Assembly (NCBI GenBank): GCA_026692905.1
Contig: JAPLNL010000098.1
Coordinates: forward strand, 1-64,000
DNA length: 64,000 bases
DNA from: Planctomycetota bacterium
GTDB lineage: Bacteria; Planctomycetota; Planctomycetia; Pirellulales; Pirellulaceae
Direction: 5' to 3'
In this document: positions 1-64,000 of the stretch, piece after piece
How the letters are laid out: each line of letters opens with the position of its first letter
How positions within the stretch are numbered: the stretch's first letter is position 1
Notes under the pieces: model-generated
Database searches by the model: none
What the model saw: the letters and a program-made list of their open reading frames with translations, nothing else
Told to the model about the DNA's origin: nothing
Program-made: the position numbers and the translations under genes

Positions 1-20
1 AATCAACTATCTGACTTCCC

Positions 21-46
21 AATTCACTAGCTTGCGCGTCGTGCTA
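21..46. repeat. Family A repeat, single arm
   Basis: One arm of the dispersed palindromic family A (ATTCACTAGCTTGCGCGTCG core, ending GTGCTA). The same arm recurs at about 14.65, 17.1-17.25, 48.4 and 59.5 kb. The opposite arm is not visible here, perhaps because it lies outside the window. A family-B-like motif (GAATCCAGCTGCGG, 54-67) follows directly. Confidence 0.8.
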
Positions 47-76
47 ATTTCTCGCGAATCCAGCTGCGGCAATGTC

Positions 77-652
77 CTACGTGCCATACCGAGCTCGAGC
101 AAATCGAGCTCGAACTTCTTCTGCGGAAACGCCTTCTGCAGACAACTGATACGCGTGTCGAACAGCAGCATCAAACATCACTACCATCCCGTAAACGCCA
201 ATCCCAATCGAAAATGGAGAGCAATAGCAGGTCAGTGAGGTGACTAAACCGCCAATCAATGAAACCAGTGTTAGCGTTCGGTTTTTGAACCAAAAACACA
301 AGATGCCGGTGATGACACGCAAAATGGAAAACAACAAGACAATGCTGCCGCCAATGCCGAAACCAATCGAAAGTCCAAAGATCAATTCGGGGGGCGGGGG
401 AGCAGCGGCACCGTTATTCATTCCGGGCATAATCACCGAAAACAAGAACGCATAAAAAACAAGAAACACCCCCATAGCCAATTCCATAAGTCCAAAAACG
501 ATTTGGAGAATCCCAACAATCGCCACCTGATTCACTAAACCGCTATAGACGGGCGATCTTTGTGCCCCGTGCGCAACCTGCGTTGCGGTGGCAAGATAAG
601 GATTAGCTGGCTGATCCGAGAATGGATTCACAGGCTGATCAGGAAGATTCAT
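77..652 (-). CDS. Small polytopic membrane protein of unknown function
   Basis: A 191-residue protein I do not recognise by family. The N-terminus is short and Asn/Pro-rich (NPFSDQPANPYL), followed by about four hydrophobic segments and a charged C-terminal tail rich in Ala, Glu and Arg. A Pro run (AAAPPPPEL) lies in the loop between the first and second membrane pairs. An alternative GTG start at 691 would overlap the stop of the upstream Dabb gene as GTGA and suggests coupling. I prefer the ATG at 652 because small planctomycete membrane proteins often begin with this Asn/Pro-rich stretch. It is the last gene of a three-gene minus-strand group. An inner-membrane location is likely; the function is unknown. 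Confidence 0.7.
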   Translation of the reverse strand: MNLPDQPVNPFSDQPANPYLATATQVAHGAQRSPVYSGLVNQVAIVGILQIVFGLMELAMGVFLVFYAFLFSVIMPGMNNGAAAPPPPELIFGLSIGFGIGGSIVLLFSILRVITGILCFWFKNRTLTLVSLIGGLVTSLTCYCSPFSIGIGVYGMVVMFDAAVRHAYQLSAEGVSAEEVRARFARARYGT

Positions 653-687
653 TCGGTGCTCATTTTTCCATTCGGCGGGCCCCCAAC

Positions 688-1119
688 TCACTCAGAAGCC
701 CAAAAGTCGATCACTTGAACCTTGTCGAGATGAGGTTTAAGCACTTCGACGAACTCTTTGTGCTTTGGATGCGGAAGATAAGCGTCCCTGTCCGCTTCAG
801 ATTTAAATGTCACAAGGAAACAATGCGTGAAACCATTGGCCAACCCCTCTGGGCTGTTGTCTGTTCCATACTCAAATGCTGCAACCTGCGGGATAGACGC
901 TTTCAACGAACGAAAAGCATTGACAACCTTCTGAACATCTGTCTTGCTACTCGAATCATTAAACTTAAAAAGAACCACGTGCCGAAGCATTTTAGCGGGC
1001 TTTTCCTGGGCTGAGCCAAATGGGAACACTGCAAAAGTCAACAAAAGAAAGGCTATGAGGCAAGCAACGATGCGCAGCTTTGATGGAAGCATATCCAGCT
1101 TGAATAGTAATCGAACCAT
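688..1119 (-). CDS. Exported Dabb (stress-responsive alpha/beta barrel) domain protein
   Basis: A 143-residue protein. Residues 1-38 form a signal peptide (KLRIVACLIAFLLLTFAVFP, cleavage near GSAQ). The rest is a Dabb domain: it opens with LRHVVLFKF, has a central FRSLKASIP and FEYGTD, and ends with HPKHKEFVEVLKPHL and VQVIDFW. Dabb domains are small dimeric ferredoxin-like barrels found in stress proteins and some polyketide cyclases, so the fold does not define a substrate here. The start at 1119 is preceded by AGGAG seven bases upstream, better than the longer reading frame from 1179. It follows the SAM-HAT-like gene and overlaps or closely precedes the membrane gene below it. Confidence 0.85.
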   Translation of the reverse strand: MVRLLFKLDMLPSKLRIVACLIAFLLLTFAVFPFGSAQEKPAKMLRHVVLFKFNDSSSKTDVQKVVNAFRSLKASIPQVAAFEYGTDNSPEGLANGFTHCFLVTFKSEADRDAYLPHPKHKEFVEVLKPHLDKVQVIDFWASE

Positions 1120-1172
1120 GCTATTCTCCTGATTATTATATTGGACTTGCGGAAAACCACCACGCGATAAGC

Positions 1173-1475
1173 CTACCATCGCACTTCAACACATGCACCT
1201 TTGGTGACTCCCAACATCATCGATGCAGAATCAGAGACCAAATGGAGCCGAAGCGGCTGCGCCGGTTCGACGATAGCAACAAGAGTCATCGAAGGTTGGT
1301 TGTGATTCGCGTCAAACAACCCATAGGTCTCATGCTCATTGTCGACCACGATTTTGGTATCGGTCGTTCGACTTACGCCAGCGAGCTGGGCTTCGCTGAT
1401 ATCAGTAATCAAGTCACCGTCGTCGCTGACTTGTACAATTTTGCCATGTATTTTCGTTACCACAGATATCCGCAA
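1173..1475 (-). CDS. Stand-alone SAM hydroxide adenosyltransferase C-terminal domain
   Basis: A 100-residue protein resembling only the C-terminal beta domain of the DUF62/SAM-dependent chlorinase-fluorinase family: GKIVQVSDDGDLITDIS matches the family's G-x-V-x-x-x-D-x-F-GNLITNI strand. The end (SASMMLGVTKGACVEV) matches the usual Ala-x-x-Leu-Gly-x-x-x-Gly-Asp-x-Val close. The N-terminal catalytic domain is absent, and in characterised members the SAM site lies at the interface of both domains, so hydrolase activity is doubtful. The start is uncertain: position 1475 is TTG, with a GTG at 1463 as alternative. It is first in the group with the Dabb and membrane genes. Confidence 0.7.
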   Translation of the reverse strand: MRISVVTKIHGKIVQVSDDGDLITDISEAQLAGVSRTTDTKIVVDNEHETYGLFDANHNQPSMTLVAIVEPAQPLRLHLVSDSASMMLGVTKGACVEVRW

Positions 1476-1793
1476 TCCTGTCTCGCGTCGAATTCCCCTT
1501 TAAAACCGCTCTAGCGATCTTGCCCGAATAGGTGGACGTGGACATTGATTTTAGCAGATTGAAATGGTAGCAAAGAGGTTGAGCCAAAAATTAATTTCGG
1601 CGTCAAGTCGATTTTTTTTCTTGGCAAGCCAACGAGCCTGGCGTCGGTTCAATGAGATACTCGTCAGAAAATCCTAGCCTCCAGTGCTTCGGATGCAAAC
1701 TGGAGGCGGAACGTGTTCAATTGCGAATCGAACTGCTTTGAGGGTAACAGGAGGCCCTGCAACCCTCGCAAAACAGAAGCCTGTCAACCAAAC
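1476..1793. other. Gene-free stretch, cold-shock gene to SAM-HAT-like gene
   Basis: No coding sequence is seen. It holds the cold-shock gene terminator at its right end and a second imperfect hairpin at about 1678-1709 (arms GCCTCCAGT and ACTGGAGGC), followed on the minus strand by TAGGATTTT, possibly a back-up terminator. The promoter of the group beginning at 1475 should lie near 1500-1560, but no convincing -35/-10 pair was found. Confidence 0.5.
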
Positions 1794-1805
1794 CTAAACA
1801 GGCTT
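1777..1805 (-). terminator. Rho-independent terminator overlapping the cold-shock stop codon
   Basis: On the minus strand AAGCCTGT pairs with ACAGGCTT around a 13-base loop and is followed by CTGTTTTG. The left arm contains the last codons of the cold-shock gene, so the stop codon sits inside the hairpin. Confidence 0.65.
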
Positions 1806-1991
1806 TACGTTTTCAGCGCAAGGTCCTTTTGGGCCTTTTCCCTCGGTATAGGAGACTTTTTGGCCTTCATGCAACTCATTAAAAGTTGCGCCCTTTACGC
1901 TCGACGAATGAAAAAACAAATCCTTGCCGCCGCCGACGTTGATGAACCCGAAACCCTTGTCCGTCAACTTTTTGATGCTACCTTCGGCCAT
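1794..1991 (-). CDS. Cold-shock domain protein (CspA family)
   Basis: A 65-residue single cold-shock domain, the usual family size. The RNA-binding motifs are clear: RNP1 KGFGFI at residues 12-17 and RNP2 DLFFHSS at 24-30. Such proteins bind single-stranded RNA or DNA and act as RNA chaperones in the cytoplasm. The ATG at 1991 is preceded by GAAGGAAGAG, a strong Shine-Dalgarno sequence. About 190 bases upstream are free of genes, long enough for the structured leader common in csp genes, although no leader element could be identified by eye. Monocistronic, with its own terminator at 1777-1805. Confidence 0.93.
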   Translation of the reverse strand: MAEGSIKKLTDKGFGFINVGGGKDLFFHSSSVKGATFNELHEGQKVSYTEGKGPKGPCAENVKPV

Positions 1992-2183
1992 AACAACTCT
2001 TCCTTCAAATAATAGAACCGAACGCCGCCGTCAAACATTGTTGGCCGTACGTCCATTTGTTCATGGACAGAGTGTACCGTGATATCGCTCAAAAACGCAT
2101 AAGAACTTGCGATGACACGATTTTAATGGCAAAAAAGCGGTTTTAACCAGATTACTCAACCCATTCGTGACTCGGGAGTGCGA

Positions 2184-3035
2184 TCAATCGGATTGATCGT
2201 CCAATCCAAACGGAATGGCATTGAACTCGATCGGATGCTGCCCAGAACCAACATCCTGCCCGGTTTCGATGCCATAGTGAACCGCTCGAATGGCATGATC
2301 CACCGACCATTTTAAATCTTGCCCAATGGCTAGCCCTCCAACAATCGCAGCGGAAAGCACGCATCCCGTTCCATGCGGATTCCGTTTTTTCAATCGAGGG
2401 AGATGAAAGGCAATGTTCTCGGTACCCAACCCAAGAATATTGACTGAAACTCCATCGACCTCGCCAAGCTTCAAAAGAACATTCCTTGCACCTAGCTCGT
2501 GCAAAATCCGAATTGCGTTAGCTACCGAGCTAGAGTCGTTAGGATTGATCGGCTCGCCGCAAAGTCTCTCGGCCTCGAAGCGATTGGGAGTGACCAAGTA
2601 AGCCATGGGTAACAACTGCTTGGCCATAACCTGGATGGCATCGGCTGGCAGCAAGGCATCTCCATGCTTGCTGATCATGACTGGATCAACAATCAAGGGA
2701 AACGAAAATTCCTTGGCCCTTTCCGCCACAGCTTGAATCATGGCTGCATTTCCCAGGGCGCCCGTCTTCGCTGCTCGGGGCGGTATGTCCGAAACGACTG
2801 CATCGATCTGCGCAACAACAAAGTCCGTCGAAAGAACCTCAATCGCACGCACACCAAGCGTGTTTTGGACGGTCAGCAATGTAATCACACCAGTCCCGTA
2901 CGCTCCAATCTGCTGAAACGTCTTAATGTCCGCCTGCAAACCTGCTCCACCCGATGGGTCGGAACCGGCGATTGTCAGAGCGTTTGCGTTGCGAAAAAGA
3001 GTCAGTTGACGAGATGCTTGCGTTTTTCGAATCAT
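2184..3035 (-). CDS. thiD: Hydroxymethylpyrimidine/phosphomethylpyrimidine kinase
   Basis: A 283-residue ribokinase-fold enzyme that phosphorylates HMP and then HMP-phosphate to HMP-diphosphate in thiamine synthesis. Visible are the substrate loop TIAGSDPSGGAGLQADI (21-37), the inner motif VDPVMISKHGDALL, the VTPN nucleotide-side motif and the anion-hole/catalytic segment GTGCVLSAA from residue 222. Its length is close to the E. coli enzyme. It starts 27 bases after the metal-ABC ATPase stop and probably belongs to that transcript; no TPP riboswitch could fit between. No other thi gene is in the window. Confidence 0.93.
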   Translation of the reverse strand: MIRKTQASRQLTLFRNANALTIAGSDPSGGAGLQADIKTFQQIGAYGTGVITLLTVQNTLGVRAIEVLSTDFVVAQIDAVVSDIPPRAAKTGALGNAAMIQAVAERAKEFSFPLIVDPVMISKHGDALLPADAIQVMAKQLLPMAYLVTPNRFEAERLCGEPINPNDSSSVANAIRILHELGARNVLLKLGEVDGVSVNILGLGTENIAFHLPRLKKRNPHGTGCVLSAAIVGGLAIGQDLKWSVDHAIRAVHYGIETGQDVGSGQHPIEFNAIPFGLDDQSD

Positions 3036-3062
3036 GGTTGAATTGAGTATCGGACTAGGAGC

Positions 3063-3842
3063 CTACTGAGACAAACTTCGACGACGCATGGCTTCTGTGA
3101 CTTCTTCCAGCAAAGTCAACCGACCTCCATAGGTTCGACGCAGGTTATCCGGAGTAAACGTGGTTTGCATCGCCCCCCATGCTACAGCTCTCACGTTGAG
3201 CAAAATGAGATGATCGAAGTACTCTGGGACCGTGTGCAAATCATGATGGACCACCAAAATCGTTTTCCCTCGCGATTGCTGATGACGCAGAACTTGAATA
3301 ATGGATTGTTCGGTGGCTGCATCGACGGCAGCGAACGGCTCATCCATCAGAAACACATTTGCCGATTGAACGAGTGCTCGCGCCAAAAAAGTACGTTGTT
3401 GTTGGCCGCCCGATAGCTGGCTTATCTGGCGATCTGCAAGTTCCGCAATTCCGACTTGCTCCAAAGCGTCCATAGACCGCTTGTGATGCTCTTTGCGAAC
3501 AGGCATAAACCAACCAATCTCACGATACAATCCCATCGTAACGACATCGAGTACTGTCGCTGGAAAATCCCAATCGACGGACTCGCGTTGCGGTACATAA
3601 GCGATATGCTGCCGCTGCATCGCAAGCGGCTCGCCATGAATCTCAATCGTTCCCGAAATACGCGGAACCATGTCCATGATCGATTTGATCAACGTGCTTT
3701 TGCCTGCCCCATTTGGACCGACCAAGCCCACCAGAGTTCCTTGAGGTATCGAAAGATTGATTTCCCAAAGCACGGGCTTTCGTTGATAGGCGACTGTCAA
3801 ATCAGCAATGCGGATCGCAGTCTTCGGTTCGTTGTCCGTCAT
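3063..3842 (-). CDS. Manganese/zinc ABC transporter ATP-binding protein
   Basis: A 259-residue ABC ATPase of the TroB/MntB/ZnuC type. Walker [10 protein letters not shown] at 42-50, Q-loop region [20 protein letters not shown] at 82-101, signature LSGGQQQR at 143-150, Walker B FLMDEP at 164-169, D-loop, and the switch His in VVHHD near 199. The [13 protein letters not shown] stretch is characteristic of the Mn/Zn/Fe importer ATPases. It overlaps the upstream lipoprotein gene by four bases (ATGA), so the two are coupled. The expected membrane permease is not next to it; thiD follows instead. A permease of this family lies at the opposite edge of the window. Confidence 0.92.
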
Positions 3843-4813
3843 TCTGTCGGCTCGCCGCCTAGTGCTTTGGTTATAATTCTAAAATTATGCTTCATCATGC
3901 CTTCGTAGGTCTCGGCATCGCTGCCTATCGGCCCCATCGCATCGGAGTAAAGTTCACCACCAATTGAGACGGTGGTCTTCTTTTCCGCCGCCCCCTCCAT
4001 GATCGAATGCACCGATTTGGGTGGAACGCTCGACTCAACAAACACTGACGGGATCTTTTTCTCGACTAGCATATCTACCAACTCACGTATGCGTCTCAAT
4101 CCAGCTTCTGATGAAGTCGAAACCCCCTGAATCCCTTCAACCTGCAATCCATAACGCCTCCCGAAATAGCGGAACGCATCGTGGGATGTGATCAAGATTC
4201 GCTGGTGGGTAGGAATGGTTTCTATCCAACGCTTCCCAAGTGCATCCAGCTTGCCCAATCGATCTCGAAGCTGACTGGCCCGCTCCGTAAAGACTTCCGA
4301 TTGCGATGGGATGCGTTCCTTGAGTTCTCTTTCGATTAACTGAGTCGCGGCGGACCATAATGTAACGTCCATCCAGATATGCGGATCAGCGGTTTCGTGC
4401 TCCGGATCGCCTAGCGCGGATTCCTTGGGAATCGCGTCCGCGAGAGCGATATGTTTTTTTTTGCCTATCGGTTTGAGGCTCAGCAAATCGCTCATGCGTC
4501 CTTCGAGCTTAAAGCCATTATAGAAAACAACATCCGCAGCACGTATTGCTTTTACATCGTCTGTGTTCGGGCGATACAAATGCGGATCGACCCCATCGCG
4601 CATCAACTGCTCCACATGCACTTGTTCGCCTCCGATTTGACGGACCATGTCAGCTACCATGCCTGTCGTGGCAACCACAACTAACTTGCCGGAATGGGAT
4701 GGAGCCTTGGCAGTTGAAGAGTCTGTCGAATCGCAACCTGGCAAGGCCATCAAGCAAAGCAGATTCCCACAAAAAAGAACCGGGGAGATGAAAGCGATGA
4801 TTCGTCTAGTCAA
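3839..4813 (-). CDS. TroA-like metal-binding lipoprotein of an ABC importer
   Basis: A 324-residue cluster-9 (ZnuA/TroA) binding protein. A lipobox LPGC puts the lipidated Cys at residue 27. Likely metal ligands are His78 (DPHLY), His145 (DPHIW), His211 (TSHDAF) and Asp291 (YSDAMG). Their spacing of 67, 66 and 80 residues almost matches treponemal TroA, whose ligands are three His and one Asp, and argues for zinc or manganese. The His-rich loop of ZnuA is missing. The start is TTG at 4813; an upstream ATG is out of frame. It is first gene of the operon with the ATPase and thiD; see the promoter entry. Confidence 0.9.
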
Positions 4814-4857
4814 TTTCTTGATCGATTCATGAAAAAAGTTGGTGCGTCGGAAGTTTT

Positions 4858-4894
4858 ACTTTACCCTGCGCTAACATTCAGTCAACCAGTTGAC
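4858..4894 (-). promoter_or_regulatory. Putative promoter with inverted-repeat operator over the -35 box
   Basis: On the minus strand TTGACT (4880-4885) and TAAAGT (4858-4863) are separated by 16 bases, a fair sigma-70 promoter for the metal ABC operon. A perfect inverted repeat GTCAAC-CA-GTTGAC (4881-4894) covers the -35 box, so a bound repressor would block transcription. It does not match a standard MntR, DtxR, Fur or Zur box that I know. Sites and start point are inferred. Confidence 0.35.
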
Positions 4895-4989
4895 GACCTG
4901 CTAAAGCCTACCTCAACCCAAAGCGCAAGCAAGGGACTGGAGATCTCCGTTATTGGCTCAATAGGCCGGCGATGGCAGGCACTCTTCAC

Positions 4990-5727
4990 CTAAACCAACG
5001 AATCAAAACCTTTCATACCAAGGGGTTCCTTCGAAGCGAACGGTTCTCCATAGCGTACACCAATGGCTTTACCCCAGAAAGCGGCTTCTTCCCGAAGTCG
5101 TTCGGTAAAGTTTGGCGGTTCCGAGGAACGACCAGCGACGAACTGGCTTTGATACGCATCTATTGATGCCGCTTTTGCTGGCCATTGTTCCGTGATGTCC
5201 AATATAAACGAGGGTTGCGGGATCATCTTAAGATGGATGCAGTAGTAATAGTAAATCCGCTCGGGGTGATAAGGCTGACCGGCAAGATCGCTCTTGGAAA
5301 GCTTGCTCCAAAACCGAGCAGCTTCCACCAACTCTGTGGCTGCAACGTGGTCTGGATGCGCATCGGACCAGTACGGAGCGAAAATCCATCTCGGCCGTGT
5401 CAGCCGAAAGAGGCCAGCAAGCCGATGTCGATTTTGAAGTGTCGCCTCCAGAAATCGATTCCTCATCCCCAAATTGTATCGCCAAGGACTTCCTATCGCG
5501 ACATTGGCGATCGCGGTTTCGGACGCCCGAATCTCAAGAGTGCCATGCGGTGTCGGCTCGCCGCTGGTCAAGTCTACAATTCCTACCCTTCGCCCTTGCT
5601 GAAGCATTTTGCAAATAGCACCACCCATTCCAAGCTCCGCATCGTCCGGATGCGGCGCAACTACCAAGACATCTAGCGGTTGGGTAACATCTGGCAAGCC
5701 TGGGAAATCATTCTGCGATGCGTTCAT
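4990..5727 (-). CDS. bshB1: PIG-L family deacetylase, BshB1 type
   Basis: A 245-residue zinc-dependent N-acetylglucosaminyl deacetylase. Metal site PHPDDAELGMGG (25-36) and second motif DAHPDH (122-127) are intact. The VDLTSGEPTPHGT stretch and the ending YGEPFASKEPLG are typical of BshB1, which deacetylates GlcNAc-malate in bacillithiol synthesis. It overlaps coaB by four bases (ATGA) and is the last gene of the yicC-gmk-rpoZ-coaC-coaB operon. The partner genes bshA and bshC are not in this window, so a bacillithiol role is an inference; other PIG-L substrates remain possible. Confidence 0.8.
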   Translation of the reverse strand: MNASQNDFPGLPDVTQPLDVLVVAPHPDDAELGMGGAICKMLQQGRRVGIVDLTSGEPTPHGTLEIRASETAIANVAIGSPWRYNLGMRNRFLEATLQNRHRLAGLFRLTRPRWIFAPYWSDAHPDHVAATELVEAARFWSKLSKSDLAGQPYHPERIYYYYCIHLKMIPQPSFILDITEQWPAKAASIDAYQSQFVAGRSSEPPNFTERLREEAAFWGKAIGVRYGEPFASKEPLGMKGFDSLV

Positions 5728-6368
5728 TGAGACCGTTCAACTAAGTGTTTTTGGATTTGCAAAAGAATGCCGCGAGCAACTTCTTGCTTAGGACCATTGA
5801 ACTGCCCAACAATCGAACCGTCTCGCAAGATAACTTCCACAGAGTTGTCTTCTGAATTCATGGCCTCAGCGCTGTTCGAAACCATCATGTCACAGCACTT
5901 GCGAGACATTTTGATGATGGCTCGAAACCGAACATCTTCGGTTTCCAATGCGAAACCAACGACCCACTGTTTTGGCCCTTTGGAGGCGCCCAAAGTCGCG
6001 ATGATATCCGGTGTTTCGATCAAGGCTAGCTGCAACCCCTCGCCTGTCTTTGAAAGCTTGTGACTTTCGATATGCCGGGGCATGTAGTCGCACGGCGCCG
6101 CGGCCCCGATTAAACCATCGGCACTTTGGTATGCAAGCCGCGTCGCATCAAGCATCTCTTGAGTGGTAATCACATCGACTACCTTAGCAGCAGACGGATA
6201 AGCAACGCTAACGGGCCCGCTGATGATGGTGACTTCGTGCCCAAGCTCAAGGGTCGCTTGCGCTAAAGCAGCACCCATGCGTCCACTGGAGCCATTGGTC
6301 AGATATCGGACGGGGTCCAAGTATTGTCTGGTCGGTCCCGAAGTGATAACAATGCGAGCCATGAGCAT
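5724..6368 (-). CDS. coaB: Phosphopantothenate-cysteine ligase (separate CoaB)
   Basis: A 214-residue protein covering only the CoaB half of the usual CoaBC. The family opening ITSGPTRQYLDPVRYLTN and SSGRMG is at 8-31; further on come the Lys-containing HKLSKTG and the LIETPDI motif. It joins 4'-phosphopantothenate to cysteine, using CTP in most bacteria. It lies directly downstream of coaC, so the two steps are encoded side by side but as separate proteins. The ATG at 6362 is an equally good start. Its 3' end overlaps the deacetylase start. Confidence 0.88.
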   Translation of the reverse strand: MLMARIVITSGPTRQYLDPVRYLTNGSSGRMGAALAQATLELGHEVTIISGPVSVAYPSAAKVVDVITTQEMLDATRLAYQSADGLIGAAAPCDYMPRHIESHKLSKTGEGLQLALIETPDIIATLGASKGPKQWVVGFALETEDVRFRAIIKMSRKCCDMMVSNSAEAMNSEDNSVEVILRDGSIVGQFNGPKQEVARGILLQIQKHLVERSQ

Positions 6369-6383
6369 CTTCGAGGGAAAGTG

Positions 6384-6917
6384 TTACGCCAAGAACGGTT
6401 CACAAGCGGAGAGAATGGCTTCGGGTTCTGACATGCGACCTTCGCCCATCCGGCGACACGAAAGCCAACCGGAGTCAGGTCCGACAATGCGAACTCCATC
6501 CGCTTTCAATTGATCCACATTGCGAACCACCGCCGGTTTCTCCCACATCGGAGCGCTCATTGCGGGCGCAAATACAATCGGACACTCCATATTAAGGTAC
6601 AGGGTCGAGAGCAAACAATCCGCTAGGCCGAATGCACAGCTTGCAATGATGTGAGCTGTCGCCGGAGCAACGATAAAAAGCTTGCAGTCGGTCGCCAATT
6701 CAATGTGCGGTCCGAGTGGATACCGAGAATCGAACGCGCTAATCACCGGAGCTCGGTCGCATAACGCCGAGAAAGTTGCAACCCCAATGAACTTCTCGGC
6801 AGCCTCGGTCATGACAACAGATACGTCCAGACCGCGTTGAGCCAAGCGGCTAACCAGAGCCGCTGATTTGAATGCGGCGATGCCGCCAGAAATCCCTACA
6901 ACGACGCGTTGACTCAT
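6384..6917 (-). CDS. coaC: Phosphopantothenoylcysteine decarboxylase (separate CoaC)
   Basis: A 177-residue flavoprotein of the HFCD family that decarboxylates 4'-phosphopantothenoyl-cysteine using FMN. Active-site His71 (GPHIELA) and Cys154 (GWLSCRRMGEGRM) align with His75 and Cys158 of E. coli Dfp at a constant offset of four. At the same offset the conserved Asn125 of the PAMN motif is Ser121 here (PAMSAPMW). The ATG at 6917 has AAGGA just upstream, inside the end of rpoZ, five bases away. With the ligase next door it makes phosphopantetheine for CoA. Confidence 0.88.
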   Translation of the reverse strand: MSQRVVVGISGGIAAFKSAALVSRLAQRGLDVSVVMTEAAEKFIGVATFSALCDRAPVISAFDSRYPLGPHIELATDCKLFIVAPATAHIIASCAFGLADCLLSTLYLNMECPIVFAPAMSAPMWEKPAVVRNVDQLKADGVRIVGPDSGWLSCRRMGEGRMSEPEAILSACEPFLA

Positions 6918-6922
6918 CGTCC

Positions 6923-7186
6923 TTAAAGGTCGCTTGTATCCAAGTCGAGCAAATCGCCGAGGTCCGCTGTTTCGCTGAGCACCTTGAGTTCACCCGAAGT
7001 GGTCAAGTAGATCTTGTCTTGCAAAATCTCTTGGATCACAACTTCCATTTTGTCATCGGTATTCATTTCCACCAAAGGCCGACTGCCACGGTTGATTTGA
7101 ACCAAACGCTTTTGGATGAGCGTGGACAACTTAAAGCGACCGCCAACCTTGTTGACGATGAACTCTTCTTTCAATTCTTCGAGCAT
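6923..7186 (-). CDS. rpoZ: RNA polymerase omega subunit
   Basis: An 87-residue omega subunit that helps assemble and stabilise the polymerase beta' subunit. Visible is the core [19 protein letters not shown] followed by a helix ending in MEVVIQEIL. The ATG at 7186 has AAGGAG twelve bases upstream, better than the longer frame from 7225. This start places its first 16 bases within the end of gmk, so translation is probably coupled. The order gmk-rpoZ-coaBC is common in bacteria, which supports the call for a short and divergent protein. Confidence 0.87.
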
Positions 7187-7767
7187 GGGACCTTTTCTCC
7201 TTGGTACTGAACGAGCAATTTGCACAATTGCTGAACAGTTGTATCGATCTCGTCGTTTATGACTTCATGTGTATAGTGATGCCGGAGAGACAGTTCCTCC
7301 GCCGCTACATCCAACCTTCTTTGGATCGAGTCTTGGGAATCGGTACCGCGATTGCGAAGCCGTTTCTCAAGTTCGGCCATTGAGCCCGGGTGGACAAAGA
7401 TGGTGATCGCTTGCGGATAGCCTTGCAAAACCGCAAGAGCCCCTTGGACATCAATCTCTAATAATACCCACTTCCCTTCGCTTAAGCCAGCCGAAACCAC
7501 GTTTCGGAGAGTGCCATACCAATACCCACGACCAAAAACCTCCTTGCACTCCAAAAACTCCCCGGCCTGACGCTTGGCCTGGAATTCATCGTCGGTCAGA
7601 AAAATGTAGTCCCTACCGTTTTCCTCTCCCGGACGAGGAGGACGCGTGGTGGCCGAAACACTCAAAACCAATGGCAACCCCGAATCGACCATCAATCGCT
7701 GAACTACGGTCGATTTTCCGGACCCAGACGGCCCCGAGATAATGATAAGATTGCCTGGAATGGTCAT
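7171..7767 (-). CDS. gmk: Guanylate kinase
   Basis: A 198-residue enzyme phosphorylating GMP to GDP. P-loop GPSGSGKST at 12-20, the GMP-binding [17 protein letters not shown] stretch at about 39-55, GRGYWYGT and [10 protein letters not shown] follow in the normal order. Length is normal for the family. It starts 10 bases after yicC ends; a GGAG lies 13 bases before the ATG. It is part of the yicC-to-bshB1 operon. Confidence 0.95.
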
Positions 7768-7777
7768 AATTCAACGT

Positions 7778-8656
7778 CTACTCCACATTTTGGACTAGCT
7801 CTCGCATCTGTTCGATGCCCGTTTTGATCGAGACCACAAGCTGGGAAACTTGAGCGTCGTTGGCTTTTGAACCTATCGTGTTGGTCTCTCGAAAGAGCTC
7901 TTGGATGAGAAAGTCAAGACGCCTGCCTTGGCTTTCCTTGGTCGAAAGTGCATCTTGGAACTGTTTCAGATGACTGCCAAGCCGGGTGATTTCTTCGGAA
8001 ATATCGCATCTATCTGCATAGGCAAGCACTTCACGGAGCAAGTCGATATCGGATACTTGATGCCCCACTTGTGCCAACCCATTGCGAATACGCTGCTCCA
8101 TTTTCGAGCGAAATTCAGCAACAACTTCAGGGGCACGCACTTCGATCATGGATTTACTCGCTTCAATCTGCGAAAGGGTTTCCAAAAACTGCGATCGCAT
8201 TGCCTCCCCTTCTTTGAGTCGCATGGACTGCAAATCACTCAGTGCAGCACGAACCGTCAACTGAACGACCTCAAGCAACTTTTCATCGTCTTGCTGTCGA
8301 TTGGATTCCAGCACGCCTGGCAGCAACAAAAGTTGGCCGAGGTCATAGCCAAACTGAATTCCAAGTCGATCGGCAACGGACTGCGACTTGGTCAAATAGT
8401 CCTCAAGAGTTTTCTGATTGATAGCTGCAGCATTGCTGCGCCCCACTTGGGTCACACGAACCGAAACCGTGACGCTCCCACGCTTCAGAGTGTCACGAAT
8501 GATTGACTCAAGCTGCGGTTCGAGGGCCGAAGCCGCCTCTGAGATTTTCGAAACAACTTTGAGATAACGGTTGTTGACCGTGCGAATCTCAATGTCAATT
8601 GAAAAATCACCGTGCCGTTGGGCGGCTTGACCATGCCCGGTCATACTTAATAGCAA
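7778..8656 (-). CDS. yicC: YicC/YloC family endoribonuclease-like protein
   Basis: A 292-residue YicC homologue: N-terminal SMTGHGQA, then EIRTVNNRYLKV, and a C-terminal DFLIQELFRETNTIGSKAND with the family's acidic and Asn residues. YicC proteins have been described as endoribonucleases acting in RNA turnover. The predicted start is TTG at 8656, which keeps the four residues that normally precede MTG; ATG at 8644 is the alternative. It is the first gene of the operon with gmk, rpoZ, coaC, coaB and bshB1. Confidence 0.9.
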   Translation of the reverse strand: MLLSMTGHGQAAQRHGDFSIDIEIRTVNNRYLKVVSKISEAASALEPQLESIIRDTLKRGSVTVSVRVTQVGRSNAAAINQKTLEDYLTKSQSVADRLGIQFGYDLGQLLLLPGVLESNRQQDDEKLLEVVQLTVRAALSDLQSMRLKEGEAMRSQFLETLSQIEASKSMIEVRAPEVVAEFRSKMEQRIRNGLAQVGHQVSDIDLLREVLAYADRCDISEEITRLGSHLKQFQDALSTKESQGRRLDFLIQELFRETNTIGSKANDAQVSQLVVSIKTGIEQMRELVQNVE

Positions 8657-8766
8657 CGAACGAATACCTGATATCTAGAAACGGATAAATCGACCTGTAT
8701 CTTCGCCCGAACGAACATACGGTCGGAACAGAAAAAATGGAACGGTACCAAGGTCCATCCCACCAA

Positions 8767-9336
8767 TTACGATTTTGGTTCGGCCGAAGGCTTGGGAGAC
8801 TCCGGAGTTGGTTCTGCGGTGGGCAGCGAGTCAACAGCTGGTTTCGGAGGCTCCGCGGCTGGCGCCGCTTCGGAGGCCGGCTTAGCTGCCGGTGGAAGAT
8901 TGGCTGCCGAAGGCAAAGATTCGGTCGGCGTTGGAGCGACAGCCGCCGGTGCGTCCTCAACTGTAGATGGTTTTGAATCGGTCTCCGGCGTCGTTGCTGG
9001 TGCAAGTTCTGGGGGCAGAGTTTCCAGGCCACCCATCCCCCCTATTCCAGACTCCGCTTTCGAATTCGCTGAAATGTTTAGGTTGTCAGGCAGGTACCAA
9101 AAACAAGTCAGCGCACAAAGAACGATCCAAAGCAGAACGGCAACCGCAGTAATTCTAGTGAAGATGTCCCCCGCCTTGACCCCAAATGCACTGGCTCCGC
9201 CTGCCCCTCCCAAGGCCCCCGTCAATCCGCCCCCACGACCGCGTTGGAGCAAAATAATGAGAACAATAAAGAGGGAAAGAAGAAATAATGCTGGGCCAAA
9301 AACATATTGAGATAGCATCGCCAAAGGGAAAAACAC
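8767..9336 (-). CDS. secG: SecG with a long Pro/Ala/Glu-rich C-terminal tail
   Basis: A 189-residue SecYEG channel subunit. Two membrane segments (about 12-30 and 57-78) flank LLQRGRGGGLTGALGGAG, the cytoplasmic loop typical of SecG. After residue about 85 comes a roughly 100-residue tail made almost wholly of Pro, Ala, Glu and Ser, not found in E. coli SecG (110 residues). The GTG at 9336 has GAGGAG about ten bases upstream, which decides it over the ATG at 9318 or the much longer open frame. It lies 110 bases upstream of yicC on the same strand. Confidence 0.87.
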   Translation of the reverse strand: MFFPLAMLSQYVFGPALFLLSLFIVLIILLQRGRGGGLTGALGGAGGASAFGVKAGDIFTRITAVAVLLWIVLCALTCFWYLPDNLNISANSKAESGIGGMGGLETLPPELAPATTPETDSKPSTVEDAPAAVAPTPTESLPSAANLPPAAKPASEAAPAAEPPKPAVDSLPTAEPTPESPKPSAEPKS

Positions 9337-9710
9337 GGCTAAAAATCTCCTCGCCAACGTCGAAAAACACAAAAAGATACAAAATGCCTCGATTGGGCAA
9401 TCCGGAATGTAGCAAATTGCTAGGTGCTTGTTGAGAGCCCTTTGCGCTTTTTCGCCCCAATCTGCGGTAACTTCGAATGCTAGCGATTGAATTAGGGGTT
9501 GTTGACAGGGCAAATCAGTCTGGTACGCTTCCAACTTACCAATTTTACGCAAAGCCCCTAACCGGCAATGTCTACCACAGTAGGTTAACCACGGTGGACA
9601 ATGCGGCACGGAGCGCCAGAGTTGTTTCTGGCAGATTAGGTCCATAACTCAGGAAGTACATCGTGGCGTTGCGTGGATCCATGTTTAGTTCTCTCGGGAG
9701 GAAGATTTTG
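9337..9710. other. Divergent intergenic region between secG and the Cys-rich gene
   Basis: No gene is supported, although a minus-strand frame continuous with secG is open across most of it. It must hold both promoters. On the plus strand TTGACA at 9502-9507 with a poor TACGCT 16 bases on is the only candidate noticed, and would leave a leader of about 175 bases. Confidence 0.4.
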
Positions 9711-10268
9711 ATGAATAAAGTACGATTGGCATCGCTCGCTCTTGCTGCATTCGCAGCGAGCTTCGGTTCAGTAGCAATGGCAGATTGCGGCGGTCGACAA
9801 GGCCTTTTGGCTAAATTGCACGCAAAGAAGGAAGCTGGATGCCACGGCGGCGGACTGCTTGCTAAGTTGCATGCTAAGAAGGCCAGCGATTGCTGCGCAC
9901 CAGAACCAACTTGCAGCCCTGCTCCAGCTCCAGCTTGCTGCCCAGCTCCAGCTCCAGCTCCAGTTTGCTGCTCAGCTCCAGCTGAAGCCCCAACTTGCTG
10001 CCCAGCTCCAGCTCCAAAGTGCTTCAAAGCACTTAAGCTCCGCAGGGCATCAGCTCGTAGCTGCGGTTGCGCGGCCCCCGCTGCAGCTCCAAGCTGTGGT
10101 TGTGACGCAACCGTTTCTGCTCCAGCAGCATCGTCGGGTTGCAGCTCCTGTGGAACAACTGTTGACGCTGGTACAATCAGCACCTCAACGGTAGTTCCTC
10201 CAGCACCTGCCGCTCCAGCAGCACCTGCTGCTCCAGCTTCGGTAAGCGACAAAGCTCCAGCAGCGTAA
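9711..10268 (+). CDS. Exported Cys/Pro/Ala-rich repetitive protein
   Basis: A 185-residue low-complexity protein. Signal peptide at 1-24 (LASLALAAFAASFGSVAMA). Then two copies of LLAKLHAKK, a run of CCAPEP/CCPAPAPAP units with paired cysteines, a CGCAAP/CGCDAT/GCSSCG segment and a Pro/Ala tail. About two dozen cysteines in the mature part suggest an extracytoplasmic, disulfide-linked structural protein, possibly of the cell envelope; this is inferred from composition alone. The ATG at 9711 has GGGAGGA upstream. DNA repeats of GCTCCA underlie the Pro/Ala runs. A strong terminator follows at 10316, so it is monocistronic. Confidence 0.8.
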   Translation: MNKVRLASLALAAFAASFGSVAMADCGGRQGLLAKLHAKKEAGCHGGGLLAKLHAKKASDCCAPEPTCSPAPAPACCPAPAPAPVCCSAPAEAPTCCPAPAPKCFKALKLRRASARSCGCAAPAAAPSCGCDATVSAPAASSGCSSCGTTVDAGTISTSTVVPPAPAAPAAPAAPASVSDKAPAA

Positions 10269-10315
10269 GCTGTTCGTAAATCAGCAAACAACTCATTTGT
10301 TTGCAATAACTTTCG

Positions 10316-10357
10316 AAAACCGAGCCGGATTTCAATTGAGATTCAGCTCGGTTTTTT
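10316..10357 (+). terminator. Rho-independent terminator after the Cys-rich gene
   Basis: A perfect 10-bp stem (AAAACCGAGC with GCTCGGTTTT) around a 20-base loop, running directly into a T-rich stretch (TTTTTTCGTTTT). It is about 48 bases past the stop codon. Confidence 0.9.
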
Positions 10358-10448
10358 CGTTTTCACCTCGCTCGTTTGAATTAGACTAGCGATCCTCTTT
10401 TGACAACGCTTTCACTCGACTTCACTGGCAAGTCGGTAATCCATCTCC

Positions 10449-11075
10449 ATGACTGAACCGATTCGCGACAAACACCCCAATCCCCAGAGCCTCTCAATGC
10501 AATGGCAATGGGGGCTTCGACTCCTGATTTTGTTTCACTTTTTCGCACTTGGAATGACCTATTCCGCCAATTGGCAACGCTCTGCCATCCAAGACAATAT
10601 GCTCTCTTTGCTACATCCCTATCTGATTGGCGGGAACTGGTATCAAGAAATGCTGCCGGTCGAATGGATTTCGGACTCCATTGGCCAAAAGACCTTGCGA
10701 ATATCGATTCAAACTGTCGATTCGCCACAAAGCTGGACGCCTGCCCTTGACTCTTCCGTCAAGAGTATCGACCAAGCACGAATGCAGCGTTTGCTCCATG
10801 TCTTAACCGAACTGGCGCTCAGTGAAGACACGCATGGATTGACCAAAGTACTCAAATCGATCGTGCTGCATTTGGAACACGATCCGGTTCGCCCCCAGCA
10901 GCTTGTTGGTATTCGGTTGGAAAAACTCTCCGAAACTTTCGTACAACCAGAATCCGAGTCCATTCTCTACGAAGCCTCATTGGCTCGATTCCCAAGCGGA
11001 GAATTTGGTTTTGTTCCCAGAATAGAAAGCCATCGATCGGTTCGATCCCTGGATTCAAGTCGAGGAACTCCTTGA
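10449..11075 (+). CDS. Membrane-anchored protein of unknown function, partner of the next gene
   Basis: A 208-residue protein with one N-terminal membrane segment (GLRLLILFHFFALGMTYSA, about 22-40) and an otherwise soluble domain with no motif I recognise. Its stop overlaps the ATG of the next gene (TGATG), so the two are translationally coupled. The following protein resembles HTTM-type membrane proteins, and in bacteria such proteins are often followed or preceded by a single-span partner. The role is not assignable from sequence. Confidence 0.75.
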   Translation: MTEPIRDKHPNPQSLSMQWQWGLRLLILFHFFALGMTYSANWQRSAIQDNMLSLLHPYLIGGNWYQEMLPVEWISDSIGQKTLRISIQTVDSPQSWTPALDSSVKSIDQARMQRLLHVLTELALSEDTHGLTKVLKSIVLHLEHDPVRPQQLVGIRLEKLSETFVQPESESILYEASLARFPSGEFGFVPRIESHRSVRSLDSSRGTP

Positions 11076-11941
11076 TGGTAAATTGGTTTATTCCTCTGTC
11101 GCCGAAAACGATATCAATCATTCGTATCGTTTGCGGTCTTATCGCTGCTATCCACTTCCTTTTGTTGCTTGCCACCGGAACAACTTGGCTGGGAGCACAA
11201 GGCTGGTTGAATGTGGAAAGCAGCAGCTTCTTGATCGGCGAATCGGTACCTGGGACAGGAAGCTTCTATCGTTGGTCCATTCTTTTCTGGTACCCCGAAG
11301 CGATTACTTGGGTTGCAGGCGCGGGACTGCTGGCCAGTTTGGCTGCCATTGCTGGACTTGGTTCTCGCGTATCAACATTTATCGTCTGGCTTTGCCTCGC
11401 CACCTTCCATCATCGTGCTCCCCTGCTGACGCTATTGCATGAACCTCTTTTGGTTGCCATGTTTGCGTATTTGACGATCGATCCAGGCCGCAACTCCTGG
11501 AGCCGTCCTGGTTTCTCAAGCGGGACGGATCGGATCACGTCGAATGTGGCGACACAGCTCATCTTCTGTCATCTCTGGATTTGGATCGCTTTCAGTCTCG
11601 CATCGATGCTGGCTTCCCCGCTTTGGTGGAATGGCGAGGCTGGGTGGTTATTGATACAACAAGGCAGGGGGTGGCTTCATCTTTCTGAAGGCTGGGAGTG
11701 GCTCGGTCAACTCCTGACGCATCTAACGATTGCCTTACAAATGGCAATCCTTTGCTGCATGCTGCGAACCGATTGGAGCTGGCTCAGTCGATGGATGCTG
11801 TATCTTTTCGTCATCTGCGTGCTTTTGCTGCTCGGCGACTGGCTGTATGCTTCAGTATTGTTAGCAGCAAGTCTTTCTCTAACCCCCAACCAATCCCTCC
11901 CTGAAACACACCATGGCGCCAGCAAATCCGCAAACATCTAG
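11075..11941 (+). CDS. Polytopic membrane protein, HTTM/DoxX-like
   Basis: A 288-residue protein with about seven hydrophobic segments. The pattern resembles the HTTM domain of vitamin-K-dependent gamma-carboxylase relatives: an early RIVCGLIAAIHFLLLL helix, LFWYPE, a TFHHRAP loop and an FCHLWIWIAFSLASML helix with a buried His. The His-rich loop is suggestive only; no carboxylase function is claimed. The ATG at 11075 shares its A with the previous stop, and GAGGAAC lies upstream. Its last 29 bases overlap the start of the isomerase gene. Confidence 0.75.
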   Translation: MVNWFIPLSPKTISIIRIVCGLIAAIHFLLLLATGTTWLGAQGWLNVESSSFLIGESVPGTGSFYRWSILFWYPEAITWVAGAGLLASLAAIAGLGSRVSTFIVWLCLATFHHRAPLLTLLHEPLLVAMFAYLTIDPGRNSWSRPGFSSGTDRITSNVATQLIFCHLWIWIAFSLASMLASPLWWNGEAGWLLIQQGRGWLHLSEGWEWLGQLLTHLTIALQMAILCCMLRTDWSWLSRWMLYLFVICVLLLLGDWLYASVLLAASLSLTPNQSLPETHHGASKSANI

Positions 11942-12887
11942 ACGACAATTCAACCAGGCGGCAATGGCCGGTGTGTCGGCAGCACTCGTCGGAATGGTTT
12001 CGACGCAAAGTCATTTAGCGGCTTCTGAGCCATCCCCCTCCAACTTGACAAGGACGAACAAATTGAAGTACTGCCTCAATACGAGCACCATCCACGGCGA
12101 AGTTGTTCCGATCGTTGACCAGATCGAAATCGCCAAGAAAGCCGGCTACGACGCCATCGAATTCTGGTTGCGGGATATCAGCAAGTACACTTCACAGGGA
12201 GGCACGCTCCCCGATTTAAAGAAGCGAATCATCGACGCAGGACTGACCGTTGAAAGCGCGATCGCATTTGCAAACTGGATCGTCGACGACGAAGGTGCGA
12301 GAAAGAAAGGACTTGAGCAGGCTCGCAAAGACATGGATATCGTGACAGCCATCGGAGGTATCCGCATTGCGGCTCCGCCCGCTGGGGCAACCGATTCCGG
12401 ACCACTCAATTTGGAACAAGCTGGCCAGCGTTATCGAGCACTGTTGGAAGTGGGAAAGGCAGCAGGCTGCATCGCGCAGCTCGAAGTTTGGGGCTTCTCG
12501 AAAAACCTGTCGAAGCTATCCGAAGTGCTCTATGTTGCTGCTGCGGCTCAACATCCGGACGCCTGCGTTTTGCCAGACATCTACCATCTGTACAAAGGTG
12601 GCTCCTCCTTTAATGATCTTAGCCTACTATCAGGCAAACGCATTCATGTTTTTCACATGAACGATTATCCTGACATCGTCCGAGACAAAATCAATGACGC
12701 AGATCGCGTTTACCCAGGTGACGGTATCGCTCCGGTTAGCAAGATCCTTGCAACGGTTTTTGCGAGCGGGTTCGACGGCGTTTTGTCCTTAGAGCTTTTT
12801 AACCGAAGCTATTGGGAGCAAGACCCAAACGCTGTTGCCGCCAAAGGACTTGAACGCATGAAAATGGCGGTCGCTCAGGCAAAGTGA
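11913..12887 (+). CDS. Tat-exported sugar phosphate isomerase/epimerase-like TIM barrel
   Basis: A 324-residue protein of the xylose-isomerase-like TIM barrel superfamily, related to hydroxypyruvate isomerases. A twin-arginine signal SRRQFNQAAMAG begins at residue 9. The barrel runs from LKYCLNTSTI (about 50) through AGYDAIEFW, a GGIRIAAPP strand, QLEVWG, VLPDIYHLYKGG and IHVFHMNDYP, to a final SLELFN strand; the Glu, Asp, His and Glu at strand ends fit a metal site. Planctomycetes carry many such exported paralogues with unknown substrates. It overlaps the previous gene and is followed by a 30-bp repeat array. Confidence 0.85.
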   Translation: MAPANPQTSRRQFNQAAMAGVSAALVGMVSTQSHLAASEPSPSNLTRTNKLKYCLNTSTIHGEVVPIVDQIEIAKKAGYDAIEFWLRDISKYTSQGGTLPDLKKRIIDAGLTVESAIAFANWIVDDEGARKKGLEQARKDMDIVTAIGGIRIAAPPAGATDSGPLNLEQAGQRYRALLEVGKAAGCIAQLEVWGFSKNLSKLSEVLYVAAAAQHPDACVLPDIYHLYKGGSSFNDLSLLSGKRIHVFHMNDYPDIVRDKINDADRVYPGDGIAPVSKILATVFASGFDGVLSLELFNRSYWEQDPNAVAAKGLERMKMAVAQAK

Positions 12888-12898
12888 TCGCATGAAAT

Positions 12899-13197
12899 CG
12901 ATTGCCTCCATCGTTTCCAGTGTAAAACGATTGTCCTCAATCGTTTCCAGTGTAAAACGATTGTCCTCAATCGTTCCCAGTGTAAAACGATTGTCCTCAA
13001 TCGTTCCCAGTGTAAAACGATTGTCCTCAATCGTTCCCAGTGTAAAACGATTGTCCTCAATCGTTTGTAATTCCAGACAGCTATCCACAACCCGCCCCCG
13101 TCTAGAACGATTGTCCTCTGTCATTCCCCGTCTAGAACGATTGTGTCCAATCGTTCTCAATCGAAAACGGCTGTCCTCAACCCTTCCGAGGCCAAAT
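12899..13197. repeat. Tandem array of ten 30-bp hairpin units
   Basis: Ten units in strict 30-bp register (starts about 12898, 12928, 12958 and so on to 13168) fill the entire gap between two genes. The intact unit contains the self-complementary CGATTGTCCTCAATCG (6-bp stem, 4-base loop) and a spacer CCAGTGTAAAA. Units 2-5 are nearly identical; units 6-10 decay, though unit 9 keeps the stem with a changed loop. The last unit ends at the ATG of the amidohydrolase. Because 30 is a multiple of three, frames stay open on both strands, so open frames here are weak evidence of coding. No spacers of CRISPR type are present. Confidence 0.93.
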
Positions 13198-14596
13198 GAT
13201 CCCAACAAGCGAAGCCGTTGCCGTTACTTCCGATTGGCTGGTCCCTGTAGACTCTTCGCCCACTCCAAATGGCTTCATCGTCATTGAAGACGGAACCATC
13301 CGGTTCGTCGGGCAAAAGCTTCCGGCCGGTTTCCAATCCCTTCGCTTAGTTCGCCTGCCTGGCTTCGCGATCTTGCCCGGGCTGATCAACTCACATTGCC
13401 ATTTAGAATTTAGCGATCTAGAGTCCCCGATTCCGGCTGGCAATTCGTTTCCGGACTGGATTAACCGCTTGCTAGCCTTTCGCCGAGCAAAGAACAACGC
13501 TCCTGAACAATTGGCTTCGTATCGACAAGCGGCAATCGCTTCTGGAATCCGGGAGTCTTATCAGGCAGGCGTACGTTGGGTTGTGGACATGGCAACGGAG
13601 CCATGGTCGGCAACTTGGATTGAAAACGAAGTGGCAGCCATTGCGGCTTTGTTCCCAATCGGCTTCGCTCCCAAAGTGCCAATCGTCGTACAGCCATGTA
13701 TCGAACTCCTGGACATCGTCGAGCACCGATTCGAATCAACACTCGCTCTGGCCATGACACACTTGGGTGCACCGAAGTCAACCACTGGTTTAGGGGAAAT
13801 TGGTTTTGCCCCACATGCACCTTACACGGCATCTAAAAAGGTGACGCAGTGGTGTGCCAACTTGCCACTTAAAGAGAAACGCCTTGTGACGATGCATCTA
13901 GCAGAATCAAAAGAGGAATTAGAGTGGTTGCAGCATCAAAGCGGTCCGTTTGCTGATCTGCTTGCCCCTATCCTTGACCGGGGTGCTTCATTAGAGTTAC
14001 ACCCATACTTTGATAGGCAGGGGCAAATTACGGAGCATGTCGCGTTGTTGTCCCAATCTTGGCGGGCGATGATCGCTCATGGAAACTATTTATCGCAACG
14101 AGATTTGATGAGTCTTGCCGAGCATGCCTCGACGATGGGAGTTGTTCATTGCCCAAGAACGCATCGGCATTTCGGCCATCTCCATGAAGCCGGCCAGTTC
14201 CCACCGACTGATCGCTACCCTTTCGCAGAACGAATGGCATTAGGGGTCCGCCATTTCTTGGGTACCGACTCACGCGCTTCCAACCCCGACTTGAACCTAT
14301 GGACAGAAGCGAAACGGGTTCGAGCAGAACAACACGAACTGAGTTCGAACCAAATTCTGAAAATGATGACAACTGACGCGGCAGAATTTCTTGACCTCGG
14401 CAATGAGTATGGCTCCATTCGAGTTGGACATCCCGCGACCTTAACTGCGATTAAGCTTGATGGGGTAATCTCTTGCGATGGTCTGGTAGATGATGCAAGC
14501 ACTCTCTACGACGCACTGTTGGAAGAGGGTACGGTTTCGGCCCCTCTGGAATGGGTTATGGCTAATCTGCAAAGTAATGACCGAACGAATCTGTAG
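13196..14596 (+). CDS. Amidohydrolase family metal-dependent deaminase
   Basis: A 466-residue amidohydrolase (cytosine/SAH/aminofutalosine deaminase group). Metal ligands: His67 and His69 (NSHCHLEFSD), a His in TMHLAESKEE, His in MIAHGN and Asp in LGTDSRASN. The N- and C-terminal segments form the small composite beta domain, ending with GSIRVGHPATLTAI. The HLAES and GTDS motifs favour deamination of an adenine-like compound, for example the aminodeoxyfutalosine step of menaquinone synthesis, but the substrate is not determined. The ATG follows directly on the 30-bp repeat array; no clear ribosome binding site separates them. Confidence 0.85.
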   Translation: MIPTSEAVAVTSDWLVPVDSSPTPNGFIVIEDGTIRFVGQKLPAGFQSLRLVRLPGFAILPGLINSHCHLEFSDLESPIPAGNSFPDWINRLLAFRRAKNNAPEQLASYRQAAIASGIRESYQAGVRWVVDMATEPWSATWIENEVAAIAALFPIGFAPKVPIVVQPCIELLDIVEHRFESTLALAMTHLGAPKSTTGLGEIGFAPHAPYTASKKVTQWCANLPLKEKRLVTMHLAESKEELEWLQHQSGPFADLLAPILDRGASLELHPYFDRQGQITEHVALLSQSWRAMIAHGNYLSQRDLMSLAEHASTMGVVHCPRTHRHFGHLHEAGQFPPTDRYPFAERMALGVRHFLGTDSRASNPDLNLWTEAKRVRAEQHELSSNQILKMMTTDAAEFLDLGNEYGSIRVGHPATLTAIKLDGVISCDGLVDDASTLYDALLEEGTVSAPLEWVMANLQSNDRTNL

Positions 14597-15178
14597 CGAT
14601 TAGGCGAACGGCGGGTTTCAAGATACCTAGCACGACATACCTAGCACGACGCGCAAGCTAGTGAATTGGGTAGTAGATTCACTAGCTTGCGCGTTTTGAA
14701 GTTGCACTATTTTGACTTAGGGGCAAAGCCTCATCTTTACCCACATCTTTGAACATCACATTCCAATTTCGTTGGGTTTTTCGTACTCGTACTCGATCGG
14801 ATGGACAATCGAGCGACCCAAATCAAAATTACACAGTGCAAAACCCCTCACCCCCAGCCCCTCTCCCCTAAAAGGGGCGAGGGGAGCAAAGTCAAAAGGA
14901 TATGGGTAATGACAAGCCTGCAGGGCTGGGGCAAATCAAGCAAAGGAATTGATAGGGCCAATGGCCCGGCAGTTTGCATCAGTTAGAGACGTTAGCCAAC
15001 AAACGGTCGGACCTTTGGCCCTTAAGAGCAATTGCATCGAATACCCAGCCCGATGGGCTGGGCTATATAAATTGCTGGGCCGTTAGCCCGAATCACGGAA
15101 AACCTACAACTTCAAAACTTGCACGCCGTGTTAAGGTAGTTTTCATCCTGCCAGATGGAATGTGCCTACTTTGGGCTC
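14597..15178. other. 582-bp convergent intergenic region full of short palindromes
   Basis: No gene is supported. It separates the convergent amidohydrolase and charged-protein genes and contains a family A element (14628-14696), a CCCCTCACCCCCAGCCCC-type hairpin (about 14834-14886), GGGCCAATGGCCC (about 14956-14968) and the hairpin CCCAGCCC-GAT-GGGCTGGG (15044-15062). These look like dispersed intergenic repeats that may also terminate transcription from either side. Confidence 0.7.
14628..14696. repeat. Family A palindrome with a partial extra arm
   Basis: CTAGCACGAC occurs once at 14628 as a fragment, then the full arm TAGCACGACGCGCAAGCTAG-TGAATT (14642-14667), a 9-base loop and the inverted arm ATTCACTAGCTTGCGCGT (14677-14694). 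As RNA it would fold into a long hairpin. The outer part of the right arm (CGTGCTA) is missing. Confidence 0.88.
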
Positions 15179-17317
15179 TTAGTCTTTAGCATTCTTAATT
15201 AAGATATCTCGGGTTACTTCGTGAATCTTTTGCTGACGGCCAGCTAGGTCCTCTAGCTCTCCAAGCAAACTCGGGTCCCCGATTTGACCAACCGTATCAT
15301 CTGGATTGTTCGTTTGTTTTGCCAAGGCCTGGGTTCTTCGGTTGATACGGAGTTGCAAAGTCTTGAGCAATTTTAGCTCGGCAATGGAATCAACCAGTGG
15401 CTCTTCCTGTTGATTGTTTGATTGTTGTTGCTGCTGCTGATCGGGCTGCTTCTTTTTTTCCTCACGTTTCTTCTGAACTTGCTTGAGTGAATCAAGCATC
15501 TCGTCTAGTGCACCGATAATCTCATCTTCCACGGCGATGGTCGTCGCATTCACAATGGCTTCCGTCAACTTTTTGCTAACGACTTGAGCATCTAGGTTGA
15601 CTTGTTCTAACGCTTCAGGAAAAGCCGTGCTCGATCCTTCGTCTTGCAACAATAAAAGCGCTTTCTGCCCCTCCATCACGACCTTCAGCTGTTCGATGGA
15701 CAACTTATTGGCTTGAAGCTCTAAAGTTCTGTCCTTGAGATCGCCTGTTAAATTGCCAAGCTTTTCCGTTTGCTCACGTACGGCACGTTGCAAATCGAGC
15801 ATTCGCCGAAGTCGCGTTTCGACGTCGACTAGGGAACGTTCGATTTCTTCTTCCCGCAATTGTCGGAGGATTCGTTCCAATTCGTCGATGGCCTCGCGTA
15901 GTTCTCGCTCTGCTTCACGCTGCTCATCAACCGCCTCTTCCCGTTTTTCTTTCTCGAGTTTGTCTTGAGCGTTCTCCATACGCTTACGAGCCATTTCGAC
16001 CCGTTTACGAGCCTTGTCTTCTCGCGACTCAGGCTTCGGTGGCGTTTTCTTTTTCGAGGAATTATCCGACTGCGAGTCCCCTTCGCTCGGTTTGGAGTCC
16101 TTCGAATCCTGGGCCTCCTCCTTTTTCATTTCGGTGTCCTTTGAATCGGCATCTTTCGACTCCTGCGACTCAGACTCTTTTGGATTTGCGTCTTTCGGAT
16201 TTGACTTGCTGTCTTTCGGATTGGAGGGCTTATCCCCGTTCTTTTTTGGAGCTTCTTTGGGGGCACCATCCTTTGGCTCATCCTCTTTTGAATCGCCTTC
16301 TTTGGGTGGCATCTCCGAAGAATCCTTTGGCTTCGCCCCCTTTTCTTGTCCCTCTTTTTGCGGTCCGTCAGTTGGCTTTGTAGGATTGCCTTCGCCATCC
16401 TTCATCTTGCCTTCTTGAGGCTTTTCGTTTTGCTTACCGTCTTGCTCCTTGCCGTCTTGCTTGTTGCCGTCTTGCTCCTTGCCCTGTTCGCCATCTTTCA
16501 ACTCTTTGTCTTTTTCGGCATCAATGTTGGTTTCTTGTTCGGACTTTTCCTCCTTACCGTCGTTGAGATCTTTGGCGACTTTTTCGAGCTGCTCCTTGAT
16601 GTCTTTTTGATCTCCGGCAGCTTGCTTGAGTTCTTGCCCTGACTCTGTTCTGGCTGTCTGTCCGCGTTGTATTTGTTCGAGGCGTCGAATTTCTTGCTGG
16701 ATCTCTTGAATCCTCGCCCGTTCGTCGCGAAGTCGGGTAGACCGGTTTTCACTTTGCAAGAGCTCTAGTAATTTCATGAGATTCTCTCGACCTGCTTCTT
16801 GCTCTTGTATTGCTCGGGTGAATTGCCCCTGAGAAAGCAGATCTCCGGCCACGCTCAATCGCTGCTGCGTAGCGAGTTGTTTGCTCATCTTCGCCGCTTG
16901 CATCAGCAATCCAGCCCGCGTTGGATTGGCAGCTGCCTCCAACTCGCTCATGCGGATAAAGAGTTCTTCTAGTTTTCCGAATCGTTGTGCAAGTTGCTTC
17001 TGCTGTTGCTCGAGCTCTTTGACCCGTTCGGCCGTCGGCTTTTTCTCTTGTGCGGATGCCGTAGGGGAGCAAAAGCCGAAAGTGAGCATTGCAAACATGA
17101 AGCCATAGCACGACGCGCGAGCTAGTGAATCGACACTCCGAAAAACATAGCACGACGCGCAAGCTAGTGAATCGACACTGCGAAAAACATAGCACGACGC
17201 GCAAGCTAGTGAATTCATTATATAGATCACTAGCTTCCGCTTCGTGCTACCAAGCCTCGTGCCACCAAGCCTCGTTGTTGATAGATCAAAGAACTTGGAT
17301 GTGTTTCGAGTGTTCAT
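15179..17317 (-). CDS. Highly charged coiled-coil protein, partner of the DUF4175-like protein
   Basis: A 712-residue protein of unknown function. Residues about 72-90 (FMFAMLTFGFCSPTASAQ) look like the end of a signal peptide. Then come a coiled-coil stretch, a roughly 170-residue Lys/Glu/Asp/Gly/Pro-rich low-complexity region (KDGEQGKEQDG type), a long heptad region rich in Arg and Glu, and a Gln-rich linker before a final helical domain. The ATG at 17317 overlaps the upstream stop (ATGA). The first 70 residues contain the translation of family A repeats (two copies of SLACASCYVFRSVD plus a third degenerate one), apparently inserted in frame. It is probably envelope-associated and works with the preceding membrane protein. 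Confidence 0.75.
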   Translation of the reverse strand: MNTRNTSKFFDLSTTRLGGTRLGSTKRKLVIYIMNSLACASCYVFRSVDSLACASCYVFRSVDSLARASCYGFMFAMLTFGFCSPTASAQEKKPTAERVKELEQQQKQLAQRFGKLEELFIRMSELEAAANPTRAGLLMQAAKMSKQLATQQRLSVAGDLLSQGQFTRAIQEQEAGRENLMKLLELLQSENRSTRLRDERARIQEIQQEIRRLEQIQRGQTARTESGQELKQAAGDQKDIKEQLEKVAKDLNDGKEEKSEQETNIDAEKDKELKDGEQGKEQDGNKQDGKEQDGKQNEKPQEGKMKDGEGNPTKPTDGPQKEGQEKGAKPKDSSEMPPKEGDSKEDEPKDGAPKEAPKKNGDKPSNPKDSKSNPKDANPKESESQESKDADSKDTEMKKEEAQDSKDSKPSEGDSQSDNSSKKKTPPKPESREDKARKRVEMARKRMENAQDKLEKEKREEAVDEQREAERELREAIDELERILRQLREEEIERSLVDVETRLRRMLDLQRAVREQTEKLGNLTGDLKDRTLELQANKLSIEQLKVVMEGQKALLLLQDEGSSTAFPEALEQVNLDAQVVSKKLTEAIVNATTIAVEDEIIGALDEMLDSLKQVQKKREEKKKQPDQQQQQQSNNQQEEPLVDSIAELKLLKTLQLRINRRTQALAKQTNNPDDTVGQIGDPSLLGELEDLAGRQQKIHEVTRDILIKNAKD
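17104..17250. repeat. Family A cluster inside the 5' end of a gene
   Basis: Two direct 42-bp copies (17104-17145 and 17146-17187), each an arm CATAGCACGACGCGC-AAGCTAG followed by TGAATCGACACT-CGAAAAA, then a third arm facing an inverted arm (GATCACTAGCTTCCGCTTCG, to 17250). The 42-bp period equals 14 codons, so the copies read through in frame as 14-residue repeats in the charged protein. Confidence 0.9.
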
Positions 17318-19731
17318 GGCAAATCCAAAAGTTGTTTTTTCTGTTCCTGCTTGGTTTTTTCCAAAACCTTACCCTGCTCGTCGATGATTCCGCGGACCAT
17401 ATCTAAGACCTCGTTGAAATCCTGGATATTGATCATGTCGCTGAGTATCTCTGTTAATGCGACGATGATTTGATTGCTCTTTTCGATTGCGTTTGGCAGC
17501 AACTCATCCGCTTTGGAATCCGCCTTGATGGACTTGGAAAAGCTCTTTTCGATTTCACGGACATCCTTAGCCATTGGCACCCAGGATTGGTCAAGCACAA
17601 CTAACAATGGCTTTCGAATTTTGTCTTCAAGTCTAGTTCGCCTATCGACGCTGTCGATTCGGTTATTGATCAACTCTTGGTTGATTTGAGTGATCTCGCG
17701 TTCGACGCCCCTAAGCTCACCTTCTGATTTTGTCATTTGTGATTCGGCTTGCTGAGAACGGAGCATTTGCATCCGTTCACGCCTAGCAGGTGAGTTTTCC
17801 TCAGTGTCCGCGGCAATTTCGTCCAATGGCTTATCCGCAACCGCATCGGTCTGGGAGCCCGTTGCTGCGTGAGCAATTGCAAGAACCTTGGCTGCCTTTT
17901 GCATGTTTACCAAAAGGTCCCTCATCTGTGACAGCTCACCAATAATCTGCTCCAGTCGCGCTCGCATGGCAAGCTCGCGGCGTTCCAGCAGAATCAAAAG
18001 TTGCTCCGGTGTGACAACACTCAGTTGAATAGGGCTTGCACGGCCGATATGCGGTTCATCACGAAGATTCAAGTAATCCTCTGCGGCAACGGTCAGCCCG
18101 AGCGTCGAACCTACTTTGGTAACGAGCTGCCCCGCGTCACGCATGGCTTTGAGATCAAGCTGATTGGTTGCCTTGCCATCCGGTTGAACCGCAAGCGGCG
18201 TTTTAAGCAGCGAATTGGCGTCTAGAACGGTTTCGACCCAAGCACCTTTCACGTCGTAATCGTCCTTGATCTTGCCAGCGATCGGCAGCATGGCATTTTC
18301 CGTAATGGAGGTACCGATTCCTTGTAGGGTCAAGTCGACTTGCGGTGGTTGGTCCGTGATCGCCGAAATGACGAATTGTTGAACGCGACTCGAACAGATT
18401 CCGTCGGTATCCCATAATCGCAATTCGATCAGAAGATTGCCGTCCAAAACCCCAAGCTGCATTTGAAATTCAGATTGATCGTCCTGGATTGCCAGGGACT
18501 GTTCAGGTAACAAAGCTTTGTCAACTGCTTCTCCTGCTCGAACAAGAACAAAGTCACATTTTTCGACCGGCTTGTTCGTTTGCATCTGCAAGTTCAATTG
18601 GCTCCCCTGCGGCAATCGCATGCCCGTTCGATAGGGAATCGTTTCGTTCCCCCAAGTCGTGGTTGTCGAACGTTGCAAATACTCAGGATAAGTGACGTTG
18701 ATTTGCAATTGGGTAACCTGTGGCGCCTCGACGCTGTTGAGCTGCAAATTCGAAATCCGTGCATCGCCACCAGCGACACTTAGCCACAGCGATTCATTAA
18801 CAGACTCGAGCGGCGGGCCATCTAACGCGAACGATTGCTGGGACTTGTCCGCGGTCAACCGACGCATATTGGCTCTGCCTCGATTGCCATCAACATCTCG
18901 GTAGTAGACGGTGCATACTTCTGGCACGATCTTGCCCGAGAGTTTGGCCCAGGTTTTAAGCTGGCACGCTTGCCCTTTGGGTACCGACGCAACGCCATCT
19001 CGAAACGGGACAAGATAGCGTTGCCGATTATTGCGTCCGGCGAATGTGGGCACATCCATTTCGATGCCATCGACTCCAAGTTCCGTCAAACGCGGCCAAG
19101 GCACGTCGGACAAAGCGAAAAAACGTTTGCCCCAATGCAATGTCCAGTCGGGTTGAAGGAGAGCAAAAACGCAGCTCGATCCGAGCAAGATGCCAAGAGC
19201 GACCAATTGCATCTGCAGTGGTCGAAATCTTACCAACTCATTGACCTCAACCTTCTCAATCAATTGCGATGCCTTTACGCGAGCGAGCTCCAAGAATCCG
19301 GAACGCTGCGGGTGCTCCTCAATCGAGGTATCGATCATGCTGGTTGGGTTTGCTGCCTGCACTGTGGTAATTAGCGAACTTTGGAACTCAGGATGTCGAT
19401 TCTCGATAAGCAACGCGAGCGACGAATCGCTCCAGCGAACTTTCCAGCGATGCCAAAGAAACCGATAGATCAGGTAAACGGAGACCGAGACGAGAAGAAT
19501 CAACATGACGATTCGGACGGCTCGCGGCGATTCCGCCGCTCCAAATTTGGGAGGCAAATAATCCAACAACCCGAATGTCCAAAACGCGGCGAGCAGCCAA
19601 ATCGCTAAGATAATAAGTGACTGGCTTACCACGAAACGTGAAATGAGACCACGAAGATCGACCAGTTTCTGGCCAATCGACTGGGGAACGGAATACGCCG
19701 ATTTCTGTTTGGAAGGGAGAACGCTTTGCAT
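17314..19731 (-). CDS. DUF4175-like large membrane protein
   Basis: An 805-residue protein. Two membrane segments lie near residues 35-55 and 65-85 (SLIILAIWLLAAFWTFGLLD; VMLILLVSVSVYLIYRF), followed by a third near 180 (QLVALGILLGSSCVFALL). The HPEFQSSLITTVQ motif precedes a long extracytoplasmic beta-rich region and a C-terminal coiled coil. The arrangement matches the planctomycete DUF4175 proteins usually next to a charged coiled-coil protein and near BatA/MoxR-type genes. Function unknown; a surface or envelope assembly role is a guess. Start uncertain: ATG at 19731 or TTG at 19827, which adds 32 residues. Four-base overlap with the next gene. Confidence 0.78.
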   Translation of the reverse strand: MQSVLPSKQKSAYSVPQSIGQKLVDLRGLISRFVVSQSLIILAIWLLAAFWTFGLLDYLPPKFGAAESPRAVRIVMLILLVSVSVYLIYRFLWHRWKVRWSDSSLALLIENRHPEFQSSLITTVQAANPTSMIDTSIEEHPQRSGFLELARVKASQLIEKVEVNELVRFRPLQMQLVALGILLGSSCVFALLQPDWTLHWGKRFFALSDVPWPRLTELGVDGIEMDVPTFAGRNNRQRYLVPFRDGVASVPKGQACQLKTWAKLSGKIVPEVCTVYYRDVDGNRGRANMRRLTADKSQQSFALDGPPLESVNESLWLSVAGGDARISNLQLNSVEAPQVTQLQINVTYPEYLQRSTTTTWGNETIPYRTGMRLPQGSQLNLQMQTNKPVEKCDFVLVRAGEAVDKALLPEQSLAIQDDQSEFQMQLGVLDGNLLIELRLWDTDGICSSRVQQFVISAITDQPPQVDLTLQGIGTSITENAMLPIAGKIKDDYDVKGAWVETVLDANSLLKTPLAVQPDGKATNQLDLKAMRDAGQLVTKVGSTLGLTVAAEDYLNLRDEPHIGRASPIQLSVVTPEQLLILLERRELAMRARLEQIIGELSQMRDLLVNMQKAAKVLAIAHAATGSQTDAVADKPLDEIAADTEENSPARRERMQMLRSQQAESQMTKSEGELRGVEREITQINQELINNRIDSVDRRTRLEDKIRKPLLVVLDQSWVPMAKDVREIEKSFSKSIKADSKADELLPNAIEKSNQIIVALTEILSDMINIQDFNEVLDMVRGIIDEQGKVLEKTKQEQKKQLLDLP

Positions 19732-19850
19732 TCCTCTATTTGTAGCAGATTCCGCCCCCAAACGGTTAGTGGAGTTCCCCACACTTTGAGCAGTCTCGAG
19801 TACAATCGGAGTTTGCGGAGATTGCAAATCCCAACTTTTGTTTAACAGCC

Positions 19851-19892
19851 AGCCGAAGGCGTACTGTCACGGCGCAGAGTACCCCTTCGGCT
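19851..19892. repeat. Hairpin repeat (AGCCGAAGG / CCTTCGGCT)
   Basis: AGCCGAAGG with inner GTACT pairs with AGTAC and CCTTCGGCT. A related but diverged hairpin containing CGTACT/AGTACG lies at about 37441-37494 downstream of another gene start, so this may be a further dispersed family. Confidence 0.6.
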
Positions 19893-19925
19893 AACGGTTG
19901 AGCCGAGCGGCAGGCGGAAAACGAC

Positions 19926-19981
19926 CGTAGCTGGCTTCGCCAGAATTCAATACGTTCTGAATTCTGGCGAATCCAGCTACG
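19926..19981. repeat. Family B palindrome
   Basis: A 24-base arm (CGTAGCTGG, one mismatch, TTCGCCAGAATTCA) pairs with its complement across an 8-base loop. Its outer motif GAATCCAGCTACG also appears, slightly altered, at 54-67 and in the short palindrome at 22483-22505. It lies between the divergently transcribed DUF4175-like and ThuA genes, within 80 bases of the ThuA start. Confidence 0.85.
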
Positions 19982-20060
19982 AATCGTGGTATGTTCTCTC
20001 CCGCTGCTCGCCTACCCCGCCACTTCCTTTCCCACCCTCCTCAGCCAAAACAGACTCTCC

Positions 20061-20852
20061 ATGAGCACTATCTATTGCCGGTTTAAATTCATTTTCAGCT
20101 CCACCCTTCTGATTTTGCTCGCTTGCAACTTTTCCTCAGCGCAGCAACCAGTAGCGTCCACCAACTCCACACCTGCCAAGAAGAACCTGTCGGTGCTGCT
20201 GGTAACGGGTGGTTGCTGCCACGATTACGAATTCCAAGCCAAAGCAATGCAACTGGCGGCGCAGCAAAAAGGTATCCCAATCGACTGGACAATCGTCAAC
20301 CAAGGGGGCAAAGGGACCAAGGCCATGATCGACCTTTACAAAAACCCGAAGTGGTTCGAAGGATTTGACGTCGTCATCCATAACGAATGCTTCGCGGACA
20401 CGGACGACGAGGCCTATATTCGCAGCATCACAAAACCACACTTCGACGGGGTAAATGCCGTCGTCATCCACTGTGCGATGCACACTTACCGCTCGGCCAA
20501 AATAGATGATTGGAGAGAATTCCTTGGTGTCACAAGCCGCAAACACGACCACCAAGCCCGCTACCCCGTGACCGTTACGAAAGGAGATCATCCGATCATG
20601 AAGTCCGTCCCTAAAGGCTACACTTCCGCCATGGACGAACTCTATATCATCGAAAAGGTCTGGCCCAATACCACGGTTCTCGCTACGTCGAAAAGCGATG
20701 TGGATAAGAACGACCATGCCGTTTTCTGGACAAACCAATATGGCAAAGGACGTGTTTTCGGAACGACTTACGGGCACTCCAACGATACCTTTTCCGACAA
20801 GGTCTTCTTGGAAACCCTCGTCAACGGAATCATGTGGGCAGCCGGAAAATAG
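20061..20852 (+). CDS. Exported ThuA-domain protein
   Basis: A 263-residue ThuA (trehalose-utilisation-like) protein with a class-I-glutamine-amidotransferase-like fold. A signal sequence at 1-28 contains LLAC, a possible lipobox, although cleavage after SSA is equally plausible. Domain landmarks are VLLVTGGCCHDYEFQA, VVIHNECFAD, NAVVIHCAMHTYR, DHPIMKSVP, DELYIIEKVWP, FWTNQYGKGRVFGTTYGHSNDTF. In planctomycetes such proteins are thought to take part in polysaccharide use; the reaction is not established. The ATG at 20061 gives the signal peptide; the frame continues open upstream. The DUF1501 gene follows 62 bases on, probably co-transcribed. Confidence 0.88.
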   Translation: MSTIYCRFKFIFSSTLLILLACNFSSAQQPVASTNSTPAKKNLSVLLVTGGCCHDYEFQAKAMQLAAQQKGIPIDWTIVNQGGKGTKAMIDLYKNPKWFEGFDVVIHNECFADTDDEAYIRSITKPHFDGVNAVVIHCAMHTYRSAKIDDWREFLGVTSRKHDHQARYPVTVTKGDHPIMKSVPKGYTSAMDELYIIEKVWPNTTVLATSKSDVDKNDHAVFWTNQYGKGRVFGTTYGHSNDTFSDKVFLETLVNGIMWAAGK

Positions 20853-20914
20853 TTGATTTGGCTTCTGACATATTCCTCCTGCATTATCGTGTGTCTTTCC
20901 GAAAGTAACTCTCC

Positions 20915-22363
20915 ATGCTTTCATTCAATCACTGTCGAAAAGGCCCGCTCGGCGCACCCTCTCTTGGAGCGACCCTGTGCGATGGGCTATCACGTCGTGA
21001 ATGGCTCCGCATCGGTGGCTTAAGTGCACTGGGCATTGGTCTCCCTGAGCTCATGCAAGCTCGAGCAAATGCCGCTTCGCCGGTACTTTCAGCTACGGCA
21101 TCAGGCTCGTTTGGCAAAGCCAAAGCGTGCATCGTCTTGTTTATGCTCGGCGGGCCACCTCAGCACGAGACATGGGACCCAAAGCCGGATGCACCCAATG
21201 AAATACGCGGCGATCTGGGTACGATTGCGACAGCCACTCCAGGCTTGCATATAGGCGAACTGATGCCTCGGACGGCAAAACGGACCGATCGAATCGCCGT
21301 GTTACGAGCCATGGCGACAGATGACAATGCACACTCCTCCAGTGGCTATTGGATGCTCACTGGCTATCCCCACACTCCCAAGAACAGCGAGAATGCATTG
21401 CCTGGCGCGCCCAACGATTGGCCGAGTATCGCATCGGTTGTTCGCCATCTAAAAGGGGATGCAACGAGCTTGCCCGGTTCCGTTCGATTGCCCGAGGAGA
21501 TATGGAACACTGGTCGAATCGTGTGGCCGGGACAGGACGCGGGCTGGCTCGGCGATCATGCCGATCCTTGGCTCATCGATTGCGAACCGCATAAGAAAGA
21601 CTTCCGCGTTCCGACCATCTCTTTGCCAGCCGATATTTCGACAGACCGACTCCTGGCGAGACGAACTCTTCAAGAAACCATGAACCGTAGCTTGGACGCA
21701 TTGCATAGCACCAACTCAGCCCAACGCTGGGCGGTCTGGCAAAACAAAGCCATCGATTTGCTGAGAACCAACACGGCGCAAAGGGCATTTGCCATCGAAC
21801 AGGAATCGGATGCAACTCGCGAACGCTACGGCTCCAATCGGTTCGGCCAAAGTGTGCTGCTCGCTCGGCGTCTCGTGGAGTCAGGTGTGTCCCTGGTGCA
21901 AGTCAACTGGACGCGAGGTGACAACGATGACAACGTCGCCCCAGCGTGGGACACGCATGCCAAGAATTCCGAGCGACTCAAGAATGCTCTGATGCCGCCG
22001 ATGGACCAAGCTTACTCAGCTTTGCTGGAGGATTTGGAACAGCGGGGACTGCTGGACGAGACTCTGGTCGTTTGGATGGGCGAGTTTGGTCGCTCCCCAA
22101 AGATCAATCCAAGCGGAGGGCGGGACCATTGGGGCCATGTTTTCTCAGCAGCCTTGGCAGGTGGTGGCGTACAAGGTGGCGCGGTACACGGTCGTTCGGA
22201 CCGCCAAGGTGGTTTTCCTATCGAAGGTCGAGTGGAACCTCAAGATCTCTCGGCAACCATTTTTCATTGCCTCGGGTTCGCACCTGAGACCGAGTTGCGG
22301 GACCGATTCAACCGTCCACTCGCGATCAGCAAAGGTCATCCGATCATGCCGATATTGACGTAA
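20915..22363 (+). CDS. Tat-exported DUF1501 protein
   Basis: A 482-residue member of the DUF1501 family, abundant in planctomycetes and related to sulfatase/alkaline-phosphatase-fold proteins. A twin-arginine motif SRREWLRIGG (about 26-35) precedes the hydrophobic stretch of the signal. Landmarks are LFMLGGPPQHETWDPKPDAP, RTAKRTDRIAVLRAMATDD-AHSSSGYWMLTG, a WDTHAKN motif, VVWMGEFGRSPKIN and GRDHWGHVFSAALAGGG. The Asp and His residues in these motifs are those of the metal site expected for the fold. Activity is unknown. It follows ThuA on the same strand. Confidence 0.92.
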   Translation: MLSFNHCRKGPLGAPSLGATLCDGLSRREWLRIGGLSALGIGLPELMQARANAASPVLSATASGSFGKAKACIVLFMLGGPPQHETWDPKPDAPNEIRGDLGTIATATPGLHIGELMPRTAKRTDRIAVLRAMATDDNAHSSSGYWMLTGYPHTPKNSENALPGAPNDWPSIASVVRHLKGDATSLPGSVRLPEEIWNTGRIVWPGQDAGWLGDHADPWLIDCEPHKKDFRVPTISLPADISTDRLLARRTLQETMNRSLDALHSTNSAQRWAVWQNKAIDLLRTNTAQRAFAIEQESDATRERYGSNRFGQSVLLARRLVESGVSLVQVNWTRGDNDDNVAPAWDTHAKNSERLKNALMPPMDQAYSALLEDLEQRGLLDETLVVWMGEFGRSPKINPSGGRDHWGHVFSAALAGGGVQGGAVHGRSDRQGGFPIEGRVEPQDLSATIFHCLGFAPETELRDRFNRPLAISKGHPIMPILT

Positions 22364-22482
22364 GGCAACGCGGCATTGGCGTTCGTTCTGGTATGCAATC
22401 GCAATTGTCGTGCTCGCAGCCAAAGCTTCCCGAGAAAGAGTAAGCTAACTTTCAATCACCCGAAAGACCGAACCAAGAGGCG

Positions 22483-22505
22483 AGCTGGATTCTCACAAAT
22501 CCAGC
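22483..22505. repeat. Short family-B-like palindrome
   Basis: AGCTGGATT and AATCCAGCT flank a five-base loop. It shares the TCCAGCTGCGG edge with the motif at the window start. It lies between the convergent DUF1501 and aminotransferase genes. Confidence 0.65.
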
Positions 22506-22532
22506 TGCGGTCGTTATCCTTCCAACGCTGGC

Positions 22533-23672
22533 CTAACTGCGGGCCAATTTCCTCAGAACTTCGATTCCTCGGTCGAGCGTTGCGTCAGGTGCGGCGAACG
22601 AAATCCGGAAGTGCGTGTCGCGGGCCGAAAAGATGTTACCCGGAATGATCAACAGTTCATGCTCGATCGCTCGGCGAACAAAATCATCACCTGTTCCCTT
22701 GGGGATCTTGGGGAAAACATAAAACGCACCGCCTGGTTCCGTAAACTCATAATAGTCTCGAAGGCCAGCGACGATTCGATCCCGCTTTCCTGCGTAGTCT
22801 TGGTAGTATTGGCTCATATCATGATCCATGGCCGCCAAAGCACCCCATTGCATCGGCGTCGGTGCGCAAACGAATGAATACTGTTGGAGCTTGATCATTG
22901 TCTGGATGACTTCACTCGGGCCATGCACATACCCCAATCGCCAACCAGTCATGGCATGACTCTTTGAAAACCCGTCGATGACGATGGTGTTCGGATTGAA
23001 TTCGGCTGGCGAACGCATGGGGCCATCGAAGTGAAATCCGCTGTAGATTTCGTCGGAGATCAAAGCGATACTCTTCTCGGCACAGAGCGTAGCCAACCCC
23101 TGAATCTCTTCCAAGGTCGCAGTAACTCCAGTCGGGTTCCCCGGACTGTTGAACAGAATCATTTTGGTCTTGGGAGTAATCGCATCTCGAACTTTGTTCA
23201 TGTCGATTCGGAAGTCCGGATACGTATCAATCAGGACAGGCACACCACCGACCAATTGAATCAGCGGAACGTACATGACAAAGTACGGGTCGAACACAAT
23301 AACTTCATCGCCAGGATCGACCATCGATAGCATGGACAAAACCAAACCGCCGCTTGTGCCAGAGCTGATAAAAACTTTGCGATCAGGATGTTGGTATATG
23401 CGATCAATGTCCGATTGGAGTCGTTCCCGTAACGGCCCGATGCCTTGCGTGGGAGCATAAGCGTTTTTACCTTGATCAATGGCCTCGATGCAGGCTTTTT
23501 TGATGGGAGCTGGAACGTCGAAATCCGGTTGTCCGATGGAGAGATTGATTGGGTTTTTAAGCGAAGCCGCCAATTCGAAGACTTTTCGGATCCCACTGGA
23601 ATCAAAGGCTAAGGTCCGCTTTGCGATCCACGATGGCTGCATTTTTGGCGACGTATTCGAGTTTGCGTTCAT
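22533..23672 (-). CDS. Class I/II pyridoxal-phosphate aminotransferase
   Basis: A 379-residue fold-type I aminotransferase of the aspartate aminotransferase group. The N-terminal NLSIGQPDFDVP, FNSPGNPTGVT, LISDEIYSGF and PLP-lysine motif IDGFSKSHAMTGWRLGY are intact, with the C-terminal substrate-carboxylate Arg in HFRISFAAPD. The substrate is probably aspartate or an aromatic or similar amino acid; the sequence alone does not decide. Monocistronic; the ATG at 23672 sits in the middle of a 250-bp gap to the sigma fragment. Confidence 0.92.
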   Translation of the reverse strand: MNANSNTSPKMQPSWIAKRTLAFDSSGIRKVFELAASLKNPINLSIGQPDFDVPAPIKKACIEAIDQGKNAYAPTQGIGPLRERLQSDIDRIYQHPDRKVFISSGTSGGLVLSMLSMVDPGDEVIVFDPYFVMYVPLIQLVGGVPVLIDTYPDFRIDMNKVRDAITPKTKMILFNSPGNPTGVTATLEEIQGLATLCAEKSIALISDEIYSGFHFDGPMRSPAEFNPNTIVIDGFSKSHAMTGWRLGYVHGPSEVIQTMIKLQQYSFVCAPTPMQWGALAAMDHDMSQYYQDYAGKRDRIVAGLRDYYEFTEPGGAFYVFPKIPKGTGDDFVRRAIEHELLIIPGNIFSARDTHFRISFAAPDATLDRGIEVLRKLARS

Positions 23673-23922
23673 GAAACAGGATGGTTCGGGGAAATCTGGC
23701 GACGAATGACAAGCTTAATATACGGGACTTCTCAGTGAACACCAACCGGAAGTAGAGACGACGGGACGATTGCCAAATGGCAATCCTTTTGTTATCGGAA
23801 CGGCGCAAGCCGTCCGGTGCGTTTTCGCACGCTACCTTCGCGCAGCGAAGGGCGACATTGTCGCTCGTCGCTCCGCGACGATTGCGTGCCTTCCTAGATC
23901 GATTTCCAATATGTTTTGATTT
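23673..23922. other. Gap with nested small hairpins next to the sigma-factor fragment
   Basis: No gene seen. Between about 23800 and 23900 are consecutive short palindromes (TTCGCGCAGCGAA, CGTCGCTCCGCGACG and similar), resembling an intergenic repeat cluster at the broken end of the sigma gene. Confidence 0.45.
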
Positions 23923-24384
23923 CTACTTTTGCCCAAAAGACTTTTGTCGACGCGTCAAGAAAGCGCTAAGGCTTCGGCTTATCAACGGCTTTTTCGGCTT
24001 CAGGCTTGAGTGGGATTCAAGTGCAACCTTCAAATTGGCTTTCCTTCGCAAGCTCCGAAGACGTTTGGATGTGCGAAATGCAACTCCATAAAGCCACGCA
24101 CCCAAAGACTCTGGGTTGCGAATTTTCTTGACGGAGAGAACTAAGACTAGAAAGGTAGCTTGAAACGCATCCTCGGCATCTTGTCGGTTGGAAATCAATC
24201 GTCGAATGACCGACGATACCAAAGGCGAATGACGACGGATGATTTCTGTAAGCGCTGGCTGAGACCGCGAACAACAATAAATTTCTAAAAGCTCAGAGTC
24301 GGTGACCGAAGAGTGCTGCAAACTCAACTCCGACCATTCCCAAATAGGCCCAACTGGCTTTACCTCTTCGACAGAATAATTCAT
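23923..24384 (-). pseudogene. ECF sigma factor lacking region 4
   Basis: A 153-residue frame matching the N-terminal half of planctomycete ECF sigma factors: LEIYCCSRSQPALTEIIRRHSPLV, SVIRRLISNRQDAEDAFQATFLVL (region 2, about 45-80) and LGAWLYGVAFRTSKRLRSLRR. After about residue 115 the sequence becomes Lys/Ser-rich and stops, and no region 4 (-35 recognition) follows in any frame I could see. It is therefore probably a truncated remnant, although a region-2-only regulator cannot be excluded. Palindromic repeats lie just beyond the break. Confidence 0.65.
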
Positions 24385-24795
24385 GCTGATTCTCAAGAAA
24401 AGATTGGAATGGAAATACAATCGAGAGCTTAGTGTTCAGTTTAGACAAATCCAGGCGCAGAAAAATCAATTTTTGTTCAAAAAGATTTTTGCAAACCGTG
24501 AGTTGCTAAAGCGAAATGCTGACGTGTACTATACTAAAATTAAGTCGAGCACGTCCGGTGAGCGTCAGAAAACAAAATGGCTCGGTGTGTTTATCCGTCG
24601 GATGCTGCAATCCTTCAGTCCACTTGGAAAAGACGAGATCGTCCATGCCAATGTGGACAATCGTCACCGAGTACTGGCGAACCCCATCGCGATCAGCTGA
24701 ACAGCTTCGAGCTATCTTGATTCGTATACGCGAGCGTTTGCGTGGAGCGAAGTAATCGCCTAGTGATAGCGGGACTTTAACTTGAAAGAACCGAC
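24385..24795. other. 411-bp gap between the sigma fragment and the next gene
   Basis: Divergent intergenic region. Small open frames exist on both strands but none has a recognisable domain or a good ribosome binding site. The stretch around 24540-24750 reads like decayed coding sequence, but no family could be named. Confidence 0.35.
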
Positions 24796-25383
24796 ATGCG
24801 ATTCCAGTTCAAAATCAGAACGCTGTTGGCCGCATGTGCTTTTTTCGCGATGTATCTTTCGGCATATCTTGGCCTTCGCGATCCTGTTAGCATTATTGAG
24901 CGATCTGCAGGAGGAGGAACTGGCACGGGGTACCATGAGCCGAACTTCCAATACGGAGGTGGCTTTGCGAAATTGGTTTTCTTTCCTGCAACCGAAATCG
25001 ACAAGTTTTGCCGCCCTCGGTATTGGACCAACTATTCAACGGCTGATGATGTTTGGACCTCCCAAGATTTTTCATGGGGGGCAATTCACATCTGCAACGG
25101 AAGGCCATGTTCACTCCACATCAAGGCACACACGGAAACTGATTTGGAGGATGCCTTCAAGGCACTTCGCGCAGACCGACGCCTAACCATTCTTAGCGTC
25201 CACGGCGCGGGACTTACGGACACGCATCTCGAAACGCTTCAGCGAGTGAGGAAATTCGATGCGATTCAGCTTATTGGCACCCATGTTTCGCAAACTGCAG
25301 CCATGGAGTACCAACGAGTTTCCCCAGAAACAGATTTCTTTGGCATCTCGAACACAGGTGAAAAGTATTTGAGACCTAAATAA
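24796..25383 (+). CDS. Membrane-anchored protein with a leucine-rich-repeat-like end
   Basis: A 195-residue protein with the N-terminal pattern MRFQFKIRTLLAACAFFAMYL, a start common to many planctomycete single-span proteins (short basic head, RTLL, then one membrane helix). The C-terminal third (LTILSVHGAGLTDTHLETLQ, FDAIQLIGTHVSQTAA) has the spacing of leucine-rich repeats. The middle is Gly- and aromatic-rich with no known motif. GAAAGAA precedes the ATG. Function unknown; it stands alone, followed by a repeat cluster. Confidence 0.7.
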   Translation: MRFQFKIRTLLAACAFFAMYLSAYLGLRDPVSIIERSAGGGTGTGYHEPNFQYGGGFAKLVFFPATEIDKFCRPRYWTNYSTADDVWTSQDFSWGAIHICNGRPCSLHIKAHTETDLEDAFKALRADRRLTILSVHGAGLTDTHLETLQRVRKFDAIQLIGTHVSQTAAMEYQRVSPETDFFGISNTGEKYLRPK

Positions 25384-25600
25384 GTCACCCTCCCCGAGCA
25401 GATCGTCCGGTTTAGTCACCCTCCCCCTGGGAGGGTCGAGCGAGGGAGACCTAAATAAGTCACCCTCCCCCTGGGAGGGTCGAGCGAAGCGAGGGGAGGG
25501 TGAAGTGCCAGCGTCATTTGCACAAGTCACTTCACCCTCCCCGGGCCGAAGGCCCGACCCTCCCAGAGGGAGGGTGTCTAGATAAGTCCACTTGGATGGG
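25384..25600. repeat. Family D cluster (CACCCTCCC / GGGAGGGTG palindromes)
   Basis: At least three partial to full copies of a palindromic repeat built on GTCACCCTCCCCCTGGGAGG and GTCGAGCGAAGCGAGGGGAG, in direct and inverted orientation, filling the gap between convergent genes. The middle part ACCTAAATAAGTCACCCTCC is duplicated, and it starts within the last codons (ACCTAAATAA) of the preceding gene. Related sequence is present at about 34262-34330 and 34435-34462. Confidence 0.85.
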
Positions 25601-25625
25601 ATTCGCTGGGGCAATTCTGTCTTAG

Positions 25626-28600
25626 TTATTTCGCTGAACTGACCGAACTTCGAAGAAATCCGATTAGCGACGCAAATTCGCCATCCGTCATCAACTCATC
25701 AAAGTTCCCCGGCATCAACGATAGTTTGCTCGGTTTCTCTTGGTCAATTTCACTAAGCAAAATTCGACGCTGCTTTCCGGTTTGATCGGTCAGCAATAGC
25801 GACTCCACTGTGCGATCACTTACCAGTCCACTCACCGACTCTCCGCTTTCAAGCAACAAGAGCGTCATTCGAAAGGCTTCGTCGACGTTGCGGTCTGGCC
25901 ATAAAATGTCTTCCGAAAGACGTGCGGCGCCGCGAGCACCAACTCCCTCGAGTTGAGGCCCGATCACTTTGCCTTGATCACCGAGCTTATGGCATATCGC
26001 ACATCGATCAGCGAACTGCTTCTTTCCAACTTGCATGTCGACATCCATGCGTTCGATGGCGGCAACCTTTCGTTCGACAACTGCCAGCCTGTCGCTGGAG
26101 GCATTTGCTTCCGGCCTCAGAGCCTCAAGTTGCGACAGACTATCTGCCGGTAGGCTTTCCCACCAACTCTTGGGCAGCACACGCAAGGCATCGCGCGACA
26201 TCGCCCCTCGCTCGCACAGTGAGGCGATAACTGCTATCGCTGAACGATGCTTGGACAACTTCAGAACCAATCGCTCTTGCTCTTGGTAAGAACAACGTCT
26301 GCACAGAGCATCTCCGAATTTGCGGAGCCCCTCGTTCCCAAACACACCCCAATCCCAATCTGGATTTTTTCTGACATCGATCGCTAAGAGATCAAGGAGG
26401 TCCAGCCAATTATGATCGACTGCGAAATCCACTAACTCCACGATCTCTGGCAGGCCCCCTTTGCTTCGGAGCCGCTGCAAACGGTATCGACTCTGCCAAT
26501 CCATCTTTTTCGAACCGAGCAACTGCGAGACCTTTTCCAGCCCATCTGCTGCGCTCGGTACTCCGCAAAGTTCCACAATGGAAACAATGCGATCCCATTG
26601 ATCTCGTATGGGGCTAGGGTTTAACCCAGATTGCGAGCTCTCACCGATTCCGATCCAAGCATAGCTGGCATCGGCATCACCATCCACGACTCGCAATTGA
26701 ACGGTCATACCGGCGTGTTTTGCAAGATCCCATTCGACCTGTTGTCCGATATCGCTTCGGGGCGGTTGCGCTCGAAAGAGTTCTTCCGCAACGTTGCCTG
26801 CTACGTCAAGCTTGACCAGCGCAACGTAGTTCTTGGTAGTCGATTCTTTGCTTGGAAGACCGTTGTGCCCGACGACATAGAAATCAAGTTTGCCGTTGGC
26901 AATAAATGGACTCGAGGCCCAAGTCCCAATGTAACTCTCACCAAGTGGAAAACTGCTGAAGAACGACCCTCGCTTGGATTCCGAATTGGACGATCGAGCC
27001 AATTCTCGTTTTTCGGTGGGCCAGTTTCTGCGTTCGTCTTTTTTGGTCGAGTTAGCAGACCAGTGGATCAGTTGAAAGCCATCCGATCCTTTGGAGGATG
27101 CTTCAGCTTGTTTGAGCCACTCGCCACCTAGGTTGCCCACCATTACCTGGCAACGCGAGAGCAAGCTACCGAGGACTCTCCCCCGTTGTTGCATTTGGCG
27201 TCCAGCAATGCGCAGCAATTGATCGGCACGCGCATCTGCGTCTTTGGTCGTTGAATCCAAAAGTGCCATGAACCGGTCCATGTTGGATTCGTCTACCACG
27301 TCTGCTATCGACTGAATCGTTTCTTCCAAGGCGCGTTGCTGGTCGGCCGTTGCATTCGACATGGCAGCTTGTTTCTCGCAAAGCGATAGAACTCCAGCTG
27401 CGGCCCTAGCGTCTTTGAGCGATAGCAAGACTCGCACCAGTGCCCTTACATAGGTAGTTTCCATAGAAAAAGCTACTGGCTTGTTAGCTAGCTCTAGCAC
27501 TTCATTGCTGCACAATTTGGCAATCGCTTGATCATAGGCGGCGTTGTCCCGTTGCTTGAGCCGAGTCAAGATGTCCCTTGTCGCGATCAAGATAGACTGC
27601 TTAAGAACAGGGTCGCTGAGGCTGTCTTCCCGAGCGATCTGCCGTAGTAGCCAGCTTGGTTCATCTTCTTTGTTGGCCCCTAGTTTCGAGTAGAGGTAAT
27701 AAGCCTGCATCGCAGACAGCGGTTCATTTAGGTCTGCAGCACTAACAGCTCGAGTGATTGAGGAAAGAGCTGCTACAGAGTCCAGTCCGTTCACGAAGCG
27801 ATCCGCAAAAAGTGCTTTTGGATCATCGATCGTTTTTGGAGCAGCTTGCTTTTCGATCGTTTCACCGCCTCCCGTCCAGCGGATTCGCCAAATGCGGCCG
27901 CTCTTGCGATCGCGGTCAGGATGGTCGAGAGGTACTTCGTAGTGACCGATGACTTTGTTGTAAAAGTCGGCGACGTACAAACATCCGTCGGGGCCAAACT
28001 GCAAATCGACAGGTCGGAACCAAGGGTCATCGCTCGTCATCAGGTCTGGCATCGCATTCGCTTTGGCAGTGGCTCCTTGATAGGTCAAATGGTTTCGGTT
28101 GATACGGCAAGTCATGACGTTGCCACTGAAGAAATTGTCCTGAAACAAAGTAGGAAACTTGGAATCCTTACTATGAGCCAAACCCGAAATCGCAGTGCTG
28201 CCATGCAAATGATCCATCATCGGAGGGACAAAGCCGAGTCCATCGTCGGGCCGGCCAAAGCTTGGATAGCAACCTCCCCGTATCAATTGAGAAATCGGCT
28301 TGCTATGACAATCGGCTGCGTACCAAAATCCCCAACGATCGCGTGCCATGCCGAACGGATTCACTTGCCCTTGAGTAAAGAGTTCGACCCGGGACCCGTC
28401 TGGTTTGAATCGAAATACGTTGCCTGAAGTCATCGAAATCGATTGCCCATCTTTCCCCTGCACTTTCGATTGATTGTTGAAACCGTGGCAAGCGTAGACC
28501 CAATTATCTTCACCCATTCGCAATGAATTGACCATGCCGTGCGTATCGCGAGTCGTATCGAATGGCCCCAGCACAACTTCACGGGTATCGCAAAGACCGT

Positions 28601-29216
28601 CGTTGTCGGTGTCGCGCAAGTACAGGATATTGGGAATCGAAAAGCAGAGAACACCATCACCATACGGCAGTAGCCCTATTGGAATATTGAGTCCGTCCGC
28701 GAACACTCGCGTGGTTTCGAAACTGCCGTTGCTGTCTTTGTCTTCGAGTACCACAACCGCATCGCTTCCGCTTTCGTCAGCTTTGGCAGGAAAGGGGTAT
28801 TGGGTAGACTGAGTAATCCAGAGACGTCCCTTTACATCGAAGGCCATGTTCATCGGCTTGGAAATCGCAGGCTCGGCCGCGATCAAATCAACTTGAAATC
28901 CCTCCGCCACGTGGAAACCAGACAGCTCTTCTGCTGGGGACCGATGGCTTGACGCTCGAATGGTTTGGCCGAACAACTCTTGAGCGGTGATCGGCTCCGC
29001 TGGCGTAAATCGATCGGCGGGGAGCGTAGACGTGGCCAAAGCACTCGCGGAAATTGCAAGGGCGATGAAACAAGATGAAAGCAACTGATCATTCCGTGTA
29101 GGTTTCTCACGAAACCTGCTACCTACGCGAGAGGTCATGGCGGGGCCGATTCTGTAAATTGGGAAGGATAAGGGTTTTGAGGAAGTGGAACGCCGGTGAG
29201 TAGCGTGAATCATCAT
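25626..29216 (-). CDS. PVC-type haem-binding CxxCH membrane-bound dehydrogenase-like protein
   Basis: A 1196-residue exported protein. The first 300 or so mature residues form a beta-propeller of the soluble-glucose-dehydrogenase/Pir type (FHVAEGFQVDLIAAEP, MNMAFDVKGRLWITQS, ILYLRDTDNDGLCDTREVV, QFGPDGCLYVADFYN). Then come a helical HEAT-like middle with a jelly-roll-like insert near 650-780, and a C-terminal cytochrome c domain with CAICH and a likely Met ligand in LMPGNFDELM. The combination defines the PVC-type haem-binding proteins of Planctomycetes and Verrucomicrobia, presumed periplasmic oxidoreductases for carbohydrates. Start is uncertain among 29216, 29213 and 29138; the last gives the tightest signal peptide. 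Confidence 0.9.
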   Translation of the reverse strand: MMIHATHRRSTSSKPLSFPIYRIGPAMTSRVGSRFREKPTRNDQLLSSCFIALAISASALATSTLPADRFTPAEPITAQELFGQTIRASSHRSPAEELSGFHVAEGFQVDLIAAEPAISKPMNMAFDVKGRLWITQSTQYPFPAKADESGSDAVVVLEDKDSNGSFETTRVFADGLNIPIGLLPYGDGVLCFSIPNILYLRDTDNDGLCDTREVVLGPFDTTRDTHGMVNSLRMGEDNWVYACHGFNNQSKVQGKDGQSISMTSGNVFRFKPDGSRVELFTQGQVNPFGMARDRWGFWYAADCHSKPISQLIRGGCYPSFGRPDDGLGFVPPMMDHLHGSTAISGLAHSKDSKFPTLFQDNFFSGNVMTCRINRNHLTYQGATAKANAMPDLMTSDDPWFRPVDLQFGPDGCLYVADFYNKVIGHYEVPLDHPDRDRKSGRIWRIRWTGGGETIEKQAAPKTIDDPKALFADRFVNGLDSVAALSSITRAVSAADLNEPLSAMQAYYLYSKLGANKEDEPSWLLRQIAREDSLSDPVLKQSILIATRDILTRLKQRDNAAYDQAIAKLCSNEVLELANKPVAFSMETTYVRALVRVLLSLKDARAAAGVLSLCEKQAAMSNATADQQRALEETIQSIADVVDESNMDRFMALLDSTTKDADARADQLLRIAGRQMQQRGRVLGSLLSRCQVMVGNLGGEWLKQAEASSKGSDGFQLIHWSANSTKKDERRNWPTEKRELARSSNSESKRGSFFSSFPLGESYIGTWASSPFIANGKLDFYVVGHNGLPSKESTTKNYVALVKLDVAGNVAEELFRAQPPRSDIGQQVEWDLAKHAGMTVQLRVVDGDADASYAWIGIGESSQSGLNPSPIRDQWDRIVSIVELCGVPSAADGLEKVSQLLGSKKMDWQSRYRLQRLRSKGGLPEIVELVDFAVDHNWLDLLDLLAIDVRKNPDWDWGVFGNEGLRKFGDALCRRCSYQEQERLVLKLSKHRSAIAVIASLCERGAMSRDALRVLPKSWWESLPADSLSQLEALRPEANASSDRLAVVERKVAAIERMDVDMQVGKKQFADRCAICHKLGDQGKVIGPQLEGVGARGAARLSEDILWPDRNVDEAFRMTLLLLESGESVSGLVSDRTVESLLLTDQTGKQRRILLSEIDQEKPSKLSLMPGNFDELMTDGEFASLIGFLRSSVSSAK

Positions 29217-29340
29217 TTTTATTCTACCCAAAAATTCCTGAAATAACTAAAGTCCGAGGGGGCTGAGGTTGCTCTGTGAAAGTTCTTTTGTGTATTCAGT
29301 GAGGGAGATACGTCCCATCCCTGTCCGTGCGAGGTAACCT

Positions 29341-30744
29341 ATGATCCAACCAAAAACGCTCGTCATTCGATTGGTTTTTCCGGTAACGCTGGTAATCAAT
29401 GGATCCTTGGCAGTTGGTCAAATGGGTGGCGGCGGTGGTGGTGGGTCACCTGGGGGAAACGCGCCTGCGTTCTTCGATCCCAAGTTTAGCGATAAATTGT
29501 ACGAAAACGGTGGGCCTCAGGGGCGTGAGACCAAGGATGGAGCCATCATCCTGTCAGTGACCATCGAGGGAAACAGCAGCATTTCCCAAAACTTTATTCT
29601 TTCCACAATGCAGTCCCGCGAAGACCGGACCTTCGACAAGGAAACATTCAACCGAGACATCAGCTCTCTCTACCGAACCAATCTATTCAAAAAGATTACT
29701 CCTTACTTTACCGAAGCCGCAAATGGAGTTCACATCCGCTTGATCGTAGACGAAAGACCGATCATCAAAGAAGTTGTTTTCCGCGGCAATCAGGCGCTTG
29801 AAGATCGCCAGCTCAGCAAACACGCAGGACTCCAAAAAGGAGATCCATTGGACCCCATCTCTCTGAATTCCGCCAAGTCGCGATTGATTGAGCTCTACCA
29901 AGACAAAGGGATGAACCAAGTCGACATCCAGATCGCTCAAGGGCTCAAGCCAGGTCAACGCGAGGTCGAGTTCATTGTCAATGAAGGCCCTGTCGAGCGA
30001 CTAAACAAAATCCACTTCGTCGGTAATCAAGCATTCTCCGCCGAGATCCTCAAAACGAAAATCAGCAGCCGGGATACACGCCACGGACTGACGACATGGT
30101 TCGGCAACAAGGCTTCCGATTACAAGATGGAAGCGGACCGCGATGCGTTGATGGGGTACTATCGGTCATTGGGTTACTTTGATGCGCGAGTCGAGTTCCG
30201 AAAAGACTACACCCCCAATGGCGATTTCATCGACTTGACGTTTATCGTTTCCGAAGGCCAGAGATACAAAGTCAAGTCGGTTTCAATCGTCGGCACAAAA
30301 CGATATCAGCCAAGCGAGTTACTACCGTACATGAAACTGAAGGCCGGTGAGCCATTCATGCAGCCCAACAAACTCAACGATGAAAAGTTCTTGCGAGATG
30401 TGTATGGTGCACAAGGCCACATCTTCGCTGAAGTCATCGGTGAGCTGATCTATCAACCGAACAACGAAGTAGACGTCGTCTACAACATCGGCGAGGGAGA
30501 CGTCTATCGGATCAGCGAAGTTCGTGTGCACATTGATGGTGACCACACCAAAGAGCGAGTCGTCATGCAACCCCTCGGCAAGATCCGTCCAGGAAGTATT
30601 GCCAATGGACCCGAAATCGACAACGCCGAGCGACGATTGAAGTACCTCAATATTTTCAACAACGATCCAAGCCAAGGGACCGTCCCGAACATTCGAATTG
30701 AGCCCCCCGTGGGTGCGGACCGTGAGCTCAGCTCCAAGCGTTAA
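29341..30744 (+). CDS. POTRA-domain half of a split BamA/Omp85
   Basis: A 467-residue exported protein. The signal peptide ends at LAVGQ and is followed by a Gly-rich stretch. Five POTRA repeats follow: IILSVTIEGNSSISQNFIL, PIIKEVVFRGNQALEDRQL, VERLNKIHFVGNQAFSAEIL, YKVKSVSIVGTKRYQPSELL and VYRISEVRVHIDGDHTKERV. They end in the usual NNDPSQG close, and the frame stops before any beta-barrel. The barrel is in the next gene, 114 bases on. In normal BamA the POTRAs and barrel are one chain that inserts outer-membrane proteins. AGGT lies upstream of the ATG at 29341. Confidence 0.85.
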   Translation: MIQPKTLVIRLVFPVTLVINGSLAVGQMGGGGGGGSPGGNAPAFFDPKFSDKLYENGGPQGRETKDGAIILSVTIEGNSSISQNFILSTMQSREDRTFDKETFNRDISSLYRTNLFKKITPYFTEAANGVHIRLIVDERPIIKEVVFRGNQALEDRQLSKHAGLQKGDPLDPISLNSAKSRLIELYQDKGMNQVDIQIAQGLKPGQREVEFIVNEGPVERLNKIHFVGNQAFSAEILKTKISSRDTRHGLTTWFGNKASDYKMEADRDALMGYYRSLGYFDARVEFRKDYTPNGDFIDLTFIVSEGQRYKVKSVSIVGTKRYQPSELLPYMKLKAGEPFMQPNKLNDEKFLRDVYGAQGHIFAEVIGELIYQPNNEVDVVYNIGEGDVYRISEVRVHIDGDHTKERVVMQPLGKIRPGSIANGPEIDNAERRLKYLNIFNNDPSQGTVPNIRIEPPVGADRELSSKR

Positions 30745-30858
30745 TTCAATGCCCAAGGACCTGCTAGTGAGGTTCGTTCTCACCAACTATTTGAACGAAG
30801 CCATCCGTTGATAGTGAATCCAAACATGCTAAGCCTAACCACGAAAAGCCATCCTGCC

Positions 30859-32499
30859 ATGAAGCAACGCGAACGCCGAAAAAGAAGCATTGTTGCGGCT
30901 TCGTTTGCATCGATCGGACTTTGGGTCGCCGCCTGCACGCCCAGCTTGGGGCAAGCACAATCTGGCCCGGCATCCGGTTACTATGTTCCATCACCGTATG
31001 GTTCTGGTCCGTCGGCGTATGCTGCCCCACCCTATTCCAATCCAAATGTCCCAAGTTCTGGCAATGGGCCAGTTTTCAATGGCCCAACTGTCAATGGCCC
31101 AACTGTCAATGGCCCAACTGTCAATGGCCAGCAGATCGTCGGTGGCCCCGCATTTCCAAATCAAGGATCGAACGTACCAAACGGATATAACTCGCCGGCA
31201 CCCGGTGTCAGTCAGCCCGTGCCCCCACAACAGTACCCTCAGCAACCGTACCCTCAGCAACCGTACAGCAATCAGCCTTACATTCCACCTCCAACTTTTA
31301 ACAATCAGCCATTGTCACCTCCCGCCGCCCCTTTCCAAACAGCGCCCTCACTCGAGGAACCATGGAAGCTTGGGAAATCATCCGAGTTTTTGGACAGTTC
31401 GCCATTCGGCTACAATCCGAAGATCAAAGACATTCCGGTCGATGTGTATGTCCAAGAGGGGCAGACAGGACGATTTTCAGTGGGTGGATCGGTCAATAGC
31501 GATTTAGGCGTTGCCGGTAACTTTGTTCTTGAGGAACGCAACTTCGATATTCGCAATTGGCCGGGACGGCCTAGCGATTTACTAAACGGAGCGTTCCGCG
31601 GTGCCGGACAGAATTTCCGAGCAGAGCTAGTGCCGGGCAATCGAGTACAACGTTACACCTTGAATTGGACAGAGCCAAACTTGTTTGGATACTCTCCGTT
31701 CAGTCTATCGGTGGGCGGATTCTACTTCACGCGTATCTATCGCGATTGGACCGAACAACGTCTCGGAGCCCGCGTTGCGGTCGGTTACGAAGTCACACCG
31801 GACTTGTCTTTGTCGACTGAGTTGCGAGGCGAAGACGTGAACATTTCGAGTCTTCGAATCACTGGGCTTCCAGCGCTAGATCGCGTTGCAGGCAGCAATG
31901 ACCTCTATGCTGGGCGAGTCCGGCTAGCCCACAATACGCGTGACAGTCCGTTCCTGCCGACGGAAGGCCATTTGCTGGAATTGATTTATGACCAGACGTT
32001 TGGTGAATTCGATTATCCGCGAGGCCAAGTCAACTTTAGCCGCTACTTTCTCGTTCGACAACGAGCTGATGGCGGTGGGCGCCATACCTTTACTAGTTCG
32101 ATACGTTTGGGGTTTAGCGGCGTGGACACGCCATTGTTTGAAAACTTCTTCGCAGGTGGTTTCTCTACGATGCGAGGATTTGCATTCCGGGGAGCAAGTC
32201 CGGTGGACAGTGATGTCCAAGTGGGCGGTCGCTTCCAAATGCTTGGAACCTTTGAATACATGATGCCAATCACGGCGGACGATATGCTGCGAATGGTCGG
32301 CTTCGTGGACTACGGGACGATTGAAAAGGATATTGAAATCAATTCTAAGAATTTCCGCATCGCGCCTGGTTTTGGAGCACGGATTGCAGTCCCGGCTCTT
32401 GGACCTGCTCCGCTTGCGTTTGACTTTGCATTCCCTGTTTCGTATGCAGACACCGACACACGTCAGATCTTCTCGTTCACGATGGGGCTAACGCGATAA
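30859..32499 (+). CDS. Beta-barrel half of a split BamA/Omp85
   Basis: A 546-residue protein with its own signal peptide (MKQRERRKRSIVAASFASIG, then LWVAAC). A Pro/Gln/Asn-rich linker to about residue 165 contains 5-residue repeats (NGPTV; QQPYP). The rest is an Omp85 barrel: VYVQEGQTGRFSVGGSVNSD, NFVLEERNFD, LNWTEPNLFGY, TRDSPFLPTEGH, the conserved MRGFAFRG loop motif, and final aromatic strands ending FSFTMGLTR. No POTRA is present. The signal contains VAAC, a possible lipobox, though cleavage at GQA-Q is also possible. Starts at 30826 or 30808 would add N-terminal residues. scpA follows 15 bases later. Confidence 0.85.
   Translation: MKQRERRKRSIVAASFASIGLWVAACTPSLGQAQSGPASGYYVPSPYGSGPSAYAAPPYSNPNVPSSGNGPVFNGPTVNGPTVNGPTVNGQQIVGGPAFPNQGSNVPNGYNSPAPGVSQPVPPQQYPQQPYPQQPYSNQPYIPPPTFNNQPLSPPAAPFQTAPSLEEPWKLGKSSEFLDSSPFGYNPKIKDIPVDVYVQEGQTGRFSVGGSVNSDLGVAGNFVLEERNFDIRNWPGRPSDLLNGAFRGAGQNFRAELVPGNRVQRYTLNWTEPNLFGYSPFSLSVGGFYFTRIYRDWTEQRLGARVAVGYEVTPDLSLSTELRGEDVNISSLRITGLPALDRVAGSNDLYAGRVRLAHNTRDSPFLPTEGHLLELIYDQTFGEFDYPRGQVNFSRYFLVRQRADGGGRHTFTSSIRLGFSGVDTPLFENFFAGGFSTMRGFAFRGASPVDSDVQVGGRFQMLGTFEYMMPITADDMLRMVGFVDYGTIEKDIEINSKNFRIAPGFGARIAVPALGPAPLAFDFAFPVSYADTDTRQIFSFTMGLTR
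31066..31125 (+). repeat. 15-bp coding repeats in the barrel-protein linker
   Basis: Three perfect copies of GGCCCAACTGTCAAT at 31081, 31096 and 31111, and a diverged first copy at 31066, encoding the NGPTV repeats. A second 15-bp repeat (CAGCAACCGTACCCT) follows near 31233-31265. Copy number is likely to vary. Confidence 0.85.
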
Positions 32500-32514
32500 C
32501 GTTGGATCGAAACA

Positions 32515-33333
32515 ATGGTTTTTGGAGTCGATCTACCTAGCTACTATGGACCACTAGAACTACTGTTCTATTTGGTCCGCCGCGAAGAGCTACCGCTTGA
32601 GGAACTCTCATTGGCAAAGATCACGCATCAGTACATGGAGTACTTGGAAGTGCTGGAGGTCTTGGACTTGGACGATGTTGGTGAGTTTATCGACATCACA
32701 AGTCAATTGATCGAGCTAAAGGCCAAGACAGTTCTCCCTACCTCGGACGCGGATTCGTCAGAGGATATCGGTTCGATTGGCCAAGATACATCGATGCCTC
32801 AGTTGGTGGAACGATTGGTTCAGTACAAGCGTTTTCGGGACGCGGCCTGCTTGCTTGACGAACAGAGCCGTCGATGGCAGCTACGATATGCGCGTCTTTC
32901 ATCCGATTTGCCGCCACGTAGAATCGATCCGGATGAGCTTCCCATCGCAAAGGTCGAAGTTTGGGATTTGGTCAGCGCGTTTGGACGGATCTTGAAGGCA
33001 CGTCAGAAAGCCCCTCAACAAAGTATCCAATACGACGACACACCGATTCACGTGTACATGCGACGGATACACGAACGAGTCCAGAAAATGGACCGGGTCG
33101 AACTGCAGGATTTGTTTGAAGTCGGCATGCACAAGAGCACGTTGGTTGCTATGTTTTTGGCAACGCTTGAGATGACGCGTCACCATGGACTGTATGCTGT
33201 CCAGGATACGGCAGATGGTCCGCTCTATTTGCAGCCTGGTCCTGATTTCACAGTGGAACTCAAGGTCGCACAGGTAGAAAATCTTCGACTTGGCTCTGTT
33301 ACTAACTCGAATATGCCAGTCATGCCACGTTAG
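32515..33333 (+). CDS. scpA: Segregation and condensation protein A
   Basis: A 272-residue ScpA, the kleisin subunit that bridges SMC heads in chromosome condensation with ScpB. The N-terminus has the family pattern YYGPLELLFYLVRREELPLEELSLAKITHQY, then DVGEFIDITSQLIELKAKTVLP; the C-terminal winged-helix segment has RVELQDLFEVGMHKSTLVAMFLATLEM. The ATG lies 15 bases after the barrel gene. scpB and smc are not nearby. Confidence 0.9.
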   Translation: MVFGVDLPSYYGPLELLFYLVRREELPLEELSLAKITHQYMEYLEVLEVLDLDDVGEFIDITSQLIELKAKTVLPTSDADSSEDIGSIGQDTSMPQLVERLVQYKRFRDAACLLDEQSRRWQLRYARLSSDLPPRRIDPDELPIAKVEVWDLVSAFGRILKARQKAPQQSIQYDDTPIHVYMRRIHERVQKMDRVELQDLFEVGMHKSTLVAMFLATLEMTRHHGLYAVQDTADGPLYLQPGPDFTVELKVAQVENLRLGSVTNSNMPVMPR

Positions 33334-33583
33334 CCCACGCTGCTGTACAGCGATGGTGTACCGTCTTCAGCCGGCTGAAGTGGCATCAACCATAAGCCTT
33401 CAATTGCAATTTCGCTCGCCCAAAAGTCGCAGACTCTAGCCCCAAAAGTCGCAGACTCTAGCCCACAATCTTGTCCAACCGATCTTGAATCTTTTTGGAC
33501 AATTCTTCATGATTCGCTCAAGTTACTTGGAGAACGAATCTCGGGTAACATAATCAACTCGGGAGCAAGGAAGCACCTCAGCA

Positions 33584-33895
33584 ATGCCATACATGCCATA
33601 TTGGTTTGAGTCTTTTGGTCCATGCCTGCCGTGGGTCGTTCCCTGTATTGCGATCATAGGTTTGTGGATCGCGAAAAGTTCCGAGAACTTGCAACTGCAG
33701 CGAAATGCCGAACGTATCTTTTTCGCCGCGATGCTGCTCGTTGCTTGGGTTGCCCTTCGTACTGTGGTCGCGAACGAAGGTTGCTGGCTCATTCACATGG
33801 CGAGCATTGGCGCAATGGTCTTGGGCGCGACCTTTCCAGCGCGAGAAGCAAGCAGCTCTGAGTTCGAAAATGACATGGGCGTCTGCGACTTTTAG
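33584..33895 (+). CDS. Small three-helix membrane protein of unknown function
   Basis: A 103-residue protein with three hydrophobic segments (LPWVVPCIAIIGLWIA; FFAAMLLVAWVALRTVVA; WLIHMASIGAMVLGATF) and a short charged tail. The second methionine (33593) is an equally likely start. No family recognised. It lies alone between scpA and a repeat-rich zone. The regular hydrophobic pattern favours a real gene, but no neighbour supports a function. Confidence 0.55.
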   Translation: MPYMPYWFESFGPCLPWVVPCIAIIGLWIAKSSENLQLQRNAERIFFAAMLLVAWVALRTVVANEGCWLIHMASIGAMVLGATFPAREASSSEFENDMGVCDF

Positions 33896-33967
33896 TCAAT
33901 GCAACAAGCTCTGAAACAAGGGCTGGTCTCGTATCGCTCGAAAGGCGAGCGGCAGCTCTGTTCAATC

Positions 33968-34027
33968 CGGGAGGGAGAGGCTCCTGCCGATCCGGGGCAA
34001 AGCTCGGCAGGAGCCTCGCTCTCCCAT
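33968..34027. repeat. Family C palindrome
   Basis: GGGAGGGAGAGGCTCCTGCC-GA faces CGGCAGGAGCCTCGCTCTCCC across a short loop. The same family occurs at 44998-45062 with flanking partial copies. Confidence 0.85.
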
Positions 34028-34508
34028 TGAAACCCCTGGCAGGTAGTCTTCAGCCACTCTCCCAAGTACTTTGCGATTGGATTCGCGACGATATTCCGGT
34101 GCGGTATAATGTCAATAGGTGCCAGGCACCTATGTTGCTTTTGCATCGAACCCCAATCATTCGCGGCCAAATGGCTCTGACCATGACAGGCCTCAAATCC
34201 GGCTTCCTCGGCGGACCACTGAAATGGGACGATTGATTCGGAGTACGGCCGCCCGGATGGTGACCGCACCCCCTCCCGGAGCTTGCTACGCTCGCTCCGA
34301 CCTCCCCCAGCTTTGCTGGGAGAGGTGACGTTAGCGGCTTTTCTTCGAGTTGATTGAGCAGTGGGAGCGTATTCCGGAACACACTTCGATGTGCGGTCAA
34401 CAGGGTATGTCAACAAGTTCTCGCAAATCAGTCACCTCTCCCAACGCAATTGGGGGAGGTCGAATGGAGCCATCAGCGACATTCGGGAGGGGGCCTAAGG
34501 GCTGCAAT

Positions 34509-34588
34509 GTGACGGGCCGAATTTGTGACAGGCCGAATTTGTGACAGGCCGAATTTGTGACAGGCCGAATTTGTGACAGGCCGAATTT
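34509..34588. repeat. Tandem array of five 16-bp units
   Basis: Five direct copies of GTGACAGGCCGAATTT (the first with GTGACGGG) in perfect 16-bp register, followed by a partial GTGACGGGCTGT. The period is not a multiple of three. It abuts a coding fragment. Confidence 0.92.
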
Positions 34589-34592
34589 GTGA

Positions 34593-34802
34593 CGGGCTGT
34601 CGGTGACCAATCAGCTAAGGATCTGTCCAAGTCGATTCGGAAGTCTATAGTGCAAACCTCAGTTCAGTTCCGTCTCGACCAAACGTTGGTTATCGCCTCA
34701 CAGCAGAATGATGTCGACGGGGCGTACGAGATCATTATCGTGAAGTGCTCGTTGCCGGATGCGAAACAAGAGCCTGACGTTGCTTCTGAACAGTCGAAGT
34801 GA
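34593..34802 (+). pseudogene. C-terminal-looking coding fragment after the 16-bp array
   Basis: An open frame of 69 codons with good coding character and no ATG. It includes RLDQTLVIASQQNDVDGAYE and IIIVKCSLPDAKQEP and ends at TGA 34800-34802. A GTG at 34650 has GGAAG seven bases upstream and would give a 50-residue product. It reads like the tail of a longer secreted protein whose 5' part has been lost or replaced by the repeat array; the DGQTLVIAS-like pattern recalls secretin ends, but this is weak. Confidence 0.35.
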
Positions 34803-34916
34803 GAGATCTTGCCTGGTCTAACACGCAAGCATGCTCGAACCTCCTCATCCCCCGGCCCCTTCTCCTCCCGAGGAGGAGAAGGGGAGAATAAAAGAGGTAG
34901 GGGCGTCTCGCCCAAT

Positions 34917-37337
34917 TCACTTGGCGTCTCGGACAAACTGGTTCATCCACTGAATCATTTCGTACTGCGTATGCAATACCGATTGGCGGGCTCGATAACC
35001 GTGACTCTCGTGCGGCAACATCACTAAACGAGTCGTTCCGCCGTTTCCTTTGACCGCTTGATACATGCGCTGCGATTGGATCGGAAACGTGCCTGGGTTG
35101 TTGTCGTTTTCCCCGTGCACAAACAAAATCGGTGTCTTGATTTTGTCAGCATGCATAAACGGAGAAACGTTGGCATAAACATCCTTGGCATCCCAAAGCG
35201 GCCTGCGTTCCGATTGGAAGCCGAACGGTGTTAGCGTTCGATTGTATGCCCCACTTCTCGCAATCCCACCTCGGAATAATTTGCTATGGGCCAAGAGATT
35301 GGCTGTCATGAACGCACCATAGCTGTGTCCGCCAACTCCGACTCGATTTCCGTCCGCTACCCCCATTTCAACGGCCTTATCGATGGCTGCTCTTGCCGCT
35401 CCAACAACTTGTTCAATAAACGTATCGTTCATAGTTTCCGGATCGCCGATGACTGGCATCGTGGCGTCGTCCATGATGGCGTAGCCTTGCGTCAATAAGG
35501 TCAAATGACTCAGCCCAGCAATGCGAGTGAACTCAGATGGATTCGCGGAAACTTGTCCCGCAGTGCTGGCATCGTTGAACTCCAATGGATAAGCCCAAAC
35601 GAGCAGCGGCAGACGCGTTCCCTCCACGTAGTTCGCAGGCAGATAGAGCGTCGCCGACAAAGGAACGCCGTCACTGCGTGTGTATTTGACGATCTGCTTC
35701 TTTATCCCGCGAATCTGTGGCGTCGGATCCTTGAAATCGGTCAATGCGACATCGGAACGAGTTGCTAAATCACGCAGATAAAAGTTGGCTGGACTCGTTG
35801 GCGATTCGCGACGCGTGATGAACTTTGGCTTCTCCGTCGCATCGGTCGAAAGCACCATAGCGACGCTCTCTAAAGTTCCGGATTCGCAACGCCACAGACG
35901 CTGGCTTTCAAGCGTTTCCAAGTTCTTGCGATCGAGGAACGGCAAGTTCCCTTCTGGGCTGGCTCCCTGGCCGACCAACCAAACCCAAGGGCCTGTTTGT
36001 TGTGCCACTGGAAAGCCCGCTTTGTCGGCCTTGAAAAGCATGCGTCCGGGATCGCCGTATCGATCGCGCATGCTCCTATCGACGATGACCTTGGGCTCTT
36101 GATTCGGTTGGTCTGTATCGTGGAGCAACGAACGAACCCAACGCCGATCTCGATCGACTTCGGTTGTCATCAGCCACGATGCTTTTGCAAAAGAAGAGAT
36201 GCCGGCATAGCGATGTTCCAATCGAATCAGGTCGCGTGGTTCGTCGCTGAACGGAGCGGCCAACGTTTTGATCTGCTCGCGGAAAGGGACTTTTTTGCGT
36301 GGGTCGCCATCATCCAAGGCTTCTGTCCAAACCAAGGTCGCGGGATAACCTACTCTCCAATTCACCGAACGACGCCCCAGCCGGACCCCTTCAATAGGAA
36401 TATTCTCTTCCAATGGGACATCGACAACTTGGTAGAGCATTTTGCCATCGAGGTTCCAAACTTGAATGGTATGTGGAAAGGAACCGGCGGTTAGTAGATA
36501 CGAGAACGGTCGGTGCAGAGTCGCAACCAAAAGGTGCTGGCCATCAGGAGCAATGCTTGCAATATCGATCAATCCAGGTTTGCCAATTTCCTTTACGGGG
36601 ACGTTTGCTTCTAGGATGGCTAGCTGCGAGGTACCGAAGTACTCAAAAAGCTGCTCGTCGTAAGCGTTCGAAAGAAGATCTTGGTACGTTCGAATAGGAG
36701 AAACATTGCCGAACGATTCTTGAATGTTTGGGCCAGCGGGAGCTTTGGGGGCCGCTGGTTCAGGACCTCGATTCGCAGGGACCAAATTGCACAAGACACG
36801 TTTCCCATCCGGCATCCACTCCACTGCACCCAAAACCGTGGAAAGGCGATCGGTGAGCAGCACTGGTTTGTCTGGTTTGTCAACGGATACGAACCAAAGT
36901 TGAGTTCCCGCCTCAGTAACATTGGTAAAGACAAACGCTTGAGAGTTGTGCGACCAACTTATCGAGGCGATGCGTGCTGGTTCAGGAACTGGCACACGCG
37001 TCAGAGCCGCCGATTCTCGCTTTCGAATCGACAAACCTCGAAAAAAATCAGTTTGAAAACCGCCGTTTGCGATTGGGTCGATACGAATTCCCGCGAGCCC
37101 AACAACACGTCTCGCCAAATCAGCAATATCGGGCATCGCGTTGCGATCAACATACACCATCCATTTAGAGTCAGGGCTAACAGACACGGAGGGCTCGGGC
37201 TTGGCGTCGACAATATCGACAACTTCCTGCGGCGGTAGTTGATAGGTTGTTTGACCATACGCAGCGGTTGACATGATCGAGATTTCTAAAAGGAGACAAG
37301 TGGTCGCAAATAAAAAGGAAGTAACAGAGCATCGCAT
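34917..37337 (-). CDS. Exported S9 prolyl-oligopeptidase family peptidase (S9D-like)
   Basis: An 806-residue serine peptidase. Signal peptide at 1-28 (ending AAYGQ). The start of the mature protein (LPPQEVVDIVDAKPEPSVSV, then SPDSKWMVYVDR and a DLARRVVGLAGIRIDP stretch) is the pattern seen in glutamyl endopeptidases of subfamily S9D. A beta-propeller occupies the first 500 residues or so; the hydrolase domain has Ser in VGGHSYGAFM, Asp in HGENDNNPG and His in LPHESHGYR. It should degrade peptides outside the cytoplasm. No operon partner; a short repeat hairpin lies upstream. Confidence 0.9.
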   Translation of the reverse strand: MRCSVTSFLFATTCLLLEISIMSTAAYGQTTYQLPPQEVVDIVDAKPEPSVSVSPDSKWMVYVDRNAMPDIADLARRVVGLAGIRIDPIANGGFQTDFFRGLSIRKRESAALTRVPVPEPARIASISWSHNSQAFVFTNVTEAGTQLWFVSVDKPDKPVLLTDRLSTVLGAVEWMPDGKRVLCNLVPANRGPEPAAPKAPAGPNIQESFGNVSPIRTYQDLLSNAYDEQLFEYFGTSQLAILEANVPVKEIGKPGLIDIASIAPDGQHLLVATLHRPFSYLLTAGSFPHTIQVWNLDGKMLYQVVDVPLEENIPIEGVRLGRRSVNWRVGYPATLVWTEALDDGDPRKKVPFREQIKTLAAPFSDEPRDLIRLEHRYAGISSFAKASWLMTTEVDRDRRWVRSLLHDTDQPNQEPKVIVDRSMRDRYGDPGRMLFKADKAGFPVAQQTGPWVWLVGQGASPEGNLPFLDRKNLETLESQRLWRCESGTLESVAMVLSTDATEKPKFITRRESPTSPANFYLRDLATRSDVALTDFKDPTPQIRGIKKQIVKYTRSDGVPLSATLYLPANYVEGTRLPLLVWAYPLEFNDASTAGQVSANPSEFTRIAGLSHLTLLTQGYAIMDDATMPVIGDPETMNDTFIEQVVGAARAAIDKAVEMGVADGNRVGVGGHSYGAFMTANLLAHSKLFRGGIARSGAYNRTLTPFGFQSERRPLWDAKDVYANVSPFMHADKIKTPILFVHGENDNNPGTFPIQSQRMYQAVKGNGGTTRLVMLPHESHGYRARQSVLHTQYEMIQWMNQFVRDAK

Positions 37338-37511
37338 GGTATTGATTCTCAGGAGTGATTCAAAGTCGTAGTCGTAGTCAAATCAAATGGCAACCCGAAG
37401 CGTAAGCGAGAGACAGCAGGCGTTGAACAACGTCTAACTGCGTTTGACCGTACTCAGTTTCTTTGGCAGTACGCCTACGGCTGACCGTTAAACGAAATAA
37501 GTCGTAATATC

Positions 37512-37802
37512 TCACGCGATCCGTTTGAGGACCTGCACCCACGCTGGTTGTGCGAGCAGTTCCGGAAACTGAGAGCGCCCGGCCGCAATGTGTTCGGATT
37601 GTCCGTGTTTATTCAGCGCGTCGCGGCTCTCCCACTCCTCGATGAACGTGAACTTGGTCGGATCATCCAAATCCACATGAAGATCGTATCGCAAGCATCC
37701 CTCTTCTTGTCGAGTTGGTGCAACAAAACTGGTTAGCACAGACCGCAAAGCCTCTTCGCAACCTGGTTTGGATTGCAAATGGGCGACAACATCGACCTTC
37801 AT
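37512..37802 (-). CDS. ABM-domain (antibiotic biosynthesis monooxygenase-like) protein
   Basis: A 96-residue dimeric ferredoxin-like-barrel protein of the YgiN type: VDVVAHLQSKPGCEEALRSVL, GCLRYDLHVDLDDPTKFTFIEEWESRDALNKHGQSEHI. Members include quinol monooxygenases and many uncharacterised proteins, so the substrate is unknown. The ATG at 37802 has GGAGAA upstream and is preferred over the longer frame from 37838. It stands alone between the peptidase and the next gene. Confidence 0.87.
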   Translation of the reverse strand: MKVDVVAHLQSKPGCEEALRSVLTSFVAPTRQEEGCLRYDLHVDLDDPTKFTFIEEWESRDALNKHGQSEHIAAGRSQFPELLAQPAWVQVLKRIA

Positions 37803-37919
37803 ATTCTTCTCCGAAATAGCCACTCTTCCAATCATCACATCAAACGCGAGAACTCGAAAACAAGCCCCGCCTCATGGGAAGTATATTGTAGCAGTTTCAT
37901 TGGACCTCAAGTGTGGCTC

Positions 37920-39281
37920 CTATTTCTTCGCTTGATCGATTTGTAGTCGGCAGTCTGCTATCCATTCCCTTTCCAACTCAGGAGCACTCTTGCCAAACGT
38001 TTTTATCCAAAAATTGGAATCGTAACGCCCATTGCGTGCTGTGGTGTTTAGCTTGGCGATGAAGTCTCGATCATAGGTGCGTGTCAGAAAATCGAAGAAG
38101 TTCCCTGTTATGCGATAGCTGGCATCATGAGTCGCAGTCGCAAGAGCACGCTCTGGTATCTCGGCTCCTTTGATTTCCGGTTCATAGAGAAACCAACGAA
38201 TGTAGTCCGGAATCCCCTCGACGATCCAACCCGGCGTGGTCGTGCGAGCGTTACGGCGATTCTGTGTGTAGCTTTGGACCACATGAGCCATTTCGTGAAC
38301 GACCGCTCCGCGAGCCTCCCGTTTTAATTCCCGACGAAACCACTGCGTGTTGAGCGTGATGACATTGGCGTTTGCATAAGCTGGATTACCTCCCATTCGA
38401 CTCTCATCCTGAAATCGCAATTCGACGCGACTCGGAGCCACAAATCCATCGCTTGGCAGCATCGCCACAATTTTGGGATACCACGTCTGAACAACAGGCC
38501 GCAGCTCACGGTCGCACCAATCACGCAGATCCGCCGCGTCCGTGGTGTCGATCGCAAATCGATACTTACCATCCGAAGTTTCAAATGCTAACTTGTTCGA
38601 CTTCGGTAACTCAATGGGTGCTGCGCTTTGACCGTCTGCGTCATAGATATCGATCTCGCTGAAAAACGTATTGCCGAAAGCGTCATTGGTTTCCGTCGGA
38701 GACACATCGAGCAACAAATAACGAAAGCGTCCCAACGGCTTGTCAGCACCGGTGACACTAACACCATGTTGCCCACCGACGCTTGATTCCACTCGAGTGT
38801 CGACGCTAGCAATCAAACTCCAACCACTTTTAGCGAACTCCGTTACAGAAGTGATGCTGTGCGACAGGCCCTCTTCATCGCCGACCGCGCCATAGAGTCG
38901 ATAAACCTGAGCCGCGCGCGTGGTTGCATGCCAGGAGTAGCTCGCAAACTGCTTAACCGAGATCGCTCGACCAAGATCAATCTCTAGGCAACCGCCATCG
39001 GTTCCAGCCGCGAAGAAAAAGTTTTCTCCAGGTTGGTCTTCGTTGGCAGGCATCTTATCGTTGTGAAGAGCCTGCAAGCCTACGGAGTTAGGATCGATTT
39101 TCCCACGGAGAATTTTGTATTCCGCTTTGGTTGCCGTGTCCTCTTTGGCCGGCGGTGGGACTCTTTTGAACTGGTAGTCAGATGGCACCGATTCCATAAC
39201 GACTTGAGTTTGCCCAAGTAAAACGCTAGGCCAAAGACAAGCAAAAACGATTAGGGCAGTAAACCGGGATGATTTTTGCAT
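37920..39281 (-). CDS. Exported basic-secretory-protein-like metallopeptidase
   Basis: A 453-residue protein with a signal peptide (LIVFACLWPSVLLGQ). The first part (about 50-210) resembles a discoidin-like carbohydrate-binding beta sandwich (CLEIDLGRAISVKQFASYSW). The second part matches the basic secretory protein / plant-and-bacterial peptidase family, with HEMAHVVQSY as zinc motif, followed by PGWIVEGIPDYIRWF; the Glu and second His-type ligands fit a gluzincin-like site. Proteolytic activity has not been shown for most of this family. Lone gene with a 328-bp downstream gap to the glycosylation operon. Confidence 0.83.
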   Translation of the reverse strand: MQKSSRFTALIVFACLWPSVLLGQTQVVMESVPSDYQFKRVPPPAKEDTATKAEYKILRGKIDPNSVGLQALHNDKMPANEDQPGENFFFAAGTDGGCLEIDLGRAISVKQFASYSWHATTRAAQVYRLYGAVGDEEGLSHSITSVTEFAKSGWSLIASVDTRVESSVGGQHGVSVTGADKPLGRFRYLLLDVSPTETNDAFGNTFFSEIDIYDADGQSAAPIELPKSNKLAFETSDGKYRFAIDTTDAADLRDWCDRELRPVVQTWYPKIVAMLPSDGFVAPSRVELRFQDESRMGGNPAYANANVITLNTQWFRRELKREARGAVVHEMAHVVQSYTQNRRNARTTTPGWIVEGIPDYIRWFLYEPEIKGAEIPERALATATHDASYRITGNFFDFLTRTYDRDFIAKLNTTARNGRYDSNFWIKTFGKSAPELEREWIADCRLQIDQAKK

Positions 39282-39609
39282 GGAAGTGATTGGTGAGCGA
39301 TTAGGAATCTACCAACAAACTAGTATAGCGGCAGAACCGCAGGTCGTATTGTCCGGCTCGGGCTTGTCCGACCGGACACCGCTTTGGTGTTCTAACGGGC
39401 CGCGTGATGACAATGACACCTCCGGATTCGTCGCACCACTCTTGGCGGTGCGACGATAGTAGGCCAGGTAAAAAGAGCCTGCAGCCCACGAAAGCACTAA
39501 CGAGTACGCGGCTATCCTTCTAGCCTCGGAACCTCGGGCAGCCAACTGTTCACAGCCCTGCTGCTTCACCCAAGAGCCAACAGAGCGTTATCAGAGCCCA
39601 ACTCCGGCC
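39282..39609. other. Gap between the metallopeptidase gene and the glycosylation operon
   Basis: No gene seen. A strong hairpin lies at 39427-39455 (TCGTCGCACC and GGTGCGACGA, 10-bp stem, no T tract). It is 155 bases past the end of the operon and upstream of the metallopeptidase gene, whose promoter must also lie here. Confidence 0.45.
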
Positions 39610-41334
39610 TTATTTTGTCGACATGTTTTTGAAAACGCGCACTTTCTCTTCTGGCACGATTTCGATAACGCCAGATATCGGAACCCATACAGGGGATTCC
39701 AATAATTGTTTTCGAATCTCTCCAGCATACTTGTCGCATACTACGTGTGGCAATCGGGTCGTTAGAAAATCGACCGTCTCGGGTTCAGGCAGAATCAGAT
39801 AGTCCACCGTCGACTCTACGGAAACGGCCAAGGACCGAATTTTGGCCTCCATCGTATCACCAGCAACGGTATCCCATTCAGCTGGCGCGTACCGACTCAT
39901 TGAAGCGTCTGTCACGAAATCACCGAGCTTCAAATCACTCCCGTCAAAGTTCATGTCAAACGTCATGATGTTACGCAGGCTCAACACCGTCATTTCAGCG
40001 CAATAGGAAACTCCATATCGCACTTGTTTCATATTGCTGACTTTCGCATCCGCAACCATCGCTTGGATCACCAGCTTGTGTCCATTCATGGGACTTGTTA
40101 CCCCGGGTGCGTGAAAGGCAAGCCCACTATGCGCTTGAACCAACACGAAAAAGCCAAGCAAGACGAAAAGAACCAACTCAATTTTCCTTGAAGAGCGCAT
40201 CGCAAGCAATCTTCCGAGGTAAAGGATAGCGACAAGGACAATCCCCAAGGAAGAAGGCATCGAGACAAATCGATTCGGCCCAGCACCTTTGAATACGAGC
40301 ATCGCGGCAGGCGAAACAGCAAACCAAACCAAGCAAATTTGTCTGGAAAGGGTTAGCGGAAAGAACTCATTTTTCGAATTCAAATCGACGAGTTCTTTCG
40401 GGCGAACCCATTGTCGCATCCCGATACTAAACACCATCAATAATCCCAGGACGAGAAAGAGCTTATTACCGACATGGTCAGCCATAAACTCGACATGCAT
40501 CATTGCTTGACTGAGCGGAAGCTTCGCTTGCGCATCAATATTCCAAACAACGTAGTAGAAATAGAGGTACTTGTAGTTTACGATCAAAAACCATCCCCCG
40601 ACTAGCATCGCGATCAAGGCACTCAAAACCAGTCGACCGCCGAAGCGAACTCGTTGCGATGAATTCATCAGATCGAGCAAAACGCATGGCCCAAGCGCAA
40701 TGCCTAAGTAGACCGGCGCAGTGGCACGAAACAAAATCGCAATTCCAGCCACGACGCCCAAAACAAGAAAGTGACTTATGCGATGGGTGGCTGATGCGAT
40801 CAAGTACCAGACGCATGTGACTCCAAACATCAACATCAAACTTAAGTCCATCCGAAAATCAGACAGCCCACCAATCACTTGGTAATAGCATTTCAGCGAA
40901 AGCATAGGGAGAACCAGGCAGGCGGATAATAGGACGGACGCGTGCAATACCCGTCTCAACAAAAAATAGAGTGAAACACTCAGCAGCACCAACTCGGCGA
41001 TCTGAATCCAAATACCGATATCGCGCTGTGGCTTTGCAAAGGGACCGATCAAAGCGGAAACGATCGTCGGAATGTATACCGTCGATTCCTTCATGCCATC
41101 TCGCAACGCAGGAAAAAGGCCCAAGTTCTTCGATTCGGCCATCGTTTCAGCCATGGCCTGATTGTACGCCAAGGAATCGTAAAACGGTGCTTTGTGCGTG
41201 TAAAGAGTGTGATTCAATGAGCATGCATACAAGCCCAGGACCATGCACGCCATTGCGATCGCCGCACACGCGATCGTATCTTCTAATAGCCAAGTTTGTG
41301 ATTCAGACGACTTGTCGACGGCTACTTCGCTCAT
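39610..41334 (-). CDS. Polytopic glycosyltransferase (GT39/ArnT-like)
   Basis: A 574-residue membrane protein with about ten hydrophobic segments. The first periplasmic loop has acidic residues (APFYDSLAYNQAMAE) where GT-C enzymes place the catalytic Asp, and the C-terminal part is a soluble domain. GT-C enzymes transfer sugar from polyprenyl-phosphate carriers on the outer face of the membrane. The call rests on topology and operon context more than on motifs. The ATG at 41334 shares one base with the stop of the FAD gene (TGATG). Last gene of the four-gene operon. Confidence 0.65.
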   Translation of the reverse strand: MSEVAVDKSSESQTWLLEDTIACAAIAMACMVLGLYACSLNHTLYTHKAPFYDSLAYNQAMAETMAESKNLGLFPALRDGMKESTVYIPTIVSALIGPFAKPQRDIGIWIQIAELVLLSVSLYFLLRRVLHASVLLSACLVLPMLSLKCYYQVIGGLSDFRMDLSLMLMFGVTCVWYLIASATHRISHFLVLGVVAGIAILFRATAPVYLGIALGPCVLLDLMNSSQRVRFGGRLVLSALIAMLVGGWFLIVNYKYLYFYYVVWNIDAQAKLPLSQAMMHVEFMADHVGNKLFLVLGLLMVFSIGMRQWVRPKELVDLNSKNEFFPLTLSRQICLVWFAVSPAAMLVFKGAGPNRFVSMPSSLGIVLVAILYLGRLLAMRSSRKIELVLFVLLGFFVLVQAHSGLAFHAPGVTSPMNGHKLVIQAMVADAKVSNMKQVRYGVSYCAEMTVLSLRNIMTFDMNFDGSDLKLGDFVTDASMSRYAPAEWDTVAGDTMEAKIRSLAVSVESTVDYLILPEPETVDFLTTRLPHVVCDKYAGEIRKQLLESPVWVPISGVIEIVPEEKVRVFKNMSTK

Positions 41335-42686
41335 CAAGCTGCGCGTCCATACTTAGCAGCGAGACTCATATGGCTAGGGACATACGACGTATCGACTCCC
41401 ATTTCCGCAGTCACTTGCGATGCGACGCGTATGCTATTGTTCACGCTTCGTTCGTCTGGGTACACGTGTGGCATGGCCGCGACGTACAAATTCGGAATCG
41501 GCGACTTAAAATCCGGGATATCGCGATGGAATCCGATCTCGACTTTGGGCGCTGCGTACTTGGCTCGAAACACCCATGATTTCTTAGTGTGGTTTTTCAC
41601 TTCGGTCTTGAACAACCGCTCCAACTGGGTCGATTGACGTTCGATGAGAGTTTCGTCGCTCATCGATGCCATCGGATGATCCCATTCGTGATACCTGGAA
41701 AGGTAGACGAGATGCTGGCCACCGTAATTGGACGACGGCACAAGATTCGTTTGCTCAATAACACCGCCGAAATCGTAGTCTGGATCAGCAACGTTTAGCC
41801 AGTAGACAGGAGAAAGCTTTTTATCAAGCGAAAGAACAGTGCACGTTGCAGCGATGTATTTGATCCTATCGAGCGACTTGGCGTATTGTGGTGCATCGGC
41901 TTTCAGCCAGTCGGCCAGGATCGGTGTCGGCACGGTCGCTAGTACTCGATCGGCCTTGAAAGCCCCTGCTGTGGTTTCAATGCCGACGACGGCTCCGTCT
42001 TCATCAAACAAGAATCGCTTTGTTGGAACACCGAGTTGGATTTTCACACCGAGCGACTTGATTTCACTGACAAGCCGATCAACCAGAATTTGAAGACTTC
42101 CTCTCAGGTACCCCAGTTTTTCTTGCGAGCCGTCCCTAGAACGAGCTCTTTGACGCAATCGGCCAGCCATCCATGCCAACGGTACTCGCGAGGCCGACTC
42201 ACCAAACTTGATTTCGAGCATGGGACGCCAAATCGATTCTGTGGCTGCTTTGCCGGCCCATTTATTGAACCAATGAAGCGACGAGACATCTTCGGCTTCT
42301 GCATATCCCTTTGCGTAAACCAGCATGGCGGAACTCGCCGCAAAACGAAGTCGATCCACCATCGGAATCGCAGAGAACTTGAGCAAGTCAGAAACGCCGT
42401 TGAAGTCATGGATTTCGCCGTTTCGAAGCATACCCATGGTCGTCGGCAGAAAGCTCACTTGATCGGCTAGTCCAAGCTCTTTCAGAAGCCAATTGATCTC
42501 GGCGTCGTGCGTGAAAAAATGGTGGTAATAGTACTCGAGTCGCGCACCGTCACCAGCGTCGAATGTCGAGAGCAAACCGCCCGGTATATTCGAGGCCTCC
42601 AAGATGGTTACGTCATGGCCCGCTTTGGCTAGCAAGTATGCCGAAACCAATCCAGTTGCGCCGGCTCCAATAACAGCTACTTTCAT
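41334..42686 (-). CDS. FAD-dependent oxidoreductase of the amine-oxidase type
   Basis: A 450-residue flavoprotein. The dinucleotide-binding motif VIGAGATGLVSAYLLAKAGHDVTILEA begins at residue 5 and GGLLSTFDAGDGARLEYYYHHFF follows, where protoporphyrinogen-oxidase-like and UDP-galactopyranose-mutase-like proteins bind FAD; a second FAD contact is at TYVAAMPHVYPDERSVN-like sequence (NLYVAAMPHVYPDERSVNNS) near the end. Such proteins are common in polysaccharide gene clusters; the reaction is unknown. Four-base overlap with the flippase-like gene and one-base overlap with the GT-C gene indicate strict coupling. Confidence 0.82.
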   Translation of the reverse strand: MKVAVIGAGATGLVSAYLLAKAGHDVTILEASNIPGGLLSTFDAGDGARLEYYYHHFFTHDAEINWLLKELGLADQVSFLPTTMGMLRNGEIHDFNGVSDLLKFSAIPMVDRLRFAASSAMLVYAKGYAEAEDVSSLHWFNKWAGKAATESIWRPMLEIKFGESASRVPLAWMAGRLRQRARSRDGSQEKLGYLRGSLQILVDRLVSEIKSLGVKIQLGVPTKRFLFDEDGAVVGIETTAGAFKADRVLATVPTPILADWLKADAPQYAKSLDRIKYIAATCTVLSLDKKLSPVYWLNVADPDYDFGGVIEQTNLVPSSNYGGQHLVYLSRYHEWDHPMASMSDETLIERQSTQLERLFKTEVKNHTKKSWVFRAKYAAPKVEIGFHRDIPDFKSPIPNLYVAAMPHVYPDERSVNNSIRVASQVTAEMGVDTSYVPSHMSLAAKYGRAA

Positions 42687-43729
42687 TTCACGACCTCCAC
42701 AAGATGAGTCACTTCCAGTTTGCTAGACGCCGAAGTCTTCGGTTGACGATTGGCAAGGTCTTGGAAAGAGTATCCAAACCGAGTCAGCAGAAATAGACCA
42801 GTCAAAGTCACCGGCAAATACTGACACAAGTGGATGACTACCGAGTAGGCCGTCGCGTTCTCCGTGCTCAATCCAAAAACGCTAAACGCAGCAACCGTCC
42901 CAAGTTGAAAGATGCCGATATAACCCGGGGCTGATGGAATCAGCACACCCAAATTGACCACAGCCAGCGTAAACAAAGCCAGCTCAATACTAGCTGGAAA
43001 ATCAAAGGCAAACAGGCCAAGATAAAACATGGCTGCTTCCGTCAACCAGACGGCTAGACTCATGCATAAGATACGAGCAAAACGCCAGTCAAATCGCACG
43101 AACTCCAGCGATTCTAGGATAGACTCCACAACCGACATCACTTTCTCCGACAGAGCGTTTGGCAATCGCCCTGCTCCCACCTTAACGATCCGACGAAATG
43201 CCTGCGGCCAAACTCGCATTAACAGAATCGTGGAAGCGACGCAAATAAAAAGGAGTGTGGCTAGTGTGGCTGCTTCTGAAATGCGAGAAGCGGATGCTTG
43301 TTGTCCTGGTGCAAACGACAATGAAAAGGACAGACATACCAACAAGGTCAAGCCGTCCATGACCCGTTCGGCGCCAATGGAGGAGAGCAAAGTCATATTC
43401 TTGACAGAACTGATTCGGCCCATGAGAAAGGCGCGAACCAATTCTCCCAGCCGAAAAGGCAAAAGGTTGTTCGCCATGTAACCTATCAGCACGACTCCTG
43501 TCGTGGTCGAAACGGGAATCTTCTTGACCGGTTGCAACATCCACATCCAGCGAACACCTCGCAGGATGTGTCCAAGCATATAAACCGCAATCAATAGCGG
43601 AATATATCCGAGGTGAAACCGATTCGCAGAGTCGCGAAGCAATCCCCAATCTACTTTTGCGGCCACATAAGCGATGGCTAACGCACTCATGCCGATGGCA
43701 ATTGCCATCGAAAAGCTTCTTCGATCCAT
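42683..43729 (-). CDS. Lysylphosphatidylglycerol-synthase-type transmembrane (UPF0104) protein
   Basis: A 348-residue protein with about eight membrane helices. The YMLGHILRGVRWMWML, YMANNLLPFRLGELVRAFLMG and SSIGAERVMDGL motifs are those of the LPG_synthase_TM / flippase-like family, whose members are often encoded with dolichol-phosphate-mannose-type glycosyltransferases. The role may be lipid or lipid-linked sugar translocation, inferred from context. It starts 11 bases after the GT2 stop and overlaps the FAD gene by four bases. Confidence 0.85.
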   Translation of the reverse strand: MDRRSFSMAIAIGMSALAIAYVAAKVDWGLLRDSANRFHLGYIPLLIAVYMLGHILRGVRWMWMLQPVKKIPVSTTTGVVLIGYMANNLLPFRLGELVRAFLMGRISSVKNMTLLSSIGAERVMDGLTLLVCLSFSLSFAPGQQASASRISEAATLATLLFICVASTILLMRVWPQAFRRIVKVGAGRLPNALSEKVMSVVESILESLEFVRFDWRFARILCMSLAVWLTEAAMFYLGLFAFDFPASIELALFTLAVVNLGVLIPSAPGYIGIFQLGTVAAFSVFGLSTENATAYSVVIHLCQYLPVTLTGLFLLTRFGYSFQDLANRQPKTSASSKLEVTHLVEVVK

Positions 43730-43740
43730 GTCATCAATCC

Positions 43741-44760
43741 TTACGAAGCCCTGCGTATCGAATGGGAATTGACCGAAAGCGGCTGCAGATGATTCGATCC
43801 ATCTTTGCCCATCGCCGCGGGATAGATACCAACAGTGTCGCTCTCAATCCAAAGCGGTCGGCCCTTGACTTCCTCATAAATCCGTCCGATGTACTCACCG
43901 ATGATGCCAACGCACACTAACTGTACCCCGCCTAAAAACAAGACGGAAATGACAATCGTTGCGAAACCAGGAGCTGGGGCAAGACCGATCGAAGCGAACC
44001 AATCTCCCATCCATCTTTGCAACAGAGTAAAGGCCGCACCAAGAAATGCGATGGTCGATACAGCCAGACCCAAATAAGTGGCAAGCCTAAGTGGGATCGT
44101 AGAAAACGAAAGCACGCCATCCGACGCCAATTGCAACAGTTTCTTAAATGTGTATTGCGGTACACCAGCGGCTCTCGCATGTCTTTCGTATTCAATTCCA
44201 ATTTGTCGAAACCCTGCCCAAGCTCGCATCCCTCGGATGAATCGATTCTGTTCCGGCATTTGTCGGAGTACAGAAACAACCTTTTGGTCCATAAGGCAAA
44301 AGTCACCTGAATCGAGAGGAATCGTTGTTTGGGATAAAAGAGCAAGGCCTCGGTAAAAAAGGTAGTAGCACATTCGCTTGTACCAAACCTCCTTGCGCTT
44401 CCGCCTTACCGCGTAAACAACTTCAAAGCCCTCTCGCCATTTGTCAATGAATCGATAAAGCTCTTCCGGTGGGTCCTGAAGGTCGGCATCGATTACAAAT
44501 ACAGCGTCTCCTTTTGCATGTGCGAGGCCTGCAGAGACGGCTTTCTGATGTCCAAAATTGCGAGCAAATCGAACCAATTTCCAACGACTATCGCCCTGCG
44601 CAATCTCTTTCAGTCGCGCCCAAGTTGAATCGCGCGAGCCATCATCCACGCAAATAGCTTCCCAAGGCTCATTCCATTGATCGGCGGCAGCGACCAATCT
44701 CGACGCAAGTTGCGACAGAACGGCTTCCTCGTTGAAGCATGGGATCACTATCGAAATCAT
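43741..44760 (-). CDS. Polyprenyl-phosphate glycosyltransferase (GT2, GtrB/ArnC-like)
   Basis: A 339-residue GT2 enzyme. ISIVIPCFNEEAVL opens the GT-A domain; AICVDDGSRDSTW, GHQKAVSAGLAHAKGDAVFVIDADLQDPPE carries the DxD (DAD) motif; two membrane helices follow near 230-255 and 265-300. It should load a sugar from a nucleotide donor onto undecaprenyl phosphate at the inner face of the membrane. ATG at 44760 with AAGGA upstream is preferred over the TTG at 44766. First gene of the operon; the following flippase-like and GT-C proteins fit a carrier-loading, flipping and transfer route. Confidence 0.92.
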   Translation of the reverse strand: MISIVIPCFNEEAVLSQLASRLVAAADQWNEPWEAICVDDGSRDSTWARLKEIAQGDSRWKLVRFARNFGHQKAVSAGLAHAKGDAVFVIDADLQDPPEELYRFIDKWREGFEVVYAVRRKRKEVWYKRMCYYLFYRGLALLSQTTIPLDSGDFCLMDQKVVSVLRQMPEQNRFIRGMRAWAGFRQIGIEYERHARAAGVPQYTFKKLLQLASDGVLSFSTIPLRLATYLGLAVSTIAFLGAAFTLLQRWMGDWFASIGLAPAPGFATIVISVLFLGGVQLVCVGIIGEYIGRIYEEVKGRPLWIESDTVGIYPAAMGKDGSNHLQPLSVNSHSIRRAS

Positions 44761-45303
44761 TCCCAATTCCTTTCAGGCATAAGTTGCGTCCATTGCAACG
44801 TGGTTCAGATGCCTGGCAACTTAGTGAATTCAAGCAAGAGAGACAAGATCAGTCATCCATGAATCTTGATTGCTATCTATCGCCCTGAAAGGTTGGAGGC
44901 CATCTAACTGTCGAACCCAATCCAGCGCTTGGAATATATTGGGAGGGCGAGGCCACCGCTGTAAACATCTTTGCAAAGTCAATTCCATTGAAAACCTTAG
45001 GGAGGGCGAGGCTCCTGCCGAGCCAACGGTACAAAGGTTCGGCAGGAGCCTCACCCTCCCGAGCAATGAATGACTTAGGTAAACTTGTTGGAAACATGTT
45101 TACAGCAGGAGCCTCGCCCTCCATTTGGAATTGCAAGCAATTCCAAAGCGAATGTGAGGCGGCCACTGTGGAAGGAACGTAGTTTCAGCATTAGCGGCAT
45201 TGACCTTCATCGCGATGAGGCGATAAGTTGCCTGCCATGCGTACGGTTTTAGGGAGAAAACGGTGGTCATTGCGCCATCTCAAAAAGGCTGGCTTTCGTT
45301 GAT
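44761..45303. other. 543-bp divergent gap containing family C repeats
   Basis: No gene is supported. A full family C palindrome is at 44998-45062, with partial copies at about 44940-44957 and 45105-45123; GACTTTGCAAAG-type sequence separates them. Promoters for the glycosylation operon (minus) and the first GT4 gene (plus) must lie near the two ends. Confidence 0.6.
44998..45062. repeat. Family C palindrome, full copy
   Basis: GGGAGGGCGAGGCTCCTGCC-GA and TTCGGCAGGAGCCTCACCCT-CCC form a long imperfect hairpin. Partial copies flank it on both sides, as if the element had been duplicated locally. Confidence 0.88.
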
Positions 45304-46668
45304 ATGCAAAAATCCGATGACAAGACAATGCCTCGCCGAATCTTTATTGATGGGACATACTCGCTTTGCAGCGGGAAGAACTCTGGAATCGAACGCGTTG
45401 TTCGAAGCATTATTCGGGAGTCGGCAGATACCGGAGGCGCAGCCAAAGTAGCAACAGTGCTTTCGTATGGCAATCGTTTTTTTCGATTAGACGCAAAACA
45501 GATCCGAGGGTTGTCCAGATGCGCAGCGTTCCAACGGAGCGCCGCGGCTCAGATGCCCGATGCTTACCGATGGTTAGCGAACTTTGTCTGCTGGCTTTTG
45601 CCATTCCTCTCGGTACGCAAGTGCCTTCTGCCCGATGCAGGGCATCTCGGTTTATTCAAATTGGCTCACTCTTTTTTTGAAAAACGAGCGAGAAAAAACG
45701 CCGCTAGCAATACGAGGGAAATTCAATTTGGCCCTGGTGATATTCTTTTGCTACCTGATGCCTATTGGGCAAAAATGAATATCTGGCCCGTCGTCGAACG
45801 AGCGCGACAAAGTGGCGTTACGGTCGCTTCGGTTGTCTACGACTTGATCCCAATAACTCACGAGGAGTTCGTTGGTGACGGAATGAAAGCCAAGTTCATC
45901 GAGTATCTTCGATGCCTAGCGACGCATTCAGACCTGATCATCGCAATCTCGGACACCGTACGAGAACAACTCCGAAGCTACCTTCCACAGATCTGCGTGC
46001 CGGGTGCTTACTGCAGCGACATCCGTTCGTTCACATTGGGAGCTGAATTTGCAACGGCGGAAGGCAATTCGAGTCAGGAATTGAAGGAGTTGTTTGGTAA
46101 CGCGGAAAATAGCCCCTATCTGATGGTTGCAACTTTCGAGCCTCGCAAGAATCACAAATACCTAGTCGATGCCTTTGAAGCACTTTGGGAAACGCACCCC
46201 CACCTAAAGCTATGCTTGGTAGGACGAGTCGGTTGGCTATGTGATGATCTTTTGGCAAGGCTGGAAAACCATGCCGCCAGAAACCGTCAGCTTTTTGTTT
46301 TTCATGGCATAACAGACGCCGAACTTCAGTATTGCTATCAATCTAGCCGAGGAGTCATTTTTCCGTCCATCGTTGAGGGGTTCGGGCTTCCCATCGTCGA
46401 ATCCCTTTGGCATGGTAAAAAAACGTTTGCTAGCGATACGTTGATCCACCGCGAAGTTGGAAAAGAAGATTGTACTTACTTCGAACTGGGGAATCCCGCA
46501 TCGCTGGTTGAAGAAATTTTGGAATGGGAAAAGCAGTTGGAATCAGGCATCCCCCGCCTACCAGTTCGCCAGCCGATCTCATGGGCAGAAAGCTATAAAC
46601 AGTTGCTCGATTGCTGTCTCGATGCCTACAAAATCCAATCCCAATCGCAAAAAATGCGAGCTGCCTAA
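45304..46668 (+). CDS. GT4 glycosyltransferase, first of a tandem pair
   Basis: A 454-residue GT-B fold glycosyltransferase. N-terminal RRIFIDGTYSLCSGKNSGIERVVRSI, then VASVVYDLIPITHEEF, PYLMVATFEPRKNHKYLVDAF, and the donor-binding E-x7-E motif PSIVEGFGLPIVESLWHGK near 370-388. There is no signal or membrane segment, so it acts in the cytoplasm or at the membrane face. It is closely similar over its whole length to the next gene. No obvious ribosome binding site; ATG at 45331 is an alternative start. It faces away from the glycosylation operon and may add to the same glycan. Confidence 0.88.
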   Translation: MQKSDDKTMPRRIFIDGTYSLCSGKNSGIERVVRSIIRESADTGGAAKVATVLSYGNRFFRLDAKQIRGLSRCAAFQRSAAAQMPDAYRWLANFVCWLLPFLSVRKCLLPDAGHLGLFKLAHSFFEKRARKNAASNTREIQFGPGDILLLPDAYWAKMNIWPVVERARQSGVTVASVVYDLIPITHEEFVGDGMKAKFIEYLRCLATHSDLIIAISDTVREQLRSYLPQICVPGAYCSDIRSFTLGAEFATAEGNSSQELKELFGNAENSPYLMVATFEPRKNHKYLVDAFEALWETHPHLKLCLVGRVGWLCDDLLARLENHAARNRQLFVFHGITDAELQYCYQSSRGVIFPSIVEGFGLPIVESLWHGKKTFASDTLIHREVGKEDCTYFELGNPASLVEEILEWEKQLESGIPRLPVRQPISWAESYKQLLDCCLDAYKIQSQSQKMRAA

Positions 46669-46899
46669 TGACACAGCCAACAAAAGTCAAAGCGGTAAGC
46701 ACATTCCTCACTAGGAATCATTATCAGCGGACGGCACGACGGAGCGTGCCTGCTCCTTTTGCATGTTGAGAAAATGCTCACTTGACTTACTCCCTCACTA
46801 TTTGATAACAAACTGCCTGATGGGTTTTCATTCAATTCAATCCAGATCAGTGCGCATTGATCTGCGGTGTGTTCCCAATCGAACCAAAGCGATGAAACA

Positions 46900-48282
46900 A
46901 TGACTTCGACCTTTCGCAAAATGCAGGCAAACCCAAATCAGCCGAGTCGGTTGTTTTTGGATGCTTCGCATACCATTGCGTCAGGAAAGAACTCTGGGAT
47001 TGAACGAGTAGTCAGGAACATACTGTCCGAGTGTGGGCGTTGGTGCGAGGTCGAAGGACTGCCGAGACCTCAGTTAGTAACGCATTGTTCAGATCGATTT
47101 GTCGCCGTCGACGAAAAACAGGCTGGCAAGTATAAGAAGCTCGCCGCGGTCGAATCCAACATACATCGATTCCTCCCCACTTGGTACAGCCCCATTGCGA
47201 ATTGGATTTGCAAATGGTCTGGTTCGAAGCGGATCAAGAAATGGTTGATGCCTCAAGCCGGGCATTTGGGAATTTTTAAACTTCCGCATTCGGCTTGGTC
47301 CAAATCCATTCAACGATCTCTGTCGCGTCAAGCCTCCACAATCGAGCCCAACGAAAACGACCTCTTTGTTCTCCCTGACGCGTATTGGACCAAGCGTGGC
47401 GTTTGGCAAGCGGCAGCTTTGGCGAGAATGAATGGCGCCACCATTGCCACCGTCATCTATGACCTCATTCCGTTAACACATCCACAATATGTTGGTGCAA
47501 AACGCACTGAGGGCTTTCGCAAGTACCTTCACCAGGCGATTGAAAACTCGGACCTGCTTGTCACGATTTCTCAAACAGTCGAAATCGAGATTAAGGACTA
47601 CATTGAAAGGAATCGTTCCTCATTGGCCAGTGTTCCCTCCGCTATTCGGCATTTGACTCTTGGCGCAGAATTAAAACTGGTCGAGGGGGACATTCGTCCG
47701 GATGTCCGCCAGCTGTTCACGAAGGACCTTCACCAGAATCCCTACTTGATGGTTGCGACGTTCGATCCTCGAAAGAACCACCATTATCTCCTGGATGCCT
47801 TTGATCTGCTTTGGCAGTCACGAGAAGACCTGCGATTGTGCCTTATCGGACGAGTGGGGTCACTCTGTGAAGATGTCGTTCAACGAATCCGAAACCACCC
47901 ACGGTACGGCAAGCAGCTTTTCGCATTTCACGATATCAAAGACTCGGACCTGCAGCATTGTTACAAATCATGCCGCGGAGTGATTTTTCCTTCGATCGTC
48001 GAAGGCTTTGGATTGCCGATTGTAGAATCATTGTGGTTTGGCAAGAAAACCTTCGCCAGCGATACTCCGATCCACAGGGAAGTTGGTAAGACGGATTGTG
48101 TGTACTTTGACTTGGAAGACCCCAACTCACTCGTAGACGAAATCAAAAAGTGGGAACAGATCGCCGATGCATTCAATGGCATGCTGCCAATTCGAAAACC
48201 AACAACTTGGGAAGAATGTAGTCGGGTTTTGATTTCCCATTGTGTTAGCGCTCAGCAATCTATCAAGAGCCGCGCCGCCTAA
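46900..48282 (+). CDS. GT4 glycosyltransferase, second of a tandem pair
   Basis: A 460-residue paralogue of the preceding gene, aligning from FLDASHTIASGKNSGIERVV through MVATFDPRKNHHYLLDAF to PSIVEGFGLPIVESLWFGKK and a common C-terminal WEECSRVLISHC. The shared unusual GKNSGIERVVR signature suggests an old duplication with different acceptor use. The frame opens at GTG 46867; the ATG at 46900 is a better match to the paralogue's length. A 230-bp spacer without recognisable features separates the two. A palindromic family A element lies downstream. Confidence 0.88.
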   Translation: MTSTFRKMQANPNQPSRLFLDASHTIASGKNSGIERVVRNILSECGRWCEVEGLPRPQLVTHCSDRFVAVDEKQAGKYKKLAAVESNIHRFLPTWYSPIANWICKWSGSKRIKKWLMPQAGHLGIFKLPHSAWSKSIQRSLSRQASTIEPNENDLFVLPDAYWTKRGVWQAAALARMNGATIATVIYDLIPLTHPQYVGAKRTEGFRKYLHQAIENSDLLVTISQTVEIEIKDYIERNRSSLASVPSAIRHLTLGAELKLVEGDIRPDVRQLFTKDLHQNPYLMVATFDPRKNHHYLLDAFDLLWQSREDLRLCLIGRVGSLCEDVVQRIRNHPRYGKQLFAFHDIKDSDLQHCYKSCRGVIFPSIVEGFGLPIVESLWFGKKTFASDTPIHREVGKTDCVYFDLEDPNSLVDEIKKWEQIADAFNGMLPIRKPTTWEECSRVLISHCVSAQQSIKSRAA

Positions 48283-48325
48283 GGCGAGGGCATCCAACAC
48301 GCTGGCTGGTTTCGTTTGGAACATA

Positions 48326-48348
48326 GCGAAAGTCGTCAAGACTTTCGG
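48326..48348. repeat. Family E palindrome
   Basis: GAAAGTC-GTCAA-GACTTTC, an exact small hairpin. The reverse-complement form GAAAGTC-TTGAC-GACTTTC is at about 50811-50829. Confidence 0.65.
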
Positions 48349-48365
48349 CAAATTTCTTTGTTCCG

Positions 48366-48426
48366 CTAGCACGACGCGCAAGCTAGTGAATTGGATAATA
48401 GATTCACTAGCTTGCGCGTCGTGCTA
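48366..48426. repeat. Family A palindrome, most complete copy
   Basis: A near-perfect 25-bp inverted repeat: TAGCACGACGCGCAAGCTAG-TGAAT, a ten-base loop TGGATAATAG, then ATTCACTAGCTTGCGCGTCG-TGCTA. It sits between convergent genes, 28 bases past the stop of the MnmE-like GTPase, and could act as a terminator for both sides. Confidence 0.93.
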
Positions 48427-48454
48427 ATGCAGTTTTCAAATTGCCGCCTAACAA

Positions 48455-49606
48455 CTAGCTCATTCCCAACTCTCGCATCCACGTCGCGATTTTTTCGCGA
48501 TGGCGTTGCCGAAATGGAACGGCGTCGCCTGGGCTTAGAGACTGCGGGACCAACACCGATACGACAACACGCATTAACTCAACCAAGCCCTCCTCCGTAA
48601 CGCTGCTCGTCTTCACACGGCGATTTAGGAGTTCTGAGTCCTTTCCATCAAAACGGCAGAAATCGACTTCATTCGGATATGCCAAATCGGACTTGGTCGT
48701 TACAAGGATCACCCGCTCTGAGCACTGAGCCAGGATCTCATCGTGTGTTTTCGTCCAACCAGAGACAGGATCGACTAATAGCAGTGTGCAATCAGCTGAT
48801 GCAATGCGCTCAAGCGATTGCTGAATTCCGGTTGCCTCGATGGAATCCGTTGCTGTTCGGATGCCTGCGCTGTCGACCAGTTCGATCGGCCATCCATCAA
48901 AGCTGGTGTGTTCTGTCAGCAGGTCACGGGTCGTACCTGCTTGTTCGTGAACAATGGCACGAGTGTAGCCTAACAACAAATTAAGCAAGCTGCTTTTTCC
49001 GACGTTAGGCGGTCCCGCCAATACAACTCGCCATGGTTCAATCAAGTGGCTGCCCAACATCGACCGATCGTTGAGTTGACCGAGTCGGAGCTTGGCGTCG
49101 GCTAGGTTTCCTTCCATCAGCAGTGACTGGATCGCATCGAACTCTCTTTTGAGCCCGCCGCGATATTGGTCTAGCAGGATGGCAGTCGTACGTTGCGTAG
49201 CCGCCAAAGAGATATCTTCTCGAGCCTCGGCAACAGTGATGTCCTCTTCTACGCCTGATTCGCACTGAAACGGGGATTGGGTAACCGCTCCAAACGACAT
49301 CAAAATTTTAACGAGCGTTTCGGCAGCTAGTCGGCCGCCGTGGCAATGGAGTTCTACGCGTTGCTCACCCGTTCGGCAAACCACGATGGACTCACCGCAG
49401 CCGCCTTCCTCGTTCTGCGTAAAGCCGTACCGAATCGCGTTGATCGCTAAAGGGCTATTGCCAGCGTTAGGACTCCAGCATCGGGCCGCGAACTCCAACG
49501 CCCGAGGACCATCGAGCGCCAGGATCGCGATTGCGGCTGGCGACCGACTCGTCAGTTGAGCAACGAAAGTTACTCCGTCGCCGGAGGTAGGTATTGATTG
49601 GTTCAC
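48455..49606 (-). CDS. Divergent, C-terminally short MnmE-like GTPase
   Basis: A 383-residue protein with the MnmE order: an N-terminal folate-binding-like domain (VELHCHGGRLAAETL), a helical part and an inserted Ras-like G domain with P-loop GPPNVGKSS (198-206), GTTRD (224-228), DSAG (245-248) and TKSD (304-307). After RHREKIATWMRELG it stops about 60-70 residues before the usual end, so the last helices and the FCIGK motif with the catalytic Cys are missing. The SYTGED motif of the N-terminal domain is also not conserved. GTP hydrolysis seems likely; tRNA U34 modification does not, by itself. Start GTG at 49606, three bases after the esterase stop. Confidence 0.8.
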   Translation of the reverse strand: MNQSIPTSGDGVTFVAQLTSRSPAAIAILALDGPRALEFAARCWSPNAGNSPLAINAIRYGFTQNEEGGCGESIVVCRTGEQRVELHCHGGRLAAETLVKILMSFGAVTQSPFQCESGVEEDITVAEAREDISLAATQRTTAILLDQYRGGLKREFDAIQSLLMEGNLADAKLRLGQLNDRSMLGSHLIEPWRVVLAGPPNVGKSSLLNLLLGYTRAIVHEQAGTTRDLLTEHTSFDGWPIELVDSAGIRTATDSIEATGIQQSLERIASADCTLLLVDPVSGWTKTHDEILAQCSERVILVTTKSDLAYPNEVDFCRFDGKDSELLNRRVKTSSVTEEGLVELMRVVVSVLVPQSLSPGDAVPFRQRHREKIATWMRELGMS

Positions 49607-49609
49607 TCG

Positions 49610-50518
49610 CTATTTCTGTGCATTTGGAGTCACAAACTGCTTGCCCTCAAGCCAGCGTCGGCAAACGTTCGGCCATTCCGAAGTACCTTGAATCGTTTTG
49701 GCTAGTCCCTTGCCATGGGAGCCTTTTTCGAAAACATGCAGCTCACCTGACACACCGTTTCGCAACATGGCGGCGAAGAATGCGACTGAGTTTTGAGGCA
49801 CAACCCCTTTGTCTTCGAGCGTGTGAAACAGAAACGTCGGAGGCGTATCCTTGGTTACGTTGAGATCGCTCTGGAAGGATTCGACCAATTTAGGAGCTGG
49901 CGATTCGCCAAGTAAATTTTTTTCGCTGCCTTTATGTGTTCCTGGTTGTCCAAACAAGATCACTGGATAGGCCAAGATTCCGTAGTCGGGTCGCGAGGAT
50001 TCATGTTCGATAGGGTCAGCGTTAGTGGGATCACCAGAGGCGAATCGGGTCAAAACGGTGGATACCAAATGTCCACCTGCCGAAAAGCCCATGATGCCGA
50101 CTTTCGCAGGATCGACGTTCCATTCTTTGGCATTGGTGCGGACCATACGGATCGTCCGTTGTGCATCTTGCAAGGGTGCAGGATGGCCGTACCCTTTTCC
50201 TCTATGGCGGTAGTCGCAGATGATCGCGGCCAAACCCATTTCGTTGGCCCATTCGGCAATTTCCTGGCCCTCGTGTCCCATTGCCAAGTTGCCGTAACCG
50301 CCACCAGGGCAAATGATCAAAGCACCGGTTGGTTTTTCGCTGGACGGCAATCGAACTTTTGCCATCGGTATGTCTTTGGCCTCGTTGCCGTTGGCGCCTG
50401 GAGCTCCTTTTTCCCAAAGCGGGAGCTCAAAAGACTTGGGGGGCTCAGCGTTCAAGGAAGCGGCGATTGAGATCGCAAGGAATACGAAAAAAAGCGTCAA
50501 CAGTGGAAATCGTTGCAT
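49610..50518 (-). CDS. Exported alpha/beta hydrolase, acetylxylan-esterase-like
   Basis: A 302-residue esterase of the BD-FAE / Axe2-like group common in planctomycetes. Signal peptide at 1-24 (LLTLFFVFLAISIAASLNA). Oxyanion motif ICPGGGYGNLAMGHEG, nucleophile Ser in IMGFSAGGHL, then FLFHTLEDKGV with the catalytic Asp and GSHGKG with the His. It probably removes acetyl groups from plant or algal polysaccharides outside the cytoplasm. The ATG at 50518 gives the signal peptide; the frame is open further upstream but without coding character. mnmE-like gene follows at three bases. Confidence 0.88.
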   Translation of the reverse strand: MQRFPLLTLFFVFLAISIAASLNAEPPKSFELPLWEKGAPGANGNEAKDIPMAKVRLPSSEKPTGALIICPGGGYGNLAMGHEGQEIAEWANEMGLAAIICDYRHRGKGYGHPAPLQDAQRTIRMVRTNAKEWNVDPAKVGIMGFSAGGHLVSTVLTRFASGDPTNADPIEHESSRPDYGILAYPVILFGQPGTHKGSEKNLLGESPAPKLVESFQSDLNVTKDTPPTFLFHTLEDKGVVPQNSVAFFAAMLRNGVSGELHVFEKGSHGKGLAKTIQGTSEWPNVCRRWLEGKQFVTPNAQK

Positions 50519-50708
50519 GATGGTGGTTGATGGGTCGCCCAAGATTTGGAGGCAAGGTGTCGGGAGTTGATCTTTGTGAGCGTTGCCAAAAGGTATTAGC
50601 AAGGCGGTCATTCTTTTGGTAGCGAAACGCGTTAAGCGTTTGGGTCGTGTCGACATACGCATATCGGCATGAGTCTTCGAGTGAAATAAACCAATAGCCA
50701 TTGTTCGA

Positions 50709-50756
50709 TAGCCCCGGTTCTCGACGAATGTCAAGCAACTGGAAAACCGGGGCTAG
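50709..50756. repeat. Long hairpin upstream of the esterase gene
   Basis: TAGCCCCGGTT and AACCGGGGCTA (11-bp perfect stem) enclose a 25-base loop. A family E hairpin (about 50811-50829) follows. Both lie between the 941-aa gene and the esterase on the minus strand; the lack of a T run makes intrinsic termination uncertain. Confidence 0.6.
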
Positions 50757-50872
50757 TAGCGCCCAACGGCTAATCAGCACGAAAAAACATGCGGATATGC
50801 TATGGAGCCGAAAGTCTTGACGACTTTCGCTACGAGAACCATTTCCGCTTACGGACTATTGTAACCCAAAAA

Positions 50873-53698
50873 CTAGCGGTTGCTTGAAGTCGAGATTGGG
50901 ATAGCTTCTTGTGCGTCCGTCAATGCTTCGCTTGGAAAATAGGGGCGAGTTAGAATCTCGTTGGGTTGAGAGGGCATGATCATTTTGGCCGTAATGTTAG
51001 CCACTTCTGCTTTCATCTCACCTCGGGTTTCGAAGTGAATTCGCAGGGCCCGCTCCTCGGTCACAAAGCGAATGAGATCGAACCGACGCCATTCGTACTG
51101 TGACGTATCGGCTGACGAGATCAACTGGCCGAGAGACTCGCCACCGAGACTATCGCTAACCAACAATCCACTTTGGGTTTCTCCGACAGGTGACTGAATG
51201 CGAACCAAACCCTCGACGTGAATCATGGCTCCGGCAGGCGCAGAAATCGGTGGTGACGAAACCCGCATCACGGCTCCACCGTAACCTGATGGAATAGGCT
51301 GCCCTTGCATGGAACGAGCAGTTACGACGAGTGTCGGAAGGCCGTCAGGACCGATTGCGCCAACAAGGCAATCACTTTGTACGTTTTCGATCAAACGCCG
51401 ATCGACTTGCCATTGCGATTCGTAAAGCTGAGCGGTGTCTCGAAAAGGAACACCGGGAACTGCAATGTTCTGTGCATTTCGCCCGGCCAACAATTGAATG
51501 AACTCCCAGTGGATGGGCAAGGAAAGTGGCGAGGCCAGAAGAGGAGTGCTTTGAAAGGCACCAAATTCAGAAGTCGCCTCCTCCCAGGAACCACGTACAA
51601 CCCGCTGTGCAATCAGCAACGCTTGATCTGCAGACTTCATCGCCTGTGGAATATTGGAACGCCTCAGGAGAATCATCGCGCTGCGTTGAAGCGACTCAGC
51701 CCGCTTGATCTCCTCCCATCGAGGGTCGCTGGCTGAAACGCGTTGCGAGTTCATGGAAAGCTGCGCAAGCTCGATCACTTGTGCCGACATATCGATTCGG
51801 GAACTGACAAGCCCCGCGGTTACTTCAGGCTGGGAAAGCTTGTCGCGGAGATAGGTTAATGGCATCGCATCGGCCGCGGAAACAATCTGTTCAATCATCG
51901 CCGGATTCTCGATAACAACTTGCCAGCCGCCGGGGGTCTGCTCAGGTCGCATAGGTTCTAACTCGCCATGGGTGATACGGTAGACGCTTCGCATTTGCCC
52001 TGAAACGGGCAGCGTAACTTTGAGTCTTTCCGTCGCTGGAGCCACGGAACAGATTTGATCCATGGGTCCGGATGCAATAATGATCGCAAGCTGACTTTTG
52101 GGGGTTTCTAAGACCGTCGCTGTATGGTTTGGAGAATCGGTTGGAATGGTTCGCCAAGTCGATTGGCCAGCTTGAATCCAGGGCATCAGGAGATCGATTT
52201 CCATATTGATACTCGCATAGCCCTCACCTCGCTTTTGAGAGGTTAGGTCTCCCGCATCGAGCGGCGACGCAGAACGAAAGATAAAGCCTCGTGCCCCTTG
52301 CATCATGCTGCGATAAAACTGCAAACGAACTTGCAATAGATCGTAATCGAAGGTACTTGAGGCATTGGTTCGCAAGGTCCTATTGGCAATGGTCTTTTGA
52401 ACGAACCACTCATCTGGCATTTGAGTCACGATCGAGACGAGAGCACTAGTTCGGCCTGCCAAAGGACGCAAATCGGTTTGCATAATTTGGCCGGCCTCGC
52501 TGGCCGAACGAATCCGAGTTGGCAGCGGTACCGGAATAGCCAAACTATCGCTCATGCGGCTATACTGTCCAAACATCTCCATCGCTTCGCCTACGACGGG
52601 GCGCGCCAGCCATTGCGGAAAGCGTGTGAGTCGGGACGCAACGATTCTCGACGAGTCCAAATTAGATCGATCCAAGGTCGTCCCTAAGAGCCAGCCTTGG
52701 ATATGGCGATAATTATTGGCGAGCTCCTGTGTGGGTACCAAGTCAGGCGGTCGGGCAATGACTCCCATTTGCGAACCCAATGCTTGTTCGGCAATCAGAG
52801 GATCATTCGGATTGTTCGTGATGATTGCAGTGAACCCAAGTGACTTTAGATGATGCAAGCTCTCCCCTTGGTGCAAAATCCAACGTGGCACCGTAGCTTG
52901 CAGAACGCGAAGCTGTTCCTGGACCGGAAGGGTTGCTGTGTTTTGAAGCCCCCCAATCATTGCTCTTTCCTGAAGCCTTGGAGACATAGGCGAAACCATG
53001 CCATCGATTCGCAAGTCGTCCACCTTGATTCTAATCGTACCCGGATTGGTGTATACGCTGAGTACTACCGCATCGATGTACGCATCCTGAAGATCGATTC
53101 CTGCCCCAAATTTTGTCTTCAGGTATCGAACGCGTTCTTCAAACTGTGTCGGGACCTCCGCGATCGTCGAGGTTGACCATCGCCCCATCCCTTCGTTGGC
53201 ATTCCCAAGCAGGACTTCTGTAATTGGATCGTGCGTTGCCGGATGCGCGCTCCTGGGAAACACAACTCGGAAGCCGATGCGCATGCCGCTTTGCGCAGTG
53301 AGGATCTTCATCGAGGCTTTCAGGTCATCGATAATAACGCATGGCTCAATGGCGCGGGTTAAGTAGACCTTCGTGCCTCGCTCAAACGAGGTTTCGATAA
53401 TCTCAACGCCAGGTTCCGTTTGGCGAAATTTGGAAAGCTGGGCCTTTGCATCGCTATCCCACAGTACAAACTTTTGAAACGGTTCGTCGAAGGTATCGAT
53501 TTCCTGTGCGTCTCCACTAGGCAAAGTTGCCAGGAGAACGAGAATCAAAAAAGCGAGCGGTTGCCAGCGCAAACCTACCCCAAAACCGATAACCGGCCAA
53601 CGGGTTGACTTTTTGCAACAAAGTCCGAATGAATAGTGGAGAAAAAGAAACATAGGGGGCAACCTGACGTGCAAAACCGTAAGTCTTGCTTGTAGCAT
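50873..53698 (-). CDS. Large exported orphan protein, planctomycete type
   Basis: A 941-residue protein I cannot assign. A long N-terminus leads to a hydrophobic stretch (PLAFLILVLLATLPSGDAQE, about 46-65), probably a signal peptide or anchor. Residues about 70-240 look like a beta-sandwich domain (DLKASMKILTAQSGMRIGFR). About 250-560 resembles a degenerate TIM barrel (FTAIITNNPN, HIQGWLLGT, RPVVGEAMEMF, MMQGARGFIFRSA), a helical region follows, and a C-terminal beta sandwich closes (IHVEGLVRI, VSDSLGGESLG, YEWRRFDLIR, LRIHFETRG). This arrangement resembles large glycoside-hydrolase-like proteins whose catalytic acids are lost. ATG at 53653 is an alternative start. Monocistronic. Confidence 0.65.
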   Translation of the reverse strand: MLQARLTVLHVRLPPMFLFLHYSFGLCCKKSTRWPVIGFGVGLRWQPLAFLILVLLATLPSGDAQEIDTFDEPFQKFVLWDSDAKAQLSKFRQTEPGVEIIETSFERGTKVYLTRAIEPCVIIDDLKASMKILTAQSGMRIGFRVVFPRSAHPATHDPITEVLLGNANEGMGRWSTSTIAEVPTQFEERVRYLKTKFGAGIDLQDAYIDAVVLSVYTNPGTIRIKVDDLRIDGMVSPMSPRLQERAMIGGLQNTATLPVQEQLRVLQATVPRWILHQGESLHHLKSLGFTAIITNNPNDPLIAEQALGSQMGVIARPPDLVPTQELANNYRHIQGWLLGTTLDRSNLDSSRIVASRLTRFPQWLARPVVGEAMEMFGQYSRMSDSLAIPVPLPTRIRSASEAGQIMQTDLRPLAGRTSALVSIVTQMPDEWFVQKTIANRTLRTNASSTFDYDLLQVRLQFYRSMMQGARGFIFRSASPLDAGDLTSQKRGEGYASINMEIDLLMPWIQAGQSTWRTIPTDSPNHTATVLETPKSQLAIIIASGPMDQICSVAPATERLKVTLPVSGQMRSVYRITHGELEPMRPEQTPGGWQVVIENPAMIEQIVSAADAMPLTYLRDKLSQPEVTAGLVSSRIDMSAQVIELAQLSMNSQRVSASDPRWEEIKRAESLQRSAMILLRRSNIPQAMKSADQALLIAQRVVRGSWEEATSEFGAFQSTPLLASPLSLPIHWEFIQLLAGRNAQNIAVPGVPFRDTAQLYESQWQVDRRLIENVQSDCLVGAIGPDGLPTLVVTARSMQGQPIPSGYGGAVMRVSSPPISAPAGAMIHVEGLVRIQSPVGETQSGLLVSDSLGGESLGQLISSADTSQYEWRRFDLIRFVTEERALRIHFETRGEMKAEVANITAKMIMPSQPNEILTRPYFPSEALTDAQEAIPISTSSNR

Positions 53699-53935
53699 GA
53701 CTTACAGCACGATTCCAGACCGATTGATGTTGCAAAAACCCCACCGACTTTTTGGGTTAGGAAATTCAAACCGAACAAATCGACTTTCCTAAGTCCTTGA
53801 CTAGCATGGGTTTACCCTCCATGTTAGAAGCCTCTGCGAAGAATGTCGGCACGATAGCTGCATTTCTTTAATTTCATAATCGCCCACAAACTTTACGGCA
53901 ACCTACTTCCAATCGCTACTTTGAGGAGCCTCAGC

Positions 53936-54268
53936 ATGAGCCACGCAGCCCAATCGACCGAAAATCTCGTAAACGATACACCGAGCGAACTCGTCGATCT
54001 CCAAAAAGTTATCGAAATGCTTCCACCTGCACAACGGTTGACGATTCAGCCAGCGTTTCAACGCGTGGTTGAAAGCACCAATCGCCGACGCAAGATTTTG
54101 CAACTGGTTCAGGATTCCATCGGCCAACTCCGACTGGACATGAAGTATTTGGTTTTTGATTTGGAAGCAACTCGACGCGAACGAGACGCCTACCAAAGAC
54201 AAATTCAAGAACTAATGGGCGAACAAGGTGATGCGGACGAAGGATCGTCGGAAGAAAATCAGGATTAG
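53936..54268 (+). CDS. Small soluble helical protein of unknown function
   Basis: A 110-residue, highly charged protein: LVDLQKVIEMLPPAQRLTI, ESTNRRRKILQLVQDSIGQLRLDMKYLVFDLEATRRERDAY, then an acidic tail. The central part has heptads consistent with a coiled coil. No family was recognised. The start at 53936 has GAGGAG eight bases upstream, a strong site. A clear terminator at 54378 isolates it from the kinase, so it is a regulated single gene, divergent from the 941-residue gene. Confidence 0.82.
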   Translation: MSHAAQSTENLVNDTPSELVDLQKVIEMLPPAQRLTIQPAFQRVVESTNRRRKILQLVQDSIGQLRLDMKYLVFDLEATRRERDAYQRQIQELMGEQGDADEGSSEENQD

Positions 54269-54377
54269 TTGACTTGGAAGAGTGCATTAGCTTGTGTTAT
54301 TGAGTATCGATAGTCGCCACTTTCGCCCTCAAAAAGACCTCCGACAGAACAAAGCTATTCGCATTCGAACCATTGAG

Positions 54378-54425
54378 CAGGCGAGTCGATTTGGGCAAAA
54401 TAGCCAGAATCGACTCGCCTGTTTT
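54378..54425 (+). terminator. Rho-independent terminator between the coiled-coil and kinase genes
   Basis: CAGGCGAGTCGATT pairs perfectly with AATCGACTCGCCTG across a 16-base loop and runs into TTTTGC. This rules out a kinase start upstream of about 54425. Confidence 0.85.
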
Positions 54426-54522
54426 GCTTAATGGTTTGCTTGCCGACTTGATTTGGCTTACGCTAGTAATGAGTCGGCTTGATTTTCCTCCTCCTCTTTC
54501 TCTTCGTCGGTCTGACGCTTCG

Positions 54523-56022
54523 ATGGAATTTACCCCTCGCTCATTAACCCAACGCGCAATCGATCTGGAGTTAGCAACTCCAGAGCAGATCGATCGAATT
54601 TGGGGGGAATTGCGCACCAGCGACGTGAGCTTAGAGGACGTCAAGAACCTTCTGCTACGCAAAGGGATCCTGACGAACTTCCAGCTGGATCGGATGTGCA
54701 CCGGCGAACGGCTCGGTTTTTTTTATGGGCCGTACCGAGTGCTTTATATGATCGGTGCCGGAACGTTCGCTCGCGTGTTTCGCTGTGTTCACCGCGATAC
54801 CGGTCGTGTCGTTGCCATTAAAGTTCTGCGTCGCCGACACCGCGATCAAGTTGCATCGGTCGAACAGTTTCTCCGCGAAGGCCGAATGGGGCTTCAGTTG
54901 CGGCATCCCAACATCGTAACGATCCACGAGATCGAGAACGATGCGAGATCACCTTATCTCGTTATGGAATTCGTAGAGGGAGAAACGTTGCGTGAAATCT
55001 TGAAGATTCGCGGAAGCTTTGGGCCTCTCGATTCCTTGCGCATGATGCAGGATATTTGCGCCGGGCTGGACTTTGCAGCTTCCAAGGGGATTACTCACCG
55101 CGACTTAAAGCTGACAAACGTGCTGGTTCATGCAAGCGGACGTTGCAAGTTGGTGGACTTTGGTTTGGCCGCGTTGGCTGACGTTTCGTCACCTGAAGCG
55201 ATTGCGGATTGCCCCAGCGCCAGAGCGATCGACTATGCTGCTCTTGAACGGGGTACTGGAGTTCGCAAAGGAGACCCGCGAAGCGATTTGTTTTTCGTCG
55301 GTGTCATTTTTTACAACGTCGTGTGTGGCAAGCCAGCCCTGACAGAAACGCGCGATCGAATGCAGCGCCTCAGCGTCTCCCGCTTCACAGAGTTTCCGCC
55401 TTTAGGCGAACGAATCCAAGGACTCCCGGAGCAAATCTATGCGATTTGCAACAAGGCTCTGGAGTTCGATCCAGAAAAGCGTTACCAGACGCCAGGTGCG
55501 ATCCTGAGCGACGTGCAGGCAGCGATCAAAAAACTAGAAAACCCAGATGGCCAATCTATAGTGAAAAAAACAGCCCTGCACTCGATTCAAACCGTCAATG
55601 AAGAAGATGCGAAAGAGGGACAAGGCAAAACGTTAATCGTTGTTGAAAGCAAACCAGAATTGCAAAATATTTTGCGAGAGAAGCTCAAGAATCGAGGCTA
55701 TCGAGTTTTGATTTTTGGCGACCCCGAACGAGCTCTCAGCAAGTTCGCTCCAGACGAGACGCCTCCGGCGGACTGCGTTGTATTATGCGCCCCAGACCTC
55801 GGCAATCTTGCACTCGAGGCTTTCAATCAATTTTCCCAACAAGAACACACGAAAAACATTCCGCTGGTCATGTTGGTAGACCCAAAGCAACAACACATTA
55901 TTCGAGGCGCGAAAACCAGTCCCATTCATGTGCTTATCGCATTGCCACTCAAAGTCCGAGAGCTTCGCCAAGCTCTAATGAAGTTAACAATGCAATCATC
56001 GGTTAATCCCGTCGTCGAGTAA
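54523..56022 (+). CDS. Ser/Thr protein kinase with a degenerate receiver domain
   Basis: A 499-residue protein. A helical N-terminal domain (SLTQRAIDLELATPEQIDRI) is followed by a kinase with Gly loop GAGTFARVF (78-86), Lys100 (VAIK), HRDLKLTN (192-199) and DFG (212-214); the APE motif is replaced by AALE. A linker leads to a receiver-like domain from about 369 (KTLIVVESKPELQ). Where the phosphoacceptor Asp should be (DCVVLC), there is Cys422, and the Lys of the usual KP motif is missing, so it is a pseudo-receiver. It probably binds a partner instead. The ATG at 54469 adds 18 residues. Soluble; no membrane segment. Lone gene, convergent with glnD. Confidence 0.85.
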   Translation: MEFTPRSLTQRAIDLELATPEQIDRIWGELRTSDVSLEDVKNLLLRKGILTNFQLDRMCTGERLGFFYGPYRVLYMIGAGTFARVFRCVHRDTGRVVAIKVLRRRHRDQVASVEQFLREGRMGLQLRHPNIVTIHEIENDARSPYLVMEFVEGETLREILKIRGSFGPLDSLRMMQDICAGLDFAASKGITHRDLKLTNVLVHASGRCKLVDFGLAALADVSSPEAIADCPSARAIDYAALERGTGVRKGDPRSDLFFVGVIFYNVVCGKPALTETRDRMQRLSVSRFTEFPPLGERIQGLPEQIYAICNKALEFDPEKRYQTPGAILSDVQAAIKKLENPDGQSIVKKTALHSIQTVNEEDAKEGQGKTLIVVESKPELQNILREKLKNRGYRVLIFGDPERALSKFAPDETPPADCVVLCAPDLGNLALEAFNQFSQQEHTKNIPLVMLVDPKQQHIIRGAKTSPIHVLIALPLKVRELRQALMKLTMQSSVNPVVE

Positions 56023-56039
56023 CTCGCGATTCCATCGTA

Positions 56040-58676
56040 TCAGGCCCTTGGATCTACCGTTTCAATCGCTCTTAACAAGCTATGACGTAAAGTATAAAGC
56101 CGCGTTGGCTCTGTTACTTTCTGCCCTTCCAGATCTGTAACGTAAAAGACGTCGACGACTTGGTCTAGATGTGTGCTGACCTTCGCAACCTGCAAATCCA
56201 AATTGAGATCGAAGAGGATTTTGGAGATGTCGTACAACAATCCAATTCGGTCATAGGCAAACACAGAAATAATCGTATTGGTCTCGGAGGTGCTGTTGTC
56301 GAATCGGATTTGGGTGGGCTGAACCCGAGCATTGGCGGCATCGAATGTGGATTGGGATTTCCAAATACGTCGAAATACGGGCGGCTTTGCATCTCTTGAA
56401 TCAATCGACTGCACCAATTGCTTGCAGACTTGCTCGATACGATGGGGTGGCGGTGTGCCTTCGTAATCTGCGTCCTGGACCACAAACCGATCCCACGCGA
56501 TGCGCCCGGGTTGAGTATGAATTTCTGCTGATAGGATGCTCAGTCCTTGGCTGGATAGAGCGCCTGCAATCAAGTGAAACAGGCCGATCGACTGCTCCTG
56601 ACGGACGGCTGTCACATATTCCGTCGTATCTTGGTTGGGCAGGAAATTCCCCCATGCTTGAACTGGTTTTTCGGGGGTCAATTGACGAATACGTCGCAAC
56701 TCTTCCATTAGTTCTTTGGGTTTGATCGACAGCAGGTAACCTGCAGGAATGGCTTCTATCTGTTCTGTGCACCATTCGTTCTCTCGCTCTTCGGCCGTTC
56801 GGTGCGCCATGACAGCGGTCCGTTGAGTTGCCACGATATCGAGAAATCGCTGATCGGGACTGTCGCTTCGAAATTGCGATTCGGTGGCATCATACAATTG
56901 CAGAATGAGCCTTAGCTTCCAATCATTCAACGCGCCTGGCCCCACTGCGTCCAAATCGGCACAACTCAAAACCATCAACATCTGCAATCGCTCAATCGAA
57001 CCCACTTGTTTTGCAAAGTTGACAATAGGATCCTTTTGCGAAAGATCAAACCGAAATGCGGTATGTGCCATCAGCAAATGCTGGTGAACCAAAAAAACCA
57101 ACAGCTCCCGATCAGCATCCGATAGTTTGAATAAGACCGCGGTTTCCTCTGCAATGACACGTCCTACCTCGCTGTGATCTTCCGGAAACCCCTTTCCAAG
57201 ATCGTGCAGCAGGAGAGCCAGGTGCAAAATCATTTTGTTCTGCAAACCGCGGTAAACGCGACCAAGAACATCATCTGACTTCGCAAACTCGCCCGCGCAC
57301 TCAACCGCTCGAATGCAGTGCGCGTCAACCGTGTACTTGTGATATTCGTTGAACTGCAATAAACACCTGGCATGTCGCATGGCCGGAATGATTTGCTCGA
57401 GTACTCTTAGCTCATGCAATCTCCTTAGTATCTCACCGAGCCTTCCAGGTTCGGCAATCAACTGCAAAAACCGCTCGATCGCTTCGCTTCCCACTTGATC
57501 GGAGCGCCGCCTCAACATTGCCTGTCGAATCGTTCGCCAAGTCTTGTGCTCAATACGTCGCATGTAGCGGTTAGCTACCTGCATGAGCTCCAACACTTTA
57601 GCTGGATCCGATTGCAACTTTTCGAGACCCGCTCGCGTGGCCCAAATCTCGTTTAGCCCCAAACGTATTCCAGGGCTAATCGGCCATGCGATAAACCTGG
57701 AGAGATAGCCAACAAAGCTTGAACGCGACCGAGCCATCCCAACAAAATTCGCGGAGCTGTATCGCACCTCGCTAGTAAACTCAAAGTACTGTTGCATGAA
57801 CTCTTCGACCGGCAATACCCCATCTGTCCCTTTGAAATTCGACCAGGCTGCAAGCTCGATTTGCTTGGGCCGATCCAATGAATCTTGCGCTCGACCGGCC
57901 AAGAAGTGCAATTGATTTCTCAGTCGCAACAAATATTGGTAACCATCTCGAATGGCGCGGAAATCCTCTTGTGCCAACAATCCCATCTCAACCAATTGCT
58001 CTGGGTCTTTCTCACCAAAGCAGACGAAGCCGATCCAACGCACAATTTGAACGTCGCGCAAACAACCACGCGAACGCTTGACATTCGGATGAAGCAAGTA
58101 GACCAACTCGCCGAACTTCTGGCGTTCAACGAATCGCTCCTTCTCAATCAAAGCAGCCAATCGTCGCGATCGACGCTTGCAGCCAATTCGAAAGGAATTC
58201 AAAAAGCCCTCAAACAACGACTGACTTCCCTCGATCAAACGCATCTCGACCAAGGAAGTCAAAATGGTTGCATCGGTCCAAGCAATCTGCCGTGCTTGAA
58301 AGGGGGTTCGGGTTGAGAACCCCAACTGTAGCCCCGCATCAACAATCATCTGCGCGACCGCACGGGCTAATGGTGCGATTTCCGATTCGCTCACGCCACG
58401 ATAAAGCAGCATCAAGTCGATGTCGGAGAAGGGCGCTAAATCCCGTCGCCCGTAACCGCCCAGCCCCAAGAAGGCAAAGCAAGATGGGTCCAGCGGTTTT
58501 GGCATTCCCGCCAACGCAACTTGAATTAAGCCGTTAACGACTTGATCCACTTGATCTGCCCAAGCAAAACAAACCTGGGGACCAGTTGCTCCGGAATGGT
58601 GTAGATTAGCCGCCTTTAGACGCGCGTCCGCTAATTGCGAACGCGCCTTTACGACTTGCGGATGGAGAGATGACAA
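56040..58676 (-). CDS. glnD: PII uridylyltransferase / uridylyl-removing enzyme
   Basis: An 878-residue GlnD, a normal length. The nucleotidyltransferase motif GGYGRRDLAPFSDIDLML is at about 72-89 (GG, then the DxD acids). A helical linker follows, then the HD hydrolase domain (LLLHDLGKG with downstream VHQHLLM), and two C-terminal ACT domains (GLFHLIAGALSSQGLSILSA; IGLLYDISKILFDLNLDLQV) that sense glutamine. It modifies PII according to nitrogen status. Starts at TTG 58676, 14 bases after glnB, so the sensor and its modifier are co-transcribed. Confidence 0.95.
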   Translation of the reverse strand: MSSLHPQVVKARSQLADARLKAANLHHSGATGPQVCFAWADQVDQVVNGLIQVALAGMPKPLDPSCFAFLGLGGYGRRDLAPFSDIDLMLLYRGVSESEIAPLARAVAQMIVDAGLQLGFSTRTPFQARQIAWTDATILTSLVEMRLIEGSQSLFEGFLNSFRIGCKRRSRRLAALIEKERFVERQKFGELVYLLHPNVKRSRGCLRDVQIVRWIGFVCFGEKDPEQLVEMGLLAQEDFRAIRDGYQYLLRLRNQLHFLAGRAQDSLDRPKQIELAAWSNFKGTDGVLPVEEFMQQYFEFTSEVRYSSANFVGMARSRSSFVGYLSRFIAWPISPGIRLGLNEIWATRAGLEKLQSDPAKVLELMQVANRYMRRIEHKTWRTIRQAMLRRRSDQVGSEAIERFLQLIAEPGRLGEILRRLHELRVLEQIIPAMRHARCLLQFNEYHKYTVDAHCIRAVECAGEFAKSDDVLGRVYRGLQNKMILHLALLLHDLGKGFPEDHSEVGRVIAEETAVLFKLSDADRELLVFLVHQHLLMAHTAFRFDLSQKDPIVNFAKQVGSIERLQMLMVLSCADLDAVGPGALNDWKLRLILQLYDATESQFRSDSPDQRFLDIVATQRTAVMAHRTAEERENEWCTEQIEAIPAGYLLSIKPKELMEELRRIRQLTPEKPVQAWGNFLPNQDTTEYVTAVRQEQSIGLFHLIAGALSSQGLSILSAEIHTQPGRIAWDRFVVQDADYEGTPPPHRIEQVCKQLVQSIDSRDAKPPVFRRIWKSQSTFDAANARVQPTQIRFDNSTSETNTIISVFAYDRIGLLYDISKILFDLNLDLQVAKVSTHLDQVVDVFYVTDLEGQKVTEPTRLYTLRHSLLRAIETVDPRA

Positions 58677-58690
58677 TTTGTTTGGACGTC

Positions 58691-59562
<872 letters not shown>

Positions 59563-61455
59563 CTAAGAGCCAGAAGCTGGAACCTGCACAGGCGGCGCTT
59601 TGGGAGCATCTACCGTCGGTGCAGGGCTAGCAGTCGCATTTGCAATTTCGCCTTCCAGTGGCTTGCGAGGCAGTTTTTCGTCTCGAATGGAGGCTTGATA
59701 CACAAAGGCAGCCATGATGATCGACGCTTGTTTTGCATCGTCAGCTTGAATGCGTTCGTAAACGTCCATGCTCGAGTGATGTGTTCGCGTATCGTACTCA
59801 ACCGGATCCTGGATAAATTGGAAGCCAGGCAAACCGATTCCGTCGAACGATTGGTGGTCTGTTCCGCCAGTATTGGACGACGTGATGGTGGTTGCTCCCA
59901 TGTCTGCAAACGGGGCTAGCCAAGCTCGGAAAATCGGTCGAACGGCTTCGTTTCCTTGCAGATAAATCCCTCGGATTTTCCCCGTGCCGTTATCCAAATT
60001 GAAATAAGTCGAGAATTTTTCGTGTTCCGCTTTGAGTTCGTAGGTGGGCTTGGGACGTGGAGCATCTCCACCTCCGCCGAACCCGCCCCCAAAACCACCC
60101 CGACCTGGTCCGCCCTTGCGACTACCGAAGTGATCGGCAACGTAGGCTTGTGATCCCAATAGTCCTTGCTCTTCTCCTGTCCACAAAGCAATGCGAATGG
60201 TTCGCCTTGGCTTGGCACCAACGGCTTTAAGAATTCGGACCGCCTCCAACGCAACACCGCAGCCGATTGCATTGTCGGTCGCCCCCGTGCCGGCATGCCA
60301 TGAGTCAAAGTGACCGCCGAGCATGACGACCTCATCCTTGAGGTCCGTGCCCGGAATTTCCGCCACGATATTGAAGCTATTCAAATCGGAATCGTGATAT
60401 CGCGATTCGACATCGATCGCAAGCTTTGGATGCGATCCCTTTTGAATCATTCGAACAATGCGATTGTAGTGCTCGGCCGCCATGACGAGTTGCGGTAGAA
60501 CTTCTGGAGGATCGACAGCCCATGGTCGCGGTCCCATACTGAATGGATTGCCACCTTCTCTGCCCGCAGGATCAGCTCGTCTGGGCATCGTCGCCGATTG
60601 AACAAAAACCGTTCCGCCGTCTCCTCGCCCAGGCTCGACCACGACGGCAGCTCCTTCCTCGTAAGCCATCTGCCATTTGTCCGCTTGGACCTGCATTGTA
60701 CCTCGCCCTTCTCGCGGCGGCTGTGCTGGTGCGGCATCCGTAGGTGCACCTGGTGCTGCCCCGCCCGCTGGAGCATCTGGCGCATTCCGTCCTCGACCGC
60801 CTCGTCCTCCAGCACCTGGAGCGCCTGGCCCACCTGCGCCTGGGGCCCCCGGAGGCCCACCGCGACGACGTGGTGTCGAAGGATCTGCATTGGCAAGTGT
60901 CAAAAGTTCGGCGTCGGTCTGACGCGTTGCTGGTGCTTCAAACAAAGCCTTGACTTCGCGAGGTGGACTGATGAAAACGATCGCTCGCCCTAACTTGCCT
61001 CGGTACTTTTCGAGCTCTTCAGGCGTCGATGCATCAAGATAAATCGGCTCGCTCGTAATCGTCTTGCTGGTACTTGGCGTCCACGCTTTTGGATGAGCAA
61101 TCAAAGCGGTGTAATGAGGCTCAACCAAATTGACCGAACAAGACTCCAACGTCCAGCCACGACCAAACGGCCCCCAGCTCTCAAGATGCGAATTCTCCAA
61201 ACCCCACTCGGCGAGCTTTTCTTTGGTCCATTCGCCAGCGATTTTGGTTAAAGGCGAACCGGTCAATCGGGGACCGTGAACGTCGGTCAAATAACTAATC
61301 GATTCCATAACCTGTGATCGTTCTAGCCCCTCTTCCTTGATCTTGTCGATCATCGCCGTATCGACCTTTTCGATAGGTGATTGGGCTGAAACAAAGGGAC
61401 TCAGAGCAAGACCGAACAGGGCTGCTGCTCGGCAAACGCGGGACTTCTTGTGCAT
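59563..61455 (-). CDS. Exported M28 zinc aminopeptidase-like protein
   Basis: A 630-residue protein. Signal peptide (ALFGLALSPFVSAQ) at 1-24. The M28 domain has HFDSWHAGTGATDNAIG (His and bridging Asp), WTGEEQGLLGSQAYV (catalytic and ligand Glu) and the later NTGGTDHQSFDGIG and HHSSMD with the last Asp and His. A Gly/Pro/Ala/Arg-rich insert of about 60 residues (around 205-265: GAPGAGGPGAPGAGGRGG) interrupts the PA-like domain before the catalytic part. It should trim peptides outside the cytoplasm. Stop codon is supplied by a family A repeat. Start ATG 61455 gives the signal peptide. Confidence 0.88.
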   Translation of the reverse strand: MHKKSRVCRAAALFGLALSPFVSAQSPIEKVDTAMIDKIKEEGLERSQVMESISYLTDVHGPRLTGSPLTKIAGEWTKEKLAEWGLENSHLESWGPFGRGWTLESCSVNLVEPHYTALIAHPKAWTPSTSKTITSEPIYLDASTPEELEKYRGKLGRAIVFISPPREVKALFEAPATRQTDAELLTLANADPSTPRRRGGPPGAPGAGGPGAPGAGGRGGRGRNAPDAPAGGAAPGAPTDAAPAQPPREGRGTMQVQADKWQMAYEEGAAVVVEPGRGDGGTVFVQSATMPRRADPAGREGGNPFSMGPRPWAVDPPEVLPQLVMAAEHYNRIVRMIQKGSHPKLAIDVESRYHDSDLNSFNIVAEIPGTDLKDEVVMLGGHFDSWHAGTGATDNAIGCGVALEAVRILKAVGAKPRRTIRIALWTGEEQGLLGSQAYVADHFGSRKGGPGRGGFGGGFGGGGDAPRPKPTYELKAEHEKFSTYFNLDNGTGKIRGIYLQGNEAVRPIFRAWLAPFADMGATTITSSNTGGTDHQSFDGIGLPGFQFIQDPVEYDTRTHHSSMDVYERIQADDAKQASIIMAAFVYQASIRDEKLPRKPLEGEIANATASPAPTVDAPKAPPVQVPASGS

Positions 61456-61598
61456 CGTCGACTCAACTTGGTAAGGACAAACGAATAACGTCAATAACAT
61501 GGACGATCCGACACTCGCCTTCGAATCTGGAATCGACGTATTATGCCTTGCCGAGTGCCGAGATGCTACAAGATGCAAACTGCAATTTCGCAACTTCG

Positions 61599-61940
61599 TC
61601 AGTCAGCATCGTCCAAGTCAGCATCGTCCACGTCGCTGGTGTCGATGGTACGGCGCTTGGCCAGTCGTAGCCGGATCGGACCTTTGAGTGTTTCGACTTT
61701 TCTTTCGTCAATATCGACCACTTCCCCGTTTTGCGTAATCTCAATTGCTCCATCGCGAACCATGTCCGATGCAACCTCGCGGACGGTGGTCATGAGTTCT
61801 CGCCACTTGGAACCGAATGTTCGTCCAATATCCGATGGACAAATGCTCTCTCCAGGCTTCATCATCAGCAAAAAACGAAGGATTTCATCGCGAATATCCT
61901 TGCTGCTGGGCTCCTCATGCTCGTTCCATCTGGTCTTCAT
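61599..61940 (-). CDS. DUF3253 protein
   Basis: A 113-residue protein matching DUF3253: IRDEILRFLLMMKPGESICPSDIGRTF, KWRELMTTVREVASDMVRDGAIEITQNGEVVD, then GPIRLRL. The pattern resembles a winged helix, so nucleic-acid binding is possible but unproven. The Asp-rich C-terminal tail comes from near-repeated DNA (CATCGTC units, 61608-61632). AGAGGT lies six bases before the ATG. It sits between the lipase-like and M28 genes on the same strand. Confidence 0.83.
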   Translation of the reverse strand: MKTRWNEHEEPSSKDIRDEILRFLLMMKPGESICPSDIGRTFGSKWRELMTTVREVASDMVRDGAIEITQNGEVVDIDERKVETLKGPIRLRLAKRRTIDTSDVDDADLDDAD

Positions 61941-61966
61941 CTGGTACCTCTCAATCGACTTTCGTT

Positions 61967-63067
61967 TTACTTTTTCGAGTCCATTCCATCCCTGAGCCCA
62001 TTTCCGGAAAGGAAAGAAACAGTCCCTTTGACGACGGACGAATCACTCATCAAAAACGAGTGAATGACGGGGACGGATACAAGTTCGGCCATCCCCTCCA
62101 ATGCCGCTTCCTCAACGGTGACCACGCCATCGCTGGGGCCGCTTAGCAAGGGGTTTTGAAGTGGGATTTTGGAAATATCACCCGCAACGATCGCAAATGG
62201 ACATGGGGGAGTCCCTAATCCGTCACGAAATGTATCCCACGATGGCCCCAATTGCATCCCTGAATTCCCGGTGATCGTTTCAAATATACCTAATCGCGAC
62301 AATTTCGCAGCAAATGTCGATCCCTGGTTCGGTGGGCCGAGCATCACCACCCGATTTAGCCTTGGCAAGACTTGCTTTGGATCGCCATTACGCTGCCACT
62401 CTCCAATCGCATGCCGGAAAACAATATTCCCCATACTATGACCAACCATGCTGATCCGAGGCGCCCCAGGCAGATTTTCAACCAGTTCCCGCAACGCAGC
62501 CGAATGTTTGGAAATGGGATCGCGAGTACTCGCGTAGGAAAATCCGATTGCCGTGCGAACGCGGGCGGTATCTGAACGTTGTGTTTTCGATTCTGTGTCA
62601 ACTCGCGCCAACTCGCGTTGAACAGGCTCCATGCTTCCAGCCGATCGCATCAATCCATGCATCAACAGTACGACTTCCTGCGGCGGCGGCACTGACGGGT
62701 TGGCCGACGCAATTTTCGCCAACTCATCAATCATCGCTTTGCGTCCGCCCCAAGCACGACGAATGGAATTCGGATCGATCAACCGCCAATGATCGAGCGT
62801 GCTGTTATACTGAACTCGCCAACCTTGCCACCAACGATAGTCGGTCCAAAACTGCTTGCCGCCCAAAGTTGGCAAAGAAAGGTTCCAAAGCTTCGCATCG
62901 TCTTTCAATTCAATCGCCTCTTCATCCGTCTTGGTTGACGCATTTTCTGAATCGCCCTGCATCGCAACCGCTGGGGCGACCAATGCAAAACTGATAAGCA
63001 ACACAACAGACAACATGTTGCCAATCATCCTTGTTGGCTCAATCGATGCCACAATTAAGAAACGCAT
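61967..63067 (-). CDS. Exported lipase-like alpha/beta hydrolase
   Basis: A 366-residue protein with an N-terminal hydrophobic signal (MLSVVLLISFALVAPAVAMQ). The oxyanion-type motif VVLLMHGLMRSAGSM and the nucleophile elbow SMVGHSMGNIVFRHAI identify a PGAP1/lipase-type hydrolase; GPPNQGSTFA and a later SDGVVTVEEAAL (catalytic Asp) and VIHSFLM (His) complete the triad. Substrate unknown, probably an ester or lipid in the envelope. Its ATG at 63067 lies five bases past the permease-repressor stop, with GGAAGGAT inside the end of that gene, so the two are co-transcribed. Confidence 0.85.
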   Translation of the reverse strand: MRFLIVASIEPTRMIGNMLSVVLLISFALVAPAVAMQGDSENASTKTDEEAIELKDDAKLWNLSLPTLGGKQFWTDYRWWQGWRVQYNSTLDHWRLIDPNSIRRAWGGRKAMIDELAKIASANPSVPPPQEVVLLMHGLMRSAGSMEPVQRELARVDTESKTQRSDTARVRTAIGFSYASTRDPISKHSAALRELVENLPGAPRISMVGHSMGNIVFRHAIGEWQRNGDPKQVLPRLNRVVMLGPPNQGSTFAAKLSRLGIFETITGNSGMQLGPSWDTFRDGLGTPPCPFAIVAGDISKIPLQNPLLSGPSDGVVTVEEAALEGMAELVSVPVIHSFLMSDSSVVKGTVSFLSGNGLRDGMDSKK

Positions 63068-63072
63068 GTGAA

Positions 63073-63999
63073 CTATCCTTCCGGTGGAATACTGCGACCA
63101 TGTGGATCCATGGCAGATTGCCCCGTCTCCGCATCTAGCTTGTCGCGCATCGAGGAACTTGTAAAGTGCTCCAATGACTCAGCCTGAGCATGCAACCTTG
63201 CGTCGCTTGCGCTCACTTCGACCGATAAATACTGCTCCCACAATCGGTGCGATCGAATCAAATTCTGGGCCACACGATATCCTTGATCTGTCAGCGAGAC
63301 CGTTGTTTGATTCATGGAAATGCAACCCGATCGAACAAGATCGGAACCGACCGAACTGAACTTTTTTAACGATATCTTGAGCTTCGACGCAATCTCCTTG
63401 CATTCTAAAACAGCTCGATTCCCAACGTTTTTGCCCTCGGTCAGCGTTCGCTCGGAATTTCGGTAGAGCAGCGCCAACACATCCTCGCCAATGATTTTTC
63501 TGGCGACCGATCGCTGCTCGAGCCACCGCACCAATACTCCCGATTTGGGACTAACCACCACTGCTAGAACCAAGAACAAACCGCTTGCAACCGCCATCAT
63601 GGCTGCCGAATTGACCGATTTGTATCCCAAGGCGGCTGGAACAAATCGCGCCAGTAAATGCCCAAAAATCGCTGCTGCCGCCCCAATCACCACGCTCAAC
63701 AACACCATGCGATGCAACCGCTTGCATAACAAGAATGCCGTCGCCGCCGGAACAATTAACATGGCCACGACCAAAATATTTCCCACCGCTTCAAAGCTAG
63801 CAATACTCGTGATCGCCACCAACGACGCTAGCAGATAATGAAAGTACGTCGGCGAGATCCCTTGCGCTTGCGACAACAGTGGATCGAACGTTGAAATCTG
63901 CCACTGTTTGAAAAAAACGGCAATACAGACAGCATTGAGAAGACACACCACACTCAAAGTGATGACGACGGACGGCACAGCCCCAAACGAAGTTTCCAC
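63073..63999 (-). CDS. ABC-3 metal permease fused to a DtxR/MntR-type repressor (5' end cut)
   Basis: A frame of 308 residues continuing beyond the window edge, so the N-terminus is missing. Residues about 1-165 contain the last membrane helices of a Mn/Zn/Fe ABC permease (ILVVAMLIVPAATAFLLCKRL; AIFGHLLARFVPAALG). A linker then leads to a DtxR/MntR repressor: the GEDVLALLYR helix, a winged-helix (ASKLKISLKKFSSVGSDLVRSGCI, VSLTDQGYRVAQNLIRSHRLWEQYL) and the metal-binding dimerisation part AESLEHFTSSSM and DPHGRSIP. The His and the Glu-x-x-Glu-His ligands are present. The same fusion is known as YtgCR in Chlamydia, where it is cleaved. Confidence 0.88.
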   Translation of the reverse strand: METSFGAVPSVVITLSVVCLLNAVCIAVFFKQWQISTFDPLLSQAQGISPTYFHYLLASLVAITSIASFEAVGNILVVAMLIVPAATAFLLCKRLHRMVLLSVVIGAAAAIFGHLLARFVPAALGYKSVNSAAMMAVASGLFLVLAVVVSPKSGVLVRWLEQRSVARKIIGEDVLALLYRNSERTLTEGKNVGNRAVLECKEIASKLKISLKKFSSVGSDLVRSGCISMNQTTVSLTDQGYRVAQNLIRSHRLWEQYLSVEVSASDARLHAQAESLEHFTSSSMRDKLDAETGQSAMDPHGRSIPPEG

Positions 64000-64000
64000 C

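Follow-up and report, generated by a model that had tools for sequence, protein, structure and literature searches.

The window, that is, the whole 64,000-nucleotide stretch of DNA that was analysed (contig JAPLNL010000098.1 of a Planctomycetota bacterium of the family Pirellulaceae), ends inside a gene for an ABC-3 permease fused to a DtxR-type domain. The frame that occupies 63073-63999 on the minus strand represents the last 308 codons of a 443-codon gene, which runs past the window edge and starts with an ATG at C98:64404, outside the window. The complete gene, hereafter P0001 or permease A-DtxR, spans 63073-64404 in contig coordinates and encodes 443 amino acids. The features of the window are as follows.

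63073 to 63999, minus strand: in-window part of the permease A-DtxR gene (P0001), from extension of the reading frame on the contig.
63556 to 63999, minus strand: ABC-3 permease part, residues up to 283, from the Pfam ABC-3 and 7kyp matches; roughly 135 N-terminal residues fall outside the window.
63439 to 63555, minus strand: linker and helix 1, residues 284-322, with the conserved ligand Asp308, from the domain model and the alignment; predicted as a single long helix into the DtxR domain.
63295 to 63438, minus strand: winged helix-turn-helix (HTH), residues 323-370, from the predicted fold; without the family recognition signature and diverging fast.
63076 to 63294, minus strand: metal-binding and dimerisation domain, residues 371-443, with H386, E390, H405, E409, E412 and H413, from Pfam Fe_dep_repr_C and ligand counts.
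3839 to 4813, minus strand: ZnuA-family substrate-binding protein, the only one found in the genome search.
3063 to 3842, minus strand: ABC ATPase adjoining the binding protein, with no permease beside it; its relatives lie beside fused permeases in other genera.

A gene for a DUF676-type serine esterase (window 61967-63067), also on the minus strand, begins 5 bases beyond the end of the fused gene. This order is kept in L010, a frame that contains a relative of the esterase follows in L009, and the order is not kept in L011.

The original prediction had described an ABC-3 metal permease continuing in frame into a full DtxR/MntR repressor of the chlamydial YtgCR type, and had proposed completing the gene beyond the window edge and searching it with HMMs. 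The completed protein matched Pfam ABC-3 over residues 11-274 (E 3e-43; 148.7 bits against a cut-off of 20.1) and Pfam Fe_dep_repr_C (PF02742) over residues 372-440 (E 1.5e-16), and both domains were present in all 14 fused proteins scanned. The NCBIfam MntR model aligned with residues 329-441 (E 4.9e-13), far under the model's own cut-off. Among PDB sequences, P0001 matched the manganese ABC permease 7kyp over residues 13-287 (E 2.7e-33) and MntR/ScaR/SloR-type regulators over approximately residues 328-443. Full-length matches across the permease/DtxR junction were obtained in 24 of the 27 genomes of the genus, the source genome included; two of the exceptions (G199 and G198) gave partial matches, and G207 gave none of the P0001 type. 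Because the frame is unbroken in these 24 genomes, a frameshift or sequencing error at the junction was ruled out, and the in-frame passage from an ABC-3 permease to a DtxR/MntR-type domain was borne out by Pfam, by PDB sequences and by the genus. A separate repressor made from an internal start was also considered and rejected, as no start with a Shine-Dalgarno-like site is common to the genes. No in-frame start at positions 255-340 had such a site in more than 2 of the 24 fused genes; Met269 is ATG in 24/24 genes, but it falls at the permease end and has no Shine-Dalgarno-like site.

For the spread of the fusion, a profile of the 14 fused proteins was searched against 195 Planctomycetota genomes (completeness of at least 90% requested), and a fusion was called when the match ran from profile position 15 or lower to position 400 or higher of 433. 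The fusion was found in at least 66 of the 195 genomes, with 106 genes among the matches listed; matches were counted down to E 2.3e-70, the later listed ones being without a full-length match, and the true number may exceed 66. Among the matches listed, 40 of the 66 fusion genomes had at least two fused permeases. On the same basis, the fusion was present in 25 of 27 genomes of the window's class, 19 of them with two, and in 41 of 168 genomes outside the class. A fusion confined to one species was ruled out by this search. In a tree of 92 DtxR-type domains (17 of 109 rows were left out as near copies), the 49 fused and 43 stand-alone domains fell on opposite sides of a branch (support 100/98). 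In Planctomycetota, the fusion is real, old and common.

Plasmids and viral contigs were searched as well. Permease matches occurred in 1357 plasmid records, and in one of them (Rhizobium, L126) the match reached 80% query coverage. This record was rejected as a fusion outside the phylum: it carries tandem ABC-3 permeases and an ATPase in broken-looking frames, adjoined by an intact binding protein, with nothing recognisable as DtxR by eye. The seven viral loci all matched within query residues 12-299, the permease part. We found no naming of this fusion in planctomycetes in the non-subscription literature searched; such domain combinations are listed in databases such as InterPro.

The source genome encodes two ABC-3 permeases, both fused: permease A (P0001) and permease B, a 434-residue protein on contig C118. 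In the domain tree, the B-type tails formed one group (86/82) and the A-type tails did not form a single group. The binding protein and ATPase at window 3063-4813 lie 60 kb from permease A, and in this draft assembly of 148 contigs the importer genes are split three ways. In two genomes of the same genus (G196 and G197), B and A are still side by side, and the operon seems to have been split within the genus. Among 20 relatives' loci, which were chosen for holding fusions, the order binding protein-ATPase-permease B-permease A was observed in 11, the second permease not always being fully fused; A was also apart in G018 and G152, which are among the genomes of those loci. Membership of P0001 in an importer is read from a binding protein and an ATPase that are present in the genome but non-adjacent, and that form one locus with the permeases in relatives.

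Separate regulators were found too. The source genome has one stand-alone MntR-like protein, on contig C67. Stand-alone Fe_dep_repr_C proteins were detected in 13 of the 27 genus genomes and were not found in the other 14, some of which are incomplete, so that the fused proteins may be the sole DtxR-type proteins there. Fur-family proteins were present in 27/27.

To compare the tails position by position, we aligned 43 A-type, 17 B-type and 47 distinct stand-alone proteins. The stand-alone set is non-random: it had 49 rows, of which 28 came from the search and the relatives' loci, one from the source genome and 20 were hand-picked to widen divergence, and two second copies were removed. Excluded as second copies were L001, L002, L005, L007, L063-L065, L073, L075 and L035, and L028 was excluded as a near copy of L029 from another species. 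Ten matches that were neither clearly fused nor stand-alone, together with L034 and L039 (no match at E ≤ 1e-8), were unused.

The metal ligands of MntR are listed as Asp8, Glu11, His77, Glu99, Glu102 and His103 (PMC6860424). According to the same source, Glu11 is conserved in the MntR proteins of B. subtilis and E. coli, and Asp8 and Glu99 are conserved across the MntR family. The ligand positions of P0001 are Asp308 (MntR Asp8), Ala311 (Glu11), His386, Glu390, His405, Glu409, Glu412 and His413, and the earlier reading of these ligands, including the Asp present and the Ala at the Glu11 position, agreed with the alignment. The equivalent of Asp308 is Asp in 42 of the 43 A-type fusions, and H386, E390, H405, E412 and H413 are each found in 43/43. 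As Ala or Gly occupies the Glu11 position in 40 of the 43 A-type fusions, the replacement is not a defect of P0001. The His-Glu-His metal core was present in 43/43 A-type, 16/17 B-type and 45/47 stand-alone proteins. The B-type tails have altered ligands, with Asp at position 405 in 13 of 17.

These ligand counts bear on a relic hypothesis, in which an old fusion left behind a passive tail whose sole remaining use is to help the permease fold or assemble. The altered ligands of the B-type tails are in its favor, as are some lineages where the metal domain, or even the entire tail, is missing from one member of the permease pair. Against it, the five ligands named above are invariant in the A-type tails, and the mean pN of the A-type metal domain (0.272) matches that of the permease (0.267). 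We consider a passive leftover very unlikely.

The DNA-reading part behaved differently from the metal domain. The N-terminal DNA-binding model PF01325 matched none of the 14 fused proteins (E ≤ 0.01), whereas it matched all 13 stand-alone proteins taken from the best Fe_dep_repr_C matches; PF02742 also matched 13/13 stand-alone DtxRs scanned. Calling the tail a "full" repressor, as the original prediction did, thus overstates the case: the metal and dimerisation domain stood, and the DNA-binding part did not. The recognition triad [TS][VAI][TSN], our own definition read off the stand-alone consensus, was found in 0/43 A-type, 0/17 B-type and 36/47 stand-alone proteins. Neither test is perfect, as 11 of the 47 stand-alone proteins lack the triad, the source genome's own among them, and the source genome's protein scored below the 26-bit cut-off of PF01325 (23.6 bits, E 5.8e-5).

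This stand-alone MntR-like protein of the source genome (L006:1261-1692) has S-A-H instead of the usual T-V-S/T triad. Nine stand-alone DtxR-type proteins from other planctomycete families (L093-L100 and L107) are also without the triad; they mostly carry a CPHGxxIPPG-like tail, and they cluster together on a long branch of the domain tree.

Sequence divergence gave a similar picture. At a metal-domain identity of 0.5-0.6, the mean HTH identity was 0.177 for A-type, 0.272 for B-type and 0.439 for stand-alone proteins, whereas helix 1 identity was 0.508 for A-type against 0.373 for stand-alone proteins. Gaps and length changes occur within and ahead of the HTH in the fused proteins. Within the genus, HTH pN exceeded metal-domain pN in 276/276 A pairs (24 sequences; ratio of means 2.13) and in 230/231 B pairs (22 sequences; ratio of means 2.53), whereas for the stand-alone DtxRs this was the case in 36/78 pairs (13 sequences; ratio 0.96). 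These rate comparisons are descriptions without a p-value, because the pairs share sequences and are non-independent, and synonymous sites are near saturation. Twelve close A pairs of our selection pointed in the same direction, with the HTH faster in 12/12. The A-type HTH had a mean pN of 0.579 against a pS of 0.751, the latter near saturation, and a pN below pS indicates that the stretch is still under some constraint. The tail as a working repressor was not upheld by these data: its recognition helix is without the family signature and evolves fast, unlike the stand-alone DtxRs of the genus.

A repressor released as described for Chlamydia trachomatis has to be weighed at this point. In such a device, a cytoplasmic cut would free the DtxR-type domain, which would dimerise with metal and repress the importer genes. 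The architecture is the same and the core metal ligands are conserved; cleavage and ytg promoter binding are described for the C. trachomatis protein (PMC5599777), and 14 of the 27 genus genomes yielded no stand-alone Fe_dep_repr_C protein. However, the recognition triad is missing from all 60 aligned fused proteins, the HTH of both fused families, unlike that of the stand-alone DtxRs, diverges at roughly double the rate of the metal domain, and the genes have no common internal start with a Shine-Dalgarno-like site. We regard a released repressor of this kind as unlikely.

The structure models were informative for one part of the tail. The whole-protein model of P0001 was poor (mean pLDDT 45). 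The domain model predicted a winged-helix fold, with block pLDDT means of 90-93 over the HTH, and a helix at model residues 2-39, which correspond to residues 286-323 (block pLDDT means 57-89). The best Foldseek structure match was DR2539 (E 8.6e-4; TM 0.46 by query length), with the sensor half poorly modelled. With a poor whole-protein model and a domain model that is reliable only over the winged helix, the Foldseek ranking carries little weight.

A predicted winged helix together with an HTH pN below pS means that DNA binding could persist with changing specificity. The uncut tail may then act as a repressor tethered to the membrane, sitting on DNA there, with a recognition helix that tracks the operator of each species. 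Besides the fold and the constraint, nine genomes among the matches listed have an HTH-like permease tail and no full sensor match, which is compatible with such a role. The stand-alone DtxRs of the genus, however, hold their HTH as constrained as the metal domain, and the gaps and length changes in and before the HTH of the fused proteins also speak against it. A tethered repressor is, in our judgment, quite unlikely.

In each of these nine genomes (of 195, among the matches listed), a permease aligns with the fused profile no further than position 363-373 of 433, so that the partial matches span the HTH and stop before the sensor. The examples read at sequence level are as follows.

L047:3627-4802, minus strand: permease with a winged-helix-like tail and without the DtxR metal domain, from the Pfam scan.
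L048:1515-2744, minus strand: permease with a winged-helix-like tail and without the DtxR metal domain, from the Pfam scan.
L049:3694-4884, minus strand: permease with a winged-helix-like tail and without the DtxR metal domain, from the Pfam scan.
L046 near 6084-8552, plus strand: permease with a winged-helix-like tail, from sequence reading.

The tails of L046-L049 are winged-helix-like by reading, and a fully fused partner permease adjoins each. Fe_dep_repr_C gave no match in the three proteins scanned (L047-L049). In these sensor-less tails, the HTH-like part outlived the sensor, which is the reverse of simple HTH decay. An HTH-like part without a sensor fits a structural or interface role, but it fits a DNA-binding role too. 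In two further frames, L014:2050-3138 and a 563-residue frame of L042, the match to P0001 begins at residue 272 or 281 and ends at 440; these frames represent a fused-type tail without a full permease match.

The contrast between a drifting HTH and a conserved metal-sensing part suggests that the sensing now serves the transporter itself. On balance, we lean slightly toward the reading that P0001 forms one half of the permease pair of an ABC importer for divalent metals (Mn/Fe/Zn class) and carries a DtxR/MntR-derived sensor tail that controls transport itself, by trans-inhibition. The permease and the metal/dimerisation domain are intact, and the other permease of the genome has the same kind of tail. 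The transport-control function would follow from this anatomy and from the trans-inhibition principle of ModABC and MetNI; trans-inhibition by the C-terminal domains of ModC and MetN is described in PMC10710835.

Under the proposed mechanism, cytoplasmic metal, once its level rises, would be bound in the MntR manner, with helix 1 (Asp308) on one side and the dimerisation helices on the other. The linker behind the last membrane helix is predicted to run on into helix 1, and owing to this continuity the paired tails would hold the permease halves. Bound metal could then clamp the two halves through their paired tails, and uptake would be slowed or stopped. The winged helix may be retained as a structural or interface module, and transcriptional control would be left to separate DtxR or Fur proteins.

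A wider reading can be offered tentatively. In Planctomycetota, an entire DtxR-type repressor may possibly have become the on-board metal gauge of an ABC importer, commonly with one tail per permease half and with metal clamping the last membrane helices; the chlamydial YtgCR might in that case descend from the same ancient permease-sensor, as a branch in which DNA binding was kept or regained by cutting the sensor loose. The puzzle of YtgCR is thereby reframed: was its ancestor perhaps a sensor of transport before it was a repressor? With the tail in at least 66 of 195 planctomycete genomes, the group offers a natural and testable system for a transcription factor becoming part of a transporter.

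Compared with known permeases, the core of P0001 is like that of 7kyp, which we take to be PsaC. The 7kyp chain is 290 residues long and is matched as far as its residue 269, which leaves no room for a DtxR domain. With the DtxR-family manganese regulators MntR, ScaR, SloR and DR2539, P0001 has in common the metal/dimerisation domain and most ligands; unlike them, it is fused to a permease, is without the recognition-helix signature and has Ala at the Glu11 position. We know of no described trans-inhibition for ABC-3 manganese, iron or zinc importers or on a permease, and no case of either was found in the literature searched. The closest functional parallels are ModC of ModABC (molybdate) and MetN of MetNI (methionine), whose C-terminal cytoplasmic domains dimerise, bind the substrate being imported and restrict its uptake (PMC10710835), much like the function proposed here. 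The ModC and MetN domains, however, have other folds and reside on the ATPase, whereas the present domain is on the permease and derives from DtxR/MntR, and its trans-inhibition is inferred.

The closest parallel in layout is YtgCR (CT069) of C. trachomatis, which likewise joins a metal ABC permease in frame to a C-terminal DtxR-type domain within a binding-protein-dependent importer. The sizes are similar, with about 49 kDa reported for YtgCR and 443 amino acids here. Bands of about 49 and 28 kDa were read as the uncleaved protein and a cleavage product, and YtgR was reported to bind the ytg promoter (PMC5599777); the model described is that of a DNA-binding fragment of 28-30 kDa (PMC5599777, PMC7755916). 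YtgR is thus reported as cleaved and DNA-binding, whereas the planctomycete fusions that were aligned are without the recognition triad, YtgCR having been compared by description only. Relative to YtgCR as described, the planctomycetes also differ in the frequent presence of two or more fused permeases (40 of the 66 fusion genomes, among the matches listed), in the separate DtxR and Fur proteins of the genus and in the absence of a WWW motif from P0001. Of the YtgCR type predicted for a planctomycete, the layout was confirmed, and the search of 195 genomes showed it to be widespread there, whereas the working repressor tail was not. The layout is known from YtgCR; the planctomycete fusions are a variant of it, marked by their spread across the phylum, by the many genomes in which both permeases carry a tail and by a drifting DNA reader.
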